Below, one piece after another: positions 1 to 64,000 of a stretch of 64,000 nucleotides of DNA; the stretch's first letter is position 1; every line of letters begins with the position of its first letter. The DNA comes from an uncultured Bacteroidales bacterium (lineage in GTDB: Bacteria; Bacteroidota; Bacteroidia; Bacteroidales; UBA932): the NCBI GenBank assembly GCA_944323345.1, contig CALUSC010000002.1, positions 62,001 through 126,000 on the forward strand. The letters run 5' to 3'. Both the position numbers and the translations under genes were made by a program. The notes under the pieces are model-generated. The model saw only the letters and a list, made by a program, of their open reading frames with translations. It had not been told where the DNA came from and did not search any database.

Positions 1-171
1 ACGATCGAGATCGTATATCATCGTGTTTCCTGCAGGATCATCATCAGGTTTCACCTCTGCGGCCAGCACTTCCGCCGCAAGTCTGGGACTGATGCCCTGT
101 GCTATCTGGTACGCAGTAACCCCGTTTTCGAAAGATTTTGCGCTACCGTCAGGAAATGTTACTTTAATCAT
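1..171 (-). CDS. thrS: Threonyl-tRNA synthetase, N-terminal fragment
   Basis: Leftward reading frame with ATG at 171-169 that runs off the window start; 57 codons are visible. The peptide begins [20 protein letters not shown] and continues with a [12 protein letters not shown] segment, the pattern of the TGS domain at the N-terminus of threonyl-tRNA synthetase. The enzyme charges tRNA-Thr in the cytoplasm; only the TGS domain is visible here, and the editing and catalytic domains would lie outside the window. A TACCTTTG -7 box lies 28 bases upstream of the ATG. The TGS fold also occurs in RelA/SpoT and Obg-like GTPases, but there it is not at the extreme N-terminus with this wording. Fairly sure. 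Confidence 0.85.
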
Positions 172-198
172 ATCTTGGTCTGTTAATCTACAAGGCTG

Positions 199-206
199 CA
201 AAGGTA
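199..206 (-). promoter_or_regulatory. -7 promoter box for thrS
   Basis: On the minus strand this reads TACCTTTG, matching the Bacteroidetes -7 consensus TAnnTTTG. It sits 28 bases upstream of the thrS ATG. No well-spaced TTTG -33 element was found. Confidence 0.55.
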
Positions 207-218
207 CAATTTTTTTTC

Positions 219-226
219 TATCTTTG
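219..226 (+). promoter_or_regulatory. -7 promoter box for the DUF4199-like gene
   Basis: TATCTTTG on the plus strand, a full match to TAnnTTTG, 21 bases before the ATG at 248. The start site expected about 7 bases downstream gives a short leader. It rules out the longer frame that would begin at 23 and run antisense through thrS. Confidence 0.6.
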
Positions 227-247
227 CGCAGTCAAAAGCGAATTTGT

Positions 248-805
248 ATGAATAACCCCGACAGTACATCGATATTATGGAACAAGGCAGCCAGGAACGG
301 CATCATACTGGGTCTGTTTACAGCTGTCTGCCGCATGGCCGCACAGGGCGTTTCCCTGTCCGGAGCCTCTGCCGGGAGCGCCGTATTGAACAGCATAATA
401 TGGATCCTGCAGACCGGAGGATGTTTCTGGATGATGAAATTCTTTCTGGAAAGACTCGTGTCCCGCCACGAAGGTGTGACCAACAGGGATACTTCAAGAT
501 ACGGCATGATGCTGGCCCTCACGTCAAGCATCATATTTTCGGCGGCAATGCTGTTCGATATCATATACATCGCGCCTGAAGCCGTGGCGAAACAGATGGA
601 CCTGTTCTACCAGCTGTACGGACCGGCCATGGATTCCAATACCAGATCTGTCCTGAAGACCATAGAGGACAATTATCCGATGATAATGTTCTTCTCCACT
701 CTGGTATACAGCTGTCTGTACGGGATCGTACTATCTGCGATACTGTCCCTGTCGATACCGAAAAGGAATCCGTTCGAGAAATTCATGGACAAGCAAGAAA
801 ACTGA
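248..805 (+). CDS. DUF4199-like integral membrane protein
   Basis: 185-residue protein with about four hydrophobic segments, around residues 12-32, 45-65, 85-110 and 145-170, so an inner-membrane protein. The overall pattern resembles the Bacteroidetes DUF4199 family, whose function is not known. The open frame extends upstream to 23, but the ATG at 248 is chosen because a TATCTTTG promoter box lies just before it and the upstream part is antisense to thrS. The gene stops 3 bases before a GT2 glycosyltransferase, and in Bacteroidetes this pair is often adjacent. An accessory membrane role for the glycosyltransferase is inference only. Confidence 0.7.
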   Translation: MNNPDSTSILWNKAARNGIILGLFTAVCRMAAQGVSLSGASAGSAVLNSIIWILQTGGCFWMMKFFLERLVSRHEGVTNRDTSRYGMMLALTSSIIFSAAMLFDIIYIAPEAVAKQMDLFYQLYGPAMDSNTRSVLKTIEDNYPMIMFFSTLVYSCLYGIVLSAILSLSIPKRNPFEKFMDKQEN

Positions 806-808
806 GAT

Positions 809-1768
809 ATGGACTGGAAAGATTTATCGATAGTGGTATCTCTCTATAACGAAGCCGAATCCCTCCAGGAACTCGTATCCTGGATTACGGCCGTGATGGA
901 AAAGGAGGGATACGATTATGAACTTATAATGGTGGATGACGGGAGCCGGGACGGATCCTGGCAGAAGATCAGGGAACTTGCAGCTTCCGACAGCCGTATC
1001 CGGGGAATTTCATTCAGAAGAAACTACGGCAAGTCGGCAGCTTTGTATTGCGGCTTCGAAGCCGCAACGGGAAAAGTGGTGGTAACGATGGATGCCGACC
1101 TGCAGGACTCTCCGGAAGAAATTCCGGAAATGTATGAAATGATCACCGGCCAGGGCTATGATATAGTTTCAGGCTGGAAGCAGCACCGCCAGGACAACAA
1201 ACTGACGAAAAACCTGCCTTCGAAACTGTACAACGCCACCGCACGGATGATTACGGGACTGAAACTCCACGACATGAACTGCGGTCTTAAAGCGTACCGG
1301 AACGAAGTGGTGAAAAACATAGAAGTCTACGGGGAAATGCACCGCTACATCCCCTACCTGGCCAAGAATGCAGGGTTCGACAAAATAACTGAAAAGCCAG
1401 TACATCATCAGAAAAGGAAATACGGGAAAAGCAAATTCGGCATAAGCCGCTTCATGAACGGTTTTCTCGACCTGCTTTCGCTCTGGTTCCTGAGTACTTT
1501 CGGTAAAAAGCCGATGCACTTCTTCGGACTCACCGGAACACTTACATTCATGGCCGGAGGCATAATCGCCTTATGGCTGATAATCGACAAACTGATATCC
1601 CAGGCCCACGGCATGAGATTCCGTCCTGTCACGGACCAGCCGCTGTTCTACCTGGCGCTCGTGGCCCTGATAGTAGGCATCCAGCTTTTCCTTTCCGGAT
1701 TCATCGCGGAGATGATCTCCCGAAGCAGTTCGGACAGGAATCATTATAACATCAAGGACCGGATATAA
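809..1768 (+). CDS. GT2 family glycosyltransferase, DPM1/GtrB-like
   Basis: 319 residues. The N-terminal GT-A fold shows LSIVVSLYNEAESL near residue 6, a VDDGSRDGSW nucleotide-sugar motif near 42 and the DADLQD metal-binding DxD near 96. Two C-terminal hydrophobic segments (about 235-258 and 275-302) match the polyprenyl-phosphate glycosyltransferase type (DPM1, GtrB, ArnC), which transfers a sugar from UDP or GDP to undecaprenyl phosphate at the cytoplasmic face of the inner membrane. It follows the DUF4199-like gene by 3 bases and is surely cotranscribed with it. The sugar specificity cannot be read from sequence. Confidence 0.88.
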   Translation: MDWKDLSIVVSLYNEAESLQELVSWITAVMEKEGYDYELIMVDDGSRDGSWQKIRELAASDSRIRGISFRRNYGKSAALYCGFEAATGKVVVTMDADLQDSPEEIPEMYEMITGQGYDIVSGWKQHRQDNKLTKNLPSKLYNATARMITGLKLHDMNCGLKAYRNEVVKNIEVYGEMHRYIPYLAKNAGFDKITEKPVHHQKRKYGKSKFGISRFMNGFLDLLSLWFLSTFGKKPMHFFGLTGTLTFMAGGIIALWLIIDKLISQAHGMRFRPVTDQPLFYLALVALIVGIQLFLSGFIAEMISRSSSDRNHYNIKDRI

Positions 1769-1779
1769 TCCGGCCCTTG
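1753..1779. terminator. Hairpin between convergent genes
   Basis: Arms 1753-1764 and 1768-1779 pair over 12 positions with a single A-C mismatch and a 3-base loop; the glycosyltransferase stop codon is in the loop and start of the right arm. It lies between the convergent glycosyltransferase and DUF4954 genes. There is no T-run on either side, so it may not be an intrinsic terminator. Confidence 0.4.
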
Positions 1780-1798
1780 CCTCGATCGGCAAACAGAT

Positions 1799-3784
1799 TC
1801 ACTTGCGCATCCTGGACAGGAACTCGTCTCCGAGAGCGGACTTGACGCGGATATGCTCAAGCACGGCCTTGACGAAAGTATTCGAGTCGAACAGGCCGCC
1901 GCGCACTTCCTCGAAATCGCGGGTCCTCTGGTCGCTGTCGCCGTCCACGCCGAAACTGGTCATGGCCGACAGCGAAAACTCCTTTCTCGCATCCTCGTAT
2001 ACCATTTTATCCAGAGTCACGACAGATTCCTTCCATTTTTCAGCTATGCGGATGATATCGTCGACAGTGATATTTTCCGGATCCAGACCGTAATACTCGA
2101 TCATTCTTTCATAGGCCCAGGTCCATTCATACGTATAATAATTCGAATGCATCGTGCGGAATCTGGCATTCATCTCCCCGACATCCGTAAGCCTGCCCGC
2201 CTCTATGTCATCCATTAGGGCATCGATCTCCGTTTTCGGCGCGATAAGCCCTGAAATGTCCACCCATTGTCCCCTGCCTACAGGCGTATCCGGGCGCAGT
2301 CTGGCGCGGATGGCTTCAATATTGCCGTCAGGCACGGTTTCCAGTCTTTTTATCAGCGAATTGCCCAAAAACTTATTGATCGCCAGATCATAAAAATAGA
2401 GTCCCTTGTGCAGCGACGAATTCTTTATCTTGGCGCTCTGGTAGGAATATGTGTCCGATGTTTCGCCGGAGACTCTGACTAGATTTTTCAGTATCTCCCT
2501 GCCGTTCAGCATCTTCTGGATAGTATACGGACTCAGGAGGTTATAATTTATGCAGTCAAGCCTGTCCGGATCCGTGCGTCCGTCGCGTTTCGGCCATTTC
2601 TGTGCATCCCTGATGGTACCCACGCTGCGGAGATTCACGCCAGGAACGATATAGGAAGTGTTCTGCTGCTCTATCAGATACGAAAAAGGCAGGTCGGACG
2701 TGTCCTGATGCGACACATGGCGGCCCATGACCAGAGAGAAAGCCCCGACCTTGGCCGGCCACAGAAGGTACGAATCGGAAGCCGTTTTCGCGCCTCTTTC
2801 CATGATACCCTGATGGATAGGGCCGAGCTTGTACATGTGGTTGCTCTGGTTCGATCCTGACCCGGCATTCATGAACGAAAACATGCCGGCTATGAGCAGG
2901 GTGGATTTATGATGGGTCACCGTGAACGGTCCGGCGAAAATGGCGCACGCCTCTCCGTTCTCCCCGTGGCAGTTGCTGAAAAACAGTGAATCCGAAGCGG
3001 AATACGTGTGTCCGATATGGCAGGACTGCCCTATGAAACATCTTGTAATGGTGGAACGGTCCTCGACTGAAGCCCCGCTGCATATTATGAAATCATCTCC
3101 GATAACCCCCACGCCGACATGCACCGGAGCATGCCTGTTGCTGTTTATGCTGCCGTTCTTTATCCTGGCCGTACCTTCTATCTTGCAGTATTCGCCGATT
3201 CTCACATTCTTTATATACCCTGCATCCACGATAGTCACATGAGGGGCTATGGTCCCTGTGTCGGATGTCACTGACTCTACATATTTCGACACGATGTTCT
3301 TGAGCCCCGCCACGAGTTCCGGCCTGTGCCTGTACAAGGCCATCATATATGCCTGCTGGGCGGAAAGGCGGTCATGGATCATCACTTCCCTGCCACCTGT
3401 CTCGTTCAGGACAGACACTTCCACTCCGTTGCCGAAGCTGCTCTTCCCGTCGGTAAGTATGATATCCACGTTTTCTATGAAGCAGTCGTGCCCTATCTCG
3501 TAATTCGCTATATAATTCTTCACGTTCTCGATACAGCAGTCGTCTCCTACCGTCACATTGTGCAGGGTAGTATGGTAAAGGCCTGAATGTTTCCTGATTC
3601 CTCCCGGCATCTCGAACACCTTTTCGAAACGTCCGAGCCTTACTTTCCCCGAGAAACGCGTGCTGTAAACATATTCGGGAGAAAATCCCTCTACCACCTC
3701 CACGTCATTCCAGTCGGCCGCGGTGCACATTCTGGCCTGCAGCTGCGATATTTCCTCCCCTGTAAGTTTTCTGTATCCACTCAT
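1799..3784 (-). CDS. DUF4954 protein with left-handed beta-helix
   Basis: 661 residues. Residues about 50-290 contain irregular hexapeptide-type repeats with isoleucine or valine every six positions (for example VGDDCCIENVKNYI and IGEYCKIEGTARIKNG), which form the left-handed beta-helix of sugar-phosphate acyl- and nucleotidyltransferases. The family is widespread in Bacteroidetes as DUF4954. The C-terminal third, about 480-661, is helical and charged. No nucleotidyltransferase domain precedes the helix and no signal peptide is seen, so it is cytoplasmic. The enzymatic activity is unknown; an acyltransferase-like role is inference. It lies 18 bases downstream of recX and is probably the last gene of the rlmN operon. 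Confidence 0.75.
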   Translation of the reverse strand: MSGYRKLTGEEISQLQARMCTAADWNDVEVVEGFSPEYVYSTRFSGKVRLGRFEKVFEMPGGIRKHSGLYHTTLHNVTVGDDCCIENVKNYIANYEIGHDCFIENVDIILTDGKSSFGNGVEVSVLNETGGREVMIHDRLSAQQAYMMALYRHRPELVAGLKNIVSKYVESVTSDTGTIAPHVTIVDAGYIKNVRIGEYCKIEGTARIKNGSINSNRHAPVHVGVGVIGDDFIICSGASVEDRSTITRCFIGQSCHIGHTYSASDSLFFSNCHGENGEACAIFAGPFTVTHHKSTLLIAGMFSFMNAGSGSNQSNHMYKLGPIHQGIMERGAKTASDSYLLWPAKVGAFSLVMGRHVSHQDTSDLPFSYLIEQQNTSYIVPGVNLRSVGTIRDAQKWPKRDGRTDPDRLDCINYNLLSPYTIQKMLNGREILKNLVRVSGETSDTYSYQSAKIKNSSLHKGLYFYDLAINKFLGNSLIKRLETVPDGNIEAIRARLRPDTPVGRGQWVDISGLIAPKTEIDALMDDIEAGRLTDVGEMNARFRTMHSNYYTYEWTWAYERMIEYYGLDPENITVDDIIRIAEKWKESVVTLDKMVYEDARKEFSLSAMTSFGVDGDSDQRTRDFEEVRGGLFDSNTFVKAVLEHIRVKSALGDEFLSRMRK

Positions 3785-3802
3785 AAAATATAAAGATTAA
3801 AG

Positions 3803-4303
3803 TCATTCGACACATTTTCCATCCACTTCATCCACAATACCCCGGATTTCCTCATACTCATATCCCCTGCCCAGGGCGAACCGCAGAAGCTTGTATTTGC
3901 GCTGCGGGTCATCCGCCAGACTGCAGGCCTTGGCCTGCAATGCTTTCCTGAGCTTTTCCAGTCCTTTTTCCGTATCCGCGGAAGACATGGCACGGTCAAT
4001 ACATTCCCTGGAGATTCCCTTGGCTGCCAGAGCATGCCTTATCTTCACCGTACCCCATCCAAGTATGGCGGACTTGTCTCTGGCGAAAGCCTCGGCATAT
4101 CTCGAATCATCCAGGAATTTTTCTTTTTTCAATGTTCCGACAATCATCTCCACTGTATCCGGCCATATTGCCGCATCCGCGGCAATACTGCCGTCCTTTC
4201 CGGCGGCGTCATACAGTTTTCTCCTGATGTCGGCTTCGCAGTATTCTCTTTTCGAGCACAATACCATCATCCTGTCCAGCAAAGCCCTGTTTTTTTCATC
4301 CAT
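3803..4303 (-). CDS. recX: RecX family regulatory protein
   Basis: 166 residues with tandem three-helix modules. KREYCEADIRRKL near residue 18 and the LDDSRYAEAFARDK segment near 63 are RecX signatures. RecX binds RecA filaments and modulates recombination. The gene starts 2 bases after the stop of the patatin gene, so it is cotranscribed with it rather than with recA, which lies divergently about 3.7 kb away beyond the rlmN gene. Length is normal for the family. Confidence 0.82.
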   Translation of the reverse strand: MDEKNRALLDRMMVLCSKREYCEADIRRKLYDAAGKDGSIAADAAIWPDTVEMIVGTLKKEKFLDDSRYAEAFARDKSAILGWGTVKIRHALAAKGISRECIDRAMSSADTEKGLEKLRKALQAKACSLADDPQRKYKLLRFALGRGYEYEEIRGIVDEVDGKCVE

Positions 4304-4305
4304 AA

Positions 4306-6735
4306 TCAGAAATAATAGCCGATATTAATGTAAAAACCGATCCTGTCAGTCAGATTGGACCAGTGCAGATTCGCGGATACCGGGCCGAATATGGCATCGA
4401 AGGAATATTCAAGCCCGGCACCGAAATAGCCCAGGCCGCGGATATATCCCGGAAAATCGTTGCTGTCACGTGCATAATTCAATATTCCGGTCAGATAATG
4501 GTTTCTGGCCAGCCTGAATCTGTAATCGGTCCTGAAGACTGTCAGTATATTCCGCATGGCGGACACATTGTTCACACCTATGAAAGGGATCTGCTGGTCC
4601 ACGTACCTCCCGGCAAAACTGCCGCCCATGGCATTTATATAAGCCAGCGGCACATCGCTTCCGAACAGGAACCTGAAATTCACTGAAGGGATGAAGGCGA
4701 AGACGCCGCCTCCCGGAATCACGGCCTTGGCATCTAACTGTGCAGAATGGAAATTGTTGAACCTGTACGGAAAGCCAGCAAACGTCCATCCGTATGAAAG
4801 TCCTGCCGTATAGCCTTTGGTCGGGAAATATCCGTCATCGAAGGTCTCGCTTCTCGCATTCAGGAAAAGCGAAACATAATCGTTGCTCAGCTGGTCCAGG
4901 TCATAGTCGCCCAGGATATTGTCGGAAGACATGGCAGATCTTACGTTGAAATAATCATTGCGTATGCCTACCTTCAGGTCGAACATCGACCATTTCAGGT
5001 TGGACAGGTAAAACTCTTCCCTGACATTGAGGTAGCTGAGATTGAAACGAGCAGACGAGAAATCCAGGAAACTCAGGAAATTAAGGTCTGTCCACCTTAC
5101 CGACGCCGTAGCGTTCAGGGTAGGTGTCTTGGGAGCATCGTACGAATAATGGAACTGGAAATACGGGTTCACGCTTATCCTTCCGGTGAAATCATATCTC
5201 GATCCCTGTAGCCTGTGCGCATTCAAGCCGACATTCACCAGTACGGAAACCAGTTCTTCCGAATCGAGCCTGAGTCCGAGTCCGAACTGATGGACAGGGC
5301 CGGGCTTGCAGTTCAGCACCAGATGGAACGGTTCCTCGGCCCCTTCCATCTCATAAGTGACGTAATCATAGCACTGGGTACCGAAAATCTCGGCTACGAT
5401 ATGCTCTACGTCATCCCTGGTCACCATGTCTCCCGGTTCGAGGTGTATACGCCGCATCAGTATGGACTTTTCACGTTCGCTGACTCCCCGGATGTCCACG
5501 CCGGATATCGTTACCGGGCCGGTATTCAGATCGACGGCTTTCCTGTTATGGAGTTCCGTAGAAGCATTTCCGACACGCTCCTTTATGGCAGCCAGTTCAG
5601 CGCTTTTCTGCGAAGCCGCGACATATCCCCTGAGGATTATCTGGTCTATGCTCGCCGGATCGAAACTCATCATATCGTATTCCGGCAGGTCCGGATGGAT
5701 ATTTATGTCGGACAGCGTCATGTTATATTCATATACGGACCGTCCGAGCATGTCCACTCCCTGGCTTATGATATCCCCGATATTGTTTATTTCGTTATAC
5801 TGTTTTCTATCCGTGGAAACCTCCACTCCGATGACTATGTCGGCGCCGAGCTGCCTGGCCAGGGCGGTGGGATAATTATCCCTCATGCCTCCGTCCACAA
5901 GCACCATCCCGTCCACCTTCACCGGCGCGAAGACTCCGGGTATGGACATGGTGGAGCGCATCGCCGTAGAGAAATTCCCTGTATGCCAGTACTTCGCGGT
6001 GCCGCTGACCATTTCAGTGGCCACGCAGGAGAAAGGTATCGGCAGGTCCGCGAAACTTATGCTGTCCTGATAGCCGACGGACAGTCCGTTGATCAGGTTA
6101 TATACATTCTGCCCGAAAATATATCCGGACGGAAGGCTGCCCAGAAAATTGCTCTTGAGAAGATCCGAAGATTTGGAGGAACCGGCTCCGAGCTGTATGA
6201 GCTCTTCATGCCTCTTGGTATCCACATACTTCATCTCGTCCTCCAGAAGCACCTTATAATATTCGGTATCGTAATAGAACGGTATGGATATGACGAACTT
6301 CTCCTTGTATTTCGACTCCGCGTATGAAATATATTCCCGCGGAACAGCATCACTCATGGCCTGGGTCCAGTTTATCGTCCTGAGTATGGAATCTATCTGG
6401 TTCGCGGAATATCCCAGTGCGTAGATACCTCCGATCAGGCCTCCCATGCTCGTGCCCAGAACCATATCTACAGGCATGCCGATGGATTCCAGATATTTCA
6501 TGGCACCCACATGCGCAGCCCCTTTCGCACCGCCTCCGCTCAGGACCAGAGCCACGGTCGGCCGGGATTTCCTGATACTGTCCATTCTGGCCCTTATCTT
6601 CCTGACGGCCAGAGAATCATCCTTCGATAGCGCATAATGGGCCGCCGTCACACCATGCCCCTGCCCTGCCGTTGCAATAGCTGAAACGGCAGCCAGCATG
6701 AAAGAAAACAATATGGCCGATAATCTGCGACGCAT
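4306..6735 (-). CDS. Patatin-like phospholipase with C-terminal outer-membrane barrel
   Basis: 809 residues from the chosen ATG. A signal peptide (RRRLSAILFSFMLAAVSA) is followed by a patatin domain: oxyanion motif SGGGAKG near residue 66, nucleophile elbow GTSMG with Ser96 and the DGG motif with Asp281, which form the Ser-Asp dyad. After about residue 400 comes a POTRA-like region, then a BamA/TpsB-type beta-barrel ending in a C-terminal aromatic residue (YYF). This is the layout of PlpD, an outer-membrane lipolytic protein. An ATG four codons upstream (6747) is also possible, but the later one gives a cleaner signal peptide. It follows rlmN closely and precedes recX by 2 bases. Confidence 0.87.
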   Translation of the reverse strand: MRRRLSAILFSFMLAAVSAIATAGQGHGVTAAHYALSKDDSLAVRKIRARMDSIRKSRPTVALVLSGGGAKGAAHVGAMKYLESIGMPVDMVLGTSMGGLIGGIYALGYSANQIDSILRTINWTQAMSDAVPREYISYAESKYKEKFVISIPFYYDTEYYKVLLEDEMKYVDTKRHEELIQLGAGSSKSSDLLKSNFLGSLPSGYIFGQNVYNLINGLSVGYQDSISFADLPIPFSCVATEMVSGTAKYWHTGNFSTAMRSTMSIPGVFAPVKVDGMVLVDGGMRDNYPTALARQLGADIVIGVEVSTDRKQYNEINNIGDIISQGVDMLGRSVYEYNMTLSDINIHPDLPEYDMMSFDPASIDQIILRGYVAASQKSAELAAIKERVGNASTELHNRKAVDLNTGPVTISGVDIRGVSEREKSILMRRIHLEPGDMVTRDDVEHIVAEIFGTQCYDYVTYEMEGAEEPFHLVLNCKPGPVHQFGLGLRLDSEELVSVLVNVGLNAHRLQGSRYDFTGRISVNPYFQFHYSYDAPKTPTLNATASVRWTDLNFLSFLDFSSARFNLSYLNVREEFYLSNLKWSMFDLKVGIRNDYFNVRSAMSSDNILGDYDLDQLSNDYVSLFLNARSETFDDGYFPTKGYTAGLSYGWTFAGFPYRFNNFHSAQLDAKAVIPGGGVFAFIPSVNFRFLFGSDVPLAYINAMGGSFAGRYVDQQIPFIGVNNVSAMRNILTVFRTDYRFRLARNHYLTGILNYARDSNDFPGYIRGLGYFGAGLEYSFDAIFGPVSANLHWSNLTDRIGFYINIGYYF

Positions 6736-6744
6736 GACAAGACA

Positions 6745-6752
6745 CAAATTTA
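6745..6752 (-). promoter_or_regulatory. Possible internal -7 box before the patatin gene
   Basis: Minus-strand TAAATTTG, a match to TAnnTTTG, 9 bases upstream of the chosen patatin start. If used, the message would be nearly leaderless. No -33 partner was found, and the short motif may be a chance match in AT-rich sequence. Confidence 0.3.
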
Positions 6753-6754
6753 CA

Positions 6755-7831
6755 TTATTTCCTGAATTTGCCCGCCAGCATACCGCAGGCGGCCAATATA
6801 TCCTCGCCCCTCGAAGCTCTCACGGTAGTAAGGATGCCGTTCGCTGCCAGCCTTTCCTGGAATCTGCGTATAATGACATCGGACGGACACTCATAGGGAA
6901 AATCAGGGATCTTGTGGAACCTGATCAGATTCACCCTGCACTCCATGCCACGGAGCAGGCGGCTGAGGGCATCAGCATGACGTATCGAATCATTGAATCC
7001 GGCAAACATCGTATATTCGAAGCTTACACGCCTCTGTCCGGAAAAGTCGTATTGCCTGACAAGGCTTACGATATCCTTTATACCGTAAGCTTTTTCCATC
7101 GGCATGATCGAAAGCCGCTCATCGGGGAACGGGTCATGCAGGCTTATGGCGAGATGGCAGCGGCTCTCTTTCAGATATCTCTCCAGGGCAGGCATGACGC
7201 CTATGGTGGAGAGCGTAATCCTCTTGGGACTCCATCCGAATCCCCATTCCGAAGTCAGGACCTCTACGGCCCTCATGACATTTTCGAAATTATCCAGAGG
7301 TTCGCCCATACCCATGAAAACCGCGTTGGTCAGACGGTCGGACTCGTCCACCGCAATGAACTGCGACAATATGTCGGCAGCCGACAGGTGGCCGTGGAAT
7401 CCCTGCCGGCCTGTCATGCAGAACCTGCATCCCATCCTGCAGCCGGACTGGGAAGAAACGCACAAAGTCGCCCTGTCTTCATCCGGAATCATCACGGCCT
7501 CGACGGCTCCGGGCTCCATGAAATCCTCGGGAACCTTGCAGTCGTCCGCCAGGGCAAGAGCGGATTTTCCCGTACACAGCACGGGGAAAAGATATTTCCT
7601 GGTCCCGTCGGACGATGTCTGGAGAGATGAATATTCCGTAACTCCGACTTCGTATTCCGCAGACAGCCGCTCGCGTCCTGCCTTGGATATATCCGTCATC
7701 ATGTCTATCGAGCGGACTTTGCGGACATACATCCACCTGGCTATCTGAGAGGCAGTGTAACCGGGCAGCCCGGCTTCCGCCACTATCGTCTTCAATTCTT
7801 CAGGAGTCTTCCCCAGAAGTCTTTTCTTCAT
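6755..7831 (-). CDS. rlmN: 23S rRNA (adenine2503-C2)-methyltransferase, radical SAM
   Basis: 358 residues from the chosen start. The radical SAM cluster motif CRMGCRFC gives Cys131, Cys135 and Cys138; Cys124 in TLCVSSQ and Cys349 in AACGMLAG match the two mechanistic cysteines of E. coli RlmN (118 and 355). The enzyme methylates A2503 of 23S rRNA and usually A37 of some tRNAs. The frame is open to an ATG at 7855, but a TAAATTTG box at 7853-7860 would put the transcript start between that ATG and the one at 7831, so MKKRLLGKTPEEL is preferred. Leads the leftward operon with the patatin gene and recX. Confidence 0.93.
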   Translation of the reverse strand: MKKRLLGKTPEELKTIVAEAGLPGYTASQIARWMYVRKVRSIDMMTDISKAGRERLSAEYEVGVTEYSSLQTSSDGTRKYLFPVLCTGKSALALADDCKVPEDFMEPGAVEAVMIPDEDRATLCVSSQSGCRMGCRFCMTGRQGFHGHLSAADILSQFIAVDESDRLTNAVFMGMGEPLDNFENVMRAVEVLTSEWGFGWSPKRITLSTIGVMPALERYLKESRCHLAISLHDPFPDERLSIMPMEKAYGIKDIVSLVRQYDFSGQRRVSFEYTMFAGFNDSIRHADALSRLLRGMECRVNLIRFHKIPDFPYECPSDVIIRRFQERLAANGILTTVRASRGEDILAACGMLAGKFRK

Positions 7832-7852
7832 ATTCTGCAAATAAATTTTCTG

Positions 7853-7860
7853 CAAATTTA
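7853..7860 (-). promoter_or_regulatory. -7 promoter box for rlmN
   Basis: Minus-strand TAAATTTG matching TAnnTTTG. It overlaps the most upstream possible ATG of rlmN and so favours the start at 7831. No good -33 partner is visible. Confidence 0.45.
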
Positions 7861-7882
7861 AAAATTATTCCGTCATAATACA

Positions 7883-7914
7883 TTTGCTATGCTATCGGCT
7901 TTTTATTATCTTTG
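7883..7914 (+). promoter_or_regulatory. recA promoter, -33 and -7 elements
   Basis: TTTG at 7883-7886, 20-base spacer, TATCTTTG at 7907-7914: a full match to the Bacteroidetes housekeeping promoter in both sequence and spacing. The leader to the recA ATG would be about 54 bases and holds a hairpin at 7923-7943. Confidence 0.8.
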
Positions 7915-7922
7915 CCGGATAC

Positions 7923-7943
7923 GGCTCCGGAAAGGCCGGAGTC
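7923..7943 (+). promoter_or_regulatory. Stem-loop at the 5' end of the recA leader
   Basis: Arms 7923-7930 and 7936-7943 pair over 8 positions (one G-U) around a 5-base loop. It begins at about the predicted transcript start, so it would be a 5'-terminal stem-loop. Role not known; message protection or damage-independent regulation are possible. Confidence 0.45.
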
Positions 7944-7974
7944 ATGAAAACGAAGAATTAAGACACAGACATTT

Positions 7975-9003
7975 ATGGCTAAAGAAGTTGAAAAGGAAAC
8001 AGCCGATGTGAACGCCGCGAAGCTGAAAGCTCTGCAGGCTACCATCGACAAGATCGAGAAGGACTACGGGAAAGGAACGATTATGACGTTGGGAGATCAG
8101 CCTAAATGGGAAGTATCCGTGATTCCGAGCGGATCGATAGCCCTCGACCATGCACTCGGCATAGGCGGCTATCCGAGAGGCCGTGTCATAGAAATCTTCG
8201 GTCCGGAATCAAGCGGCAAGACGACTCTTGCCATACATGCCATAGCCCAGGCCCAGAAACAGGGCGGAATCGCAGCCATCATTGATGCCGAACATGCTTT
8301 CGACAGGACGTACGCAAAGAATCTCGGCGTAAATCTCGAATCCCTGCTCATATCGCAGCCGGACAACGGCGAACAGGCTCTCGAAATCGCAGACAATCTC
8401 ATCCGGTCAGGAGCCATCGACATCATCGTGATAGATTCAGTCGCAGCCCTGACTCCGAAGGCGGAAATCGAAGGCGAGATGGGTGACTCCAAGATGGGGC
8501 TTCAGGCCAGGCTGATGAGCCAGGCGCTCAGGAAACTGACAGCGAATATCAGCAAGACGAACACCTGCTGCATCTTCATCAACCAGCTCAGGGACAAGAT
8601 AGGCGTCATGTTCGGGAATCCTGAAACCACTACGGGAGGAAACGCACTGAAATTCTATGCTTCCGTCCGCGTGGATGTAAGAAGGACTACCCAGATAAAG
8701 GACGGCGAAGAAGCCCTCGGAAACAGGACAAGGGTAAAAATCGTCAAGAACAAGCTCGCCCCTCCTTTCAAGAAGGCCGAATTCGACATAGTGTTCGGCG
8801 AAGGGATATCGCACATCGGAGAGATCATCGATCTCGGAGTGGAATTCGACATAATAAAGAAAAGCGGTTCATGGTTCAGCTACAACGACACCAGACTCGC
8901 CCAGGGACGTGAAGCCGTAAAGCAGCTTCTTACCGACAACGTGGAACTGAGCGATGAAATCGAAGCCAGGATCAGGGAAGCCATGGCCAACATGAAAGAT
9001 TAA
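7975..9003 (+). CDS. recA: Recombinase RecA
   Basis: 342 residues, the normal length. Walker A GPESSGKT at residues 76-83, the [16 protein letters not shown] segment, and the L2 region with [12 protein letters not shown] are RecA signatures. It forms the nucleoprotein filament for homologous recombination and repair. It has its own promoter, is followed after 4 bases by trpS, and is transcribed away from the rlmN-recX operon. No intein or other insertion is present. Confidence 0.98.
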
Positions 9004-9007
9004 GGAT

Positions 9008-9997
9008 ATGGATACGGTATTGAGCGGCATACGCTCCACGGGACATCTTCATCTCGGCAACTATTTCGGGGCATTGAGAAATTTCGTCAGGATACAGGAC
9101 GAATACAAATGTTTTTTCTTCATAGCTGACCTGCATTCGCTGACCACACATCCGCATCCGGATGATTTCCACGCAAGCGTGAAGACCATTCTGGCAGAAT
9201 ATCTGGCTGCAGGGCTCGACCCGGAAAAGTCGGCCATCTACATACAGAGCGACGTGCCGGAAATCAGCGAACTCTATGTTCTCCTCAACATGATAGCATA
9301 CGTGGGGGAACTCGAACGGACTGTCACATTCAAGGAAAAGGTACGCCAGAATCCGAACAACGTGAATGCCGGCCTGCTCACCTACCCTGTGCTCATGGCA
9401 TCGGATATCCTCATACACAGGGCGCAGTGGGTGCCCGTAGGCAAGGATCAGGAACAGCATCTGGAGCTGGCCCGCGTATTCGCACGCAGGTTCAACAACA
9501 TGTACGGCCAGGAGATTTTCCCCGAACCGCGGAATCTCGTATTCCAGGGCGGCGCAGTCAAAGTTCCAGGACTGGACGGAAGCGGGAAAATGGGAAAAAG
9601 CAACGGGAACGGCGTCTACCTCTATGATGACGAGAAGACCATCACAAAAAAAGTGATGAAAGCCGTGACGGATTCCGGACCGACAGAACCGGATTCCCCG
9701 ATGCCCGAAGTCATAGCGAATCTGTTTACGCTGCTGAAGCTGGTTTCCGACCAGTCCACAGTGGATTATTTCACGGAAAAATGGAATGACTGCAGCATCA
9801 GATACGGAGATCTGAAAAAACAGCTGGCCGCAGACATCTGCAAGGTAACGCTGCCTATCAAAGAGAAGATAGACGCCATATATAACGATGACGCATACCT
9901 TTCGAAGGTAGTGGCTTCCGGACGTGAGAGGGCGCGTGCCAGCGCTTCGGACACTCTCGGACTCGTCAAAAAAGCCATAGGCTTCAAATCGTTCTGA
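9008..9997 (+). CDS. trpS: Tryptophanyl-tRNA synthetase
   Basis: 329 residues. Class I aminoacyl-tRNA synthetase with HLGN at 15-18 (HIGH motif) and KMGKS at 194-198 (KMSKS motif), plus the SGIRSTGHLHLGNY start typical of TrpRS. It charges tRNA-Trp. The start lies 4 bases after recA and the stop 5 bases before the aldehyde dehydrogenase, indicating one transcript. Confidence 0.97.
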   Translation: MDTVLSGIRSTGHLHLGNYFGALRNFVRIQDEYKCFFFIADLHSLTTHPHPDDFHASVKTILAEYLAAGLDPEKSAIYIQSDVPEISELYVLLNMIAYVGELERTVTFKEKVRQNPNNVNAGLLTYPVLMASDILIHRAQWVPVGKDQEQHLELARVFARRFNNMYGQEIFPEPRNLVFQGGAVKVPGLDGSGKMGKSNGNGVYLYDDEKTITKKVMKAVTDSGPTEPDSPMPEVIANLFTLLKLVSDQSTVDYFTEKWNDCSIRYGDLKKQLAADICKVTLPIKEKIDAIYNDDAYLSKVVASGRERARASASDTLGLVKKAIGFKSF

Positions 9998-10002
9998 GTA
10001 CG

Positions 10003-11394
10003 ATGGACATGGAAATATTGGAAAAGCAGAGAGAGTTCTTCCGAAACGGAGGGACTCTTTCCGTCAATTACAGGCTGGACTGCCTGAAAAGACTGGAAAA
10101 GGTCATCGGAGCCGGTGAAGACAGGATCATTGCCGCGCTGGCGGCAGATCTCGGCAAAAGCGCCACGGAAGCGTACATGACTGAAACAGGGATGGTATTG
10201 TCAGAACTGTCTACGGCTATCCGCAATCTACGCAAATGGAGCAGGCCTGAAAAAGTCCGGACTCCACTCGCACAGTTTCCCGCCAGCAGCAGAATAATTC
10301 CGGAGCCATACGGCAATGTCCTGATCATGAGTCCGTGGAATTATCCTTTCCTTTTATGCATTTCACCGCTTGTCAGCGCAATAGCGGCAGGCAATACGGC
10401 CATAGTCAAACCGAGTGCTTACGCTCCGTCCGTCTCTGCCCTCGTCAGGGAAATGGCGGAACAGGCCCTGCCGCCTGAAACGGCTGCGGTAATCGAAGGA
10501 GGACGGGATGTTAATTCAGACCTGCTGGAGCAGAAATTCGACTATATATTCTTCACCGGAAGCAAGACTGTCGGCCGGCTGGTTATGGAGAAAGCATCCA
10601 GACATCTTACGCCTGTGACACTGGAACTGGGAGGCAAAAGTCCTGTAATCGTCACTCCTTCGGCGGACATAAAGGTTTCGGCAGCCAGAATAGTATTCGG
10701 AAAATACCTGAACTGCGGGCAGACATGCGTGGCTCCCGATTATGTCATAGTCCACGAAAGCATTGCAGACAGCTTTGCTGAAAGCTGCAAAAGGGAGATT
10801 CTGGGGATGTTCGGGCTGGACCAGATATCGAACCCCGACTATGGGAAAATCATAAACAGGAAACATTTCGACAGGCTCTGCGGGGTGATGGAAGAAGTCA
10901 GGGATAAATGCATTTTCGGAGGGCTGGCGGATTCCGGAAAACTGAAAATTTCCCCGTCGGTATTCCGCCTGGGCAGCATCACCGACCAGGACTGCGACAG
11001 CCACAGGATAATGCAGGACGAGATTTTCGGTCCGCTTATGCCGATACTTACATACAGGAATCCGGAGGAAGTCATCAGCTACGTGGACAGCCATCCGCGG
11101 CCACTTGCCACGTATGTTTTCACCAGGGACAGGAAAGACAAGGAGCTTTTCCTGTCGAGACTGCATTTCGGAGGAGGCTGCGTGAACGATACGGTCATCC
11201 ATCTGGCATCCGGGACCCTGCCGTTCGGAGGCGTCGGTGAAAGCGGAATGGGACAGTACCACGGGAAATTCGGATTCGATACATTCTCGCATTTCAAAAG
11301 CATTGTAGACAAGCCTTTCTGGCTGGATCTTCCGATGAGATACCAGCCATACTCTCCAGCCAAGGAAAAACTGATAAGAAAGTTCCTGAAATGA
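10003..11394 (+). CDS. NAD(P)-dependent aldehyde dehydrogenase, class 3 type
   Basis: 463 residues. PWNYPFLLCISPLVSAIAAGN near residue 106, FTGSKTVG near 184, ELGGKSP near 202 and the catalytic cysteine in NCGQTCVAPDY near 238 are diagnostic. The short length, about 460 against 490-500 residues, and the C-terminal LDLPMRYQPY segment resemble fatty-aldehyde dehydrogenases of the ALDH3 type, which lack the tetramerisation extension. The substrate cannot be deduced. Probably cotranscribed with recA and trpS. Another ATG two codons in gives an equally plausible start. Ends 4 bases from the convergent helix-hairpin-helix gene. Confidence 0.93.
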   Translation: MDMEILEKQREFFRNGGTLSVNYRLDCLKRLEKVIGAGEDRIIAALAADLGKSATEAYMTETGMVLSELSTAIRNLRKWSRPEKVRTPLAQFPASSRIIPEPYGNVLIMSPWNYPFLLCISPLVSAIAAGNTAIVKPSAYAPSVSALVREMAEQALPPETAAVIEGGRDVNSDLLEQKFDYIFFTGSKTVGRLVMEKASRHLTPVTLELGGKSPVIVTPSADIKVSAARIVFGKYLNCGQTCVAPDYVIVHESIADSFAESCKREILGMFGLDQISNPDYGKIINRKHFDRLCGVMEEVRDKCIFGGLADSGKLKISPSVFRLGSITDQDCDSHRIMQDEIFGPLMPILTYRNPEEVISYVDSHPRPLATYVFTRDRKDKELFLSRLHFGGGCVNDTVIHLASGTLPFGGVGESGMGQYHGKFGFDTFSHFKSIVDKPFWLDLPMRYQPYSPAKEKLIRKFLK

Positions 11395-11398
11395 CAGA

Positions 11399-12340
11399 CT
11401 AAGGCTGCTCTATGCTGCACCGGGAAAGTTTTGCGGCCATTTCAGACTTCAGGACACCGGCACCGGCGAGGGCCTCCACAGTCCACAGGGACTTCGGATT
11501 GTTTTCCCTGTACAGCACTATTCCACGGGCTGCATACGGACCTATGTACGGGTGGAGTTTCAGTGAATCCTCCGGCAAGGTCCATAGCGGATATGGCCTG
11601 ACATTGCCGGCACCGACGGCGACCAGATCGGAAAGGCCGTCGAACTTCTCCCTGTCGAAGCGCCAGATATCCATGAGTTGTTCCTTGTACGAATATGAAC
11701 CGCCCAGACGGTGGCGGTATTCCACCATCTTCGAGGCAAAATACCCTCCTATTCCCGGCAGACGGTCGAACGCCGCGGAATCAGCAAGATTAAGGTCGAG
11801 CAACGGGATATCGATATAGGGCTCCAGACGGGCATAGACAGAGTCGGCCACCACGAACGACTTCGCAAAATCTTCCTTTCTGCGGAAAGATCCGCCTTTT
11901 TTCCGGTAATTGTCTATGGAAGCCGCCTGTCTTTGCGTGAATCCGAGCCTCATCAGATCGCGTACGGACACGGTATTGGGATCGAAACGGAAACTCTCCA
12001 CACGCGCCGGGGCCGCATTTCTTCTGACCGCTTCCACCTGCGGTTCATGCACGGACTCGACGGTGACGGCGTAGACATCCTTTCCTCCGATCCGCTTCCG
12101 GGCACTTCCGATACTTTCTTCAGGGACTTTATTCAGGATACGCTCGGCCAGAGATGCCTCCACCACAAAAACCGTATCCGGGACATCCCTGTTTTCCAGA
12201 ATTCCCAGTATCGAAGCCTTATGTATGAATAATGCAGACTGATAGCCTATCACCAGAAACACGAGTGCCGCCACTCCTGCTGCAAAAGATGATTTCAATC
12301 CCCTTCGTCCGTCATGAGGCTCTCTTCTTTCCTTTTCCAT
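11399..12340 (-). CDS. Helix-hairpin-helix (ComEA-like) DNA-binding protein
   Basis: 313 residues. One N-terminal membrane segment (about 16-35, SSFAAGVAALVFLVIGYQSA) and then two or three helix-hairpin-helix units: DLMRLGFTQRQAASIDNYRK near 130, LPGIGGYFASKMVEYRHRLG near 195, and HPYIGPYAARGIVLYREN near 265. Such proteins bind double-stranded DNA; the membrane anchor suggests a ComEA-like role in DNA uptake, though Bacteroidetes members are uncharacterised. Its ATG lies inside the rsmI coding sequence (46-base overlap), so it is translated from the rsmI transcript. Confidence 0.8.
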   Translation of the reverse strand: MEKERREPHDGRRGLKSSFAAGVAALVFLVIGYQSALFIHKASILGILENRDVPDTVFVVEASLAERILNKVPEESIGSARKRIGGKDVYAVTVESVHEPQVEAVRRNAAPARVESFRFDPNTVSVRDLMRLGFTQRQAASIDNYRKKGGSFRRKEDFAKSFVVADSVYARLEPYIDIPLLDLNLADSAAFDRLPGIGGYFASKMVEYRHRLGGSYSYKEQLMDIWRFDREKFDGLSDLVAVGAGNVRPYPLWTLPEDSLKLHPYIGPYAARGIVLYRENNPKSLWTVEALAGAGVLKSEMAAKLSRCSIEQP

Positions 12341-13038
12341 CTTTCCTCCTCCGCTTTCTTCCCCTTTTCAGGAGCCCCTTCCACTATTATGACTATTTCA
12401 CCTTTCGGTTCATGGGCGGAATACCACTTGGCCACATCCTCCAGTGTTCCGCGTCTGTGTTCTTCGAATTTCTTCGATATTTCCCTGGCTACGGAACATC
12501 CCCTGTCCCCGCCGAAATACCCGATGAACTGCTCCAGTGTCTTTACCAGACGATACGGAGATTCATAGAATATCATGGTCCGCTCCTCCTGCGAGAGCTC
12601 CTTCAGCCTGGTCTGCCGTCCTTTCTTTACCGGAAGGAAACCCTCGAAACAGAATCTGTCGCACGGATAACCAGAACTTACCAGTGCCGGCACGAACGCC
12701 GTCGCGCCGGGCAATGTCTCCACTTCGATGCCTTCTTCCACGCATGCCCTGACCAGCAGGAATCCGGGATCGGATATTCCAGGCGTCCCGGCATCGCTTA
12801 TAAGCGCCACGTCGAGCCCGGCCAGAATCCTTTCCTTTATCATCGGTACTGTCTTGTGTTCGTTGAACTTGTGATGCGACTCCAGGCGGCCGTGAATATC
12901 GTAGTGTTTCAGAAGGACAGAACTGGTCCTGGTGTCTTCCGCCAGGATCAGATCCACCGACTTCAGGACATTGACGGCTCTGAACGTCATATCCTCAAGA
13001 TTTCCGACAGGGGTCGGGACTATATAAAGTTTACCCAT
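12295..13038 (-). CDS. rsmI: 16S rRNA (cytidine1402-2'-O)-methyltransferase
   Basis: 247 residues. The N-terminal [20 protein letters not shown] and the [11 protein letters not shown] segment are hallmarks of RsmI in the tetrapyrrole methylase superfamily; [12 protein letters not shown] near 80 is the SAM site. It 2'-O-methylates C1402 in the 16S decoding centre. The lysine- and glutamate-rich tail overlaps the start of the following helix-hairpin-helix gene by 46 bases. Divergent from tdk. Confidence 0.94.
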
Positions 13039-13051
13039 GGCTCAAAATTCA

Positions 13052-13083
13052 TTTGGTCGGCATCCTGTTTATGAATATATTTG
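13052..13083 (+). promoter_or_regulatory. tdk promoter, -33 and -7 elements
   Basis: TTTG at 13052-13055, spacer of 20, TATATTTG at 13076-13083: a full consensus match. Transcription would begin near 13090, so any start codon before that cannot be used. Confidence 0.8.
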
Positions 13084-13109
13084 CAGAGCCGAACGACAAA
13101 TGTAGTGAA

Positions 13110-13682
13110 ATGTTTTCAGAATGCGTAAAAAAAGCCGGTTCCATCGAAGTAATCTGCGGATCGATGTTCTCAGGAAAGACGGAAGAGCTCATAAGAAGGC
13201 TGAAAAGAGCCCAGTTCGCCAACCAGAAAGTGGAAATATACAAACCCGCGGTAGACGTCAGATACTCGGATGAAGAGGTTGTATCCCATGATTTCCACAG
13301 CATTCCGTCTACTCCCATAGACACGCCGGCCAGCATGCTCCTGCTGTCGAGCGATGTGGATGTAGTCGGCATCGATGAAGCGCAGTTTTTCGACGACACT
13401 ATAGTGGAAGTGGCACAGACTCTGGCCAACAGAGGCATAAGAGTCATCATAGCGGGACTCGACATGGACTTCGCGGGAAAACCGTTCGGACCGATCCCGG
13501 CTCTTATGGCCGTGGCTGAAGATGTGCAGAAAGTACACGCCATCTGCGTAAAATGCGGAAGCCCTGCCAACAACTCACACCGTCTTTCCAAAGATGACAG
13601 CCTCGTGGTTCTGGGAGAAAAGGATATCTACGAGCCATTGTGCAGACACTGCTACAACGAAGCGACAGCAAAAGAAAAATAA
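13110..13682 (+). CDS. tdk: Thymidine kinase
   Basis: 190 residues from ATG 13110. The P-loop GSMFSGKTE at residues 17-25, [10 protein letters not shown] (Walker B/lasso region) and a CVKCG plus CRHC zinc site identify a type II thymidine kinase for salvage of thymidine to dTMP. The frame extends upstream to 13053, but the full-consensus promoter at 13052-13083 covers those codons, so the message cannot contain them. The resulting [17 protein letters not shown] start matches the usual Bacteroidetes enzyme length. Its 3' end is 3 bases from the convergent recombinase gene. Confidence 0.95.
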
Positions 13683-13685
13683 CGT

Positions 13686-14561
13686 CTATTTTTTACGCGG
13701 ATGACACTTCAGTATAGTAGACTGCCACGTCCGCGCATCGATATGGGTGTATATTTCAGTAGTCAGGATACTTTCGTGTCCCAGCATTTCCTGTACTGCC
13801 CTGAGATCCGCTCCGTTCGAGATAAGGTGCGTCGCAAATGAGTGGCGCAGGGAATGGGGGGATATCGTTTTGTTGATCCCGGCAGCCATCGCGCTTCTCT
13901 TTACCAGGTTGAATGCCGAAATACGGGAAAACCTCCCTCCCCTGGCATTAAGGAAAACCAGATCGGAGTCTTTGGATTCCGCAGGCTCAGGACGCGCGCC
14001 GATATAAGCCTTCAGCGAATCGGAAGCCATATCCCCCAGAGGGACAAGGCGCTGCTTGTCGCCCTTGCCCGTTATGCGGATGAACCCTTCATCGAAGAAA
14101 ATATCCGTAATCCTCATGCCTACAGCTTCGGACACTCGCAGCCCGCACCCATACATCACTTCGAGCAGGGCTCTGTCTCTCAGTCCTTTCCAGTCAGAAG
14201 TATCCACTGATGAAATCATCGCATCAATGTCTTCCGGAGAAAGTACGTCCGGCAAATTCCTGCCGATTTTCGGAGAATCCACCCTGTCGCACGGATTCCC
14301 GGCCATGTACCCTTCCAGTATCAGATAATTGAAAAAAGAACGCAAGGCACTGAGAATGCGTGCCTGCGTTCTTTTGGATATGGTCCTTCCCGAAAAATAC
14401 CCCGCGATGTCATCCGGCGTTACCTCTTCCGGGACAAGTCCTGTCCCTTCAAAGAACAGCGAAAGATCCGACAAGTACGACGAGACGGTATTTCCGGACA
14501 TCGCCCTTTCGATTTTCAGATACGAACCGTATTCGGGAAGTATTTGTCCGGGATCGAGCAT
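13686..14561 (-). CDS. xerD: Tyrosine recombinase XerC/XerD
   Basis: 291 residues. All catalytic residues are visible: Arg142 in GCGLRVSEA, Lys167 in TGKGDKQR, His236 and Arg239 in SPHSLRHSFA, His262 in LGHESILTT and Tyr271 in IYTH. The N-terminal SAM-like core-binding domain covers about 5-90. Length and motifs fit the chromosome dimer resolution recombinases XerC/XerD rather than a phage integrase, and no attachment sites or cargo surround it. XerC and XerD cannot be told apart with certainty by eye. Starts 3 bases after the dipeptidyl peptidase gene. Confidence 0.88.
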   Translation of the reverse strand: MLDPGQILPEYGSYLKIERAMSGNTVSSYLSDLSLFFEGTGLVPEEVTPDDIAGYFSGRTISKRTQARILSALRSFFNYLILEGYMAGNPCDRVDSPKIGRNLPDVLSPEDIDAMISSVDTSDWKGLRDRALLEVMYGCGLRVSEAVGMRITDIFFDEGFIRITGKGDKQRLVPLGDMASDSLKAYIGARPEPAESKDSDLVFLNARGGRFSRISAFNLVKRSAMAAGINKTISPHSLRHSFATHLISNGADLRAVQEMLGHESILTTEIYTHIDARTWQSTILKCHPRKK

Positions 14562-14564
14562 TGC

Positions 14565-16571
14565 CTATAATGTAGCATACTTCTTCCCGTACTCCATCAT
14601 CTGGCCGAGATAGTCCGCAGGATACTCCACACGGTAATCCACGATCTTCCCATGCTTCTCCACAGGTATGATTTCCGGATTCACGAATCCTCCGTAAGGC
14701 TTGAGGTTCAAGGCCTTATAACGGTCCCTGACTTCCTTGTGAAGCGCAGGGTCGATATTCACGGCATATTTTTCCACCAGAGCCTTTCCTGCGGCATAAT
14801 CGCCTTCCGACTTGATTCTCTGCACCTCTGCAAGAAGTTTTCCGAAAAGTCCGCGGAGAGCCTCGTAGTCATTCACTACAAAATAAGTCTTTCCGTCACG
14901 TATTTTTTTCTCGATTACATTGTCTGCCTTCCCTGCCTCGTAGCACCACTCGGCAATGAGCTTTCTGTTCTGCATGTGGGCTTCGGTATTCTTTTTACCG
15001 AGTTCCACCCTGGTGAACTGGACCATGAGGCCGTTTCTGATATAATTCGAGTACTGCGGCTTGTACGCCTCCGCATCAGGGATTATTCCGAGTTCCACCA
15101 GTTTCGGATCGGCAATATAGTAAAGGCCGAACAGGTCAGCCCTGGTCTCTTCCAGAGTCGAGCTGTATTCGCCGAGCGCATTGGCCGGGGTACCCGGCAG
15201 AAGCTGTCCGGAACCGTGTCCGAGACATTCATGCAGGTCGGTGTGGATCTCATCCGTTATGGAAAGATACTTTCTGGCAGCCGCGACCTCTTCCTCGGAC
15301 CATGCGAACTCTTTCAGAGTACTGTTCGGGGACTCCTGCGCGGCAAGGTCGTAGGCATGGGTGATATTGGCTATGGTCACAGATTTCGAGCCGTAGTCAC
15401 GTCTGATCCAGTCTGCGTTCGGAAGATTTATACCTATCGGAGTAGACGGATAGCAGTCTCCTGCCAGCGTGGTGGCATCTATTACTTTGGCCGAAACTCC
15501 CTTCACTACCGGTTTCCTGAATCTCGGATCTACAGGGGAATTGTCTTCGAACCACTGGGCGTTCCCGCTTATGATTTCCGTGCGTTCGGATGCGGCATGG
15601 TCCTTTATGTTCACCAGACCTTCCCACGTGGCCTTTCTTCCGAGAGGGTCGTTGTAATCCTCGACAAAACCGTTTACAAAGTCCACTGTTCCGAGCGTAT
15701 CCTGCAGCCACTCAATATTATATTCGTCCCAGAGTTTCAGGTCGCCTGTCCGGTAATATTCTATAAGAAGGGCGATATATTTTTTCTGGGCGTCGTTTTC
15801 GGCCACTGCCGCAGCCTTTTCAAGTTCGGCAACGATTTTTTCAAGGGCAGGACCGTACAGGCCGCCTATTTTGTAGACTTCTTCCCTGATGATTCCGTCC
15901 TCTCCCTTGACCAGTCTGCTGTTCAGCCCGTATGAGACAGGTGTCGGGTCATCGGGGTCTGCCATATCAGCATAAAACTTCTCCACTTCCGCGCGTGTAA
16001 CGTTCTCATAAAAGTTGACGGCGGATTCGGCCACTATGTCCCCCGTCCCGGATATGGACTTGCGCTGCGGGTAGATGTCCGGACTGTAAATGACTTCAAG
16101 CAGGTAATCGGCATCCCCGTCATAGCCTGAAGCTTCCAGCAAAGTCCTGAAATAAGACTCAGGACACTCAGGGAAGAACTTGTCCTCGGCATAATGATGA
16201 TGTATGCCGTTGCTGAAGAAGAGTCTCTTGGCATATACCGTGAAATTCCTGAAATCTTCGCATTCCCTGTCGCCGCCGTAATTGTCGATTATCGTCTCGA
16301 CAGCCTTCCTTACAGGCAGATTCACCTTACAGTTCTGCATCCAGATGATATCGCGCCCGTATTTGGCCGCCTCTCCCAGATGGTAAACATACTCTTTCTG
16401 GCGGAGCGTAAGCTGGTCCCATCCCGGAATCCGGTAACGCATGATTTTCAAATCCGCGAATTCGTCTATCAGATATTTGAAATCGCCTTCAGCCTTCCTG
16501 TCGCAGTTTCCGCAGGAAACCAGCACTGCCGCTGTCCCCAATGATGCTATCATTTTTCCTATTCTTGACAT
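14565..16571 (-). CDS. Dipeptidyl peptidase III (M49) lipoprotein
   Basis: 668 residues from ATG 16571; the frame is open three more codons but only to a TTG. The zinc motif HECLGH (447-452) and EETRAD (474-479) define family M49; HECLGH is the six-residue form reported for bacterial DPP III instead of the longer eukaryotic HELLGH. A lipobox with Cys20 (AVLVSC) indicates export as a lipoprotein, probably periplasmic or surface. It removes dipeptides from the N-termini of oligopeptides. Shares a transcript with xerD, 3 bases downstream. Confidence 0.92.
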   Translation of the reverse strand: MSRIGKMIASLGTAAVLVSCGNCDRKAEGDFKYLIDEFADLKIMRYRIPGWDQLTLRQKEYVYHLGEAAKYGRDIIWMQNCKVNLPVRKAVETIIDNYGGDRECEDFRNFTVYAKRLFFSNGIHHHYAEDKFFPECPESYFRTLLEASGYDGDADYLLEVIYSPDIYPQRKSISGTGDIVAESAVNFYENVTRAEVEKFYADMADPDDPTPVSYGLNSRLVKGEDGIIREEVYKIGGLYGPALEKIVAELEKAAAVAENDAQKKYIALLIEYYRTGDLKLWDEYNIEWLQDTLGTVDFVNGFVEDYNDPLGRKATWEGLVNIKDHAASERTEIISGNAQWFEDNSPVDPRFRKPVVKGVSAKVIDATTLAGDCYPSTPIGINLPNADWIRRDYGSKSVTIANITHAYDLAAQESPNSTLKEFAWSEEEVAAARKYLSITDEIHTDLHECLGHGSGQLLPGTPANALGEYSSTLEETRADLFGLYYIADPKLVELGIIPDAEAYKPQYSNYIRNGLMVQFTRVELGKKNTEAHMQNRKLIAEWCYEAGKADNVIEKKIRDGKTYFVVNDYEALRGLFGKLLAEVQRIKSEGDYAAGKALVEKYAVNIDPALHKEVRDRYKALNLKPYGGFVNPEIIPVEKHGKIVDYRVEYPADYLGQMMEYGKKYATL

Positions 16572-16660
16572 TTCATCCAAATTAGATTACACTATAAATT
16601 TCCACGTACGCCCCGGAATCCGGGGAGAACGCATGAGTGGCAAAAATAAAAAAATTTATT

Positions 16661-16668
16661 TAGTTTTG
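16661..16668 (+). promoter_or_regulatory. -7 promoter box for the clostripain-like gene
   Basis: TAGTTTTG, a match to TAnnTTTG, 31 bases before the ATG at 16700. No TTTG at the expected -33 position. A purine-rich GGAGGA at 16685-16690, 9 bases before the start, would serve as ribosome binding site, which is unusual in this window. Confidence 0.5.
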
Positions 16669-16699
16669 CGCAAAATTCCGTATCGGAGGAAAAGAAACG

Positions 16700-17920
16700 A
16701 TGATGAAAGACTTGAAGATATTGATGGCTGTCCTGCTCTGCGCGGTGTCGGCATACTCTTGCACCGAAAGCACCATAGACGACATAGACTTTGCCGACAG
16801 AAGGACTCTGATACTGTATTCCGCCGGTTTCAACAACCTTTCAAATGCACTGCTCGATGACATAGAAGACATCTGCGAAAGCTATGTACCTGACGGCAAC
16901 CGCAGGAACAGGGACAACCTTTTCATATTCTCCCACCATATCGAGTCCGGATATAAAGACCGGACATCCCCGCACCTGATAAAGGTCTACCGCGTCGGAG
17001 ACAAGATATTCAGGGACACCCTCGTCACTTATCCGCCTGAAACCAGTGCCGTTTCGCCGGAAACACTCAGAAACGTCCTGAAATATGTCGACGATAACTT
17101 CAAGTCGGAAGAATACGGACTTATCTTCTCTTCACACGCTTCAGGATGGCTTCCTCCGAATTTTTCCCTCAACGGCACATGGACTGCCTCCGAATCTTCC
17201 GCATCGTCACCGCAACGAAGCATAGGCCAGGATGCCGGGACGCTGGAAGAAATGGACGCCAAGGATTTTGCAGCCGCCCTGCCGATGAAATTCAAATACA
17301 TAATATTCGATTCATGCCTGGTCGGAGGCATAGAGGTAGCGTATGAGTTCAAGGACGTTACGGACTATCTGGTCTTTTCTGCGGAAGAAATATTGTCCGA
17401 CGGGCTCGTATATACCGATATTACCCGCAGGCTGCTTCAGGAAACACCTTCCGACATCATCGGGGTAGCCGAAGACTTCTATAAGCATTACGACTCTCTT
17501 TCAGGGAATTACAGGTCAGCCACCATTTCAGTGGTGGACTGCTCGCAGCTGGACGGCCTGGCATCAGTATGCGCGGAGATTTTCAGCAGTCACAAAGGAC
17601 AGATTCCGGCCATAAATTACTGGGACGTCCAGCCGATGCGCCGTTCTTTCCAGTGGTTCTACGACTTCCGCGACATTCTGGACCAGCTCGGACTGTCTGA
17701 AAGCGAAACAGTAAAACTGGATGAGGCCCTGGAACGGTGCATCCTGTACAAGGCCAATACGGAATACTTCTTCGAAACTGAACTGGAAACGTTCTGCGGG
17801 ATAAGCATGTATCTTCCGAGTGCCGTAAAATCCTCTGCAGCCAGAGATTACCTGAATGAATACTACAGAGGGTTCAAATGGGACAAGGCTACAGGATATC
17901 TCGACGCATATTTTCTTTAG
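16700..17920 (+). CDS. Clostripain-like (C11) cysteine peptidase lipoprotein
   Basis: 406 residues. Lipobox Cys21 (SAYSC). His146 in LIFSSHASGWLPP and Cys206 in IIFDSCLVGGIEVAYE are the catalytic dyad pattern of clan CD, family C11. The insert between them is short and no long propeptide is seen. C11 enzymes cleave after arginine or lysine and are common as Bacteroidales surface lipoproteins; the substrate here is unknown. Flanked by the dipeptidyl peptidase (divergent) and rplY, so a monocistronic unit. Confidence 0.85.
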   Translation: MMKDLKILMAVLLCAVSAYSCTESTIDDIDFADRRTLILYSAGFNNLSNALLDDIEDICESYVPDGNRRNRDNLFIFSHHIESGYKDRTSPHLIKVYRVGDKIFRDTLVTYPPETSAVSPETLRNVLKYVDDNFKSEEYGLIFSSHASGWLPPNFSLNGTWTASESSASSPQRSIGQDAGTLEEMDAKDFAAALPMKFKYIIFDSCLVGGIEVAYEFKDVTDYLVFSAEEILSDGLVYTDITRRLLQETPSDIIGVAEDFYKHYDSLSGNYRSATISVVDCSQLDGLASVCAEIFSSHKGQIPAINYWDVQPMRRSFQWFYDFRDILDQLGLSESETVKLDEALERCILYKANTEYFFETELETFCGISMYLPSAVKSSAARDYLNEYYRGFKWDKATGYLDAYFL

Positions 17921-17989
17921 CCCCGCATCCGTTCTTCCGTCCTTGACGTCAGGAAAATCGGAAAATTATTGTTTATCATATAATTTTGC

Positions 17990-17997
17990 TATATTTG
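17990..17997 (+). promoter_or_regulatory. -7 promoter box for rplY-pth
   Basis: TATATTTG, full -7 consensus; a TTG at 17969-17971 with an 18-base spacer may be the -33 element. A perfect 8-base palindrome TGACGTCA at 17944-17951 lies just upstream and could be a regulator site. The leader to the rplY ATG is about 70 bases. Confidence 0.65.
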
Positions 17998-18000
17998 CAG

Positions 18001-18048
18001 CCCCTAAAAGCCGGACGGCTTTTGGTGCAATGGGGTCCGGAAACGGAC
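18001..18048 (+). promoter_or_regulatory. Structured rplY mRNA leader
   Basis: Two stem-loops in the untranslated leader: AAAAGCC 18006-18012 with GGCTTTT 18017-18023 around a GGAC loop, and GTCCG 18035-18039 with CGGAC 18044-18048 around a GAAA tetraloop. CCCC at 18001-18004 can also pair with GGGG at 18032-18035. The arrangement could be an autoregulatory site for L25, but that is inference. Confidence 0.45.
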
Positions 18049-18076
18049 TGAGTAACACATTTTCAATCTTAACAAA

Positions 18077-18652
18077 ATGAAACACATCGAATTAAAAGGC
18101 GTTATCCGCGAAGTCGGAAACAAGGCGGTAGTAAAAAGCATCCGCAAACAGGGACTTGTCCCATGCAACATCTATGGTTCAGGCATAGAGAACGTACTCT
18201 TCACAGTATCTGCAAAAGACCTGAAATCGCTTACGCATACTCCGAATTCATATATTGTCGATCTCGAACTCAATGACGGCAAGAAATTCAAGGCTGTTCT
18301 CCATGAAGTACAGTGGCATCCGGTAACAGACGAAGCTCTCCACGTAGACTTCCTCGCCATTTCGGAAGACAAGCCGGTCGTTATCGATGTTCCTGTCATC
18401 ATCACAGGACACTCTGAAGGTGTCAAGCTCGGCGGCAAGCTCCTGGTATCCAGCCGCAAGCTCCGTATCAGCGCTTTGATAGACGACCTTCCTGACAGTC
18501 TTGAGGTAGACGTTACGAACCTCATGATCGGCAAGCAGATCGTAGCAGGAGACCTCCACTTCGACAAGATCAACATCATTTCTCCGAAAGCTACCATCAT
18601 CTGCTCTGTAAGGGCTACCCGTGCTACTGCACAGGCTCAGCAGAATTCATAA
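18077..18652 (+). CDS. rplY: Large ribosomal subunit protein L25 (CTC form)
   Basis: 191 residues, the long CTC/TL5 form: an N-terminal 5S rRNA-binding domain (about 1-90, with LVPCNIYGSG and HEVQWHPVTDEALHVDF) followed by a C-terminal beta domain (about 95-180). It binds 5S rRNA in the central protuberance. Followed 15 bases later by pth, the usual Bacteroidetes order. The leader carries two hairpins. Confidence 0.96.
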   Translation: MKHIELKGVIREVGNKAVVKSIRKQGLVPCNIYGSGIENVLFTVSAKDLKSLTHTPNSYIVDLELNDGKKFKAVLHEVQWHPVTDEALHVDFLAISEDKPVVIDVPVIITGHSEGVKLGGKLLVSSRKLRISALIDDLPDSLEVDVTNLMIGKQIVAGDLHFDKINIISPKATIICSVRATRATAQAQQNS

Positions 18653-18667
18653 CCGGACGGTCTGGAC

Positions 18668-19315
18668 ATGAATAACTATCTGGTAGTCGGATTAGGCAAT
18701 ATCGGAACGGAATATTCAAATACCAGACATAATATGGGATTTATGGTATTGGATGCCTGGGCTCAGGCATCCAATATTGTTTTCCGGACCGGGAGATACG
18801 GAAGTATTGCCGAATTGTCTTTCAAGGGCCGCAGATTCACTCTGCTGAAGCCATCCACATACATGAACCTCAGCGGGAAAGCCGTACGCTACTGGATGAG
18901 CGAACTGAAGCTGCCGCTGGAAAATCTCATTGTCATCTCCGATGACCTCAACATACCGTTCGGGACCATACGCATGCGCAAGAACGGAAGCGCAGGCGGG
19001 CACAACGGCCTCACGAACATAACAGAACTTCTCGGAAGCCAGGACTATGCCCGTATCCGCGTAGGCATAGGAAACAATTTCAGCCGCGGAGGACAGGTGG
19101 ATTTCGTTCTGGGGGAACTTGACGACGAAGAAAAAAAGGAAATGCCTTCCATCTGCGACAGAGTCATCGCAGGGATAAAGGCATTCGCCACTGTCGGACC
19201 TGAGAGAGCGATGAACACTGTCAATACCAGGCCCAAACCGGCTTCAGCGGTAGATGCGCCGAAGGACGGCAAGGCACCAGCGTCTGACAAACCGCAGCCG
19301 CATCCAGGCGAATGA
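18668..19315 (+). CDS. pth: Peptidyl-tRNA hydrolase with low-complexity tail
   Basis: 215 residues. Asn11, His21 (NTRHNMGF), Asn67 (STYMNLSGK) and Asp93 (ISDDLNIPFG) line up with the E. coli active site. It recycles peptidyl-tRNA dropped from ribosomes. The fold normally ends near residue 185-190; here a Pro/Ala/Lys-rich tail (ASAVDAPKDGKAPASDK) is added. The last 72 bases are antisense to the end of the S24/S26 peptidase gene, so the tail may be a product of that overlap. Confidence 0.94.
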   Translation: MNNYLVVGLGNIGTEYSNTRHNMGFMVLDAWAQASNIVFRTGRYGSIAELSFKGRRFTLLKPSTYMNLSGKAVRYWMSELKLPLENLIVISDDLNIPFGTIRMRKNGSAGGHNGLTNITELLGSQDYARIRVGIGNNFSRGGQVDFVLGELDDEEKKEMPSICDRVIAGIKAFATVGPERAMNTVNTRPKPASAVDAPKDGKAPASDKPQPHPGE

Positions 19316-19723
19316 CAAAAAACGCCAGGAAAGGGAACTGCATTCCCATTCTTTTCCCGAAGGGGTAATCCTTCTGACCATCACACCGGATATGGATTCC
19401 GGAGAGGCATATTCCTCTCCCCTGACATTTCCGTCACCGACCGTACGGTACAGCACATTGCCGGAGGCATCTTTCTTTCTGGCGTAAATCCTGTGCAGGA
19501 CATATTTGCCATGAAAACGGAACAGGATGACATCCCCTTCCGAAAGTTCGGAACCGTCGTATTTCGCCAGACAGACACGGTCCTTGCCGTTGCGCATGAA
19601 AGGATACATACTGTACCCCTTGACGGTCAGCGTAACATTGTTTCCGGCAGCAAGGCTGTCGGATACCTGTCTGAAAAAGACATCGTTCGGAATCAGGATT
19701 GTATTGCCGGTATTATCTGACAT
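19244..19723 (-). CDS. S24/S26 (signal peptidase-like) serine peptidase
   Basis: 159 residues from ATG 19723 (a GTG one codon earlier is possible). Ser38 in VKGYSMYPFMRNGKD matches the signal peptidase catalytic serine, His77 in YVLHRIYARK takes the place of the general-base lysine as in ER-type signal peptidases, and a GDGN box follows. No N-terminal membrane anchor is seen; a basic, tryptophan-rich helix lies at the C-terminus. Start overlaps the stop of the HPr-kinase-like gene by 11 bases, so translation is coupled. Last gene of the PqqD/ABC operon, where it could cleave a leader peptide (inference). Confidence 0.78.
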   Translation of the reverse strand: MSDNTGNTILIPNDVFFRQVSDSLAAGNNVTLTVKGYSMYPFMRNGKDRVCLAKYDGSELSEGDVILFRFHGKYVLHRIYARKKDASGNVLYRTVGDGNVRGEEYASPESISGVMVRRITPSGKEWECSSLSWRFLSFAWMRLRFVRRWCLAVLRRIYR

Positions 19724-20600
19724 CACGGAAAACAGTATTATATGTCAATTCCGCGGCAGCCGTATCAGGCAGACACTCCAGATGCCACAGGGCTGCGGAC
19801 GAAACTGCATCGGATACGAAATCGCAGACAAGATCGGATGTCTCGTCCACATAATTGAATGCAGGAGGTGCGGACGGGAGCAGGGCGCCGATAGCCTGCA
19901 AAGGTGCAAGGCGGGTTATCCTGTTGTAAGGGGCCTGGCTGAGACGTACCATACCTTTCAGCGGATAGCTTTCCTGCCTGTAGCACGGAGTCTTGCCGCT
20001 CCACGGGGATCCGTACACGAATACCCTGCCGTCATCATGTATCCTCACAAACGGACTGTCATCATTCAGCAGGAACATTTCCGGATATCTCTCCCTGAGC
20101 AGCCTGGTATGCGTGCTCTTTCCGGTACCGGACTCCCCCAGGAACATTGCAGCCACTCCGTTGCAGACATTCACCGAACTGTGAATGGCAGCACATTTCC
20201 TTTTGATACATAACATATTGAACGCCATCCACAGACCGAACCTCACCATTGACGGAGAGTATTTTCCGTCTGTGGATCTCACTTCTGACGCCCCCGGCTT
20301 CCAGAGCAGCACAAGAACCGACGTCTTGTCAGGAGAAAGCATGTCGAAATATATATCATCGCCGGCCTTTCCGTATGAGCAGTCTATGCCTTCAAAACTG
20401 ATTTCATAGCAGACCGTTCTGCCCATGTAAGACGGCGAGGCCAGTACAGCGGCCTCGTCAAGGCAGCTTCTCACATGAAAATCCGCCTCCCTGTCTGTCA
20501 TGAAACCGGTAAATGCACCTGACCTGTCGATAAAATACAGGTACGAGTCCCCTGTTACCGAAAACGTGAAATCTGCAACCGATATTCTGCGCTCTTCCAT
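19713..20600 (-). CDS. HPr kinase-like (SerK/HprK-related) protein
   Basis: 295 residues from ATG 20600; an ATG six codons upstream would overlap the ABC gene. The C-terminal half is an HprK-type kinase fold: AAIHSS near 138-142, P-loop GESGTGKST at 155-163 and the LLNDDSP segment near 178-183. The N-terminal half, about 1-110, is a beta-rich domain typical of family members found beside PqqD proteins. No HPr protein or phosphotransferase system gene is nearby, so sugar-PTS control is unlikely. Related enzymes phosphorylate RiPP precursors such as class II lasso peptides. Lies between the ABC exporter and S26 peptidase. Confidence 0.75.
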   Translation of the reverse strand: MEERRISVADFTFSVTGDSYLYFIDRSGAFTGFMTDREADFHVRSCLDEAAVLASPSYMGRTVCYEISFEGIDCSYGKAGDDIYFDMLSPDKTSVLVLLWKPGASEVRSTDGKYSPSMVRFGLWMAFNMLCIKRKCAAIHSSVNVCNGVAAMFLGESGTGKSTHTRLLRERYPEMFLLNDDSPFVRIHDDGRVFVYGSPWSGKTPCYRQESYPLKGMVRLSQAPYNRITRLAPLQAIGALLPSAPPAFNYVDETSDLVCDFVSDAVSSAALWHLECLPDTAAAELTYNTVFRDVR

Positions 20601-20604
20601 AATA

Positions 20605-22272
20605 TTATCTGTTTTCATTCATTTTCAGCAGTCTGTCCATGTCTATGATTCTGGCACAGGAAGCCAATGTTTCCTGCCTGTGGGCAATGACGATGACTGT
20701 CAGCGAAGCATCGGTTCTGGAAAGTTCAGTAATGAATCTGTTTATTTCCGTCTCCGCCTTCACGTCCACGGAAGAAGTAGCCTCATCGAAAAACAAGACT
20801 GAAGCTCCCTTGTACAATGCACGTGCGATGCCGATTCGCTGTTTCTGCCCTCCGGAAATGGAGTTTCCGGCTTCGGCAAGTCTGGTATCCATGCCTTGCG
20901 GCAGGGAGGATATCCATTCCCACAGTCCTACTTTTCTGAAAATCAGCTCTATCTTTTTCCTGTCAGTATTCTCCGGCTCAGCACCGAACGCCACATTTTC
21001 AACGAATGTCCCGTCCATCAGAAAGACATCCTGGGGGACGTATCCCAGCATGTGCTGCCACGAACGGACATTGTCCGGATCTATCCGGACACCGTCTACA
21101 TACAGACCTCCCTTTTCAGGCATATAGAAACCCATCAGCAGGTTGAAGAGGGTGGTCTTCCCTATTCCCGAGTGTCCTTTTATTCCGACATATTCCCCTT
21201 TCCCGATTTCAAGGCTGAGGTCTTCGAAAATATAACGGTCATCCTCTCCGAAACGGAAAGAGACTGATTTCAGGGATATGTCCCTGGTGAATGATACCGG
21301 ACGCGACGGCTGTTCATGCGGCTCTCCGGTTTCCGACATGATGTTTTTCAGGATTTCCGTACTGTATTCCGAAGACTGGATAGTCTGCCAGCTGCCTACC
21401 AGAACCCTCACTGACGGCAGTATTTTCATGGCAGACAAGGCGAATATGCCGAAAGTCATGGATATTCCCCAGGATGTGGACATGGAAAGGAGCATCAGGA
21501 GTACTATGGAGAGCATCACTGTGATCTCCATGAAACCGGCTGAGACAGAAGAATATGATTCAGTCTTTATCCTGACATCGCTGATCCTGGAAAGATTCCT
21601 GCGGAATATGCCCGTCTGATGCTCGACGGCGTTGTTGATATAATACTCCGGATAGCCGCGCAACAGCTCGAACACAGACCGGGACTGATCTCTTCTGGCC
21701 TGGTTTTCAATCACTCCCAGGTCCTTCATACGCTTCCTCAAAAAATACGAATACGCAAACATGAACGGGCCTATGACCAGAATCAGGGCCAGGGTCGGCA
21801 GCGGTTCGTAAATGAAAAGAGCTGTAAGGATTATGGCCAGCAGCAGGGCTGAGGAGAATGCATTCAGGAGCGACATGATGACTCCGGAAGTGAAGGTCAT
21901 GGTCACTGCATTCACCTTGTTCGCAAGATCTACGCTGTTCGACTGTTTTATGAAGAGCAGCCCCTTGCCGATAAAACGGTTCAGGACATTATCCGCAAGA
22001 GTAGTGTACAGGGAAAAGACATAACGGCTTCTGAATCTCGTAAGTACCGTTACCGCCAGATTCTTGACGAGGATGAAAGCCATCGCCGCAGCAGCCACTT
22101 TCAGCACTGAAGCCACACTGCCGCCTTTTTCAAGGACCTGGGCCAGTACAGGAATGAAAACCACGACGCCGGCAAAATCCAGCACAGCCCTGACGAACAG
22201 GGAGAAGGCCACGAGAATGCCTTTTTTCCGGTAATTTTCTGGTATTAGGAAATATATATCCCTGAATTCCAT
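20605..22272 (-). CDS. ABC exporter, fused membrane and ATPase domains
   Basis: 555 residues from ATG 22272. This start avoids a 43-base overlap with the PqqD gene and gives MEFRDIYFLIPENYRKK. Six membrane helices (about 20-310) precede a nucleotide-binding domain with Walker A GHSGIGKTT, signature SISGGQKQR and Walker B ASVLFFDEATSSVD. It is an MsbA/peptide-exporter type half-transporter that works as a dimer. There is no N-terminal C39 peptidase domain, so leader removal, if any, would need another enzyme such as the S26 peptidase of this operon. Confidence 0.88.
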   Translation of the reverse strand: MEFRDIYFLIPENYRKKGILVAFSLFVRAVLDFAGVVVFIPVLAQVLEKGGSVASVLKVAAAAMAFILVKNLAVTVLTRFRSRYVFSLYTTLADNVLNRFIGKGLLFIKQSNSVDLANKVNAVTMTFTSGVIMSLLNAFSSALLLAIILTALFIYEPLPTLALILVIGPFMFAYSYFLRKRMKDLGVIENQARRDQSRSVFELLRGYPEYYINNAVEHQTGIFRRNLSRISDVRIKTESYSSVSAGFMEITVMLSIVLLMLLSMSTSWGISMTFGIFALSAMKILPSVRVLVGSWQTIQSSEYSTEILKNIMSETGEPHEQPSRPVSFTRDISLKSVSFRFGEDDRYIFEDLSLEIGKGEYVGIKGHSGIGKTTLFNLLMGFYMPEKGGLYVDGVRIDPDNVRSWQHMLGYVPQDVFLMDGTFVENVAFGAEPENTDRKKIELIFRKVGLWEWISSLPQGMDTRLAEAGNSISGGQKQRIGIARALYKGASVLFFDEATSSVDVKAETEINRFITELSRTDASLTVIVIAHRQETLASCARIIDMDRLLKMNENR

Positions 22273-22277
22273 CCGGG

Positions 22278-22547
22278 CTATTTCTCCAGCAGATTGCACT
22301 CTTTCAGCCTGTCGCACCATGACTGTGCATCGCGGGATGCGACATCAGCGTCTATTCCATATTCAGATATCAGGGCAGCCGAAGCGTCCTCTACATCGAA
22401 TTCCTTGCCGTACATGGCATTCCAAAGATAAAGGGAAGTCTCGTTAAGTGAAATGATCCTGGTCATGTCTTCTCCGTTCTTACCCTGGATTATCACCACA
22501 TGCTGTCCCGCCATTTCGCGGACCTTATATTTGCCTGAGATTTTCAT
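22278..22547 (-). CDS. PqqD family protein (RiPP recognition element)
   Basis: 89 residues. The RIISLNETSLYLWNAM segment near 30-45 and VEDASAALISEYGID near 52-66 are the three-strand, three-helix PqqD pattern with the LNxTxxxxW signature. Free-standing PqqD domains bind leader peptides of ribosomally made peptides, or have unknown roles in Bacteroidetes. First gene of a four-gene operon, with its own -7 box 30 bases upstream. No precursor peptide gene was found in the flanking 44 bases or elsewhere in the operon. Confidence 0.8.
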   Translation of the reverse strand: MKISGKYKVREMAGQHVVIIQGKNGEDMTRIISLNETSLYLWNAMYGKEFDVEDASAALISEYGIDADVASRDAQSWCDRLKECNLLEK

Positions 22548-22576
22548 ATCAGATTATGTTCTTGTTACGTATCTTA

Positions 22577-22584
22577 CAAAGATA
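22577..22584 (-). promoter_or_regulatory. -7 promoter box for the PqqD operon
   Basis: Minus-strand TATCTTTG in the 44-base gap between the MATE stop and the PqqD ATG, so the PqqD operon is probably separate from the MATE gene. No good -33 match. Confidence 0.6.
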
Positions 22585-22591
22585 GTCATTA

Positions 22592-24007
22592 TTATGATAA
22601 TTTAAGCCATTTCTTGCGATATAGGCGATAAAGGAAAATGGCGCCCCTGAAACATAGTTCGATGCACATGGCCAGCCAGACGCCCTCCAGCCCGTACCGC
22701 GGAGCCAGAACCGCAGCCAGAGACAGCCTTACGGCCCAGATACTTCCGAGATTCATGATACTCGGCACCAGAGTATCGCCTACTCCGACGAATACGCCGT
22801 AAGCCACTATGGAAGCCGCATACATGGGCTCTGCAAAAGCCTCGATCCTCAGGATTCCCGCGCCCAGGTCCCGGACAGCCGTATCCGGGGTCATGATTCC
22901 CATCATGGCAGGTGCCGTGACATACATGACGATGCCCATGACTGTCATTACGGCTATCCCCATCAGCACGGATATATGGGCGAAACGCCATGTCAGATCT
23001 TTCCTGCCGGCACCTATGCTCTGCCCTACCAGAGTCGTAGCCGCATTCGACACGCCGTGACCGGGCATGTAGCACAGACTTTCCACCGTAATGGCAAAAG
23101 AATTGGCGGCTATCGCCACTGTGCCCAAAGGGGCAATGATGACAGTGGACATTATCTGCGCCCCGCACATGATGACCCTTTCGCATCCCATGGGCAAAGC
23201 TATGCCGACAGCGTTTCTGAAACACTGCCATGTAGGCCGGAAACTTCCCTTTTCATGCACCAGTGCAAGTTCCTGGGACTTTACACAAAGAGAATAAAGG
23301 AGCATGGCCGCCACTATGAAAGATGCCAGAGCCGTACCGATGGCAGCTCCCGTCACTCCGAGACCGGCACCGGGCACACTGAATTCCAGCCCGGCAAAGC
23401 CTACTGTCCTGGACGGAAAAATCAGGAAAAAATTGAACACTACGTCCAGAAGACACATCAGGACATTCAGGAGACTGGGAGTCAGCATGTTCCCGCTGCT
23501 GCGCAACATTCCTCCGGCAAGCATGTTCAGCTGCAGGGCCGGCAGTGAGAGAATGAATATCAGGAAATACATCGAAGCATCATGCCTTATGGCTTCCTCG
23601 CCTCCCAGCCATCGTGGCAAAGGCCAGCTTACCGCACATCCTATAGCACAGACTGCAAGACTGAAAATCAATGACATTACCAAAGACTGGCGCAGCACGC
23701 TCCTCGCCCTGGCGGTATCTTTCGAACCAAACAGATGAGAAACCTGTACGTAGAACCCTGTGGCACATGCTACCGAAAGCCCGGCAAACAGCCATGTAGT
23801 AGTGGAAACCAGCCCGATGGAGGCAGAAGGCCCCGCACCGAGACTTCCCACCATCGAAGCATCGATGAACTGCATGAGTATGGACGATATCTGCGATATT
23901 ATTGCCGGAATACTGAGCCCGACAGTAAGCCTGAGCTGCTGGCCCAAAGTCATCGGCTTACCGTCCTGCACCATTTTCAATAATCTGTTCTCCCCTTTTC
24001 CAATCAT
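22592..24007 (-). CDS. MATE family efflux transporter
   Basis: 471 residues with about twelve hydrophobic segments in two repeats, the MATE pattern (SIPAIISQISSILMQFIDASMVGSLG near 32; GLGVTGAAIGTALASFI in the middle; CERVIMCGAQIMSTVIIAPLG in the second half). It exports drugs or metabolites against sodium or protons. The substrate is unknown. An internal ATG (MVQDGKPMTLGQQLRL) at codon 12 is an alternative start. A -7 box lies 20 bases upstream of the first ATG, between it and the copper ATPase gene. Confidence 0.92.
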   Translation of the reverse strand: MIGKGENRLLKMVQDGKPMTLGQQLRLTVGLSIPAIISQISSILMQFIDASMVGSLGAGPSASIGLVSTTTWLFAGLSVACATGFYVQVSHLFGSKDTARARSVLRQSLVMSLIFSLAVCAIGCAVSWPLPRWLGGEEAIRHDASMYFLIFILSLPALQLNMLAGGMLRSSGNMLTPSLLNVLMCLLDVVFNFFLIFPSRTVGFAGLEFSVPGAGLGVTGAAIGTALASFIVAAMLLYSLCVKSQELALVHEKGSFRPTWQCFRNAVGIALPMGCERVIMCGAQIMSTVIIAPLGTVAIAANSFAITVESLCYMPGHGVSNAATTLVGQSIGAGRKDLTWRFAHISVLMGIAVMTVMGIVMYVTAPAMMGIMTPDTAVRDLGAGILRIEAFAEPMYAASIVAYGVFVGVGDTLVPSIMNLGSIWAVRLSLAAVLAPRYGLEGVWLAMCIELCFRGAIFLYRLYRKKWLKLS

Positions 24008-24026
24008 AAGAGACCGATTCCGGCCG

Positions 24027-24034
24027 CAAAGATA
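24027..24034 (-). promoter_or_regulatory. -7 promoter box for the MATE gene
   Basis: Minus-strand TATCTTTG, full consensus, between copA and the MATE gene. No TTTG at the -33 distance. Confidence 0.55.
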
Positions 24035-24071
24035 ATGAGTTTTACAGGTATTTGTCCGCCTGTTCCCCGGA

Positions 24072-24284
24072 TTATTCGCTCAATGTATACTCTCCGGCTT
24101 CTTCCGATACCTGCTTCTGCAGTTCAGCCAGTGTATATTCCTTATCTCCCGTAAATTCCACTACGGCCACAGGCGGTTCGAGAGTCACTTCCGCCTTCAC
24201 TCCGTCGAGAGCGTTCAATGCCTTTTCCACATGCATCCTGCAATGGTTGCACATCATGCCTTCTACTTTCAATTCCTTTTTCAT
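24072..24284 (-). other. Internal in-frame start giving a CopZ-like chaperone
   Basis: Within copA, the ATG at 24284-24282 is in frame and preceded by AAGGAG at 24299-24294 with a 9-base spacer, one of the strongest ribosome binding sites in this window. Translation from it gives a free 70-residue protein beginning MKKELKVEGMMCNHCRMH, the size and motif of CopZ copper chaperones. It could be made in addition to full-length CopA. E. coli copA makes a related short product by frameshifting near its first domain, a different mechanism. Confidence 0.5.
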
Positions 24285-26558
24285 GATTACATTCTCCTTT
24301 TCCTTTATTGTATCAATGCAAGTATCCTCCAGTTTCCTTTTTCTCAGCCTGAGACTGTTTGTGACAACACTTACGCTGCTGAAAGCCATGGCTGCTCCGG
24401 CTATCATGGGATTCAGGAGAAAACCGTTCACAGGATAAAGTATCCCGGCAGCTATCTGCACTCCTATCATATTGTATATAAAAGCCCAGAACAGGTTCTG
24501 CCTGATAGTTCGCACTGTCATGCGGGAAAGCTGGAGGGCTTCGGGAATCTTTCTAAGGTCAGACGATATCACAGTCATTTTGGCAACATCCATCGCTATG
24601 TCGCTTCCTCTTCCCATGGCAATGCTCAAGTCTGCCTGAGCCAGAGCGGCGCTGTCGTTTATACCGTCTCCCGCCATCGCCACTACATGGCCTTTTTCCT
24701 GTAATTCCCTGACAAAGCCTGCTTTCTCCTGCGGCAGGATTCCGGACTTGAAATGACTGATACCTGTACTGGAAGCCACAGCCTCTGCCGTCATGGCGTT
24801 GTCTCCTGTCAGCATCCATACATCGATCCCTGCCCTGCGAAGGGATGCGACAGCTTCTGCCGAGCCTTGCTTGACCCTGTCGTTTACAGTCATCGCCGCA
24901 AGTATCCGCCTGCTGTCCGCAAACCATATTACCGTATGCCCCTGCGAAGCCAGCCTGTCAGTCTCTGCAGACAGCCGCTCGGGAATCACGGCACCGGCAC
25001 TTCCGACGAATGCCTTGTTTCCGGCGAAATACGATTCTCCGCTGCAGCAGCCTTTCACCCCTGCTCCTGTCACGCTTTCGAAATCAGATATTGCCGCATT
25101 CGCGGCACCGTCGAGATAACGGACTACGGCATCTGCCAGAGGGTGCTCTGACAGCTTCTCAAGATTATACAATATCGCCTTCAGTCCCGCCCGTTCGGAT
25201 TCCGGGACTGCGTCGTCATTCCAGAGGAAATGCACTACCTCCGGATTTCCTTCCGTCAGGGTACCGGTCTTGTCCAGAACGACTACATCTGTTTTCCTGG
25301 CGATTTCCAGACTTTCCGCGTCCTTTATGAGTATCCCGTTTTCGGCACCTTTTCCTATTCCGACCATTATAGCCGTAGGAGTAGCCAGGCCGAGAGCACA
25401 TGGACATGCTATTATCAGCACTGTTACCAGAGCCAGAAGACCGTGCGTGAAACCGTCTTCCGGATCCAGAATCATCCACAGGACAAACGAGAGTACGGCC
25501 ACCCCCATTATAACGGGGACGAATACCGCCGCTATCCTGTCTACAAGTTTCTGGACCGGCGCCTTTGACCCCTGGGCATCCTGGACCATGGAAATAATCC
25601 TGGACAGAAGGGTATCTTCACCGACTGCATCCGCCATGAAACGGAAGCTGCCTTTCTGGTTTATGGTTCCGGCATATACTTTCGAGTCCGCAGACTTGGC
25701 TACTGGCAGCGGTTCCCCGCTGAGCATGCTTTCATCCACGTAAGAGGCACCCTCAGTCACGGTGCCGTCCACGGCTATGCGCTCTCCCGGCCTGACAGCC
25801 AGGATATCGCCGGGATTTATCATCCCGACTGGAACCTCCCTGAATCCGTCCCCGTCAACTATCCTGACGGTCTTCGGACGCAGTCCCATAAGTTTCCTGA
25901 CAGCTCCGGAAGTATTCGCTTTGGCACGTTCCTCCAGGCAGCGTCCGAGCAGTATGAATGCTATGATAACGCTTGAAGATTCGAAATAGACATGCGGTTC
26001 TATGCCCCTGGACAGCCAGAATCCGGGAAAAAACAGATTGAACACACTGAACAGATATGCTATGCCGGTACTGCACGACACCAGAGTATCCATGTTCGAT
26101 GTCCCGTGTCTCAGCTGCTTCCACGCATTTGCATGAAAGTCCCGGCCGAGCCAGAAAACTACGGGAGTCGACAATGCCCACATCAGATAGCCGGCATAAG
26201 GCATATCCATGAAAAACATGCCGACAACAAAGACGGGCAAGGACAGTACTGCCGCCCATACCGTCCTCTTTTTCAGGGACATGTATTTTTCCATCCGTAC
26301 TTTTTCAGCCTCGCCGGCCTCATCTGCACCGTGCCCTGCCAGCAAATCGTAACCTGCATCCCGAACCGCTTTCTGAAGGACTTCCGGAGAAGTTTCATCC
26401 CTGTCATATTCCACGCAGACTGTCGCCGCAGCATAATTGACGGCAGCGGAAGCCACTCCTGGCTGGCCCGACAGCGTCTTTTCCACTCTTGCAGCACATG
26501 CGGCACAACTCATTCCCAGCACGGGAAATGTCTCTCTGACAGTATTCTCTTCTTTCAT
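24072..26558 (-). CDS. copA: Copper-exporting P1B-type ATPase with N- and C-terminal HMA domains
   Basis: 828 residues. N-terminal heavy-metal domain with GMSCAAC (Cys18, Cys21); eight-helix membrane core with the CPC metal site (385-387); DKTGT phosphorylation site at 429-433, then TGDN and GDGIND motifs. After the last core helices a basic linker is followed by a second heavy-metal domain, residues 759-828, with GMMCNHC (Cys770, Cys773). A C-terminal HMA is unusual for CopA, which normally carries N-terminal ones only. It exports Cu(I) from the cytoplasm. The C-terminal domain has its own start signal inside the gene. A TAATTTTG -7 box lies at 26581-26588. Confidence 0.93.
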   Translation of the reverse strand: MKEENTVRETFPVLGMSCAACAARVEKTLSGQPGVASAAVNYAAATVCVEYDRDETSPEVLQKAVRDAGYDLLAGHGADEAGEAEKVRMEKYMSLKKRTVWAAVLSLPVFVVGMFFMDMPYAGYLMWALSTPVVFWLGRDFHANAWKQLRHGTSNMDTLVSCSTGIAYLFSVFNLFFPGFWLSRGIEPHVYFESSSVIIAFILLGRCLEERAKANTSGAVRKLMGLRPKTVRIVDGDGFREVPVGMINPGDILAVRPGERIAVDGTVTEGASYVDESMLSGEPLPVAKSADSKVYAGTINQKGSFRFMADAVGEDTLLSRIISMVQDAQGSKAPVQKLVDRIAAVFVPVIMGVAVLSFVLWMILDPEDGFTHGLLALVTVLIIACPCALGLATPTAIMVGIGKGAENGILIKDAESLEIARKTDVVVLDKTGTLTEGNPEVVHFLWNDDAVPESERAGLKAILYNLEKLSEHPLADAVVRYLDGAANAAISDFESVTGAGVKGCCSGESYFAGNKAFVGSAGAVIPERLSAETDRLASQGHTVIWFADSRRILAAMTVNDRVKQGSAEAVASLRRAGIDVWMLTGDNAMTAEAVASSTGISHFKSGILPQEKAGFVRELQEKGHVVAMAGDGINDSAALAQADLSIAMGRGSDIAMDVAKMTVISSDLRKIPEALQLSRMTVRTIRQNLFWAFIYNMIGVQIAAGILYPVNGFLLNPMIAGAAMAFSSVSVVTNSLRLRKRKLEDTCIDTIKEKENVIMKKELKVEGMMCNHCRMHVEKALNALDGVKAEVTLEPPVAVVEFTGDKEYTLAELQKQVSEEAGEYTLSE

Positions 26559-26580
26559 ATCAATGACAATCCATCGGCTG

Positions 26581-26588
26581 CAAAATTA
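26581..26588 (-). promoter_or_regulatory. -7 promoter box for copA
   Basis: Minus-strand TAATTTTG, 22 bases upstream of the copA ATG. No clear -33 element or CueR/CsoR-type palindrome seen. Confidence 0.5.
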
Positions 26589-26613
26589 CATAACCAAACG
26601 TGCAACCGGGTGG

Positions 26614-26645
26614 TAAAAAACAAGGCCGGCTTTATGGCCGACCTT
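26614..26645 (-). terminator. Intrinsic terminator of the histone-like gene
   Basis: On the minus strand a stem formed by 26645-26637 and 26630-26622 (nine positions, one mismatch) is followed by a run of six T (plus-strand A-run 26615-26620). It ends the small gene at 26668-26841 before the copA promoter. Confidence 0.7.
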
Positions 26646-26667
26646 TAAACAATCCTTTTAGGAAAAG

Positions 26668-26841
26668 CTATTTAGCGCTCTCTACAGAGACTTTTCTAAA
26701 TTCTTTCATCATTTTCATGATGTTCAAAGCAGCTTTACGCGCACGTGCCCCAGCTGCCTTGTTGCCTTTCTCTACCTGAGCATCAGCATTTGCTGCAAAC
26801 ACTTCATACTCTGCCTTGATCTGATCTACAAGCTCTTTCAT
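26668..26841 (-). CDS. Histone H1-like (Hc1 family) DNA-binding protein
   Basis: 57 residues, beginning MKELVDQIKAEYEVFAANAD with the conserved EKGNKAAGARARKAAL segment near 24-39 and MKEFRKVSVESAK at the end. This is the small Hc1-type protein found in nearly all Bacteroidetes, named after the chlamydial histone H1 homologue and probably nucleoid-associated. It is lysine- and alanine-rich and helical. It is a monocistronic unit with a TTTG-N20-TAACTTTC promoter upstream and an intrinsic terminator downstream. It is too short for many gene finders. Confidence 0.85.
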   Translation of the reverse strand: MKELVDQIKAEYEVFAANADAQVEKGNKAAGARARKAALNIMKMMKEFRKVSVESAK

Positions 26842-26888
26842 GTCAGTTAAAATTAATTATCGTTAAACTTTAAGCATCAAAACTTTGC

Positions 26889-26920
26889 GAAAGTTATGCA
26901 ATAAAAAGCTAAAATGCAAA
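26889..26920 (-). promoter_or_regulatory. Promoter of the histone-like gene
   Basis: Minus strand: TTTG (26920-26917), 20-base spacer, TAACTTTC (26896-26889). One mismatch in the -7 box, ideal spacing. Leader about 40 bases, AT-rich. Confidence 0.6.
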
Positions 26921-26961
26921 TCTTGATATGAAAAAACATTAAAATCAAATACATGAAGGTG

Positions 26962-27726
26962 TCAGAACGTCCATTTAAGGGCAAGTGTCGGAATCGCATA
27001 AAAGCCGGATGAAACGAAGTTGCCGCTGATTTCTACCTCAGAACCTATGCTGAGCCCGACATCCTCCATACCTTTGATCGTATTGAAATTATACCATATC
27101 TGAGGCTCGGACAGGAAAATAAAGTCAGTCCCGTCCTTCCCGCTGCAGGCAGTGTGCTGCCACGGCCTGTTCTCCATCCAAAAATCGGCAAAGCCGCAGA
27201 ACAGGAAACGTTTCTGCCAGAAATAAACGGTCCACGCCGCAGTCACCTGGAAATTATGCGGGTTCTTGAGATTTCGCGGAATGAACTTGTACATGACAGC
27301 CAGAGAAAATGTCTTCGAGAAATCGCTGCTCGCCACCGACCAGTCAGGACCTGCAAGCCAGGCATCGTCATAAGCTCCCGAACCTCCGGAGGGGCCCTGA
27401 ATATCAAGGCCTCCGTTATACTCCAGATGGAGGGCGACAGGAAAATCCCGGAATTTAAGGTTCCGGTATATTTCCCAATATGCTCCCAGGACCCCGCCGT
27501 CGCCTGGTTTGCTGCCGTAATTCATATCTACGAAAAAGAAGGTGCTGCCCCATTTGTCAGGCCGGAACATTTCTACCGTAGTAGTCATCTGTGGCCTGTA
27601 TTCCTGTGATTTTTCACCGGAATGATAAAGGGTTTTCCCGAAATCGTAATGGAACTGTACGTTCTGTGCGGAAGATTCCATTCCGGAAAGCAGAACGAAA
27701 AGGAAGATAAATACAACTATCGGCAT
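26962..27726 (-). CDS. DUF5020 family outer-membrane protein
   Basis: 254 residues. A signal peptide (IVVFIFLFVLLSGMESSAQ) is followed by alternating beta-strand sequence with DFGKTLYH near 29 and GSTFFFVDMNYG near 60, and a C-terminal strand ending in TLALKWTF. The pattern resembles DUF5020, which is distantly similar to Tsx-type nucleoside channels. Starts 1 base after the porin stop codon, so it belongs to the same transcript. The ligand is unknown. Confidence 0.75.
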   Translation of the reverse strand: MPIVVFIFLFVLLSGMESSAQNVQFHYDFGKTLYHSGEKSQEYRPQMTTTVEMFRPDKWGSTFFFVDMNYGSKPGDGGVLGAYWEIYRNLKFRDFPVALHLEYNGGLDIQGPSGGSGAYDDAWLAGPDWSVASSDFSKTFSLAVMYKFIPRNLKNPHNFQVTAAWTVYFWQKRFLFCGFADFWMENRPWQHTACSGKDGTDFIFLSEPQIWYNFNTIKGMEDVGLSIGSEVEISGNFVSSGFYAIPTLALKWTF

Positions 27727-27727
27727 A

Positions 27728-29155
27728 TCAGAAAGTAAAACGCGTCATCATCTGTATACGGTGATTCGTCACCCAATGCAGATTGTCCGTCGCCAGACCT
27801 GTATTTGCATACAGATATTTCCCGCCGTCAAACTCTACATAATCCCCGTATCTGGCACTCGTAATATTCCATTCGAGGGCTATGGTGAATTTTCCGATAT
27901 TATATGCGAATGTCGGCACCACACGCCATATCTCATTGAGATTCGAGGAACCGTTTCCGCTGAAATACACATGTGAAGCATCCGTCAGATCGCCTTTGGA
28001 GTCATGCCTGTCCGTCACGAAAGAATCCTGGTTCCCGTACAGAGGATTCCGCGTACCGAGATTCTTTATATAACCGCCCATCAGCATTATCTGCCATTTC
28101 TTTCCGTAAGATATCGAAGTCCAGGTGGATGACGCATACAGAGGGACATACTCCCAATGACCGTCATGCCAGGCACCTGCCCCGGCACCGGTCCACGACA
28201 CTCCGTATCCGCTCATCAGGTTCATATGCTCGCCGCCTTCACTGAGCACGGATTTCGCCCTGGCCTCGAACTTACCCTTTTTATACTGGAGATAAACATA
28301 ATAGCTGAGAGTCGTGAGCCTGTCGGAAACCTTTACGGTCACACCGTCGCTGTTTTTCCCGGTCCTGCGAGGTTTTATACTCAGAATATCCAGTCCGGCA
28401 CGCGCGAGAAATCCGCCTTTTGTCCTGTATGTAAGACCCAGATATGCTTCCGGCGTACAGCCATACTTGATATACTCCGCCGATGCCCCGTTCGGACCGG
28501 TGGACAGATACTGCATCTGCCAGATGGCGGCTCCCGATATCATGAAATGTTCTCCCAGGGAAGCATCCATGAGAACCTGGGGCGTACGGCTGAACGGATT
28601 GAAAGGGGTTCCTGTCTCCAAAGCCAGGACATGAGGCTGGTCGGCAGCCATGGGATGCCAGGCCTGGCCGAGTTTCAGAGCTATGGAAGCGGTATTCTCG
28701 ACACCCAGTTCCAAATCATCCCAGCCGACAGTCATGTAAGCCTGGCGCAGACGCAGCTGGGCCGTACCGTTGATCTTGGGTGTTCCTGTCAGTCCGGCAT
28801 AGAAGTCGGTCTCTATCTTGGCACCGAACCTGGTCCGTCCTATTTCATATCCGTACACGTCCAGTCCGAGTCTGGAAGTCAGAGTCAGGAATCTGAACGA
28901 ACACTGGCTGTTCAGGTCCTGGGACCTGTCTTCGTTCCATGCGATGTCTTTAGGCACATAATAGAAAAGATCTCCTGTCCCGGCATTGCTTTCGCGCGTG
29001 TCGAAAGCAAAGAAATTCCTCACGAACCCGTACAGTTTGAAATGGTTTTCAAGTTCTTTCTTCACTGCCCCGCCGTCATCCTGGCGTGATTCAGCCGATG
29101 CTGTGACCGGCAAAATGGCCATGACGGCCAATATCGACAATATTTTCTTCATCAT
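27728..29155 (-). CDS. DcaP-like outer-membrane porin
   Basis: 475 residues. Signal peptide (KKILSILAVMAILPVTASA), short polar helix, then a strand-rich barrel starting FKLYGFVRNFFAFDTRES and ending in RIQMMTRFTF with a terminal phenylalanine. The LYGFVR start and the LRQAYMTVGW segment resemble DcaP-type trimeric porins, named for dicarboxylic acid induction in Acinetobacter. Sits downstream of a DASS dicarboxylate transporter, which fits import of organic acids (inference). Its own promoter box gives a transcript whose 5' end is a 19-base-pair stem. Confidence 0.7.
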   Translation of the reverse strand: MMKKILSILAVMAILPVTASAESRQDDGGAVKKELENHFKLYGFVRNFFAFDTRESNAGTGDLFYYVPKDIAWNEDRSQDLNSQCSFRFLTLTSRLGLDVYGYEIGRTRFGAKIETDFYAGLTGTPKINGTAQLRLRQAYMTVGWDDLELGVENTASIALKLGQAWHPMAADQPHVLALETGTPFNPFSRTPQVLMDASLGEHFMISGAAIWQMQYLSTGPNGASAEYIKYGCTPEAYLGLTYRTKGGFLARAGLDILSIKPRRTGKNSDGVTVKVSDRLTTLSYYVYLQYKKGKFEARAKSVLSEGGEHMNLMSGYGVSWTGAGAGAWHDGHWEYVPLYASSTWTSISYGKKWQIMLMGGYIKNLGTRNPLYGNQDSFVTDRHDSKGDLTDASHVYFSGNGSSNLNEIWRVVPTFAYNIGKFTIALEWNITSARYGDYVEFDGGKYLYANTGLATDNLHWVTNHRIQMMTRFTF

Positions 29156-29176
29156 TGCTGTTAGGTCGTAAAATAT

Positions 29177-29237
29177 TGAGGGTGACTGAAAAGGAGGAAT
29201 TCCAAGGCCCGCTCAGTATCCTTTTCAGTCGCCCTCA
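29177..29237 (-). promoter_or_regulatory. Long 5' stem-loop upstream of the porin gene
   Basis: Arms 29177-29195 and 29219-29237 are reverse complements over 19 positions with a single G-T pair, around a 23-base loop. The minus-strand -7 box at 29250-29243 places the predicted transcript start at about 29236, almost exactly where the stem begins. No T-run follows, so it is more likely a 5'-terminal stabilising or regulatory structure than a terminator for the DASS gene, though the latter cannot be excluded. Confidence 0.6.
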
Positions 29238-29242
29238 GAGGA

Positions 29243-29250
29243 CAAAGATA
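29243..29250 (-). promoter_or_regulatory. -7 promoter box for the porin-DUF5020 operon
   Basis: Minus-strand TATCTTTG, full consensus, in the 107-base gap between the DASS transporter and the porin gene. Confidence 0.6.
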
Positions 29251-29262
29251 TTTAATTTTCCG

Positions 29263-30708
29263 TTAAATACCGATAAAAATAAGCATTGCATATCCCAGAG
29301 CGAAGCCTATCACTCCTATCAGAATGCCTACCTTGGCCATATCCTTCGTGGTAACCAGACCGGTAGAATGCGCCAAAGCGTTCGGAGGAGTACTTATAGG
29401 GAAAAGCATGGCCAGTGACGTAGAAAGGGCTACACCCGCCAGCAATGTTTTCATGCCGCCCAATTCCAGAATGGAGTCACCCATTCCGACACCTACTGCA
29501 CTCATGATAGGCACAAGCAGGTTTGCGGCAGCCGTATTGGATATGAAATTCGAAATGAAATATCCGATGAATCCCGAAACGAGAATTACCGCAAGAGGCA
29601 GCCATTCGCCGAACGGTATGGAATTGACCAGATGTTCGGCCAGCCCCGTACTCTGCAGGGCGATTCCAAGGGCGAAACCGCCGGCCACCATCCAGAGTAC
29701 ACTCCAGTTTATTTCCTTGAGATCATCCTTGGTAAGTATGCCGGTAACTGCGAAAACGCCTACAGGAATCATGGCCACGACATTGGAATTTATGCCTGTC
29801 ACCCTGTCGAGCATCCACAGAAGAATGGTCACGGCAAAAGTTATGTACACGACATACGTCTGCCATGTCTTCTTGTGCGTATTTTCAATCCTGAGCTCTA
29901 TCGTCTTCTGCTTGAAAGGGAAAAAGAAAAGAAGCAGCCCCCATGAAATCAGCAGCATGACCAGTACGTACGGCACCATGACCAGCATCCATTCCCCGAA
30001 GCCGAGCCCCATGTGCAGGGAATCGTTGATATATCCCAATGCAATGGCGTTAGGAGGAGTGCCGATAGGCGTACCTATTCCGCCCAGATTAGCGGCTATC
30101 GGAATCGACAGTGCCAGACCTATCCTTCCTTTTCCGTCAGGAGGCAGCATCCTCAGCACCGGGGCCAGGAACGTAAGCATCATGGCGGCCGTCGCGGTAT
30201 TGCTCATGAACATGGAAAAAACGCCTATCACCATAAGGAAACCCAGGAGCACGAACTCGGATTTTTTTCCGAACGGCTTCAGCATGGCCTTGGCAAGCTG
30301 GACATCGAGACCTACCTTTGTAGTAGCGATAGCCAGAACGAAGCCTCCCAGGAACAGCATGATGACTGGGTCGGCAAAGGTAGCCAGCAAAGCCTTGTAG
30401 CTGACGAACGTACCCATCTCGGCAGGTATTCCGGAACCTTTCATGAACCAGATACTGCTGTCCGATATGGTCAGAAGCATGATTACTATGGACAGCACCG
30501 ATGTAGTCCAGGTGGGGATGATTTCAAACATCCACATCAGCGCCGTAAAGACGAAGATCGCTATCGTCCTCTGCTCCACGACAGTGAGGCCTTCTATTCC
30601 GTAGAAATCCACCGGAACGAGCCAGAGGAAAAGGGAGACCGCCACCACCAAAGGGAGCAGAAGATAACGCTTGGTATTGAATTTTTCCGACGGATGAAGC
30701 AGATTCAT
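29263..30708 (-). CDS. DASS family (SLC13) sodium/dicarboxylate symporter
   Basis: 481 residues, about eleven hydrophobic segments. The two SNT sodium/substrate motifs are present: MSNTATAAMM near 170 and ISNTAAANLL near 395, each followed by a TPPNA loop (GTPIGTPPNAIALGY and ISTPPNALAHSTG). This matches VcINDY-type importers of succinate, malate, citrate or 2-oxoglutarate in the inner membrane. Starts 3 bases after gdhA and so probably shares its transcript. Exact substrate unknown. Confidence 0.92.
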   Translation of the reverse strand: MNLLHPSEKFNTKRYLLLPLVVAVSLFLWLVPVDFYGIEGLTVVEQRTIAIFVFTALMWMFEIIPTWTTSVLSIVIMLLTISDSSIWFMKGSGIPAEMGTFVSYKALLATFADPVIMLFLGGFVLAIATTKVGLDVQLAKAMLKPFGKKSEFVLLGFLMVIGVFSMFMSNTATAAMMLTFLAPVLRMLPPDGKGRIGLALSIPIAANLGGIGTPIGTPPNAIALGYINDSLHMGLGFGEWMLVMVPYVLVMLLISWGLLLFFFPFKQKTIELRIENTHKKTWQTYVVYITFAVTILLWMLDRVTGINSNVVAMIPVGVFAVTGILTKDDLKEINWSVLWMVAGGFALGIALQSTGLAEHLVNSIPFGEWLPLAVILVSGFIGYFISNFISNTAAANLLVPIMSAVGVGMGDSILELGGMKTLLAGVALSTSLAMLFPISTPPNALAHSTGLVTTKDMAKVGILIGVIGFALGYAMLIFIGI

Positions 30709-30711
30709 GGC

Positions 30712-32049
30712 CTATATCACACCTTGTTCAAGCATGGCTGTAGCCACTTTCATGAAGCCGGCCACATTCGCTCCCTTGAGATAATTGATATATCCGTCCG
30801 GCTGCGTTCCGTACTGTACGCATGCCTGGTGGATATTGGACATTATCTCATGCAGTTTCTTGTCCACTTCCTCGGCACTCCAGCTTATATGCATGGCATT
30901 CTGCGTCATTTCCAGGCCGGAGGTGGCCACGCCGCCGGCATTGACCGCCTTTCCGGGTGCGAACATTATCCTGGCTTTCTGGAATTCCGCTATGGCCTCC
31001 GGAGTACATCCCATATTGGATACTTCCGCACAGCACCATGTCCCGTTGGCGATAAGCTCTTTGGCGTCCTCGCCTGTCAGTTCGTTCTGGTATGCGCACG
31101 GCATGGCTATGTCGCATTTGATGCTCCACGCCTTTTTGCCGGGATAGAATTCCGCATCCGGGAACTTCTCGGCGAACGGAGCTACCACATCATTGTTCGA
31201 CCTCCTGAGTTCCAGCATGTACGCTATCTTTTCGTCATTCATGCCTTCAGGATTCCAGATGACACCGTCAGGACCGGAAATGGCTATCACATGTGCTCCG
31301 AGCTGGGTAGCCTTCAGAGCGGCACCCCAGGCCACATTGCCGAATCCTGAAATGGCGACCTTCTTGTCCTTTATATCCTTTCCCTGGAGATGCAGCATGT
31401 GCTGCACGAAATAGACGGCACCGAAACCTGTAGCTTCCGGACGGATCAGAGAACCGCCCCAGGTCATTCCCTTGCCTGTCAGCACACCTGTATGCTCACG
31501 GGCCAGTTTCTTGTACATTCCGAAAAGATATCCTATCTCGCGTCCGCCCACTCCGACATCGCCTGCCGGGACATCCGTATCAGGTCCTATATTTCTCCAG
31601 AGTTCGAGCATGAATGCCTGGCAGAAACGCATTATCTCAGCATCCGACTTGCCTTTCGGGTTGAAATCGGAGCCGCCTTTTCCGCCGCCCATAGGAAGCG
31701 TGGTAAGGGCATTCTTGAAAATCTGCTCGAAACCGAGGAATTTCAGGATGGAAATATTGACTGAAGGATGGAACCGGAGGCCTCCCTTGTACGGTCCTAT
31801 GGCAGAATTGAACTGCACACGGTATCCGGTATTGGTCTGGATATCCCCGTTGTCGTCCACCCAGGTCACCTTGAACGTGAAAATCCTGTCGGGTTCCACC
31901 AACCTTTCGATAATCCTGGCTTCTTCGAATTCAGGATGCTGGTTATATACATCCTCGATGGTTTCAAGGACTTCCTGAACCGCCTGCAAATACTCTTTCT
32001 CATTTGCATGCCTGACCTTCAGTCCGGTCATTATTTCTGATGTGTTCAT
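30712..32049 (-). CDS. gdhA: Glutamate dehydrogenase
   Basis: 445 residues, the hexameric bacterial type. YKGGLRFHPSVNISILKFLG near 89 and the LPMGGGKGGSDFNPKGKSD catalytic segment near 118 (substrate lysine in GGGKGG) are diagnostic, and a Rossmann motif SGFGNVAWG lies near 236. It interconverts 2-oxoglutarate plus ammonium and glutamate, in this subfamily mostly with NADPH. Located between korAB, which makes or uses 2-oxoglutarate, and a dicarboxylate transporter. No separate promoter was seen in the 38-base gap to korB. Confidence 0.96.
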   Translation of the reverse strand: MNTSEIMTGLKVRHANEKEYLQAVQEVLETIEDVYNQHPEFEEARIIERLVEPDRIFTFKVTWVDDNGDIQTNTGYRVQFNSAIGPYKGGLRFHPSVNISILKFLGFEQIFKNALTTLPMGGGKGGSDFNPKGKSDAEIMRFCQAFMLELWRNIGPDTDVPAGDVGVGGREIGYLFGMYKKLAREHTGVLTGKGMTWGGSLIRPEATGFGAVYFVQHMLHLQGKDIKDKKVAISGFGNVAWGAALKATQLGAHVIAISGPDGVIWNPEGMNDEKIAYMLELRRSNNDVVAPFAEKFPDAEFYPGKKAWSIKCDIAMPCAYQNELTGEDAKELIANGTWCCAEVSNMGCTPEAIAEFQKARIMFAPGKAVNAGGVATSGLEMTQNAMHISWSAEEVDKKLHEIMSNIHQACVQYGTQPDGYINYLKGANVAGFMKVATAMLEQGVI

Positions 32050-32087
32050 AAAAATGTGATTATTTTATGCCTTTCGGCTGTTATGCA

Positions 32088-33107
32088 TCACTTTACTTCC
32101 CATACGGAGCCGCTTCCCAACAGGTCGTCCACACATTTTACTGAGGATTTTGCTGTCACTTCGGCTACCTGGGACTGAACAGCTTCATCATAGGTAACGT
32201 CTTTCACATCCCTGATTATTCCCAGGGCTACAGGATAATCAGGATATTTCATGTCGGCAAGCATGGTATGCAGGCCGATATTGTCGCTATGGGCATCATG
32301 TGTCAGGATATCATCTTCAGTGACACCGTCCTGCCCTATGGCAACGACTTTCAGTTTCAGCCCGTCCAGGACAAGCCCCTTGTCCCTGTTGCTGCCGAAT
32401 ATCATCTTTTCCCCATGTCTCAGGACAATGGTGCGGTCAGCGCGTGTGGCCCTGTCCGCAATGGTCTTGTGCGCCCCGTCATTGAATATGACGCAGTTCG
32501 TCAGCATCTCCATTACTGAGGTTCCCTTGTGAAGGGCTGCGGCGAACATGATTTCTTCATTGAGCTTCAGCTCGCTGTCCAGACTTCTGGCGAAGAATGT
32601 ACCTTTGGAGCCGAGAACGAGGCTGCCGGGATTGAACGGATGTTCGACTGTTCCGTAAGGGGAAGTCTTCGTTATGGCCCCGAACTTCGATGTCGGCGAG
32701 TACTGGCCTTTCGTAAGGCCGTATATCTGGTTGTTGAACAGAATTATGTTCAGATCCACATTCCTTCTTATGGCATGGATGAAATGATTTCCTCCGATAG
32801 CCAGAGCATCGCCGTCTCCGCACGCCTGCCATACTACAAGATCCGGATTTGCCACCTTTATGCCTGTGGCAATGGCTGTCGCACGGCCATGTATGCTGTG
32901 GAACCCGTAAGTATTCATATAATACGGAAGCCTTGAAGAACATCCGATACCGGAAACCACTACGAAATCTTCCTTTTCGCGACCCAGCGTCTCGCTCACT
33001 TTCGGCATTACGCGCTGCATTGCGGCCAATACCGCATGGTCGCCGCAGCCAGGACACCATCTGACTTCCTGGTCGCTTTTGAAATCCTGAAATGTATATT
33101 TAGTCAT
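32088..33107 (-). CDS. korB: 2-oxoacid:ferredoxin oxidoreductase, beta subunit
   Basis: 339 residues. The start VRWCPGCGDHAVL (near 15-27) and the thiamine diphosphate motif GDGDALAIGGNHFIHA near 117 followed by NNQIYGLTKGQYSPT identify the KorB/OorB type. With KorA it interconverts 2-oxoglutarate and succinyl-CoA using ferredoxin. Its stop lies upstream of gdhA by 38 bases. A pyruvate-specific enzyme would be a single large chain in this group, so 2-oxoglutarate is likely but other 2-oxoacids are possible. Confidence 0.92.
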   Translation of the reverse strand: MTKYTFQDFKSDQEVRWCPGCGDHAVLAAMQRVMPKVSETLGREKEDFVVVSGIGCSSRLPYYMNTYGFHSIHGRATAIATGIKVANPDLVVWQACGDGDALAIGGNHFIHAIRRNVDLNIILFNNQIYGLTKGQYSPTSKFGAITKTSPYGTVEHPFNPGSLVLGSKGTFFARSLDSELKLNEEIMFAAALHKGTSVMEMLTNCVIFNDGAHKTIADRATRADRTIVLRHGEKMIFGSNRDKGLVLDGLKLKVVAIGQDGVTEDDILTHDAHSDNIGLHTMLADMKYPDYPVALGIIRDVKDVTYDEAVQSQVAEVTAKSSVKCVDDLLGSGSVWEVK

Positions 33108-33127
33108 GAGTCATCTTCTTAATGGTT

Positions 33128-34963
33128 CTACAAAGCCTTTTCTATCGCATCCGTTATCTCGTGCACGAGGAAAGGCTGCCCCTGTACCTTGTTGCACTGT
33201 ATATATTCATGTCCCGGATACCTGGACCTGAGCCAGTCTGCGAACTGTCCGCTGTTCAGTTCGCAGACAAGAATCTTCTCGAATCCGGACAATACGTCCT
33301 CCGTGTTTGCAGGCAGAGGATTTATGTAGTCGAAATGAACCTGACTGACATTCTTCCCTGATTTTCTGACCTGGTGAACGGCAGAAAGGATGTGTCCGTA
33401 AGTGCCGCCCCATCCGACTACCAGCAGTTTCCCGGCAGAAGGCCCGTCGATTTCAAGAGGAGGAATGACATCTGCTACGCGGGCTACTTTCTCCGCCCTG
33501 TTCTTCACCATCATTTCATGATTTGCAGGGTCCGACGAAAGGACGCCCTGCGGAGATTTCTCCAGACCGCCGACCCTGTGCTCAAATCCTTTCTGCCCGG
33601 GGAAAGCCCATTTACGGACATAATCCGCGTCATTTCTGACGAACGGTCTGAACGGAACATCTTCAGATCCTGCATAAGGAGGTCTGATTTCAGGATAATC
33701 TTTCATGGACGGTATAAGCCACGGTTCCGAGCCGTTTCCCAGGAACCCTTCCGAAAGCAATGCCACCGGCATCATGTGTTCGAGAGCCAGTTTTGCAGCC
33801 GTAAATGCCGCATCGAAACAGTGCGCCGGAGAATGAGCCGCTATCACGGCCATGGGACATTCCCCGTTTCTGCCGTACAGGACCTGGGCCAGGTCTGTCT
33901 GTTCCGTCTTGGTAGGGATACCTGTGGAAGGACCTGCCCTCTGCACATCCACTACCACCAGCGGCAGTTCCGTCATCACGGCCAGGCCGAGAGCCTCGGA
34001 TTTGAGAGAAAGCCCCGGGCCGGAAGTGGTGGTTACGGCCAGATCTCCGGCAAATGCCGCACCTATGGCCGTACATACGCCGGCGATCTCGTCTTCGGCC
34101 TGGACTGTCTTCACGCCGAGATTCTTATGTATGGCAAGTTCTTCCAGTATGCCGGTCGCCGGAGTGATAGGATAAGAACCGCAGAAAAGGGGCCGTCCGG
34201 ACTTCTCGGAAGCGGCAATGAATCCCCAGGCGATGGCCTGGTTTCCCGTGATATTGCGGTAGAGCCCTTTTTTCATTTCCGCGGGAACTACCGTGTATGT
34301 ATTGGCAATAGCCTGTATGTTGGAGGCGTAATTATAGCCGTCATCCAGCACTTTCCTGTTCGGCGCTATCAGTTCGGGATGCTTTTTGCCGAATTTTTTC
34401 TGAAGATAATCGTATATATGTTCCACCGGCCTGTTGTAGATATAGGAAGCCATGCCGAGCGTGAACATGTTCTTGCATTTATGCACCGTTTTCATATCCA
34501 GGCCGCTGTCCTTGAGACTTTCTGCGGTCAGCGTGGTTATCGGCGCCACGATTATCACCCTGTCTTCGATTTTCAGTTCCGTAATCGGATCCATGGTCAG
34601 GAAGCCGGCCTTCCTGATACCCTCTTCATCGAACGTATCTTCATCGATCAGGACCATGGCCGTACGCTTCAGCCATTTGGCATTCGATTTCAGCGCAGCC
34701 GGATTCATCGCCACCAGCATGTCGCAATAGTCGCCAGGAGTGGTGATGCGGCCTGAGCCGAAATGCACCTGGAATCCTGAAACACCTGATACTGTACCAT
34801 GGGGAGCCCTGATTTCAGCCGGGAAATCGGGAAAAGTGGACAGTTCGTTTCCGTAGATGGCCGACATATTCGCAAAGAGAGACCCGGTCAGCTGCATGCC
34901 ATCGCCCGAATCTCCTGCAAAACGAATAACAACATCTTCGACATCAATTACTTTGTGTTGCAT
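33128..34963 (-). CDS. korA: 2-oxoacid:ferredoxin oxidoreductase, fused gamma-alpha subunit
   Basis: 611 residues. The N-terminal gamma domain (about 1-190) starts with VVIRFAGDSGDGMQLTG; the alpha pyrimidine-binding domain (about 205-450) has GNQAIAWGFIAASEKSGRPLF and QAEDEIAGVC; a C-terminal transketolase-like domain carries VVGWGGTYGH near 520. This gamma-alpha fusion with a separate beta is the common KorAB layout. First gene of the korA-korB-gdhA-DASS run, with a -7 box at 35013-35020. Confidence 0.93.
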   Translation of the reverse strand: MQHKVIDVEDVVIRFAGDSGDGMQLTGSLFANMSAIYGNELSTFPDFPAEIRAPHGTVSGVSGFQVHFGSGRITTPGDYCDMLVAMNPAALKSNAKWLKRTAMVLIDEDTFDEEGIRKAGFLTMDPITELKIEDRVIIVAPITTLTAESLKDSGLDMKTVHKCKNMFTLGMASYIYNRPVEHIYDYLQKKFGKKHPELIAPNRKVLDDGYNYASNIQAIANTYTVVPAEMKKGLYRNITGNQAIAWGFIAASEKSGRPLFCGSYPITPATGILEELAIHKNLGVKTVQAEDEIAGVCTAIGAAFAGDLAVTTTSGPGLSLKSEALGLAVMTELPLVVVDVQRAGPSTGIPTKTEQTDLAQVLYGRNGECPMAVIAAHSPAHCFDAAFTAAKLALEHMMPVALLSEGFLGNGSEPWLIPSMKDYPEIRPPYAGSEDVPFRPFVRNDADYVRKWAFPGQKGFEHRVGGLEKSPQGVLSSDPANHEMMVKNRAEKVARVADVIPPLEIDGPSAGKLLVVGWGGTYGHILSAVHQVRKSGKNVSQVHFDYINPLPANTEDVLSGFEKILVCELNSGQFADWLRSRYPGHEYIQCNKVQGQPFLVHEITDAIEKAL

Positions 34964-35012
34964 TTGTTCTAGAATTTTAGTTAGACTGTCAAGTACGTTT
35001 TTTCAAAGGATA

Positions 35013-35020
35013 CAAATTTA
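35013..35020 (-). promoter_or_regulatory. -7 promoter box for korAB
   Basis: Minus-strand TAAATTTG, 50 bases upstream of the korA ATG, downstream of the skp terminator. No consensus -33 element at the expected distance. Confidence 0.5.
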
Positions 35021-35068
35021 AAAAATTTTTTCACCTGCGGAACGCCGCTACAAGAAAAAAACAAGAGC

Positions 35069-35116
35069 AAAAAAGAGTACGGTCAGGAAGTCCATCCGGA
35101 ATTTCCTGACCGTACT
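35069..35116 (-). terminator. Intrinsic terminator of the bamA-skp operon
   Basis: Perfect 14-base-pair stem (35103-35116 with 35076-35089) around a 13-base loop, followed on the minus strand by six T (plus A-run 35069-35074). It closes the leftward nadK-uppS-bamA-skp unit before the korAB promoter. Confidence 0.88.
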
Positions 35117-35139
35117 TTATAATGTATGACCCGCAACCG

Positions 35140-35703
35140 TTACTGTGCAGACTGCGCCTGTGCCTGACGGGCTGCCATGACAGACTCAAGAGTCTTGTCG
35201 GCAGGTATATTCAGGGCTGTCCTGGCTTCCGGTGTCAGATCTATGCTCTGGGTATCGTCCACATACAGAAGAGTGCTGGAATCATAAACGTAGATCACGC
35301 CTTTTTCCTTGGCCAGATTGCGGACTACATCCTGGGCTTTCTGGTAAATCGGAGTCATCAGGGTATTCTGGAGCTGATTCATATCCTGCTGGATAGCCTG
35401 CTGGAATTCCTGCACCCTGTTCTGGATTTCCATAAGTTCATTCTGTTTGCTCTCCCTTACCGCAGGAGTCCATGTAGCCTGCTTCTGCTCGAACTGGTCA
35501 TATTTGGACTGGAATTCGGATACCATGCTCGCGTATGTATCCTGAGCCTCTTTGTTTGCAGCCTCTAGCTGGACCATTGCAGAATCAGCCTCAGGCATGA
35601 GCTGTACCAGTTCTCCGAAATTTACATGTGCAAACTTTGTCTGCGCCGTTGCAGCAAGGCTGAACATTGCTGCAGCTGCTGCGATCAAAATAATTCTTTT
35701 CAT
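35140..35703 (-). CDS. skp: OmpH/Skp family periplasmic chaperone
   Basis: 187 residues. A signal peptide (IILIAAAAAMFSLAATAQ) is followed by TKFAHVNFGELVQLMPEADSA, the Skp core strand, and a long coiled-coil (about 45-130, glutamine- and glutamate-rich) that forms the tentacles. It holds unfolded outer-membrane proteins on their way to BamA. It is the last gene of the operon after bamA. A paralogue lies at 40866-41489. Confidence 0.9.
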   Translation of the reverse strand: MKRIILIAAAAAMFSLAATAQTKFAHVNFGELVQLMPEADSAMVQLEAANKEAQDTYASMVSEFQSKYDQFEQKQATWTPAVRESKQNELMEIQNRVQEFQQAIQQDMNQLQNTLMTPIYQKAQDVVRNLAKEKGVIYVYDSSTLLYVDDTQSIDLTPEARTALNIPADKTLESVMAARQAQAQSAQ

Positions 35704-35785
35704 ATTATTACAGTTATTACTTTCATACCGGCAAGAAGAAAAGCCTCTTCAATTCAATCTGCTAATATAATAATTTTTACACAAA

Positions 35786-38374
35786 TCAGAACTGCTGTCC
35801 TATGACAAAGTGGAACTGGCTTCCGCCATATACCGAATCATCGAATCCCCATCCCCAGTCGACGCCGAGCAGTCCGACCACAGGCAGATATACCCTGACG
35901 CCTACACCGGCAGACCTTTTGATCTGGAACGGATTGAAATCCCTGATATCCGACCAGCAGTTTCCTCCTTCGAGGAAAACAAGCGCAAATATGGTAGACT
36001 GCGGCTGGAGAATCACAGGATAACGCAGTTCGACGGTAAACTTGTCATAGACATTGCCTGAATAGGCATATCCCTGGGTACTGTACTGGGTAAGGGCATA
36101 AGGCGTGAGTGAATAGTTCTCATAACCTCTCAGCGATATGACTTCCTGTCCGTATGTGTTATATCCGGACATGCCGTCTCCTCCCAGAAGGAAGCCTTCG
36201 AACGGTGAATAGCCCCAGTTTCTGTTATAATAGCCGAGATAACCGAACTGCGCCCTGGCCATCAGGACAAGATCACCGACAAGCTTGGTATAAACCGTTC
36301 CCTTGAAAGACCATTTGTGATACTCGATCCACCGGTACCTGTCTTTCGAACTCTGCAGGTTGTAATCTATGTCTCTCCACGAATCCGCGATGGTAGGATT
36401 TCCGTTATCGTCCAGCACTCCCTTGTTCTTTTTACGGAGAAGCGAATACGGCGGAGTCAGCTGAAGCGACAGACTGAATTCGGAACCCTGTCTCGGATAT
36501 ATTATCTGGTCAGTCGAATTCCTGGACAGGCTGACTGTATAACTCAGGTTATGCGATATGCCGGTATCGAAAAGGAAACTTCCCGGCCACTGCTGCAGCC
36601 TGTAGGTCTGCCAGCTGAGCTGGTTATACAGGACGAAATAATTGTCCGGCCATTTCAGTCTGTTTCCGATTCCCGCAGCCAGACCGTACACCTCGAAAAA
36701 TTCATCGTTATTCAGCATTCCTAGAGCAAGATAAGAGTTGGTCTGTCTCGTATAATATGCCGAAATGCTCAGTGAAGTAGGTTTCTTGCCGAAAAGCCAC
36801 GGTTCCATGAAACTTGCCGAGAGACTCGTATAATATGTTCCGTTTGTCTGGAAACGTATGGCCAGATTCTGCGCATCGCCCAACGGCACCGGACGCCATG
36901 CCGACTTGTCGAAGAATCTCCTTGTGGAGAAGTTGTTGAAGCTGACGCCGACAGTCGCCACGAAGGTATTTCCGCCCCATCCTCCGGAAAGTTCCAGCTG
37001 GCTGGAAGGCTTCTCAGTGACATTGTATACCAGGTCGACGGTATTGTTCAGCTGGTTCGGTATGAAACTGTATCCCGATCCGTCCATTATTGCCTCCGGA
37101 TCGAACTGCCCCATGGAAGCTATTTCCCTGAGAGACCTCTCGAAATCGGTCTGTCTGAACAGATAGCCCGGCCTGGTGAATATCTGCCGGCGTATCACCC
37201 TCTCGTTGGTAAGATCGTTGCCGTTGATGATGATATTGTTCAGCGTTGCAGGTTTTCCTTCGATAATCCTCATTTCGACGTCGACGGAGTCTCCGTCGAT
37301 ATTCAGTTCCACAGGCATCAGGTTGAAGAACAGATAACCGTGGTCCCTGTACAGTTTCGTCACGTCGTACTCGTTCTGCTTGCCGCCTCCGAAAAGACGG
37401 TGCTCCATCGTCACGACATCATAGACGTCACCTTTCTGTATCATCAGGACACTGTTCAGATCGTCAGCGGAATATACCGAGTTTCCGGTCCACGTGATAT
37501 TCCTGAAATAATACTTCTTCCCTTCATCGATGGTAAAGTCGATTCTGAGACGGCCGGGTTCCACATAATATATGGTATCCTTTACTATCCTGGCGTCCCT
37601 GTATCCTGCCTCATTGAACGCACTGATCAGATTCTTCTTGTCGTTCTCGTATTCCTTTTCATTGAACTTCTTGGAACTGAAGAAATTTATAAGACGCTTG
37701 TCCTTGGTCTTCTTCATGGAACGCACGAGCTTGCTTTCCTTGACACTGAGACTGTCACCGAAAGTTATCGTCTGGATTTTCACCTTCGGGCCCCTGTTGA
37801 CGTTGAAATTCACTATTATGGCATTTTTCACCAGTGAATCTCGTCTGGTCGTGATCTTGACATCAGTCTGTAGAAAACCTTTTTCCTTGTAAAATCTCTT
37901 GATGATATCAGTGGAAGTCTTGGCTACATAATCGGAGAACTCACCTCCTCTCTTCAGATTCAGTTTATCCTGCAGTTCTTTCTGCTCCCCTGATTTCACT
38001 CCGGAATATGTCCATCTGGAAACCCTCGGACGCTCCACTATCCTGATTTTGAAATACGCCGTATCCCGAGTAGGAGTTATGGAATCTATGACCATGGAAA
38101 CATCTTCGAAAAACCGCTGGAGCCACAGTCTGGTCACGGCTGCTGACACTTCTTCTCCGGGAACCGTGACCCGGTATCCGGGCTCAAGGCCTGTAATATT
38201 CAGGATCTGACCAGAATTTATATATTTGTTGCCTTCAACAGAGATTCCGCCTATTACGTATTCTTTCGGATTATTGTAATCCACCGTTATATCCTTTTCG
38301 CTTTCCTGGGCTTTCAGACCAAGTCCCGACACGGCCAGAACAAGCAAAAAAGAAAAGAAACGCCCCATTCTCAT
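35786..38374 (-). CDS. bamA: Outer-membrane protein assembly factor BamA
   Basis: 862 residues. Signal peptide, then five POTRA domains (about 30-440, starting with YVIGGISVEGNKYINSGQIL) and an Omp85 barrel (about 450-862) ending VIGQQF with C-terminal phenylalanine. VRGxY/F lid-type sequence appears as SLRGYEN near 765. It catalyses insertion of beta-barrel proteins into the outer membrane. Between uppS and skp, as in many Bacteroidetes. Confidence 0.96.
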   Translation of the reverse strand: MRMGRFFSFLLVLAVSGLGLKAQESEKDITVDYNNPKEYVIGGISVEGNKYINSGQILNITGLEPGYRVTVPGEEVSAAVTRLWLQRFFEDVSMVIDSITPTRDTAYFKIRIVERPRVSRWTYSGVKSGEQKELQDKLNLKRGGEFSDYVAKTSTDIIKRFYKEKGFLQTDVKITTRRDSLVKNAIIVNFNVNRGPKVKIQTITFGDSLSVKESKLVRSMKKTKDKRLINFFSSKKFNEKEYENDKKNLISAFNEAGYRDARIVKDTIYYVEPGRLRIDFTIDEGKKYYFRNITWTGNSVYSADDLNSVLMIQKGDVYDVVTMEHRLFGGGKQNEYDVTKLYRDHGYLFFNLMPVELNIDGDSVDVEMRIIEGKPATLNNIIINGNDLTNERVIRRQIFTRPGYLFRQTDFERSLREIASMGQFDPEAIMDGSGYSFIPNQLNNTVDLVYNVTEKPSSQLELSGGWGGNTFVATVGVSFNNFSTRRFFDKSAWRPVPLGDAQNLAIRFQTNGTYYTSLSASFMEPWLFGKKPTSLSISAYYTRQTNSYLALGMLNNDEFFEVYGLAAGIGNRLKWPDNYFVLYNQLSWQTYRLQQWPGSFLFDTGISHNLSYTVSLSRNSTDQIIYPRQGSEFSLSLQLTPPYSLLRKKNKGVLDDNGNPTIADSWRDIDYNLQSSKDRYRWIEYHKWSFKGTVYTKLVGDLVLMARAQFGYLGYYNRNWGYSPFEGFLLGGDGMSGYNTYGQEVISLRGYENYSLTPYALTQYSTQGYAYSGNVYDKFTVELRYPVILQPQSTIFALVFLEGGNCWSDIRDFNPFQIKRSAGVGVRVYLPVVGLLGVDWGWGFDDSVYGGSQFHFVIGQQF

Positions 38375-38412
38375 TTTTCTAACATAAATTCAAGGTTGCA
38401 AATATAAAGCAT

Positions 38413-39135
38413 TTATTTAACTTTCCCATAGCGCCGGTCCCTTTTTGAATATGCCTGAAGCGCGGAACGGAATTCCTGTTTTCTGAAATCAGGCCACAGG
38501 ATATCGCTGAAAAGTAGCTCCGAATAAGCTCCCTGCCACAAGAGATAATTGCTGATCCGCTGCTCTCCGGAAGTCCTTATGATAAGATCAGGGTCGGGAA
38601 TCCCGTCAGTGACCAGATAACGGTCAAAGCCGTCCACATCCATATTCATCAGTTTCTCCGAATCTTCAGGATGAGAGAGTACTTCCGCGGCAAATTTCTT
38701 TGCAGCCTGGAGGATATCCCACTTGCCGCTATAACTCAGAAAGACGATCAGTGTCAGCCTGTCATTCATTCGGGTCTTCTCCATACAGTCGTCGATCATG
38801 GCATTCAGTTTGTCCGAGAGCCTCTCGCGATGTCCCAGGACCATAAAACGGATGCCGTTGCTGAGAAAATTCGAGAGTTCTTCCATCATAGACTTGAACA
38901 TCAGTTCCATAAGAGCGTTGACCTCTTCCTGCGGCCGTCCCCAGTTCTCCTCCGAAAAAGCATAAAGAGACAAATATCTGACACCGCATTCCACTGCAGC
39001 TTCCGTACACGCACGTACACTTTCCACCCCTTCGATATGCCCTGCAGCCCTGTCCAGGTCCTTCTCCTTTGCCCATCTTCCGTTTCCGTCCATGATGATG
39101 GAAACATGGACCGGTACATTATTCGTATTTTCCAT
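38413..39135 (-). CDS. uppS: Undecaprenyl diphosphate synthase
   Basis: 240 residues. HVSIIMDGNGRWA near 10-22 (catalytic Asp16), the GVRYLSLYAFSEENWGR segment near 70 and the RTSGEQRISNYLLWQGAYSEL C-terminal signature define cis-prenyltransferases. It makes the C55 lipid carrier for peptidoglycan and glycan assembly. Starts 7 bases after nadK and is followed by bamA. Confidence 0.97.
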   Translation of the reverse strand: MENTNNVPVHVSIIMDGNGRWAKEKDLDRAAGHIEGVESVRACTEAAVECGVRYLSLYAFSEENWGRPQEEVNALMELMFKSMMEELSNFLSNGIRFMVLGHRERLSDKLNAMIDDCMEKTRMNDRLTLIVFLSYSGKWDILQAAKKFAAEVLSHPEDSEKLMNMDVDGFDRYLVTDGIPDPDLIIRTSGEQRISNYLLWQGAYSELLFSDILWPDFRKQEFRSALQAYSKRDRRYGKVK

Positions 39136-39142
39136 AAGCCGA

Positions 39143-39967
39143 TTATCTTCCGTTTCTGATATCTTCTCCCCAGAATAATTTGGTGGTAAGCGCTTTGATA
39201 AAATTGGAACTGCACAGACGGATTCGCTTAAGCGAAAACCGTGCCATCGAAATATCCATCTTCAGGCCTGTGGAGACTTCGAGACTCCGGTTGTCTATCG
39301 TCAGGAACACTTTCTCGTCCCTGGCTCTGAGAGACAGCGAGATTTCCGAAGTGACCGGAACCACAAGCGGGCGCACGTTAAGGTTGTGAGGTGCGATAGG
39401 AGACACTATGAGGACTTTCGAGTCCGGCATGACGATAGGACCACCTACGCTGAGAGAGTACGCTGTCGACCCGGAACTGGTAGCTACCAGAAGACCGTCC
39501 GCCCAATATGTAGGCAGAGGATTCCCGTCTATGCTGACATCGATGCCGAGCATTGCAGGTCCGGCCCTGTGAATGGTTATTTCATTCAATGCATAAGGAT
39601 ACATCTGCATCAGGGCATCGTCTGTCTCTCCGGAAAACGACGCTTTCAGCAGTATCCTTTCCTCAATGGTATATTTTCCCGCCATTACTTCATCCACGGC
39701 CTCGTCAGGAGTGTTCTCCGACAAAAAGCCAAGGCGTCCGAGATTCACGCCGAGGACAGGGATACCCTTGTCTCCGACCAATACGGCCGAGGACAGGAAA
39801 GTCCCGTCTCCGCCGACACTCACGAAAATATCCGTATCATCCGCAATGCCGGAATTTTCGCCGGCCTCATAAACTTCCGCCCCGCGGCTCCTGAACCTGT
39901 CCATCAGGCCCAGATAGCGCGCATCCTTTTCCAGATTCCGGTTTCTCAGGTAAACAGCGATTTTCAT
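39143..39967 (-). CDS. nadK: NAD kinase
   Basis: 274 residues. The GGDGTFLSSAV motif near 52 and the GSTAYSLSVGGPIVMPDSK segment near 168 are diagnostic. It phosphorylates NAD to NADP. First gene of a leftward operon with uppS, bamA and skp; a TAATTTTG box lies 21 bases upstream. Confidence 0.96.
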   Translation of the reverse strand: MKIAVYLRNRNLEKDARYLGLMDRFRSRGAEVYEAGENSGIADDTDIFVSVGGDGTFLSSAVLVGDKGIPVLGVNLGRLGFLSENTPDEAVDEVMAGKYTIEERILLKASFSGETDDALMQMYPYALNEITIHRAGPAMLGIDVSIDGNPLPTYWADGLLVATSSGSTAYSLSVGGPIVMPDSKVLIVSPIAPHNLNVRPLVVPVTSEISLSLRARDEKVFLTIDNRSLEVSTGLKMDISMARFSLKRIRLCSSNFIKALTTKLFWGEDIRNGR

Positions 39968-39987
39968 ATATGCTACGATTCAGACTC

Positions 39988-39995
39988 CAAAATTA
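39988..39995 (-). promoter_or_regulatory. -7 promoter box for the nadK-uppS-bamA-skp operon
   Basis: Minus-strand TAATTTTG in the divergent region with pdxJ; predicted leader about 14 bases. Confidence 0.5.
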
Positions 39996-40036
39996 CATTT
40001 ATTTCCAAGAAGCCGAGTAATATTTCCAATATTTTG

Positions 40037-40044
40037 TAATTTTG
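40037..40044 (+). promoter_or_regulatory. -7 promoter box for pdxJ
   Basis: TAATTTTG, 25 bases before the ATG at 40069. It overlaps the TTG at which the longest open frame starts, ruling that start out. Confidence 0.55.
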
Positions 40045-40068
40045 CCGTCGATTTCAACTGACGGTAAA

Positions 40069-40788
40069 ATGACCAGACTTAGTGTCAATATAAACAAGAT
40101 AGCGACTATCAGGAATTCCAGAGGCGGGAACATGCCCGATGTGGAAAAAGCCGCCGTCGACTGCGAAAGATTCGGAGCGGAAGGCATCACTGTCCACCCC
40201 AGGCCCGATGAAAGACACATAAGATATTCCGATGTCAGGGCCATCAAGCCTCTGCTGCATACCGAACTGAACATAGAAGGAAATCCTATTCCGTCTTTCG
40301 TGGACCTGGTCATGGAGACCAGGCCGGCACAGGTGACCCTGGTACCGGACGCGGCCGATGCCATTACCTCCAATGCAGGATGGGACACCTTGAAAAACAA
40401 GGACTTTCTGACAGAAATATGCTCTGAATTCAAAAAATACGGCATCCGCACTTCCATATTCATAGATCCTGACCCCGTCATGGCGGAAGGTGCGGCTGAA
40501 TGCGGCTGCGACAGAGTGGAGCTTTACACCGAAGCATACGCCAGGAATTACGGAATATCCCGGGAGAAAGCCATAGAACCGTACCTGCTGACAGCGGAAA
40601 AAGCCAGGGAATGCGGTCTGGGCCTGAATGCGGGGCATGACCTGAACCTGACAAATCTCGAATATTATATAAGATGTATCCCCTGGACCGATGAAGTTTC
40701 CATCGGTCATGCCATCATCTGCGATGCATTGTATATTGGGCTGGAGAAAACCATCGGGGCATATCTTTCCAAAATCAAAATATTCTGA
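40069..40788 (+). CDS. pdxJ: Pyridoxine 5'-phosphate synthase
   Basis: 239 residues from ATG 40069, the usual length. MTRLSVNINKIATIRNSRGG, GITVHPRPDERHIRYSDV near 48 and GLNAGHDLNLTNL near 188 are PdxJ signatures. It condenses 3-amino-2-oxopropyl phosphate with deoxyxylulose phosphate in the DXP-dependent route to vitamin B6. The longer frame begins with TTG inside the promoter box and is not used. Divergent from nadK. Confidence 0.96.
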   Translation: MTRLSVNINKIATIRNSRGGNMPDVEKAAVDCERFGAEGITVHPRPDERHIRYSDVRAIKPLLHTELNIEGNPIPSFVDLVMETRPAQVTLVPDAADAITSNAGWDTLKNKDFLTEICSEFKKYGIRTSIFIDPDPVMAEGAAECGCDRVELYTEAYARNYGISREKAIEPYLLTAEKARECGLGLNAGHDLNLTNLEYYIRCIPWTDEVSIGHAIICDALYIGLEKTIGAYLSKIKIF

Positions 40789-40789
40789 C

Positions 40790-40797
40790 TATATTTG
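40790..40797 (+). promoter_or_regulatory. -7 promoter box for the second OmpH gene
   Basis: TATATTTG directly after the pdxJ stop codon. The leader, about 60 bases, contains the hairpin at 40809-40830. Confidence 0.6.
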
Positions 40798-40808
40798 CAT
40801 GATTGCGT

Positions 40809-40830
40809 GTCATGCGTCCAGCCGCATGAC
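40809..40830 (+). promoter_or_regulatory. Stem-loop in the leader of the second OmpH gene
   Basis: Perfect 8-base-pair stem (40809-40816 with 40823-40830), 6-base loop, beginning about 5 bases after the predicted transcript start. Same arrangement as in the recA and rplY leaders. Confidence 0.5.
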
Positions 40831-40865
40831 CGCCGGAAACAGAAAAATAATACATTGAAAAAAAT

Positions 40866-41489
40866 ATGAAAAACACACCACTTATTCTCAGCATCATCGC
40901 TGTCGTTGTTGCTGTTGCAGGATGCGTATGGGCTGCCGTTAAAAGCCCTGTAAGCGATAGAAACTCATTGCCAGCAGGGTCTGACTCGACTTATGTAGCT
41001 ACCGCCACATCGGGTATCGTATATATCGACCTCGACAGGATCATCCAGGAATACGATATGGCAAGCGATCTCGGAGCCGTGGTAGAGACCAAGGTCAAGA
41101 ACATACAGGACGAAGTGAACAGAAGGGGAAAACAGCTCGAAAACGAGATGATCGACTTCCAGAACAAGATCAACAAAGGGCTCATAACACGTTCCGTAGC
41201 GGAAGTCCAGAGTCAGGACCTGCAGAAAAAGCAGGCTGAATTCAACGAGTACGCCAACCAGAAGAACAACGAAGTCATCGAGGAACAGACTGTCATGATG
41301 AACCAGATAGCTGATGCCATACAGACTTTCATGGACAAATACAACAAGGAGAAAAAATACACCATGATCCTCACCAACCAGAGCGGTGTACCTGTCATCT
41401 CCGCAGATCCGTCCCTCGACATTACAAATGATGTCATCGCCAGACTCAACGAGGAATACATCAAGGAAAAGAACAAAAACAACAAATAA
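40866..41489 (+). CDS. OmpH/Skp-like protein, membrane- or lipid-anchored
   Basis: 207 residues. A hydrophobic N-terminus (LILSIIAVVVAVAGCVWAAV) contains a possible lipobox with Cys20 but could be an uncleaved anchor. GIVYIDLDRIIQEYDMASDL near 50 is the OmpH core, then a long coiled-coil (about 70-160) and the conserved YTMILTNQSGVPVISADPSLDITNDV C-terminal strand block. It is probably a periplasmic chaperone paralogous to Skp. Ends exactly where the glycosyltransferase frame begins. Confidence 0.85.
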   Translation: MKNTPLILSIIAVVVAVAGCVWAAVKSPVSDRNSLPAGSDSTYVATATSGIVYIDLDRIIQEYDMASDLGAVVETKVKNIQDEVNRRGKQLENEMIDFQNKINKGLITRSVAEVQSQDLQKKQAEFNEYANQKNNEVIEEQTVMMNQIADAIQTFMDKYNKEKKYTMILTNQSGVPVISADPSLDITNDVIARLNEEYIKEKNKNNK

Positions 41490-42608
41490 TTGAAAATAGC
41501 CATATTGTCCTGCTTCTACCCTTACAGGGGAGGGATATCCCAGTTCAATGCCTGTCTGTATGAAGAACTGGGGAAGGAAAACATTGTCAAAGCCTTCAAT
41601 TTCTCCAGACAATATCCTGAATTTCTCTTTCCAGGCAAGACGCAGTATGTGACAGATGATGACGAGGCCGTGAAAATCGACAGCGAAAGGCTGTTGGACA
41701 CGGCCAATCCTTTTTCATATATGGCTACCCTGAAGAAAATACGGGAGTGGGGACCGGATCTGCTCATAGTACGGTACTGGATGTCATGGTTCGCCCCGTC
41801 GCTCGGCTATGTGACACGCGGGATGAAGGGCAGATGCAAGGTCATATCCATTCTGGACAACGTGATACCGCATGAACCGCGTTTCTTCGACAGGCCGTTC
41901 ACCGGATATTTTCTGAAAGGCAGCGACGGATGTGTGACTTTGTGTGAAGCTGTAGCAGAAGATTTGCTGAAAATAAAGCCTGACGCGAGATACAGGGTAC
42001 TCCCGCACCCTCTGTATTCGCACTTCGGGAAGAAAAAAGACCGTACTGAAGCCGAGAAGGCGCTCGGACTCGATCACGGGAAGAAAAATATTCTGTTTTT
42101 CGGTCTTATCCGAGAGTATAAGGGACTCGATATCCTGATAGAAGCATTCTCCAGGCTCGGCGATGATTACCAGCTCATAATTGCCGGCGAACCGTACGGT
42201 CCTTTCGACAAATATGCAGAACTGATAGAAAAGTCGGGCAAGGAGCGTATCCATACCTTCCTCCACTATATCAAGGATTCGGAAGTGTCCGATTTCTTTT
42301 CCGCCGCAGACATAGCCGTACTCCCGTACAGGAGCGCGACGCAAAGCGGCATCAGTTCGGTTTCATACCATTTTGAAGTGCCTATGATAGTCACAGATGT
42401 AGGAGGGCTGAAAGAAACCATAGGCGACAAAGGTACCGGTATCGTATCCCCTGAAATATCGCCTGAAGCCATAAAGGCCGAAATAGTCAGGTACTTCGCG
42501 AACCCGGAAATCAGGGAGAGCTGTGTTCTCAACATCCGTAAAGCCAAGAAGGAACTGTCCTGGGAGACATTCTGCTCAGGACTGATAGATTTCAGCGAAA
42601 CATTATAA
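41490..42608 (+). CDS. GT4 family glycosyltransferase, TTG start
   Basis: 372 residues. GT-B fold: N-terminal KIAILSCFYPYRGGISQFNA and C-terminal NILFFGLIREYKGLDILIEA near 204 followed by VLPYRSATQSG near 286 with the acidic and glycine pattern of GT4 donors (UDP- or GDP-sugar). The only possible initiator is TTG immediately after the in-frame stop of the OmpH gene; the next ATG would remove the first strand. Purine-rich sequence 20 or so bases upstream gives a weak ribosome site. Acceptor unknown; a cell-envelope glycan is likely. Confidence 0.85.
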   Translation: MKIAILSCFYPYRGGISQFNACLYEELGKENIVKAFNFSRQYPEFLFPGKTQYVTDDDEAVKIDSERLLDTANPFSYMATLKKIREWGPDLLIVRYWMSWFAPSLGYVTRGMKGRCKVISILDNVIPHEPRFFDRPFTGYFLKGSDGCVTLCEAVAEDLLKIKPDARYRVLPHPLYSHFGKKKDRTEAEKALGLDHGKKNILFFGLIREYKGLDILIEAFSRLGDDYQLIIAGEPYGPFDKYAELIEKSGKERIHTFLHYIKDSEVSDFFSAADIAVLPYRSATQSGISSVSYHFEVPMIVTDVGGLKETIGDKGTGIVSPEISPEAIKAEIVRYFANPEIRESCVLNIRKAKKELSWETFCSGLIDFSETL

Positions 42609-42618
42609 AGTCTTACTG

Positions 42619-44241
42619 ATGAAATACCTGTTAAATATCCTGATATCGGCTGTTCTGGCCGCCGTCACCTGCAGCGGACTTGCTGCGCAGGAATATACGC
42701 CTGTCCCGGTAACGATATCGAAGGAAAAAGTAAAAGTCGACGGAAGAATCTATTATTCCCACATCGTACTGGAGAGGCAGACACTGTATTCTATCTGCAA
42801 AGCTTACGGCGTCACTCTCGAACAGCTATACGAGGCAAACCCGGCCCTGAAGGAAAACGGACTGAAAAAGAATGCCATAATACTCATTCCGGCAGCGGAT
42901 GTCAAGAAAAGCGTATCAGACAGGAAACTGCCGAAAGACTATATAATACATACTGTAAAATGGTATGAGGACCTCGATGTCATCGCCGGCAAATACGGAG
43001 TGACAGTGGAGGCCATAATGAATGCGAACGGACTCACAGGGCGCAAACTGTCCAGACGGCAGAAACTCAGGATTCCTATGGGTCCTGTCCTGCATACTGC
43101 GGCTGCAGATTCCGTATCCGCGGCAGATACTTCCGCAGGGAACACGACTCCTGCAGTAGCGGCGGACAAGAAAAAAGACAAGTTGAACGCCGTTCTCCTC
43201 ATGCCATTCAATGCTTCAGGAGAAAAACCGCGCACGGGAAGCATTGATTTCTATTGCGGGATGCTCATGGCTGTAAAGCAGATAGGAGACAGCGGCATAA
43301 GTATTGACCTCAGTGTATATGACATTGACGGCGGCCTGCCGTCGGCCGGGGACAAAATAGGCGAAAGCGACATAATAATAGGACCGGTTTCAGCTTCCTC
43401 GCTGTCGGATGTCATGGCAATATGCCCGATTAATTCCGGAATAGTTTCCCCTCTGGACCATAAGGCAGAGTATCTGGCCGGAAATCACAGCAATTTCATC
43501 CAGGCCCCTACGTCCACGCTTGTCCTGTATGAAGACCTGGCCAGATGGATAAAGGAAGAAAGAAAAGATACCAGCGAAAGAGTGGTGGTCATCTATGAAA
43601 AAGGTTCACGCAAGATAGAAGAGATGGCAGCCATGAATACCATACTGGAAAAAGACGGCATCCCGTTCAGTTCGTTCTCATACAGCATTCTGGAAGGCAG
43701 AGACATTCAGGAACCGCTAATGGGCATGATGAGCATGACAGCTCCGAACAGGGTCCTGGTAATGTCTGAAAGCGAGGCTTTCGTGAATGACGTGGTAAGG
43801 AATCTCAATCTTCTGATACACTCCGAATATGATATCGTGCTGTACGGACCATCGAAAATCAGAAGTTTCGAAACCATAGAAGTGGACAATCTGCATAATA
43901 CCGGACTCCACACATCCGTAGCATATTTCGTGGACTATGAAAGTCAGAAAGTAAAGGACTTTGTCAAGAAATACAGAGCTCTTTACAACACGGAACCGAC
44001 ACCGTATGCATTCCAGGGATATGATATCGCATCATATTTTCTCGGCATGTGCACAAAATACGGTGAAGACTGGGAAAGACATCTGGAGACTGACGCTGAG
44101 TCCCTCCTTCAGGCAGATTTCAAGTTTGTAAAGGCCGGTGAAAAAGGAGGATTCGTAAATACGGGAGCCAGACGGATAGTTTACGGGCCGGACTACACTA
44201 TCACGCTGTGCGGAGACGGGCTATCTGGCGGAAAGGAGTGA
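42619..44241 (+). CDS. LysM-domain protein with periplasmic-binding fold
   Basis: 540 residues. Signal peptide (LLNILISAVLAAVTCSGLAAQ), two LysM repeats (about 47-91 and 112-154, for example TLYSICKAYGVTLEQLYEANP and YGVTVEAIMNANG), an alanine- and threonine-rich linker (155-190), then a type 1 periplasmic-binding-like domain (about 195-540). LysM binds peptidoglycan. The C-terminal domain resembles branched-chain amino acid binding proteins, but no transporter is nearby, so the binding partner is unknown. The 3' end overlaps recN by 21 bases on the opposite strand. Confidence 0.85.
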   Translation: MKYLLNILISAVLAAVTCSGLAAQEYTPVPVTISKEKVKVDGRIYYSHIVLERQTLYSICKAYGVTLEQLYEANPALKENGLKKNAIILIPAADVKKSVSDRKLPKDYIIHTVKWYEDLDVIAGKYGVTVEAIMNANGLTGRKLSRRQKLRIPMGPVLHTAAADSVSAADTSAGNTTPAVAADKKKDKLNAVLLMPFNASGEKPRTGSIDFYCGMLMAVKQIGDSGISIDLSVYDIDGGLPSAGDKIGESDIIIGPVSASSLSDVMAICPINSGIVSPLDHKAEYLAGNHSNFIQAPTSTLVLYEDLARWIKEERKDTSERVVVIYEKGSRKIEEMAAMNTILEKDGIPFSSFSYSILEGRDIQEPLMGMMSMTAPNRVLVMSESEAFVNDVVRNLNLLIHSEYDIVLYGPSKIRSFETIEVDNLHNTGLHTSVAYFVDYESQKVKDFVKKYRALYNTEPTPYAFQGYDIASYFLGMCTKYGEDWERHLETDAESLLQADFKFVKAGEKGGFVNTGARRIVYGPDYTITLCGDGLSGGKE

Positions 44242-45900
44242 TTTTGCATTGGCGACAGCCGCATCGGTCAGAACAGAACCGCTCAACATCCTGGCAATTT
44301 CAAGGACTCTCCCCTCTTCGGAGAGTCTTTTCATTTCCGATACCGCACGGCCGCTGTCCGAAGTACTCTTGGTCACCAGATAATGTGCGGAACCTTTGGC
44401 CGCTACCTGCGGAAGATGTGTAATCGCAAATACCTGCATGTATGAACCCATTTCGCAGATGACTGAACCCATCTTGTCTGCGACGCTGCCGGATACGCCC
44501 GTATCTATTTCGTCGAAAATCATGACAGGCATATTCGCGTACCTAGCCATAATGGATTTCAAGGCAAGCATTATACGCGACAGCTCGCCTCCCGACGCAC
44601 ATCTGGACACATCAGACAGATTCCTGCCTGTAGAAGAAAATTCATATACTACGTTATCGGCCCCGTCAGGCGACAAGGCAGACGGAGATACCGTGACACG
44701 GAATTCCGCGTCGGGCAGTTCCATGGCCCTTACGGTATCACGTATGGCAGCCGAAAGAAGTCCGGCAGCCGAATGGCGGGCGGCTGACAGTTCCGCGGCC
44801 GAATTTTCCAGAAGTTCATATTCGGACTGCCGCATTTTTCTGAGTTCCGCTATTCTGTCATCGGATCCTGCCATCGCGGATATCGATTCGGACAGGCTGT
44901 CGCGTACCGCAATCAGCTCGGCTTCTGTCTGGCACGAAAAGGCCCTCAACAGAGAATAAAGCATGGATAGCCTGTCTTCGACAATCTCCAGGCGTCCTTC
45001 GGAAATTTCAGTATCAGAATTGATGGCAGAAAGTTCAGAAAGGATATCGTCGATTTCCAGACGGCAGTTTTCAAGCCGTTCTGCCAAAGATGAAACCTTA
45101 GGGACGAATCCTGCGATCTTCTCAAGATGCCGGGATGCATCTCTGAGGACGGAAGCCACCGAGCCTTCCCCGTCTGCCGACTGCACTGAATCAAGCAGAT
45201 TCTCTGCGGCACACAGTCCGTCCTTTATATCTTCCGCGTTTGCCAGCTGCTTCTGCTCCAGTTCCAGTTCCTCCAGTTCACCATCTTTCAGACCTGCCGC
45301 ATCCAGCCTGTCGAATCTGGCCTTATCGTAATCATATTCAGACCTGGCCCTGGCTGCAGCCTGCTCCGCTTCTTCGAGTTCACGGCTTAATGTACTGTAT
45401 TTTCTGAAATGTCCGCGATAAGTATCCAGCAAAGCCGAATTACCGGCGAAACGGTCAAGCAGCGACAGCTGGAAATGCTTGTCAGACAGCAACATGGTCT
45501 GATGCTGGGAATGGATGTCAATCAGTTTCGACGACAGGGCGGACAAGAACTGGACCGACACGGGAGAATCATTGACGAATGAACGGGAACGTCCCGTAGG
45601 ATTCACTATCCTGCGGATCGTAATATTTCCGGCATCCCAGTCCGTATCATTCTCTTCCAGCAGGGTTTTCAGGTCTTCGTCATCGGGAGGTACGGAAAAC
45701 TCCCCTTCCACTACGCAATTGTCGGAAGCTTCGCCTATCATCGAAACATCCGCCTTGGCACCCATCAGAAGAGAGAGTGCGCCGAGCAGAATGGACTTTC
45801 CCGCGCCCGTCTGGCCTGTAATTATGACAAGACCCTCCGGAAATTCCGTATCCAGAGAGTCTATAAGAACATAATTCCTGATACTGAGCCGTCTGAGCAT
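44221..45900 (-). CDS. recN: DNA repair protein RecN
   Basis: 559 residues. SMC-like ATPase: IRNYVLIDSLDTEFPEGL start, Walker A GQTGAGKS at 29-36, long coiled-coil arms (about 160-370), signature SGGELSRIMLALK near 440 and Walker B MIFDEIDTGVSG. It acts in double-strand break repair. Starts 12 bases after rpoZ and probably shares the trxB-bamD-rpoZ transcript. A second recombination gene set (recA, recX) lies elsewhere in the window. Confidence 0.95.
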   Translation of the reverse strand: MLRRLSIRNYVLIDSLDTEFPEGLVIITGQTGAGKSILLGALSLLMGAKADVSMIGEASDNCVVEGEFSVPPDDEDLKTLLEENDTDWDAGNITIRRIVNPTGRSRSFVNDSPVSVQFLSALSSKLIDIHSQHQTMLLSDKHFQLSLLDRFAGNSALLDTYRGHFRKYSTLSRELEEAEQAAARARSEYDYDKARFDRLDAAGLKDGELEELELEQKQLANAEDIKDGLCAAENLLDSVQSADGEGSVASVLRDASRHLEKIAGFVPKVSSLAERLENCRLEIDDILSELSAINSDTEISEGRLEIVEDRLSMLYSLLRAFSCQTEAELIAVRDSLSESISAMAGSDDRIAELRKMRQSEYELLENSAAELSAARHSAAGLLSAAIRDTVRAMELPDAEFRVTVSPSALSPDGADNVVYEFSSTGRNLSDVSRCASGGELSRIMLALKSIMARYANMPVMIFDEIDTGVSGSVADKMGSVICEMGSYMQVFAITHLPQVAAKGSAHYLVTKSTSDSGRAVSEMKRLSEEGRVLEIARMLSGSVLTDAAVANAKSLLSAR

Positions 45901-45912
45901 TCCTTAATATGG

Positions 45913-46233
45913 CTATTCCTCGTCTTCCTTTCTGGCCATTCTGTAGAAAATCTCACCGTTTTCAAACTCGGAGATAGCCACAAGCGCAGGCTTTGGCTGC
46001 TTCTCATAGAATTTCGATATTTCTATCTGCTCCCTGTTTTCGAAAACTTCCTCCATGGTATCTCTGTCGTTCTTGAAATCCTCGAGTTTCCTGGTAAGCT
46101 CCTTTTTTTCCGCTATGGCGATCTGGTTAGCCCTCTTGGAAAGAATGACTACTGATTCATAAATATTTCCGGTAGGAGCCGCGATGTCGCAGAGATCTCT
46201 GGTGATGGTGTTGGTAGGTATTTTTTTAGTCAT
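45913..46233 (-). CDS. rpoZ: RNA polymerase omega subunit, Bacteroidetes type
   Basis: 106 residues. IPTNTITRDLCDIAAPTGNIYESVVILSKRANQIA carries the omega signature (YExVxxxSKRANQIA) with an insertion relative to E. coli, as in Bacteroidetes, followed by EFENGEIFYRM. It supports assembly of the polymerase core. Lies between bamD and recN. The acidic tail EDEE is normal for the family. Confidence 0.9.
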   Translation of the reverse strand: MTKKIPTNTITRDLCDIAAPTGNIYESVVILSKRANQIAIAEKKELTRKLEDFKNDRDTMEEVFENREQIEISKFYEKQPKPALVAISEFENGEIFYRMARKEDEE

Positions 46234-46292
46234 AACAAATTTATTTCTCTATCTAATTATACAGCAGGTTTCAGTACGGGTTTCAAAAATTT

Positions 46293-47159
46293 TTACATAT
46301 CATCGGAAAATTTTCCTTTTCTGATATCTTTTTCCATTTTCCTGTCGATTTCCTCTATTTCTTCTCCGGCATACCTGCCCAAAGCCCTCTGGGCACGTCT
46401 GTAAAGAATGTCGAGTTCACGGATATATCCGGATTCAGGATACTCGCTCTTGAAATTCAGATAATCATCCACGAAAGTCATATATCTTTCCTTCTGCTTC
46501 TTCTGGACACTGAGCTGGGCGTACTTGTATGAAGACATCGCTATATAATACAATATGTCTTCGCGGTACATGTTCTCGGAGTCATCCTTCAACACATTGC
46601 GGAAAGCCACCCTGGACGCTATGTAATCTTCCATTTTATAATAAAGCCTGGCAGCCTCGAACGCCTTCGTATCAAGTCTGGCTTCCAGGTCATCCATCAT
46701 AAGACGGCATGCCTCCATGTGCACTGATGCCGGATACTCCTTCATATATTCGGAAATGGCATTCATGGCCTTGTACGTCGGCGTCTGGTCCAGTTCATAC
46801 CTCAAGGTCGAACGATAGAGGCAGTCGAGCCTCAGGAATCTGGCTTCCGGAGCAAACGGGCTGCGCGGGAAATACTCCAGGAAATGATCGAAATTGGTTT
46901 CGGCAGTATAATAATCCCGGAATCTGTAATTGCTCAGACCCCAATAATACTGTACAGTATCATCTCTTTCTGTACCGGAAGTAAGGACTGAAAGGGACTC
47001 GAACAATGCTGCCGCCTTCGAATACTTCCCGTCATTGTAATACTCGAATGCCGCTTCATATTTTGTATCCACGTCATTGCTGTTGAGCAGCATTTCATAT
47101 TGGGACTTGCAAGAGAACAGACTCAGGGCCCCAAGCATCAGGATGAAAATTCTTTTCAT
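46293..47159 (-). CDS. bamD: Outer-membrane assembly lipoprotein BamD
   Basis: 288 residues. Lipobox Cys17 (LSLFSC) then TPR-like helices (about 25-260): AFEYYNDGKYSKAAALFESL near 41 and TAETNFDHFLEYFPRSPFAPEARF near 80 match BamD. It works with BamA in outer-membrane protein insertion. Between trxB and rpoZ. The C-terminal charged tail (EEIEEIDRKMEKDIRKGKF) is typical. Confidence 0.9.
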   Translation of the reverse strand: MKRIFILMLGALSLFSCKSQYEMLLNSNDVDTKYEAAFEYYNDGKYSKAAALFESLSVLTSGTERDDTVQYYWGLSNYRFRDYYTAETNFDHFLEYFPRSPFAPEARFLRLDCLYRSTLRYELDQTPTYKAMNAISEYMKEYPASVHMEACRLMMDDLEARLDTKAFEAARLYYKMEDYIASRVAFRNVLKDDSENMYREDILYYIAMSSYKYAQLSVQKKQKERYMTFVDDYLNFKSEYPESGYIRELDILYRRAQRALGRYAGEEIEEIDRKMEKDIRKGKFSDDM

Positions 47160-47180
47160 TTAATCTAATGATATCGTTTT

Positions 47181-48101
47181 CTATGAATTAAGATATTTTT
47201 CAGCGTCAAGTGCGGCACGGCATCCGGAAGCGGCAGCAGTTATGGCCTGTCTGTAAAGCGGGTCCTGGACGTCTCCGGCGGCAAATACGCCATCCACATT
47301 GGTGCGGGACGTCTTGCCGTCAGTCACGATATAGCCGTTTTCGTCCGTATCGATCCACCGGGAAAAGACTTCGGAATTCGGATGATGCCCGATGGCCAGG
47401 AAAAAGCCGTCTATGGCGATATCGAACACTTCTCCGTCCTTTCTGAGAATACGCGCCCCCGTCACGCCTGACAAGTCCCCGAGAATTTCCCGGGTATTGC
47501 AATTCCAGAGAATCTCGATATTGGGAGTGGATTTCACCTTTTCCTGCATGGCCGGAGAAGCTCTCAGAACGTCCCTGCGCACTATCATGTAGACCTTGGA
47601 ACATATATTCGCAAGATAAGAGGCTTCTTCGCAGGCGGTATCCCCTCCTCCCACAACGGCCACCTGCCTGTTGCGGTAGAAAAAGCCGTCGCATGTAGCG
47701 CAGGCCGAAACTCCCATCCCCCTGAATCTGGTTTCCGACTCAAGTCCGAGATATTTGGCAGTGGCCCCGGTAGCAATGATCAGGGAATCGGCCTCGATTT
47801 CATCTCCGTTATCGACGGTTATTCTGAAAGGACGCGAAGATAGGTCCGCCCCTGTGATTATGCCGCGTCTGAGATCGGCGCCGAGTCTTGCAGCCTGCGC
47901 CCTCATGGAATCCATCAGGGCCTGGCCCGCAATGCCGTTCTCGAAACCGGGATAGTTTTCTATATCCGTAGTCGTAGTAAGCTGCCCGCCTGGCTGGATA
48001 CCCTCATAAAGGACAGGCGAAAGATTCGCCCTCGAAGCATAAATGGCGGCAGTATAACCTGCAGGGCCGCCCCCTGCTATCAAGCATCTTACTTTTTCCA
48101 T
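47181..48101 (-). CDS. trxB: Thioredoxin-disulfide reductase
   Basis: 306 residues. FAD motif GGGPAGYTAAIYASRA at 10-25, redox site CATC at 134-137, NADPH motif GGGDTACEEASYL near 152 and the C-terminal FAD motif GVFAAGDVQDPLYRQ. It reduces thioredoxin with NADPH. Two copies of its promoter lie in the 150-base upstream gap. The downstream bamD follows by 21 bases. Confidence 0.96.
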   Translation of the reverse strand: MEKVRCLIAGGGPAGYTAAIYASRANLSPVLYEGIQPGGQLTTTTDIENYPGFENGIAGQALMDSMRAQAARLGADLRRGIITGADLSSRPFRITVDNGDEIEADSLIIATGATAKYLGLESETRFRGMGVSACATCDGFFYRNRQVAVVGGGDTACEEASYLANICSKVYMIVRRDVLRASPAMQEKVKSTPNIEILWNCNTREILGDLSGVTGARILRKDGEVFDIAIDGFFLAIGHHPNSEVFSRWIDTDENGYIVTDGKTSRTNVDGVFAAGDVQDPLYRQAITAAASGCRAALDAEKYLNS

Positions 48102-48119
48102 GACTTAATTTTTGAAGCA

Positions 48120-48152
48120 CAAATATACGCAGAAACTGAGAGGAATGGAAAT
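48120..48152 (-). repeat. Promoter-bearing direct repeat, copy 1 (proximal to trxB)
   Basis: 33-base unit, identical to 48205-48237 except at two positions (perfect over the first 23). On the minus strand it contains the -7 box TATATTTG (48127-48120) with TTTC at 20 bases spacing. Copies are 85 bases apart. Confidence 0.75.
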
Positions 48153-48174
48153 AAACTTGTTCAATTTCCATTCC
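48142..48174. repeat. Perfect inverted repeat in the trxB upstream region
   Basis: GGAATGGAAAT at 48142-48152 and its reverse complement at 48164-48174, 11-base loop. It sits between the two promoter copies and may be a regulator site or the hairpin terminating the SDR transcript (no T-run). Confidence 0.55.
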
Positions 48175-48204
48175 CGAAGTGCCACAGTATATGTGGCCGC
48201 AGGC

Positions 48205-48237
48205 CAAATATACGCAGAAACTGAGAGCAAAGGAAAT
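48205..48237 (-). repeat. Promoter-bearing direct repeat, copy 2 (distal to trxB)
   Basis: Second copy of the unit at 48120-48152, again with minus-strand TATATTTG (48212-48205) and TTTC 20 bases further upstream. It would give trxB a second, longer transcript passing the inverted repeat at 48142-48174. Confidence 0.7.
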
Positions 48238-48253
48238 TTATTTACAATGGCAA

Positions 48254-49084
48254 CTACAATCCCGACACACGCTTTTTCAATGCCTCATAGACCGGAATGA
48301 TTATCCAGTCCGGCAAAATCGCGGCAAAGAAAAGGAAAACATGATTTATCAGTCCGGGCATCACGCTCTTGCGCTTTCTGAACATCGCCCTCAGCGCCTT
48401 TTCGGCAGCTTTCCGCGGAGGTATCATTACCGCTATCCTGACGGCAAGCCTGCGAAGAGACGGTTTGAGAGGATACAAAGGCGTGTCCACAGCCCCGAAA
48501 TAAGCCGTAGTCACGCTGACCCCGGTTCCATGACATTCTATCCTGAGAGAACGTGAAAAAGCCTTTATGAATCTTTTCGTATTGGCATACATGCCCACCG
48601 CCGGCCATGGCATCCACGCGGCAAGGGAGGAAATATTCAGGACATAACCCTTGCCCCTCGCCATCATCTCCGGGATAATCTCCCTGCACAGCATCAAAGG
48701 CGTGTATGCATGCACCATCATTATTGTGGAAAGCAGTTTCCTGTCGGTAGATACGACAGACCTGAAAAAGAAAAGCCCTGCGTTATTGATCAGAATCTCT
48801 ACAGGATATCCGAATTCAGAAGCAGCCCTCCCGATTTCAGATGCAGCAGACATTTCCGACAAATCCAGGACTAAGGGCAGGACCTTGAATCCGGCATCGG
48901 AAGGGACCAGAGCCGTCACCTCCGAAACCGTCTGTTCCAACTTTGCGGCAGAAATATCCACCAGAATCAGGTTATATCCGTTTTCAGCGAGGATCCCGGC
49001 ATATATCTGCCCCATTCCTCCTGCAGCCCCTGTCACGATGGCCGCAGCTTCATAATTCCCGAACGGAATCTTCTCGTCTCTCAT
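48254..49084 (-). CDS. Short-chain dehydrogenase/reductase
   Basis: 276 residues from ATG 49084; the frame is open to a TTG at 49159, which would run through the fur promoter region. NAD(P) motif TGAAGGMGQIYA near 18-29, NNAG near 98 and the catalytic Ser (NISSLAAW) with Tyr and Lys in YANTKRF. The C-terminal helix (AILPDWIIIPVYEAL) is hydrophobic. Reaction unknown: SDR of the lipid/ketoacyl-reductase-like group (inference). Divergent from fur. Confidence 0.85.
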   Translation of the reverse strand: MRDEKIPFGNYEAAAIVTGAAGGMGQIYAGILAENGYNLILVDISAAKLEQTVSEVTALVPSDAGFKVLPLVLDLSEMSAASEIGRAASEFGYPVEILINNAGLFFFRSVVSTDRKLLSTIMMVHAYTPLMLCREIIPEMMARGKGYVLNISSLAAWMPWPAVGMYANTKRFIKAFSRSLRIECHGTGVSVTTAYFGAVDTPLYPLKPSLRRLAVRIAVMIPPRKAAEKALRAMFRKRKSVMPGLINHVFLFFAAILPDWIIIPVYEALKKRVSGL

Positions 49085-49123
49085 TTTACAGACAAAATTT
49101 AATTTTGAATATTTCAATTTTAT

Positions 49124-49154
49124 TTTGTGCAATAACCAATATTTCTTAATTTTG
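49124..49154 (+). promoter_or_regulatory. fur-family gene promoter
   Basis: TTTG at 49124-49127, spacer 19, TAATTTTG at 49147-49154: full consensus in both elements. Only 18 bases separate it from the ATG. Confidence 0.75.
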
Positions 49155-49155
49155 C

Positions 49156-49168
49156 GCACTAAAAGTGC
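49156..49168 (+). promoter_or_regulatory. Inverted repeat at the fur-family start site
   Basis: GCACT (49156-49160), AAA, AGTGC (49164-49168): perfect 5-base arms at the predicted transcription start. A GTGCAATAA direct repeat occurs at 49127-49135 and 49165-49173. This fits an autoregulatory operator; no classic Fur box (GATAAT trimer) is seen. Confidence 0.5.
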
Positions 49169-49172
49169 AATA

Positions 49173-49634
49173 ATGACTAATCAAAGCCAAAAACCCAATA
49201 TAGAACAATTCAAGAATGTACTCAGGGCACATTCACTGAAAGCCACCCCGCAGAGGCTTGCCGTCCATGAAGCCATGATGAAACTCGGCCATGCGTCGGC
49301 AGACATGGTAACGGATGAAATCAGGAAAAGCAGCGGGACGAAAGTCACCGTCGCATCCGTATACAATATCCTTACCAATATGGCAATGCTCGGAATATAT
49401 CATCACAGATTAAGTTCCAACAACAAGATGTATTTCGATGTCAATACATTCAAGCACTTTCACATCTACGACTGCGAGCACCACCAGTACAAGGACGTGA
49501 TAGACAACGAACTGGTAGAACTGGTGGAAAACTATTTCAGCAAACGCAGATTCCGCGGCTACAGCATCGACCACATCGACATCCAGCTGGTAGGACGGCC
49601 TACAAAGAAAAAACGGAACGCTTTTTCCATGTAA
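49173..49634 (+). CDS. Fur family metal-dependent regulator
   Basis: 153 residues from ATG 49173. Winged helix about 12-90 with LKATPQRLAVHEAMMKLGHASAD and SVYNILTNMAMLGI (recognition helix). The metal region reads KHFHIYDCEHHQYKDV: the second structural cysteine of the usual CxxC is missing (CEHHQ), and no second CxxC appears near the C-terminus. Such Bacteroidetes members include PerR-type peroxide sensors. Promoter and palindrome suggest autoregulation. Targets unknown. Confidence 0.85.
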   Translation: MTNQSQKPNIEQFKNVLRAHSLKATPQRLAVHEAMMKLGHASADMVTDEIRKSSGTKVTVASVYNILTNMAMLGIYHHRLSSNNKMYFDVNTFKHFHIYDCEHHQYKDVIDNELVELVENYFSKRRFRGYSIDHIDIQLVGRPTKKKRNAFSM

Positions 49635-49641
49635 GCCGGCA

Positions 49642-51114
49642 TCAGCGCAGTCCCGCCTTCACTTTCCTCGCCGCAAAGATACAATAGACGAGCGCAGCCA
49701 GAGCCGCCGCTCCGCCGCTGACGTATCCGATCACAGGATCGAGATACAATCCGCCGGATTTGTATGGCGCCATAAGGAAATAGCTGATGCAGACAAAAGT
49801 CAGGAACGAGGCCGGAACCGATGTCATCCAGTGCGGCTTGCCCGACCTTACCAGATAAGCCGTCACTGTCCACAGGACAAGAGCTGCCAGTATCTGGTTG
49901 CAGATACCTACATAATTCCACACAGTGGAGAAATCTGCCATACAGAAAAAATATGCCGCAACGAATATAGGTACGGACACCACGAGCCTGTGCGAAATCT
50001 TCTTCTGGCTGTATCTGAACAGGTCCGCAATAGTGAGACGCATGCTCCTGAAGGCCGTATCTCCGGATGTTATAGGGCAGACCACCACTCCTACGACAGC
50101 GATTATCGCCCCTACCTTGCCGAGCCAGCTCTTGCATATCATATCCACTGCTATCGCAGGCGTAACCTTCGTCAGTTCGCCGTTTATCATGATACCGTTG
50201 GTCGCCGCGTCGTTCAGTCCTTCAGGACCGCCGAAATATGCCATGGCTGCACTTGCCCATATCATGGCAACGATTCCTTCCGCCACCATCGCCCCGTAGA
50301 ATACGGGTTTGCCGTATTTTTCATTTTTCAGACATCTGGACATGAGCGGAGACTGGGTGGAATGGAAACCCGAAATAGCACCGCACGAAATCACGATGAA
50401 CAGCATCGGGATCAGGATATTGTTCTGTGGATCGGAATGATAGTTCCTTATCGTATCGGGCGTAAGTTCCGGCATGGAGAGCGAGCCGGTAATATCGCCC
50501 CACAGCATGGCGCCTCCGACACCTACCGCCATGAAAAGCAGGGCCGCACCCATGAACGGATATATGGATCCTATAATCTTGTCAATCGGCAGAAGCGTAG
50601 CCAGAATATAATATGCAAAAATGATATACAGCCACCATGTCTTGTCCCATCCGGTAAGCGACTGCATCAGGTCAGCAGGTCCTGTCACGAAAGACACGCC
50701 CACGGCCAGCAGCAGGAACGGGACGAACACATTCATGAATGTCTTGGCTCCCCTGCCGAGATACTTCCCCGTCAGATCAGGCATATTCACGCCGTCGTTC
50801 CTGAGGGACAGCATGCCTGAGAAATAATCATGCACCGCCCCCATGAATATGCAGCCCAACACAATCCACAGATATGCCACAGGCCCGTAGGCAGCACCCA
50901 TGATGGCACCGAAAATAGGTCCGAGACCGGCGATGTTCAGAAACTGTATCACAAAGACTTTCCAGGTAGGCATTTCCTTGTAGTCGACGCCGTCCGCCTT
51001 GGTGACAGCCGGAGTTTTCCGTCCGGGATCGGCCCCGAAAAACCTGTCTACAAATTTTCCGTAGATCAAATAGCCGGCTACAAGAGCAATGACGGCCAGA
51101 CAAAATGTAATCAT
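49642..51114 (-). CDS. cstA: CstA family peptide/pyruvate transporter
   Basis: 490 residues, about 13 hydrophobic segments. The N-terminal AGYLIYGKFVDRFFG and TWKVFVIQFLNIAGLGPIFGA segment near 48 and the GAVHDYFSGMLSLRNDG loop near 92 are CstA signatures. The short form, without the extra C-terminal part of E. coli CstA (about 700 residues), is typical of Bacteroidetes. In E. coli the family imports peptides or pyruvate during starvation. Convergent with the fur-family gene. Confidence 0.93.
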   Translation of the reverse strand: MITFCLAVIALVAGYLIYGKFVDRFFGADPGRKTPAVTKADGVDYKEMPTWKVFVIQFLNIAGLGPIFGAIMGAAYGPVAYLWIVLGCIFMGAVHDYFSGMLSLRNDGVNMPDLTGKYLGRGAKTFMNVFVPFLLLAVGVSFVTGPADLMQSLTGWDKTWWLYIIFAYYILATLLPIDKIIGSIYPFMGAALLFMAVGVGGAMLWGDITGSLSMPELTPDTIRNYHSDPQNNILIPMLFIVISCGAISGFHSTQSPLMSRCLKNEKYGKPVFYGAMVAEGIVAMIWASAAMAYFGGPEGLNDAATNGIMINGELTKVTPAIAVDMICKSWLGKVGAIIAVVGVVVCPITSGDTAFRSMRLTIADLFRYSQKKISHRLVVSVPIFVAAYFFCMADFSTVWNYVGICNQILAALVLWTVTAYLVRSGKPHWMTSVPASFLTFVCISYFLMAPYKSGGLYLDPVIGYVSGGAAALAALVYCIFAARKVKAGLR

Positions 51115-51161
51115 AACCTAATTAATGACAATAAGTTGCACATTATTACCCAAAAATCGTC

Positions 51162-51169
51162 CAAAGTTA
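51162..51169 (-). promoter_or_regulatory. -7 promoter box for cstA
   Basis: Minus-strand TAACTTTG, 48 bases before the cstA ATG. No consensus -33 element. Confidence 0.5.
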
Positions 51170-51204
51170 CTGTTTTTCTTTCAACATTGCGACAAGCTTT
51201 CCGG

Positions 51205-51229
51205 AAATCTGCAAGGTTGTCGCAGATTT
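51205..51229. promoter_or_regulatory. Inverted repeat upstream of the susC promoter
   Basis: AAATCTGC at 51205-51212 and GCAGATTT at 51222-51229, perfect 8-base arms with a 9-base gap, ending 3 bases before the -7 box at 51233. Position suits an operator controlling the SusCD locus. Confidence 0.5.
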
Positions 51230-51232
51230 TAC

Positions 51233-51240
51233 TATTTTTG
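51233..51240 (+). promoter_or_regulatory. -7 promoter box for the SusCD locus
   Basis: TATTTTTG, full TAnnTTTG match, 38 bases before the susC ATG. No TTTG -33 element, as expected for a regulated or ECF-dependent promoter. Confidence 0.5.
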
Positions 51241-51278
51241 CAGTCTGGAAACCGACAACAATTCGAACCTGACACAAA

Positions 51279-54200
51279 ATGTATTGTCACGAAAAACCCG
51301 GATCGAGGGTATTGTCCCTTATCCTGACTATTGCCGCAGCTGCGGCAATGTTCCCCGCCGTCCTTTCGGCCCAGGATGCAGCATCTGCAAACAGCGAGAC
51401 AGAAAACATAAGCGGCACCGTTGTGGACGCCTCTGACGGATATCCGCTTATCGGCGTATCCGTAATGCTCGAAGGCACGCTGCACGGAGTCGCGACTGAC
51501 CTGGACGGAAATTTCACTCTGGATATATCCTCATCGCCCTGCAACATAGTATTTTCATACGTCGGATACGAGACTGTCACCCTGGAATTCGACGGCACTA
51601 ACGCATCATCGTTCTCCAGGATAATCATGAAAGGTAACGCACTGGAACTCAATGATGTAGTAGTCACCGGAGTCTACGAGCGGAAAAAGGAAAGCTTTAC
51701 CGGAGCATCCGCCACATTCAAGGGAGACCAGCTGAAAAAGGTCGGCTCGCAGAATATAATGCAAAGCCTCCAGACTCTCGACCCGTCGTTCAGAATCATG
51801 GAAAGCGCGCAATTCGGCTCCAACCCCAATACCATGCCCGACATAGAAATACGCGGGAAAACCAGTGTCGCCGGACTGCGGGAGGAGTATGGTACGGACC
51901 CCAACCAGCCGCTGTTCATTCTGGACGGATTCGAAACCACGCTGGAGACCGTCATGAACCTCAACATGAACCGTGTAGCATCGGTAACTATCCTTAAGGA
52001 TGCCGCTTCCACGGCAATATACGGGTCAAAAGCATCGAACGGAGTCGTGGTCATCGAAACCAAGACTCCGGCAAAAGGCAGACTGCAGCTCTCGTACAAA
52101 GGTGATTTCGGAGTGGACATTGCAGATCTGTCAGACTACAATCTGATGAATGCCGCTGAAAAACTGGAATTCGAAACACTGGCAGGCGTATACACGGACG
52201 GGAACGGAGATCCGTTCAACCAGGTCAGGCTCGACAATCTGCGCAATGACAGACTGAAAGCCATAGCAAGCGGAGTCGATACCTACTGGCTGAGCGAACC
52301 AATTCGTACCGGATTCACCCACAAGCACAACCTGTATGCGGAAGGAGGGGAAGAAAAAATCCGCTACGGTATCGGACTCAGTTACGGAGGCGTGCAGGGA
52401 GTGATGAAAGGATCCGACAGACAGACTCTGGAAGGGAACATTGACCTGATTTACAGAACAGGGAAATTCCAGTTCAGCAACAAACTGACTATAAATTACC
52501 TCAATACCAACGATCCTGCCGTGTCGTTTTCAGAGTATGCATACGCGAATCCGTATTACAGGAAATACAATTCCGACGGAGGAATCGACAAATATCTTTA
52601 TTATCCGGAGGAAGGGACGGATGACTATCCCGTAACGAACCCTTTATGGAACGCACACCTGAACAACTACGATACCTCAAGCAGTTTCGGGTTTACAAAC
52701 AACTTCATATTCGAATGGTTCATAAAGGATTACCTCCGCTTTCGGGCAAAATTCGGAATCACCAAGAATGACCAGGACGATCAGGCAAGACTTTCCCCTC
52801 TCCATTCCATGTTCGACGACCTCGAAGATACTGAAAAAGGGCTGTTCACCCAGACGATGATCCGCGAACTGGCATACGAGGGCGATGCAGCGGTGACATT
52901 CGGAAAACTCATTGCCGGAAGGCACATGGTCAACGCTGTAGGAGGTTTCAATTTCAGCAGCAGCAAATATATGAATTACGGCTACTCGGCCAATGGCTTC
53001 ACCGATGACCAGTTTGCAGCTCCGTCGTTCGCGAACAATTATCCGGAAGGTGACAGCCCGGACTACAGCGAAACTTTAAAGAGAGCAGTAAGTTTCTATA
53101 TCAACGGAGGATACGCATACGACGACCGTTATCTGCTCGACGTAAACTACCGTCTGGACGGAGCCTCCATGTTCGGCACCGGCAACAAATTCAGGAATAC
53201 CTGGTCCGCCGGACTTGGGTGGAACATACATAACGAGGCTTTCCTGACAGACAGGACCGACTTTTTCCAGATGCTCAAGATAAGAGGGTCAGTAGGTAAT
53301 CCCGGAAACCAGAATTTCTCTGCATATCAGGCATTCACGACCTACAAGTTCAACGGCTGGATGACGAATGTCTTCGGTACTGGAGTAATCGTCAATGAAC
53401 TGGGCAATACCGGCCTGGCATGGCAGGAGACCATAAACTACGACATAGGCACGGATATCACCTTCTGGGAAGACCGCATAAACCTCACGTTCGACTATTT
53501 CTGGAAAGACACGGACCCTCTGCTGGCGATAATTTCGACCAGGGGATCAATGGGCGTATCCAGCGTAGCCATGAACGCCGGCTCCCAGAAGACTCACGGA
53601 TGGGAAGCCACATTCAGGATTTCACCCGTATACAGGCCTCACGAAGGGATAAACTGGAATATCAGCATCAATGCCGCCAGTTCCAGATCCAGATATGCAG
53701 ATATCGGCAATTCGTTCAGCAGGCTCAACGAAGAAGGCAAAGCATCTCTGGCCGGAACCACAAGATATTATGACGGAGGCAGTCCTACGGCGATATGGGC
53801 AGTACGGTCCGCAGGCATTGACCCGGCAACGGGGCAGGAACTTTTCATCAAAAAAGACGGGACTTACTCTTTCACCTATGATGTCAACGATGAAGTGGTG
53901 GTAGGCGACACGCAGCCCAAACTCGAAGGAGTAGTCGGCACGACGCTGTACTACAAGGGTCTGTATATCGGGTGTTATTTCAGATATCAGCTCGGAGGCC
54001 AGATATTCAACACTTCGCTTTTCCAGAAAGTCGAGAACATAGGCACACAGGACGTCTACAACAATCAGGACAAGAGAGCTCTGTATGACAGATGGTCTGA
54101 AAACCACAGGGAAGCCTGGTTCAAAGGCATTTCCCTCGTACAGACCACGGACAAGTCATCGCGTTTCGTAATGGACGAAAACACTTTCACAGGAGAATCC

Positions 54201-54374
54201 ATAAACTTAGGATATGAATTCCCTGACAGGATGATCAGGAAACTGAAATTGTCGGCTCTGTCGTTCCAGCTCAGCATGAATGACATCTTCAGGGCATCCT
54301 CCGTCAGGGTGGAGCGGGGTATCGACTATCCGTTCGCCCGCTCCGTGTCCGTTTCCATAGGTATAACATTCTGA
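51279..54374 (+). CDS. SusC/RagA family TonB-dependent transporter
   Basis: 1031 residues. Signal peptide (VLSLILTIAAAAAMFPAVLSAQ), carboxypeptidase-D regulatory-like domain (about 44-120, ISGTVVDASDGYPLIGVSVM), TonB box-like DVVVTG near 126, plug with LKDAASTAIYGSKASNGVVVIE near 240 and a 22-strand barrel ending RSVSVSIGITF. Together with SusD it forms the lidded outer-membrane importer, energised by TonB. First gene of the six-gene rightward locus, with no STN domain and hence no direct ECF sigma signalling seen. Confidence 0.96.
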   Translation: MYCHEKPGSRVLSLILTIAAAAAMFPAVLSAQDAASANSETENISGTVVDASDGYPLIGVSVMLEGTLHGVATDLDGNFTLDISSSPCNIVFSYVGYETVTLEFDGTNASSFSRIIMKGNALELNDVVVTGVYERKKESFTGASATFKGDQLKKVGSQNIMQSLQTLDPSFRIMESAQFGSNPNTMPDIEIRGKTSVAGLREEYGTDPNQPLFILDGFETTLETVMNLNMNRVASVTILKDAASTAIYGSKASNGVVVIETKTPAKGRLQLSYKGDFGVDIADLSDYNLMNAAEKLEFETLAGVYTDGNGDPFNQVRLDNLRNDRLKAIASGVDTYWLSEPIRTGFTHKHNLYAEGGEEKIRYGIGLSYGGVQGVMKGSDRQTLEGNIDLIYRTGKFQFSNKLTINYLNTNDPAVSFSEYAYANPYYRKYNSDGGIDKYLYYPEEGTDDYPVTNPLWNAHLNNYDTSSSFGFTNNFIFEWFIKDYLRFRAKFGITKNDQDDQARLSPLHSMFDDLEDTEKGLFTQTMIRELAYEGDAAVTFGKLIAGRHMVNAVGGFNFSSSKYMNYGYSANGFTDDQFAAPSFANNYPEGDSPDYSETLKRAVSFYINGGYAYDDRYLLDVNYRLDGASMFGTGNKFRNTWSAGLGWNIHNEAFLTDRTDFFQMLKIRGSVGNPGNQNFSAYQAFTTYKFNGWMTNVFGTGVIVNELGNTGLAWQETINYDIGTDITFWEDRINLTFDYFWKDTDPLLAIISTRGSMGVSSVAMNAGSQKTHGWEATFRISPVYRPHEGINWNISINAASSRSRYADIGNSFSRLNEEGKASLAGTTRYYDGGSPTAIWAVRSAGIDPATGQELFIKKDGTYSFTYDVNDEVVVGDTQPKLEGVVGTTLYYKGLYIGCYFRYQLGGQIFNTSLFQKVENIGTQDVYNNQDKRALYDRWSENHREAWFKGISLVQTTDKSSRFVMDENTFTGESINLGYEFPDRMIRKLKLSALSFQLSMNDIFRASSVRVERGIDYPFARSVSVSIGITF

Positions 54375-54377
54375 CAG

Positions 54378-55838
54378 ATGAAAATCATGAGAAACAAGAT
54401 AATATCACTGAGTCTGGCCGTGCTGCTCCTGCCCATAATGTCAGGATGCGGCAAATGGCTCGATGTACAGCCATACGACAAAATAGCGGAAGATGACCTG
54501 CTGTCCACCGAAGAAGGGTTCATGATGCTGCTGAACGGCATCTACATAGAACTGAATGATGACATGCTGTACGGCGGGGCGCTTACAGTAGAGATGATAG
54601 AAATCATGGGAGGGGCATACACGCTCGGCACAGATGATTCCGTATGGGGAAACTATAACGACATAGCCTCTTACGAATATGGGACCGAATACTGGAGGGC
54701 CAGATTCGATGAAACGTGGAACAAGGCATATTCCCTTATCCTGAACTGCAACCAGCTGCTGTCCAGGATAGATGACAGCCGAGAGATTTTCTCCGGAGAC
54801 AATTACTTCATCATCAAAGGGGAAGCTCTGGCGCTGAGGGCGATGCTCCACTTCGACATGCTCAGGATTTTCGGGCCGGTCTACACTCGTCATCCGGATG
54901 CTCCCGCCATACCGTATTATACCGGATATACAGTCACGCCGGAAGAAATCGAACCGGCTTCATCCATAGCCGGAAAAATCCTTGCCGACCTGCACGAGGC
55001 CAGAATCCTGCTGTCTGCGGACCCGGTCATCACGGAAGGTACCAGAATGGAAAGCCAGGGCGACGGTTCGTCTGACTTTCTCAATTTCAGAAGCCTGCGG
55101 CTCAATTATTACGCGGTGACAGGCCTGCTGGCCAGGGCAAGCCTGTGGTTCGGAGACAAAGAACAGGCTTTCAGCTATTCACAGGAAGTAATCAGGGCGG
55201 CGAACGGAGGAATATTCCCGTTCGTGGACAGGGCTCTTGTAACCGGATCGCCTTCAGATCCCGACCGGATATTTTCATCGGAAGTCATTTTTGCCCTTTC
55301 GCATGCCCGCAGGAACGAACTGTTCAATGATTACTATGATCCGAGCCGGCTGCCGAACTATGTATTCAGAATGGACAATGACATGTTTTCCAACAGAATA
55401 TACGGAGGTACGGATACCGGAGGAAATGCCGACGACTACAGGTGCAGGGTAAACTGGATAGCTACCGGCAGCAACCGCTATTTCTACAAATATTCGGACA
55501 TGGCCAGCACCGGGAATATCAGAAACACCATGATTCCTCTGATCAGGCTCGGAGAAATGTATCTGATAGCGGCGGAAAGCCAGTCTGGGGATCTTTCAGC
55601 CGGACTGTCCTATGTCAACATAATGAGATCCAACAGAGGAGTCGGGAACCTGGCTTCGCTGGATACCAGAATGCTGCAATATGAATACATAAGGGAGCTT
55701 TATGGAGAGGGACAGCTGTTCTTCATGTATAAAAGGATGTTCACGCCTGTGCTTTTTTCGACGGACGAAAGCAGGAATCCCCTTCCCTCTGATGAAATTT
55801 TCGTAGTACCTCTTCCTGATTCGGAAACACAGAACTGA
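54378..55838 (+). CDS. SusD/RagB family surface lipoprotein
   Basis: 486 residues. Lipobox IMSGC near residue 16-20, then the KWLDVQPYDKIAEDDLLSTEEGFMMLLNGIY segment typical of SusD N-termini, TPR-like helices (about 40-330) and the RLGEMYLIAAE signature near 395. Forms the lid over the SusC channel and binds the ligand. Starts 3 bases after susC. The ligand cannot be deduced, and the absence of glycosidases nearby makes a non-glycan ligand possible. Confidence 0.94.
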   Translation: MKIMRNKIISLSLAVLLLPIMSGCGKWLDVQPYDKIAEDDLLSTEEGFMMLLNGIYIELNDDMLYGGALTVEMIEIMGGAYTLGTDDSVWGNYNDIASYEYGTEYWRARFDETWNKAYSLILNCNQLLSRIDDSREIFSGDNYFIIKGEALALRAMLHFDMLRIFGPVYTRHPDAPAIPYYTGYTVTPEEIEPASSIAGKILADLHEARILLSADPVITEGTRMESQGDGSSDFLNFRSLRLNYYAVTGLLARASLWFGDKEQAFSYSQEVIRAANGGIFPFVDRALVTGSPSDPDRIFSSEVIFALSHARRNELFNDYYDPSRLPNYVFRMDNDMFSNRIYGGTDTGGNADDYRCRVNWIATGSNRYFYKYSDMASTGNIRNTMIPLIRLGEMYLIAAESQSGDLSAGLSYVNIMRSNRGVGNLASLDTRMLQYEYIRELYGEGQLFFMYKRMFTPVLFSTDESRNPLPSDEIFVVPLPDSETQN

Positions 55839-55846
55839 CGAAGACA

Positions 55847-56614
55847 ATGAAAAAGGACTTCACAATAATATTGATATTGGCTGCCACGGCGATGGCAGCC
55901 AATGGATGTGTCGAGAGGCACCCTGAAGTATTCGGAGACATCTCGGCGATTTATTTCAATAACAGGGCGCAGGGGAATACCCTTTGCGACAGCACGGATG
56001 TGACATTCATATACGAATCGGAAGACCGGATGGAGGTACCTGTAACAGTACAGCTGCTCGGAAGGACTGCCGACTATGACAGGCCGGTAGAGATTTCGGT
56101 TTCGTCCCTGAATGCGGAAGAAGGGACAGACTTCATACTTCCGGACAAGGAAGGCACCGTCCTGCCTGCCGGAGAAACATCTTTCAGCTATGTCGTGACA
56201 CTGCTGCGGACAGATGCCTTGCAGCATGAAAAAAAAGAAATAAGGCTCGAACTGCATCCGAACGAACATTTTACACTCTCGGTTACGGAAATAGGCCAGA
56301 CGACCGATACGGTATCCACGCTTCTGTACAGGATATTGTTTTCCGACATGTTCACGGAAGCTCCGGCGGCCTGGGATTCCAGCATTCTCGGCGCGTTCTC
56401 CCAGGCCAAGTTCGAACTTATCTGTGATGTCCTGGATATAGATCCGGCGGATTTCAACGATGCCGCCGTCATGACGCTGCCCCGGCAAATGTTCATCTAT
56501 AATGAAATAAGCGACTATATCGAAACAGAAACGGAAAAAATGGAAAACGGTGAGCCGTACGACAGTCAGATCATCGACCCTGCCACTGGCAAACCGATAG
56601 CGTTTCCTAACTAA
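55847..56614 (+). CDS. DUF4843 lipoprotein
   Basis: 255 residues. Lipobox Cys21 (MAANGC), then AIYFNNRAQG and a beta-sandwich with VEISVSSLNAEEGTDFILPD near 83-102 and TLSVTEIG. This is the DUF4843 pattern, a Calx-beta-like domain regularly found behind SusCD. Starts 8 bases after susD. Likely surface-exposed; function unknown. Confidence 0.82.
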   Translation: MKKDFTIILILAATAMAANGCVERHPEVFGDISAIYFNNRAQGNTLCDSTDVTFIYESEDRMEVPVTVQLLGRTADYDRPVEISVSSLNAEEGTDFILPDKEGTVLPAGETSFSYVVTLLRTDALQHEKKEIRLELHPNEHFTLSVTEIGQTTDTVSTLLYRILFSDMFTEAPAAWDSSILGAFSQAKFELICDVLDIDPADFNDAAVMTLPRQMFIYNEISDYIETETEKMENGEPYDSQIIDPATGKPIAFPN

Positions 56615-56626
56615 AACCGACACGGC

Positions 56627-58219
56627 ATGAAAGACTACGGACAACATTTCAGACAAATATGCAGGACTGCAGGCACGGCTTTCCTTTCTATTCTGACAGC
56701 CTGCGCACCGGACCTCGGAAATTACACCTATACGGAACTGGACGGTCCCGAAGTAATAAATTTCCCGGAAGAGATAGATATTCTCACTCAGGAACAGCTT
56801 GTAATAGAACCTGAGACAGAAGGAGGAACGGATGAGGAGGCATACAGCTATGAATGGAAAGTCATAGACCGTAACAACGACAATGCCGTAACGGTTATCG
56901 GAGAAGAAAGGAATCTGGACTATACCGTAGTCCTCCCTCCGGGAGCCTACTCGCTGTATTATACCATGACTGAAAAGGAAAGCGGAATTATCTGGCAGTC
57001 CGAGGCCGTGCTGACTGTAAGTTCTTCGATGTCGGAAGGATGGATGGTATTATGTTCCGATGGGGGAAGTACTGTTCTGGACTTCGTATCGGAAATTACC
57101 GGACTGACATACAGGGATGTGCTTTCGCAATATCCCGGCATGCCGCCACTTAACGGCCCCAGACGCATCCAGTGGCTTTCTACCATGACGGATGCATCCT
57201 CGCCATATTACCTGCTTACCGATGACGGCGCCACACGGCTCGGCAAGGATTCTTTCGAATGGACAGAAGAATATTCGATGCTTTATGAATCCGGTTCGGG
57301 AGAAGCGTTGGTACCGCATTCGATCGTATGCTCCGGCTTCGGCAAGATGCTGGTAAGCGGCAGCAAGGCCCATTATTGCGAAACAATGGGATTCAGCGGA
57401 CTCTACGGAAGTGCCGTAAACAAGGATTTCGAAGTAGCTCCGGAAGTCGGGGCGAATGTCCTGGCCAGTCAGGTATATGCCGCCGTATATCTTTTGTATG
57501 ATACGAGCAACAAGAGATTCATGGGTTACTGTCCTCTTCTCGAAAGGCCGGACCTGGGATCGCAGAATCCTCTGGCAGATCTGGACTCGATGGGAGAAAT
57601 TGCCGAAGGGATGGCTTCGGCAGATGAAGAAAGCGTGGTCGGCACGGCATTCGACGAATATCCGGAAGGGTACGGATACGTATATATGGAAAACACACGC
57701 TACGACCCCGGCAATGCATCCATGGGAGTGACATACACGATTCTGGCGGACGGCCAAAAAAGATATGTCTATGGAATCCAGTGCGGCGACATGCTCAGAT
57801 ATGCCGACTGCCCGTATGTGATCGGAAAAGCCTATTACGGAGACATATCAGGATGCACGAACATTGCTAAAGAGGACAATCTGTTTTCATTCAGCTCTTT
57901 GGGAAACTTCATGTATTACGCATGCGGCAGCATCGTATACAGGGTCGATCTTTCAGCAGCCACATTGCAGTCCGATATACAGTTCGAACTGCCTGGAGAA
58001 ACCGTCACTTGTCTGAAATTCAACCTTTACCAGAATACTGACAACAGCAGGAAGACTTACGACCTGATAGTGGGCAGCGAAACCGATGCCGGAGAAGGCA
58101 TACTGAGAATATATGAAGGATATGACTCGTCAGGCGATTTTACTGATGCCGACCCTGCCGAACAATACGGCGGCTTTCACAGGATTACAGATGTAACATA
58201 TAAGGAAAGAATATATTAA
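56627..58219 (+). CDS. PKD-like family lipoprotein
   Basis: 530 residues. Lipobox near Cys25 (SILTAC), then PDLGNYTYTELDGPEVINFP and an Ig-like PKD-type domain (about 35-125, ending SEAVLTVSS), followed by a repetitive beta-rich region (about 135-500) with GWMVLCSDGG that may form a propeller. Bacteroidetes PKD-like family proteins accompany DUF4843 and SusCD. Probably part of the surface ligand-binding assembly. No catalytic motif is seen. Confidence 0.78.
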   Translation: MKDYGQHFRQICRTAGTAFLSILTACAPDLGNYTYTELDGPEVINFPEEIDILTQEQLVIEPETEGGTDEEAYSYEWKVIDRNNDNAVTVIGEERNLDYTVVLPPGAYSLYYTMTEKESGIIWQSEAVLTVSSSMSEGWMVLCSDGGSTVLDFVSEITGLTYRDVLSQYPGMPPLNGPRRIQWLSTMTDASSPYYLLTDDGATRLGKDSFEWTEEYSMLYESGSGEALVPHSIVCSGFGKMLVSGSKAHYCETMGFSGLYGSAVNKDFEVAPEVGANVLASQVYAAVYLLYDTSNKRFMGYCPLLERPDLGSQNPLADLDSMGEIAEGMASADEESVVGTAFDEYPEGYGYVYMENTRYDPGNASMGVTYTILADGQKRYVYGIQCGDMLRYADCPYVIGKAYYGDISGCTNIAKEDNLFSFSSLGNFMYYACGSIVYRVDLSAATLQSDIQFELPGETVTCLKFNLYQNTDNSRKTYDLIVGSETDAGEGILRIYEGYDSSGDFTDADPAEQYGGFHRITDVTYKERIY

Positions 58220-58224
58220 CTGTC

Positions 58225-59577
58225 ATGAAAAAGTTCATATTTCTGGCTCTCGGTATTGTGTTGGGGGCCTCATGTTCGGAAACCGGGACTATCAGGATCA
58301 GCTTCGAAGTCTCGGAGCCGGTTTCCGGCACCGTGGCTGTAGTCTGCCACAACAATGTCGATGAAATATCACTGGACGGCAATGGAAGGGCTGAATACGT
58401 CATGTACGGAACAGATGCAGCCTACGCCAGAGTATATTACGGGCCTGCTATGAAAAGAATCTATGTCGAAGCAGGCGACAAGGCGGCAATTTCGTTCAAC
58501 GGCAGGGATTTCAGCGGCACGTTCACGTTCAGCGGCTCCAAGTCGCCGGCGGTGGAATATCTGAACGACATCGAACTTACGGCTCTGCCGGACTCATGTT
58601 ACGCACTTCCGTTCGACGAGTTTCTCAGACTTACCGCCGAAAAGGAAAAAAGTGCGTTGAAGCTTCTGGATGCCAGGAAAATCGCCGGGACGGGCCATTT
58701 TACGGAAATGGAGAAAAGCAGGATCAGATACTCTTATGCGAACACCCTGCTGATGTATCCTGTCGCACACCGGTTCATGGCACAGGATCCTTTCTACACT
58801 CCAGACGAATCATACTATGATGTGATAAGAAGCTACGCCGTCGAAGATCCCGTATCCTCGGACGTAGACGAATACCGTGAATTCATGGTCGAAAGTGCAC
58901 ACGTCCTCGACAGCAGCAGCCGGGACATAAAGGACCTGTACATGAAACTCGTGGCTGAAATGCAGTACATAACCGACAATTACAAGGACAGGAAGGTAGT
59001 CGGAGCCCTGCTGCATCATATTGTCATACCTTATGTCGACAATTTCGGCATTTCCGGCATACAGGACATGGAAAACATCTACAAGGCATACGTTACCGAC
59101 GAAAATTATCTTCAGGAATTCACCGATGCATGCTCGGCCTGGCGGAAAAACGCTGTCGGAGACGTTTCTCCTGATTTCGAGGCATCCGATATGACAGGGA
59201 AAAAATATTCGCTGTCAGATTTCAGAGGGAAATATGCATACATAGACATCTGGGCCACATGGTGCGGTCCGTGCCAGAGAGAGCTGCCGCATCTCAAAGA
59301 GCTTGAAAGGCAGTTCGACGGATGCGCCATCACATTCATAGGCATGTCGGTAGATGCCGACAGAAGCGACTGGGAAGAACGTCTCGAAAAAGGGGATATG
59401 CCCGGGGTACAGCTATATCTCGGACACAAGAGTGACTTCCTGGATGCATACGAAGTATCATCCATACCGCGGTTCATTCTGCTCGACAAGGACGGAAAGA
59501 TACTGGATGCCGACATGACCCGTCCATCATCATCAGCGACCGCAGAATATTTAGATTCACTTCCAGGAATCAGATAA
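58225..59577 (+). CDS. TlpA-like thioredoxin-fold lipoprotein
   Basis: 450 residues. Lipobox Cys17 (VLGASC); N-terminal beta domain resembling DUF4369 (about 20-115); helical middle (115-305); C-terminal TlpA/AhpC-type thioredoxin domain with redox site WCGPC (Cys347, Cys350), VGDVSPDFEASDMTGKKYSL and the cis-proline at SIPRF. It reduces or isomerises disulfides in the envelope. Its presence in a SusCD locus suggests a cysteine-containing or redox-sensitive ligand (inference). Confidence 0.88.
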   Translation: MKKFIFLALGIVLGASCSETGTIRISFEVSEPVSGTVAVVCHNNVDEISLDGNGRAEYVMYGTDAAYARVYYGPAMKRIYVEAGDKAAISFNGRDFSGTFTFSGSKSPAVEYLNDIELTALPDSCYALPFDEFLRLTAEKEKSALKLLDARKIAGTGHFTEMEKSRIRYSYANTLLMYPVAHRFMAQDPFYTPDESYYDVIRSYAVEDPVSSDVDEYREFMVESAHVLDSSSRDIKDLYMKLVAEMQYITDNYKDRKVVGALLHHIVIPYVDNFGISGIQDMENIYKAYVTDENYLQEFTDACSAWRKNAVGDVSPDFEASDMTGKKYSLSDFRGKYAYIDIWATWCGPCQRELPHLKELERQFDGCAITFIGMSVDADRSDWEERLEKGDMPGVQLYLGHKSDFLDAYEVSSIPRFILLDKDGKILDADMTRPSSSATAEYLDSLPGIR

Positions 59578-59601
59578 TTCACCGGAAAAAATTTTCAGTC
59601 T

Positions 59602-60906
59602 ATGGATTCGCTCAAATTCATACTCCTGTCTGCCATATTCATGGCAATGGCATTTTCTTGCAAAGAGGCCGGACCGCCAGATGATGACGGCAGCACGCCT
59701 GACGGCTGTCCGGTGACTTATGTCAGACTGCCTTCCGTTCCCGTCTACAGTGGAGACAGGGTCTGCGTCATAGGTACCGGATTTTCTTCCGATGCCTCAT
59801 ATTACCTCGAAAGCACGGCAGCGCCTGACAATACGGAAATATTGACGGATGTCACAGTGACACCTTCCGGGATTGAATTTACCGCAAGGGTGACGGCAGG
59901 CGAATATATGTTGGTCGTAGAACAAGACGGTAGATGGGAGCTGGGGACCATAACAGTGAAAATGCGGGAAATAGAAGCCGTAATCAGCTCAGTTCCGGAG
60001 TATTGTCTGCCGGGAGGCAGCTTTACGGTATCGGGGACCGGTTTCTCCAGTTCTTCTGTCATGGTTCTGGAAGATCCTGAAACAGGGCTCAGAACGGCTC
60101 TTGCGACTGAATCCGGGACAGGTAAACTTACGGCTTCCGTCCCTCAGGATGCACCACGCGGCAAATCGACCCTGATACTCTTGCAGGACGGCGCCGAGAT
60201 GATCATCAGCGACAGGTTCTTCATAACCACGGAAAAGAAACTGGCAGGCATGAAATATACTCTCACCGCCGGAACTTCCGAAGGCCCTGTATGGGAAATA
60301 TCCGTCACCCGCAACGGAAACGGCGATATTACGGGATGCGAACCATATTCACTTGTCATAAATGAGAATGGGGATTCAGGTACCGGACTTGATTTCATAG
60401 CATCGGATGAAGACAAGGCAAACGGGTATTCGGATTTCACACTGGCCGTGGACGCTGTTTCGGAGCATGTCGTTTCCGCTTCATTCGGGACCGGAGAAAC
60501 AGATCCAGATACCGGGAAAGATATACTTAAAACATTCACATGGGATTATTCCGGTGATTACCTGTCATATATTGTCACACCGAAAAATACCGGCAGGATA
60601 GCTGTAACTGATGAAGGCAATATATCGCTGGAAGATTTCTGGGTCGACTGCTCATACGGAGATCTGTCGTTGGTGAACAATCCCTTTGCCGCTGATTTCA
60701 CACTGAGCGTACTCGCCACCAACGATCTGATACTGCAGGCAGCCATCATGTTCGGACTCACGGGAACTGCTTCCGACATGTTGCCTGACAGCTTATCTTC
60801 CGCCCCTGTCAGCTACACGTTCGATGAAGAAGGATATGTTACCGGTGCCTCTTATAAAGATCCGCTGGATTCCTATGATGTCATTCTGGAATACGTTTAC
60901 AGATAA
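59602..60906 (+). CDS. IPT/TIG-like domain lipoprotein
   Basis: 434 residues. Lipobox Cys20 (MAFSC), two immunoglobulin-like IPT/TIG repeats (about 39-118, with YSGDRVCVIGTGFSSDASY, and 125-210, with LPGGSFTVSGTGFSSSSVM), then a C-terminal beta domain (about 215-434) ending YTFDEEGYVTGASYKD, reminiscent of DUF4595. Surface glycan-binding proteins of SusCD systems can have tandem IPT domains, but binding is untested. Last gene of the locus. Confidence 0.72.
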   Translation: MDSLKFILLSAIFMAMAFSCKEAGPPDDDGSTPDGCPVTYVRLPSVPVYSGDRVCVIGTGFSSDASYYLESTAAPDNTEILTDVTVTPSGIEFTARVTAGEYMLVVEQDGRWELGTITVKMREIEAVISSVPEYCLPGGSFTVSGTGFSSSSVMVLEDPETGLRTALATESGTGKLTASVPQDAPRGKSTLILLQDGAEMIISDRFFITTEKKLAGMKYTLTAGTSEGPVWEISVTRNGNGDITGCEPYSLVINENGDSGTGLDFIASDEDKANGYSDFTLAVDAVSEHVVSASFGTGETDPDTGKDILKTFTWDYSGDYLSYIVTPKNTGRIAVTDEGNISLEDFWVDCSYGDLSLVNNPFAADFTLSVLATNDLILQAAIMFGLTGTASDMLPDSLSSAPVSYTFDEEGYVTGASYKDPLDSYDVILEYVYR

Positions 60907-60944
60907 TCATGCGGCATGTTATTAAATAATTCACTAAATTTCCT

Positions 60945-60952
60945 TAACTTTG
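60945..60952 (+). promoter_or_regulatory. -7 promoter box for the two-domain lipoprotein
   Basis: TAACTTTG, 39 bases before the ATG at 60992, so this gene is probably transcribed apart from the SusCD locus. Confidence 0.55.
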
Positions 60953-60991
60953 ACTGTTTATTTGACATAAAACTCACAAAATTCCAAAACC

Positions 60992-61966
60992 ATGAAAATC
61001 AAATTATTCTTATCTGCAGCCTTGGCTGCATGTCTCGGTCTGCTGGTATTGGCAGGATGCGAGAAGAATCCTGACACCCAGACTACTGCCGAACTGCTCA
61101 GCAGACAGTGGACCGCTACCTATGTAGATGTAAACGAAAGCGGCAATCTTACCAGCCGGATGCTGTTCGATATCGACGCTGCGGCAAACACTATAGAAGT
61201 AGGCGCTATGAATGACCCCCTCAAGGAGGCACTTGAAAAGTATGCGGGCATGGATGTGAAGGACAATTCGTTCGGACTTCTGCTCAGATTTACTATCAAC
61301 AGAATAGATACCGAATCGCCTGGCGAAATATCCTGCACCGTCAAAGAAATCCTGGGTGCCGGAGTAAAAGCTGACGTAAAGTATGATCCGGTGCCGGTAC
61401 CTGAAAATGAAATCATAGTTTATTTTTCGGACCTCACTGCTGAAAGCGTAACGCTGTCCGTCGGAGAGATGACTCTCGAATGTACCGCCACCTCAGGTGC
61501 GGAATTCATAGATCTCAGTCTTCTTGCAGAAGAGGAAGAACCGGATCCGGAGCCTGGATATTCCATTATAAACCAGTGGACCGGTGAAGCAGGCGGGGTA
61601 AAACAGTGTTTCGACATCGGTGCCGGTGTCCAGGACGGGCTGCTGATCGGACAGTTTACAGAAGGATATGAGACAATGCTGCCGGAAGGAGCTGATCCGG
61701 AAAAATCATATATCTCAATGGCGTATGGACCTGACCAGATTAAGGAAATAGTGGAGACAGACGCTACATCCGGCACTGTCATCTATCTTAGCGACATGGA
61801 CGGTGACGGTGTTGCCGAAACGGAAATGGAACTCCCGTATGCCAACCTTACCGAGACTTCGGTCGACATCACATACATTGACCCGCTTTCAGGCTCGTCT
61901 ATCGTTGTTAGCTGCACAGTCGCGCCTGAGGGGACAAAAGTTTACACTGTATCGGATCTAATGTAG
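60992..61966 (+). CDS. Two-domain lipocalin-like lipoprotein
   Basis: 324 residues. Lipobox Cys23 (LVLAGC). Two similar halves can be seen: QWTATYVDVNESGNL near 37 with DLTAESVTLSVGEMTLECTA near 149-168, and QWTGEAGGVKQCFDI near 203 with NLTETSVDITYIDP near 292, suggesting an internal duplication of a beta-barrel domain joined by an acidic linker (EEEEPDPEPG). Not recognised as a named family. Own promoter; followed by a nested palindrome. Confidence 0.7.
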   Translation: MKIKLFLSAALAACLGLLVLAGCEKNPDTQTTAELLSRQWTATYVDVNESGNLTSRMLFDIDAAANTIEVGAMNDPLKEALEKYAGMDVKDNSFGLLLRFTINRIDTESPGEISCTVKEILGAGVKADVKYDPVPVPENEIIVYFSDLTAESVTLSVGEMTLECTATSGAEFIDLSLLAEEEEPDPEPGYSIINQWTGEAGGVKQCFDIGAGVQDGLLIGQFTEGYETMLPEGADPEKSYISMAYGPDQIKEIVETDATSGTVIYLSDMDGDGVAETEMELPYANLTETSVDITYIDPLSGSSIVVSCTVAPEGTKVYTVSDLM

Positions 61967-61984
61967 ATTCCAGATTTGGAGACC

Positions 61985-62093
61985 GACTCAAAAGGGTATT
62001 TTCTGCGTTACGCTCGATTCGAAAATCCTCATGTACATCAGTACACTGCGGTTTTCTTATCTTCGCAAGCCTTGAAAATCCTCCTTTTGAGTC
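61985..62093. repeat. Nested palindromic element
   Basis: Outer arms GACTCAAAAGG (61985-61995) and its reverse complement (62083-62093), extended by near-complementary ATTTTC/GAAAAT arms; an inner GAAAATCC/GGTTTTC pair and an inner TGTAC-ATCA-GTACA hairpin. It occupies most of the gap between the lipoprotein and the tRNA-Val promoter. It may be a member of a dispersed repeat family or a bidirectional terminator; no open reading frame. Confidence 0.6.
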
Positions 62094-62134
62094 AACCTCT
62101 CCTGTTAAAAAAACACAGAAGTTTTTCAAAAAAA

Positions 62135-62165
62135 TTTGGAAGCTGACAAAACTTGTGTATCTTTG
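62135..62165 (+). promoter_or_regulatory. tRNA-Val promoter, -33 and -7 elements
   Basis: TTTG at 62135-62138, spacer 19, TATCTTTG at 62158-62165: full consensus. Transcription would begin about 62172, giving a leader of about 155 bases before the tRNA. Confidence 0.8.
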
Positions 62166-62171
62166 CAATCC

Positions 62172-62326
62172 CGAAACAAAAACGGGAACAGTTCTTTAAC
62201 GAATGTACGAAGTTTATTTTAAGTGAGAGCAAGGAAGACGAACGCCGACCGACGCAGCAACCTGATGGTTGTGAGGAGGGAGAATGTGAAGTCTGACGCA
62301 GGTATCACTCAAAATAAACGAGTAAA
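62172..62326 (+). ncRNA. Structured, rRNA-like leader upstream of tRNA-Val
   Basis: Non-coding. In order: a 5-base-pair hairpin (62169-62173 with 62183-62187) at the 5' end, a boxA-like GTTCTTTAAC at 62191-62200, and a long-range stem of 15 positions with one mismatch (62212-62226 with 62305-62319) enclosing about 78 bases that include a GCAACC-TGAT-GGTTGT hairpin. The layout looks like an rRNA operon leader with antitermination and processing signals, but no rRNA follows. A free small RNA cannot be excluded. Confidence 0.5.
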
Positions 62327-62404
62327 GGGAGCTTAGCTCAGTTGGTTCAGAGCGTCTGCCTTACAAGCAGAGGGTCGGGGGTTCGACTCCCTCAGCTCCC
62401 ACCA
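62327..62404 (+). tRNA. tRNA-Val (anticodon TAC)
   Basis: Full cloverleaf: acceptor GGGAGCT (62327-62333) pairs with AGCTCCC (62394-62400); anticodon stem TCTGC/GCAGA with loop CTTACAA, anticodon TAC at 62362-62364; T-arm with GTTCGACT; encoded ACCA at the end. It reads GUA and, with modification, other valine codons. Single tRNA, no partner tRNAs adjacent. A strong promoter lies upstream and a terminator downstream. Confidence 0.96.
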
Positions 62405-62425
62405 CCCGAAAGGGAAAATCAAAGC

Positions 62426-62459
62426 AAAATCCTGAAGTCCGGCGACTTCGGGATTTTTT
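62426..62459 (+). terminator. Intrinsic terminator after tRNA-Val
   Basis: 14-position stem (62426-62439 with 62444-62457, one G-T pair), CGGC loop, then T-run at 62454-62459. It ends the tRNA transcript before the convergent barrel gene. Confidence 0.85.
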
Positions 62460-62547
62460 GTTGTATGCATGGCCTGACAATAACATTGCGGGACCGGAAG
62501 GACCCGGCCCCGCAATGAAAAAAAATCAATATGCAACTTCGTCTTCG

Positions 62548-63387
62548 TCAGAATCGGAATGCGAGTTTGAGTCTCGGCATAGTCAGCAACTTTATATTGT
62601 GATGAGCCGCACGATACGGGCCGAAACCGGAAGGATGAATCTCCATCATGCTGTACTGGTACATGGCCGGGCATACCTCGGCACCGAGAATCAGGCCCGG
62701 AGCCAGGCTGTAATCGATACCGGCGACAATCCCGCCCTGGATCGCCCATACCTGCCCCGCTCTGTAAGTAGCTCTGTATAGCTCCACAGGCTCTCCTTCT
62801 GAAGTCTCCTCACCAGTAAACGGATAAGTAGCCTCCACTCTGGCCATCTGGAAACCGGTCACCACTCCGGCATAAGGAAGAATGCGCTTGTTGCCCGTGA
62901 AGAAATAGTAATTCGACCCGAGCTGAAGCTGGAATACATGATTCGTCTTCCCTAAAATATACTGCTGGTCAGGTATGGACATATCAGGTATGGAAAAATC
63001 GCCTTCGATGAAATCTTTCTTCGGAGTAAGATTTATGTTCATACCGAACATCACGTTGACATCGAAATGCTCATGGACGAAAACGCCCACTTTCACCCCG
63101 ACCATGTTGACGATACTGTTGCTATTCATATCACCCAGGTTCAGGAACATGGCCGGATCTCCGGACTGATTCCCGCTGAAGCCGCCGATGCCTATTCCGG
63201 TAGAATTATCCGCAGGAAGCAGATAGTCATACCCGCCCAGAGCATCCTGCTCGAAGAATGTAGATGAACCCAGCAGAAGGTTCACCTGAATATCTCCGGC
63301 TTCCGGCCTCTCTATTTCGTTTCTCTGACCCCATGCGGTCAGAGAAACGAGAAGAGCGGCTATAATTATGAATAGTCTTGAATTCAT
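62548..63387 (-). CDS. Outer-membrane beta-barrel protein
   Basis: 279 residues. Signal peptide (RLFIIIAALLVSLTAWGQ), amphipathic strands from GDIQVNLLLGSSTFF on, and a C-terminal strand LTMPRLKLAFRF ending in phenylalanine, the barrel assembly signal. The middle contains conserved YYFFTGNKRILPYAGVVTGFQMA, common in small PorT/OmpW-type barrels; it resembles the BT1926-like Bacteroides group, but that is a weak match by eye. Lies 21 bases downstream of the coiled-coil gene, probably cotranscribed. Function unknown. Confidence 0.72.
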   Translation of the reverse strand: MNSRLFIIIAALLVSLTAWGQRNEIERPEAGDIQVNLLLGSSTFFEQDALGGYDYLLPADNSTGIGIGGFSGNQSGDPAMFLNLGDMNSNSIVNMVGVKVGVFVHEHFDVNVMFGMNINLTPKKDFIEGDFSIPDMSIPDQQYILGKTNHVFQLQLGSNYYFFTGNKRILPYAGVVTGFQMARVEATYPFTGEETSEGEPVELYRATYRAGQVWAIQGGIVAGIDYSLAPGLILGAEVCPAMYQYSMMEIHPSGFGPYRAAHHNIKLLTMPRLKLAFRF

Positions 63388-63408
63388 ATTCAGAAATTTA
63401 GTTTATAA

Positions 63409-64000
63409 CTAAGCTTCAGGAGTAGTTCCCGTATCTCCTCCTGAAGGAGTGTCATCTGCGCCCTGATCGTCATCTCCAGGAGTCTGGCCGTCGTCAGGAG
63501 TATCAGGATTTTCCGGTTCTTCAGGAAGGTCCGGCAGACCTGCGCCGCTGATGATGGATGCCATCAGATCCTTGAGAAGGCCGCTATAGAATTCATACTG
63601 CTCGGTCCAGTAATCATACTCAGCCTGCGCCTGTTCGAGGTCTATTTCCGCTTCTTCTATTGCGTAAGCGGCATCATTTTCGCCGTTGTCATCGCCTGCC
63701 TTGAATCTGTCGAGATTGATCTGTGCCTGACGGAGTTCTTTTTCCTTCTCGGCAATGTCGTTCTCGATTTCGGAGATATATTCTTCGTATGCAGACTCAA
63801 TCTCATCAGTTCCAGGAGTATAAGTTTCAGACTGACCAGGGAATGTAACCTCGACACCTCCTATCAGATCTCCCAGCAAACCTGAAATCTTCTGAAGATC
63901 TCCTTTGGAATCAGTAAGGACGCTTACCTGAGACCAATCTATCAATGGATCATCCATGGCAGCCGCCTCATCCGTTATGGCTTTTATCTCCTTATCCTTC
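63409..64000 (-). CDS. Coiled-coil envelope protein, C-terminal part
   Basis: At least 196 residues; the frame has no stop or clear start at the window edge (an ATG at 63957 exists but the reading frame stays open upstream to 64000, reading KDKEIKAITDEAAA). Residues around SEIENDIAEKEKELRQAQIN and AIEEAEIDLEQAQAEYDYW form a coiled-coil, and the tail is a low-complexity Pro/Asp/Gly/Thr stretch (PDTPDDGQTPGDDDQGADD), as in surface or linker regions. No known family. The true N-terminus, and so any signal peptide, is outside the window. Confidence 0.6.
   Translation of the reverse strand, partial: KDKEIKAITDEAAAMDDPLIDWSQVSVLTDSKGDLQKISGLLGDLIGGVEVTFPGQSETYTPGTDEIESAYEEYISEIENDIAEKEKELRQAQINLDRFKAGDDNGENDAAYAIEEAEIDLEQAQAEYDYWTEQYEFYSGLLKDLMASIISGAGLPDLPEEPENPDTPDDGQTPGDDDQGADDTPSGGDTGTTPEA

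Follow-up and report, generated by a model that had tools for sequence, protein, structure and literature searches.

A four-gene operon in the 64-kb stretch of DNA that we analyzed (the window) probably forms the hub for peptide processing and export in a RiPP system resembling the linear polyphosphorylated peptides (LPP), acting in trans on about ten precursor peptides that are each paired with a lipoprotein. The genes, their catalytic motifs, the precursor family, its co-occurrence with the operon genes and its pairing with lipoproteins are all visible in the sequence. If correct, this reading carries a RiPP family that has just been described, and that its authors placed in Bacillota, into common gut Bacteroidota; it also names likely substrates, which in the window genome sit outside the cluster, and the lipoprotein pairing offers a hint of function. 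It makes the sharp prediction that one operon deletion should alter about ten peptides together, and isolates such as Phocaeicola faecalis, in which the whole module lies with a precursor and a lipoprotein gene (L123), make the proposed system testable.

The four-gene operon and its products

The operon (positions 19244-22547, minus strand) belongs to a 2.12 Mb draft genome that is 88% complete, and all four of its ORFs were found:

22577..22584, minus strand: TATCTTTG box, a promoter -7-like element by sequence, about 30 bp before pqqD
22278..22547, minus strand: discrete PqqD/RRE protein, 89 aa (PF05402, E = 5.4e-13)
20605..22320, minus strand: MsbA-like ABC exporter with permease and ATPase in one chain, 571 aa (NCBIfam/Pfam)
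19713..20618, minus strand: PEPCK/HprK-superfamily kinase, 301 aa (GESGTGKST, fold match)
19244..19726, minus strand: soluble SEC11/SipW-type (archaeal-type) signal-peptidase-like protein, 160 aa (Ser39/His78/Asp98)

Neighboring frames abut or overlap, and the tight coupling described in the first-pass annotation of this DNA was borne out in relatives: the order pqqD-ABC-kinase-S26, together with the same flanking gene, is kept in loci L034, L035 and L074-L077, so the arrangement is not due to chance. A P-loop DNA pattern occurred once in the window at up to two mismatches and in none of 100 shuffles. The listed start of the ABC exporter overlaps the pqqD stop, and an in-frame Met 16 codons downstream, which begins just past that stop, may be the true start. 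In Bacteroidales, the -7 box has the consensus TAnnTTTG; the promoter box noted earlier is indeed present, and we take it, by that consensus, to fit the -7 box.

As the first-pass annotation had it, the PqqD domain stands free, and a profile search returned it as the single PqqD match in the whole window genome. Across 22 aligned sequences Asn35 and Asp73 were invariant and Trp77 was at least 90% conserved. The PqqD profile, searched against the PDB at E ≤ 1, had as its sole match the lasso RRE TfuB1 (6jx3, E = 8e-5), and the window sequence alone gave no real match there. The spacing of Asn35, Asp73 and Trp77, with one residue added, agrees with that of Asn33, Asp70 and Phe74 in the groove of LppB, which entered the comparison as published positions only (PMC13381572). 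It was on residue conservation and spacing that we examined the peptide-binding groove, the loss of which the first-pass annotation had named as counting against its reading.

For the exporter, the MsbA model was the best of 190 NCBIfam matches (6.3e-67), at 226 bits against an equivalog cut-off of 602, and its Pfam matches included no peptidase domain, which agrees with the earlier description. In the kinase, the motifs GESGTGKST, NDDSP and WSGK were invariant across 22 aligned sequences, and Pfam returned only a sub-threshold match, to PEPCK_ATP. Searching the PDB by sequence with the kinase profile brought up mainly the P-loops of ABC proteins, so we used a fold search instead. With an AlphaFold2 model (pLDDT 94) as the query, Foldseek placed ATP-PEPCK first (E from 1e-8, with TM-scores of 0.39-0.50) and HprK/P second (E about 1e-4); because the TM-scores are partial despite good E-values, we call the kinase HprK-like at the superfamily level only. 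The HprK-fold kinase with GESGTGKST proposed earlier stands at that level, with PEPCK ahead. Its nearest relatives among the matches listed were uncultured Bacteroidales and Candidatus Cryptobacteroides merdigallinarum, which makes Cryptobacteroides the probable genus of the window.

The peptidase scored 49.1 bits against TIGR02228 (sigpep_I_arch), just below the cut-off of 51.85, and its nearest PDB sequence was SEC11A (E = 4e-6). Its model (pLDDT 91) matched SEC11C in Foldseek (E = 2.5e-4, TM 0.47) and has an N-terminal helix of only 13 residues, no long membrane helix at the N-terminus, and two C-terminal helices. Ser39, His78 and Asp98, counted from the GTG start, were invariant in 21 aligned sequences. 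The Ser and His of the soluble S26 peptidase in the first-pass annotation are therefore present, with the correction that its Ser38 and His77 were counted from the next Met and that Asp98 went unnamed. We predict that this soluble SEC11/SipW-type protein is the leader peptidase.

Precursor-like peptides and their predicted lipoprotein neighbors

The kinase was present in 79 of 150 genomes (the window genome included) and in 72 of the 90 other genomes of its genus, and one scan of named genomes returned at least 582 relatives, 80 of which were retained as loci. With the window and 40 further loci, these make up a set of 121 loci, in which at least one genome occurs twice. Profiles found S26 genes in 108 of the 121 loci, ABC genes in 87, PqqD in 77 and NTP_transf_5 in 28, counts that are lowered by contig ends and gene calling and in which an ABC match may be a non-module gene. 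Gene calls were mechanical, with an antisense ORF sometimes taken over pqqD (largely corrected), and a relaxed search recovered pqqD in two more loci. In the window genome, the NTP transferase is represented by one NTP_transf_5 gene on another contig (PF14907, E = 2.2e-39).

Applied to the window and to L034-L073 (40 loci), a pattern modeled on Bacillota (Tyr/Trp/Phe-xxP and one more residue at the LPP spacing) yielded only scattered, unconvincing ORFs. The more relaxed pattern [YFW]xxP, applied around the module in the window and 120 loci, gave 235 ORFs, from which a repeating family was chosen by eye and then tested by profile. These small ORFs carry Y-x-[AS]-P-x-[VI]-E ... V-E-K-G-F-A-x-S followed by a short acidic core, and recur in Bacteroides, Phocaeicola, Dysgonomonas and others. 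Of the 121 loci, at least 23 have one close to the module (on the module strand in 20 of the 23). The precursor profile was built from 22 ORFs of other Bacteroidota, none of them from the window genome and four from its genus; Pfam assigned the 22 to no family, and NCBIfam gave one weak match, to paeninodin, at 0.12 in one member.

This 22-ORF profile identified nine dispersed short precursor ORFs on eight contigs of the window genome (E = 4e-6 to 0.024). A tenth, which sits 5 bp before a lipoprotein start, is borderline (E = 0.011 with a wider profile), and a match on contig C43 (E = 0.38) lay inside a 1155-aa frame and was dropped. Pattern and profile searches found no precursor within the 64-kb window, as the first-pass annotation had remarked; the dispersed YxxP/Ser genes lend support to its suggestion that the substrate is encoded elsewhere, and the conserved small ORFs that it had proposed as a search target in this genome and its relatives were found in the form of this family.

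Tyr, Pro and Ser were invariant in 30 aligned precursors; a wider set, also of 30, had the Ser in at least 90%, and in 39 of 40 unique peptides (39 loci) the Ser lies 18 to 20 residues past the Tyr. The part that begins with this Ser has a median length of 17 residues, consists of Asp+Glu to 24% and of Lys+Arg to 1.6%, and carries on average a net charge of -3.9. A small residue usually stands immediately before the conserved Ser and, together with the peptidase fold, suggests that the leader is cut just before this Ser.

The genes beside the precursors encode predicted lipoproteins, not cyclases. All ten precursors of the window genome are followed within about 30 bp or less by a same-strand lipoprotein start with a lipobox; one overlaps it by 4, and one of the ten starts opens a frame that is broken after 29 codons. 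Among the 23 precursor-bearing loci, a large gene comes next in 18, with a lipobox in 18/18 under a lenient rule, and in the five others (L036, L102, L130, L142 and L146) the precursor is next to a module gene, the kinase or pqqD. A lipobox neighbor under a fixed rule was found behind 32 of 40 unique precursors, versus 31.5% of 504 background genes under a lenient rule, or 24% when the longest start was used; the precursor test was slightly more permissive than the background because several starts were allowed. Among the eight misses, L175 and L178 run out of sequence, L159 is a disrupted start and L192 has a lipobox outside the rule, while L168, L177, L182 and L184 are real cases of a precursor without a following lipoprotein. 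Six precursors in genomes G287, G523, G188 and G127 had a lipoprotein next in four cases (those of L214, L217 and L220 and the first of the two in L216); none was found after the L215 precursor or the second L216 precursor.

Once aligned, 22 partners that had been selected as lipoproteins shared the pattern TKT...W..D at the N-terminus, and their lipobox Cys was invariant. The partners did not resolve into a single Pfam family: three of 22 matched fimbrillin-like Mfa_like_1, and others had BspA-type LRR, adhesive, Ig-like or SusE/F domains; NCBIfam gave nothing above cut-off for nine partners. Mantel tests gave a small positive correlation of core with lipoprotein similarity (r = 0.22, p = 2e-4, 35 pairs) and of leader with lipoprotein similarity (r = 0.17, p = 0.005), and the former may reflect joint duplication only.

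Co-occurrence, proposed mechanism and competing explanations

We selected the seeds by eye, and the loci that supplied them had been chosen by kinase, so the local linkage of precursors and module is partly selected; the genome-wide tests are less so. In a class-level set of 395 genomes (the window genome included), the kinase profile at E ≤ 1e-10 matched eight genomes strongly (E < 1e-70) and eight weakly (E 1e-13 to 1e-23). Given the gap between their scores, we assigned the weak matches to a different family, a split drawn after the scores were seen. Precursors at E ≤ 0.001 occurred in 5/8 strong-kinase genomes versus 0/387 others (p = 7e-10), or in 3/6 versus 0/387 with two profile-represented genomes removed (p = 2e-6); without the split, the figures were 5/16 kinase genomes versus 0/379 (p = 6e-8), and 3/14 versus 0/379 with profile-represented genomes removed (p = 4e-5). 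The three strong-kinase genomes in which no precursor was found at this threshold are G318, G347 and G402. Within the genus, precursors at E ≤ 0.01 occurred in 55/72 kinase-positive versus 6/18 kinase-negative genomes (p = 9e-4), a test in which the profile includes three of the 72 and the genomes, being of one genus, are not independent; in the remaining 17 of the 72, none was found at this threshold. Outside the genus, the same threshold gave 2/6 kinase-positive genomes versus 0/53 (p = 0.009). For the paired class searches and the paired searches of relatives, the genomes were assumed to be the same from equal counts and the handles listed.

All 12 module genomes reached via named loci had PqqD and between 1 and 17 precursor matches at E ≤ 0.05, counts that include four matches with an internal stop and the genomes of L087, L123, L140 and L152, which are in the profile. 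Among the 12 are six Alistipes/Rikenellaceae genomes with PqqD in the genome and none in the module locus. As for the six kinase-negative genus drafts that carry precursors, PqqD was found in G032 and G040 and not in G007, G018, G068 or G077; in G032 the PqqD is clear and other module genes are absent within 14 kb. The make-cut-export unit envisaged in the first-pass annotation gains support from this co-occurrence of precursor-like genes with the module across the class.

The mechanism that we infer has five steps. The PqqD protein is predicted to bind about ten precursor peptides, encoded at scattered sites, by their Y-x-[AS]-P leader. The kinase would phosphorylate the conserved Ser with which the core begins, and the SipW/SEC11-type peptidase would cut off the leader close to the GF[AC]x/Ser junction. 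The NTP transferase encoded elsewhere may further modify the phosphate, and the MsbA-like transporter would export the short acidic peptide, which would then act together with the lipoprotein whose gene directly follows that of its precursor, in display, as a ligand, in assembly or in immunity. This joint role of peptide and lipoprotein is our best lead on what the product does. It is also possible, if somewhat short of probable, that Bacteroidota have a regulon of dispersed peptide-lipoprotein pairs, in which the peptide gene comes first in each lipoprotein operon, one common hub phosphorylates, trims and exports the peptides, and each processed peptide is needed by its own lipoprotein at the cell surface, for lipoprotein assembly, ligand binding or recognition. 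Were this true, we would be dealing with a new type of surface display and not with a classical secreted natural product.

The small ORFs lie no more than a few tens of bases from the lipoprotein start and sometimes overlap it, a position that would also suit translated leaders with a regulatory effect on the lipoprotein genes; the ORFs would then not encode substrates, and the operon would have another substrate. The occurrence of these ORFs in the six kinase-negative genus genomes fits such regulation. We nevertheless regard it as unlikely: YxxP is the kind of motif bound by RREs (PMC13381572), the Ser is kept in 39/40 peptides, at class level the ORFs were confined to strong-kinase genomes, and in five loci they abut the kinase or pqqD genes and not a lipoprotein gene. 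The unit might instead serve surface polysaccharide assembly; the cargo of the exporter would then be a glycan or lipid carrier, with the peptides as its anchors or primers. A few module copies do adjoin Wza/Wzc-type or glycosyltransferase genes, the latter near several copies, and in L087, L143, L152, L214 and L217 the precursor or module is next to genes of the Wza/Wzc or Wzz type (named by eye in the last two). One stretch of G287 holds PqqD, NTP transferase, kinase, Wza-like, Wzc-like, precursor, lipoprotein, a 398-aa secreted protein, S26 and ABC genes, the last non-module gene names being assigned by eye, and LPP clusters in Bacilli are often found with capsule loci (PMC13381572). Other copies, that of the window included, have unrelated or housekeeping neighbors; the neighbors vary between genomes, so the module is not tied to one fixed locus, and the conserved neighbor set with another role against which the first-pass annotation had cautioned did not emerge beyond these few cases. 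We therefore consider a polysaccharide function quite improbable. A lasso peptide pathway with its cyclase and B2 protease encoded elsewhere would account for TfuB1 as the nearest solved RRE, and phosphorylating kinases and NTP transferases are present in paeninodin-type clusters (PMC13381572; PMC7533575); with a peptidase of the SEC11/SipW type, as in LPP, and no cyclase in the operon, we judge this pathway very improbable.

Comparison with known systems

The LPP are a RiPP family published in May 2026 from the lppAKBSDN cluster of P. alginolyticus and defined by a SpI peptidase, a discrete RRE, an HprK-like kinase, an NTP transferase and an MsbA-like transporter; multiple phosphorylation of a core Ser and RRE-dependent leader cleavage were shown (PMC13381572). 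Because a Bacillota version of the enzyme set is thus already published, the set is not the undescribed system for which the first-pass annotation had made it the best candidate. The same paper states that LPP and paeninodins are restricted to Bacillota and calls its network of peptidase homologs "predominantly" Bacillota, and the word stem "Bacteroid" is absent from its text. Among the literature matches listed, outside of which lie subscription papers and preprints, we found no description of a Bacteroidota version, and in a Bacteroidales RiPP mining study (PMC10352776) PqqD appears once, in the references. The graspetides (PMC8939145) do not appear to be related.

The likeness to LPP extends to each of the defining proteins. 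The operon PqqD (PF05402, with a TfuB1-like profile) corresponds to the discrete RRE, and the operon peptidase to the archaeal-type SpI Ser-His-Asp peptidase, LppS having the same type of triad (Ser29-His68-Asp93; PMC13381572). The kinase corresponds to the HprK-like kinase at the superfamily level, by fold class and not by comparison with LppK itself, the exporter to the MsbA-like transporter, though far below the equivalog cut-off, and the NTP transferase is present in trans in the window genome. Further shared traits are a YxxP leader, a downstream Ser, the lack of a cyclase in the operon and the position of some copies beside capsule-type genes.

With the paeninodin-type (phosphorylated) lasso systems, the operon shares a discrete B1-type RRE, an HprK-like kinase and an NTP transferase, and it differs from them in the type of peptidase and in the absence of lasso cyclase and B2 from the four genes. 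In prochlorosin biosynthesis, one maturation set serves many dispersed precursors. The arrangement proposed here is alike in having a single set and many dispersed precursors, the chemistry is unrelated, and we know of no lipoprotein pairing in single-enzyme systems of the prochlorosin type.

The differences from LPP itself lie in the substrates and their surroundings. The LPP leader reads YxxPxVLxHQxIxFETxxS (Px9Fx[T/A]; PMC13381572), whereas the precursors found here are without the HQxIxFETxxS block and have 12 residues, not 9, between Pro and Phe. LPP clusters have one to three precursors in or near the cluster, whereas the window genome has about ten, with all those found lying outside the operon, and its NTP transferase, unlike that of LPP, is outside the operon as well. 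Because the leader motif and the location of the precursors differ in this way, we file the system as a Bacteroidota variant and not as a member of LPP. What sets it apart from the known LPP is its phylum, Bacteroidota and not Bacillota, its dispersed substrates, its changed leader and, after each precursor of the window genome, a predicted lipoprotein partner.

Module genes at separate sites

Among Alistipes/Rikenellaceae, six loci (L080, L082, L093, L099, L134 and L135) carried the genes for the ABC exporter and the kinase at the module locus, together with the S26 peptidase gene in most of them, while pqqD was absent from the module locus in all six; PqqD was found outside the module locus in the genomes concerned. 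Separately, we observed that at L050, L053, L066 and L073, which belong to the window's genus, two related kinase genes lie close to gltX-, rpiB- or ftsZ-type genes. No S26, ABC exporter or pqqD gene was called adjoining these paired kinase genes, and PqqD was present at another site in each of these genomes.

The genome G032 (L218 and L219), from the same genus, gave eight matches to the precursors as well as a solitary pqqD, and the kinase had no match in this genome. The draft of G032 may lack the maturation genes, or these may have been replaced.

Apparently disrupted genes

Within L198:487-2092 of the window's own genome (contig C23), a lipoprotein start comes after a precursor. The lipoprotein frame breaks off at 29 codons and resumes in another frame, which we attribute to either an assembly error or a pseudogene. 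The ABC exporter and kinase genes seem to be split or shortened in the L140 record (Phocaeicola sartorii), reflecting either sequencing error or pseudogenes.

Long S26 proteins and neighbouring genes

At 12 Bacteroidales loci (L091, L092, L096, L100, L111, L117, L125, L126, L137, L144, L145 and L150), the S26 protein is ~260-290 aa long, rather than ~150 aa, and a family 2 glycosyltransferase gene often comes next after the long S26 gene. In the window itself, we noted a neighbouring gene:

16700-17920, 406-aa protein that by eye resembles a secreted clostripain-type (C11) protease

This gene is kept adjoining the operon in the closest relatives.
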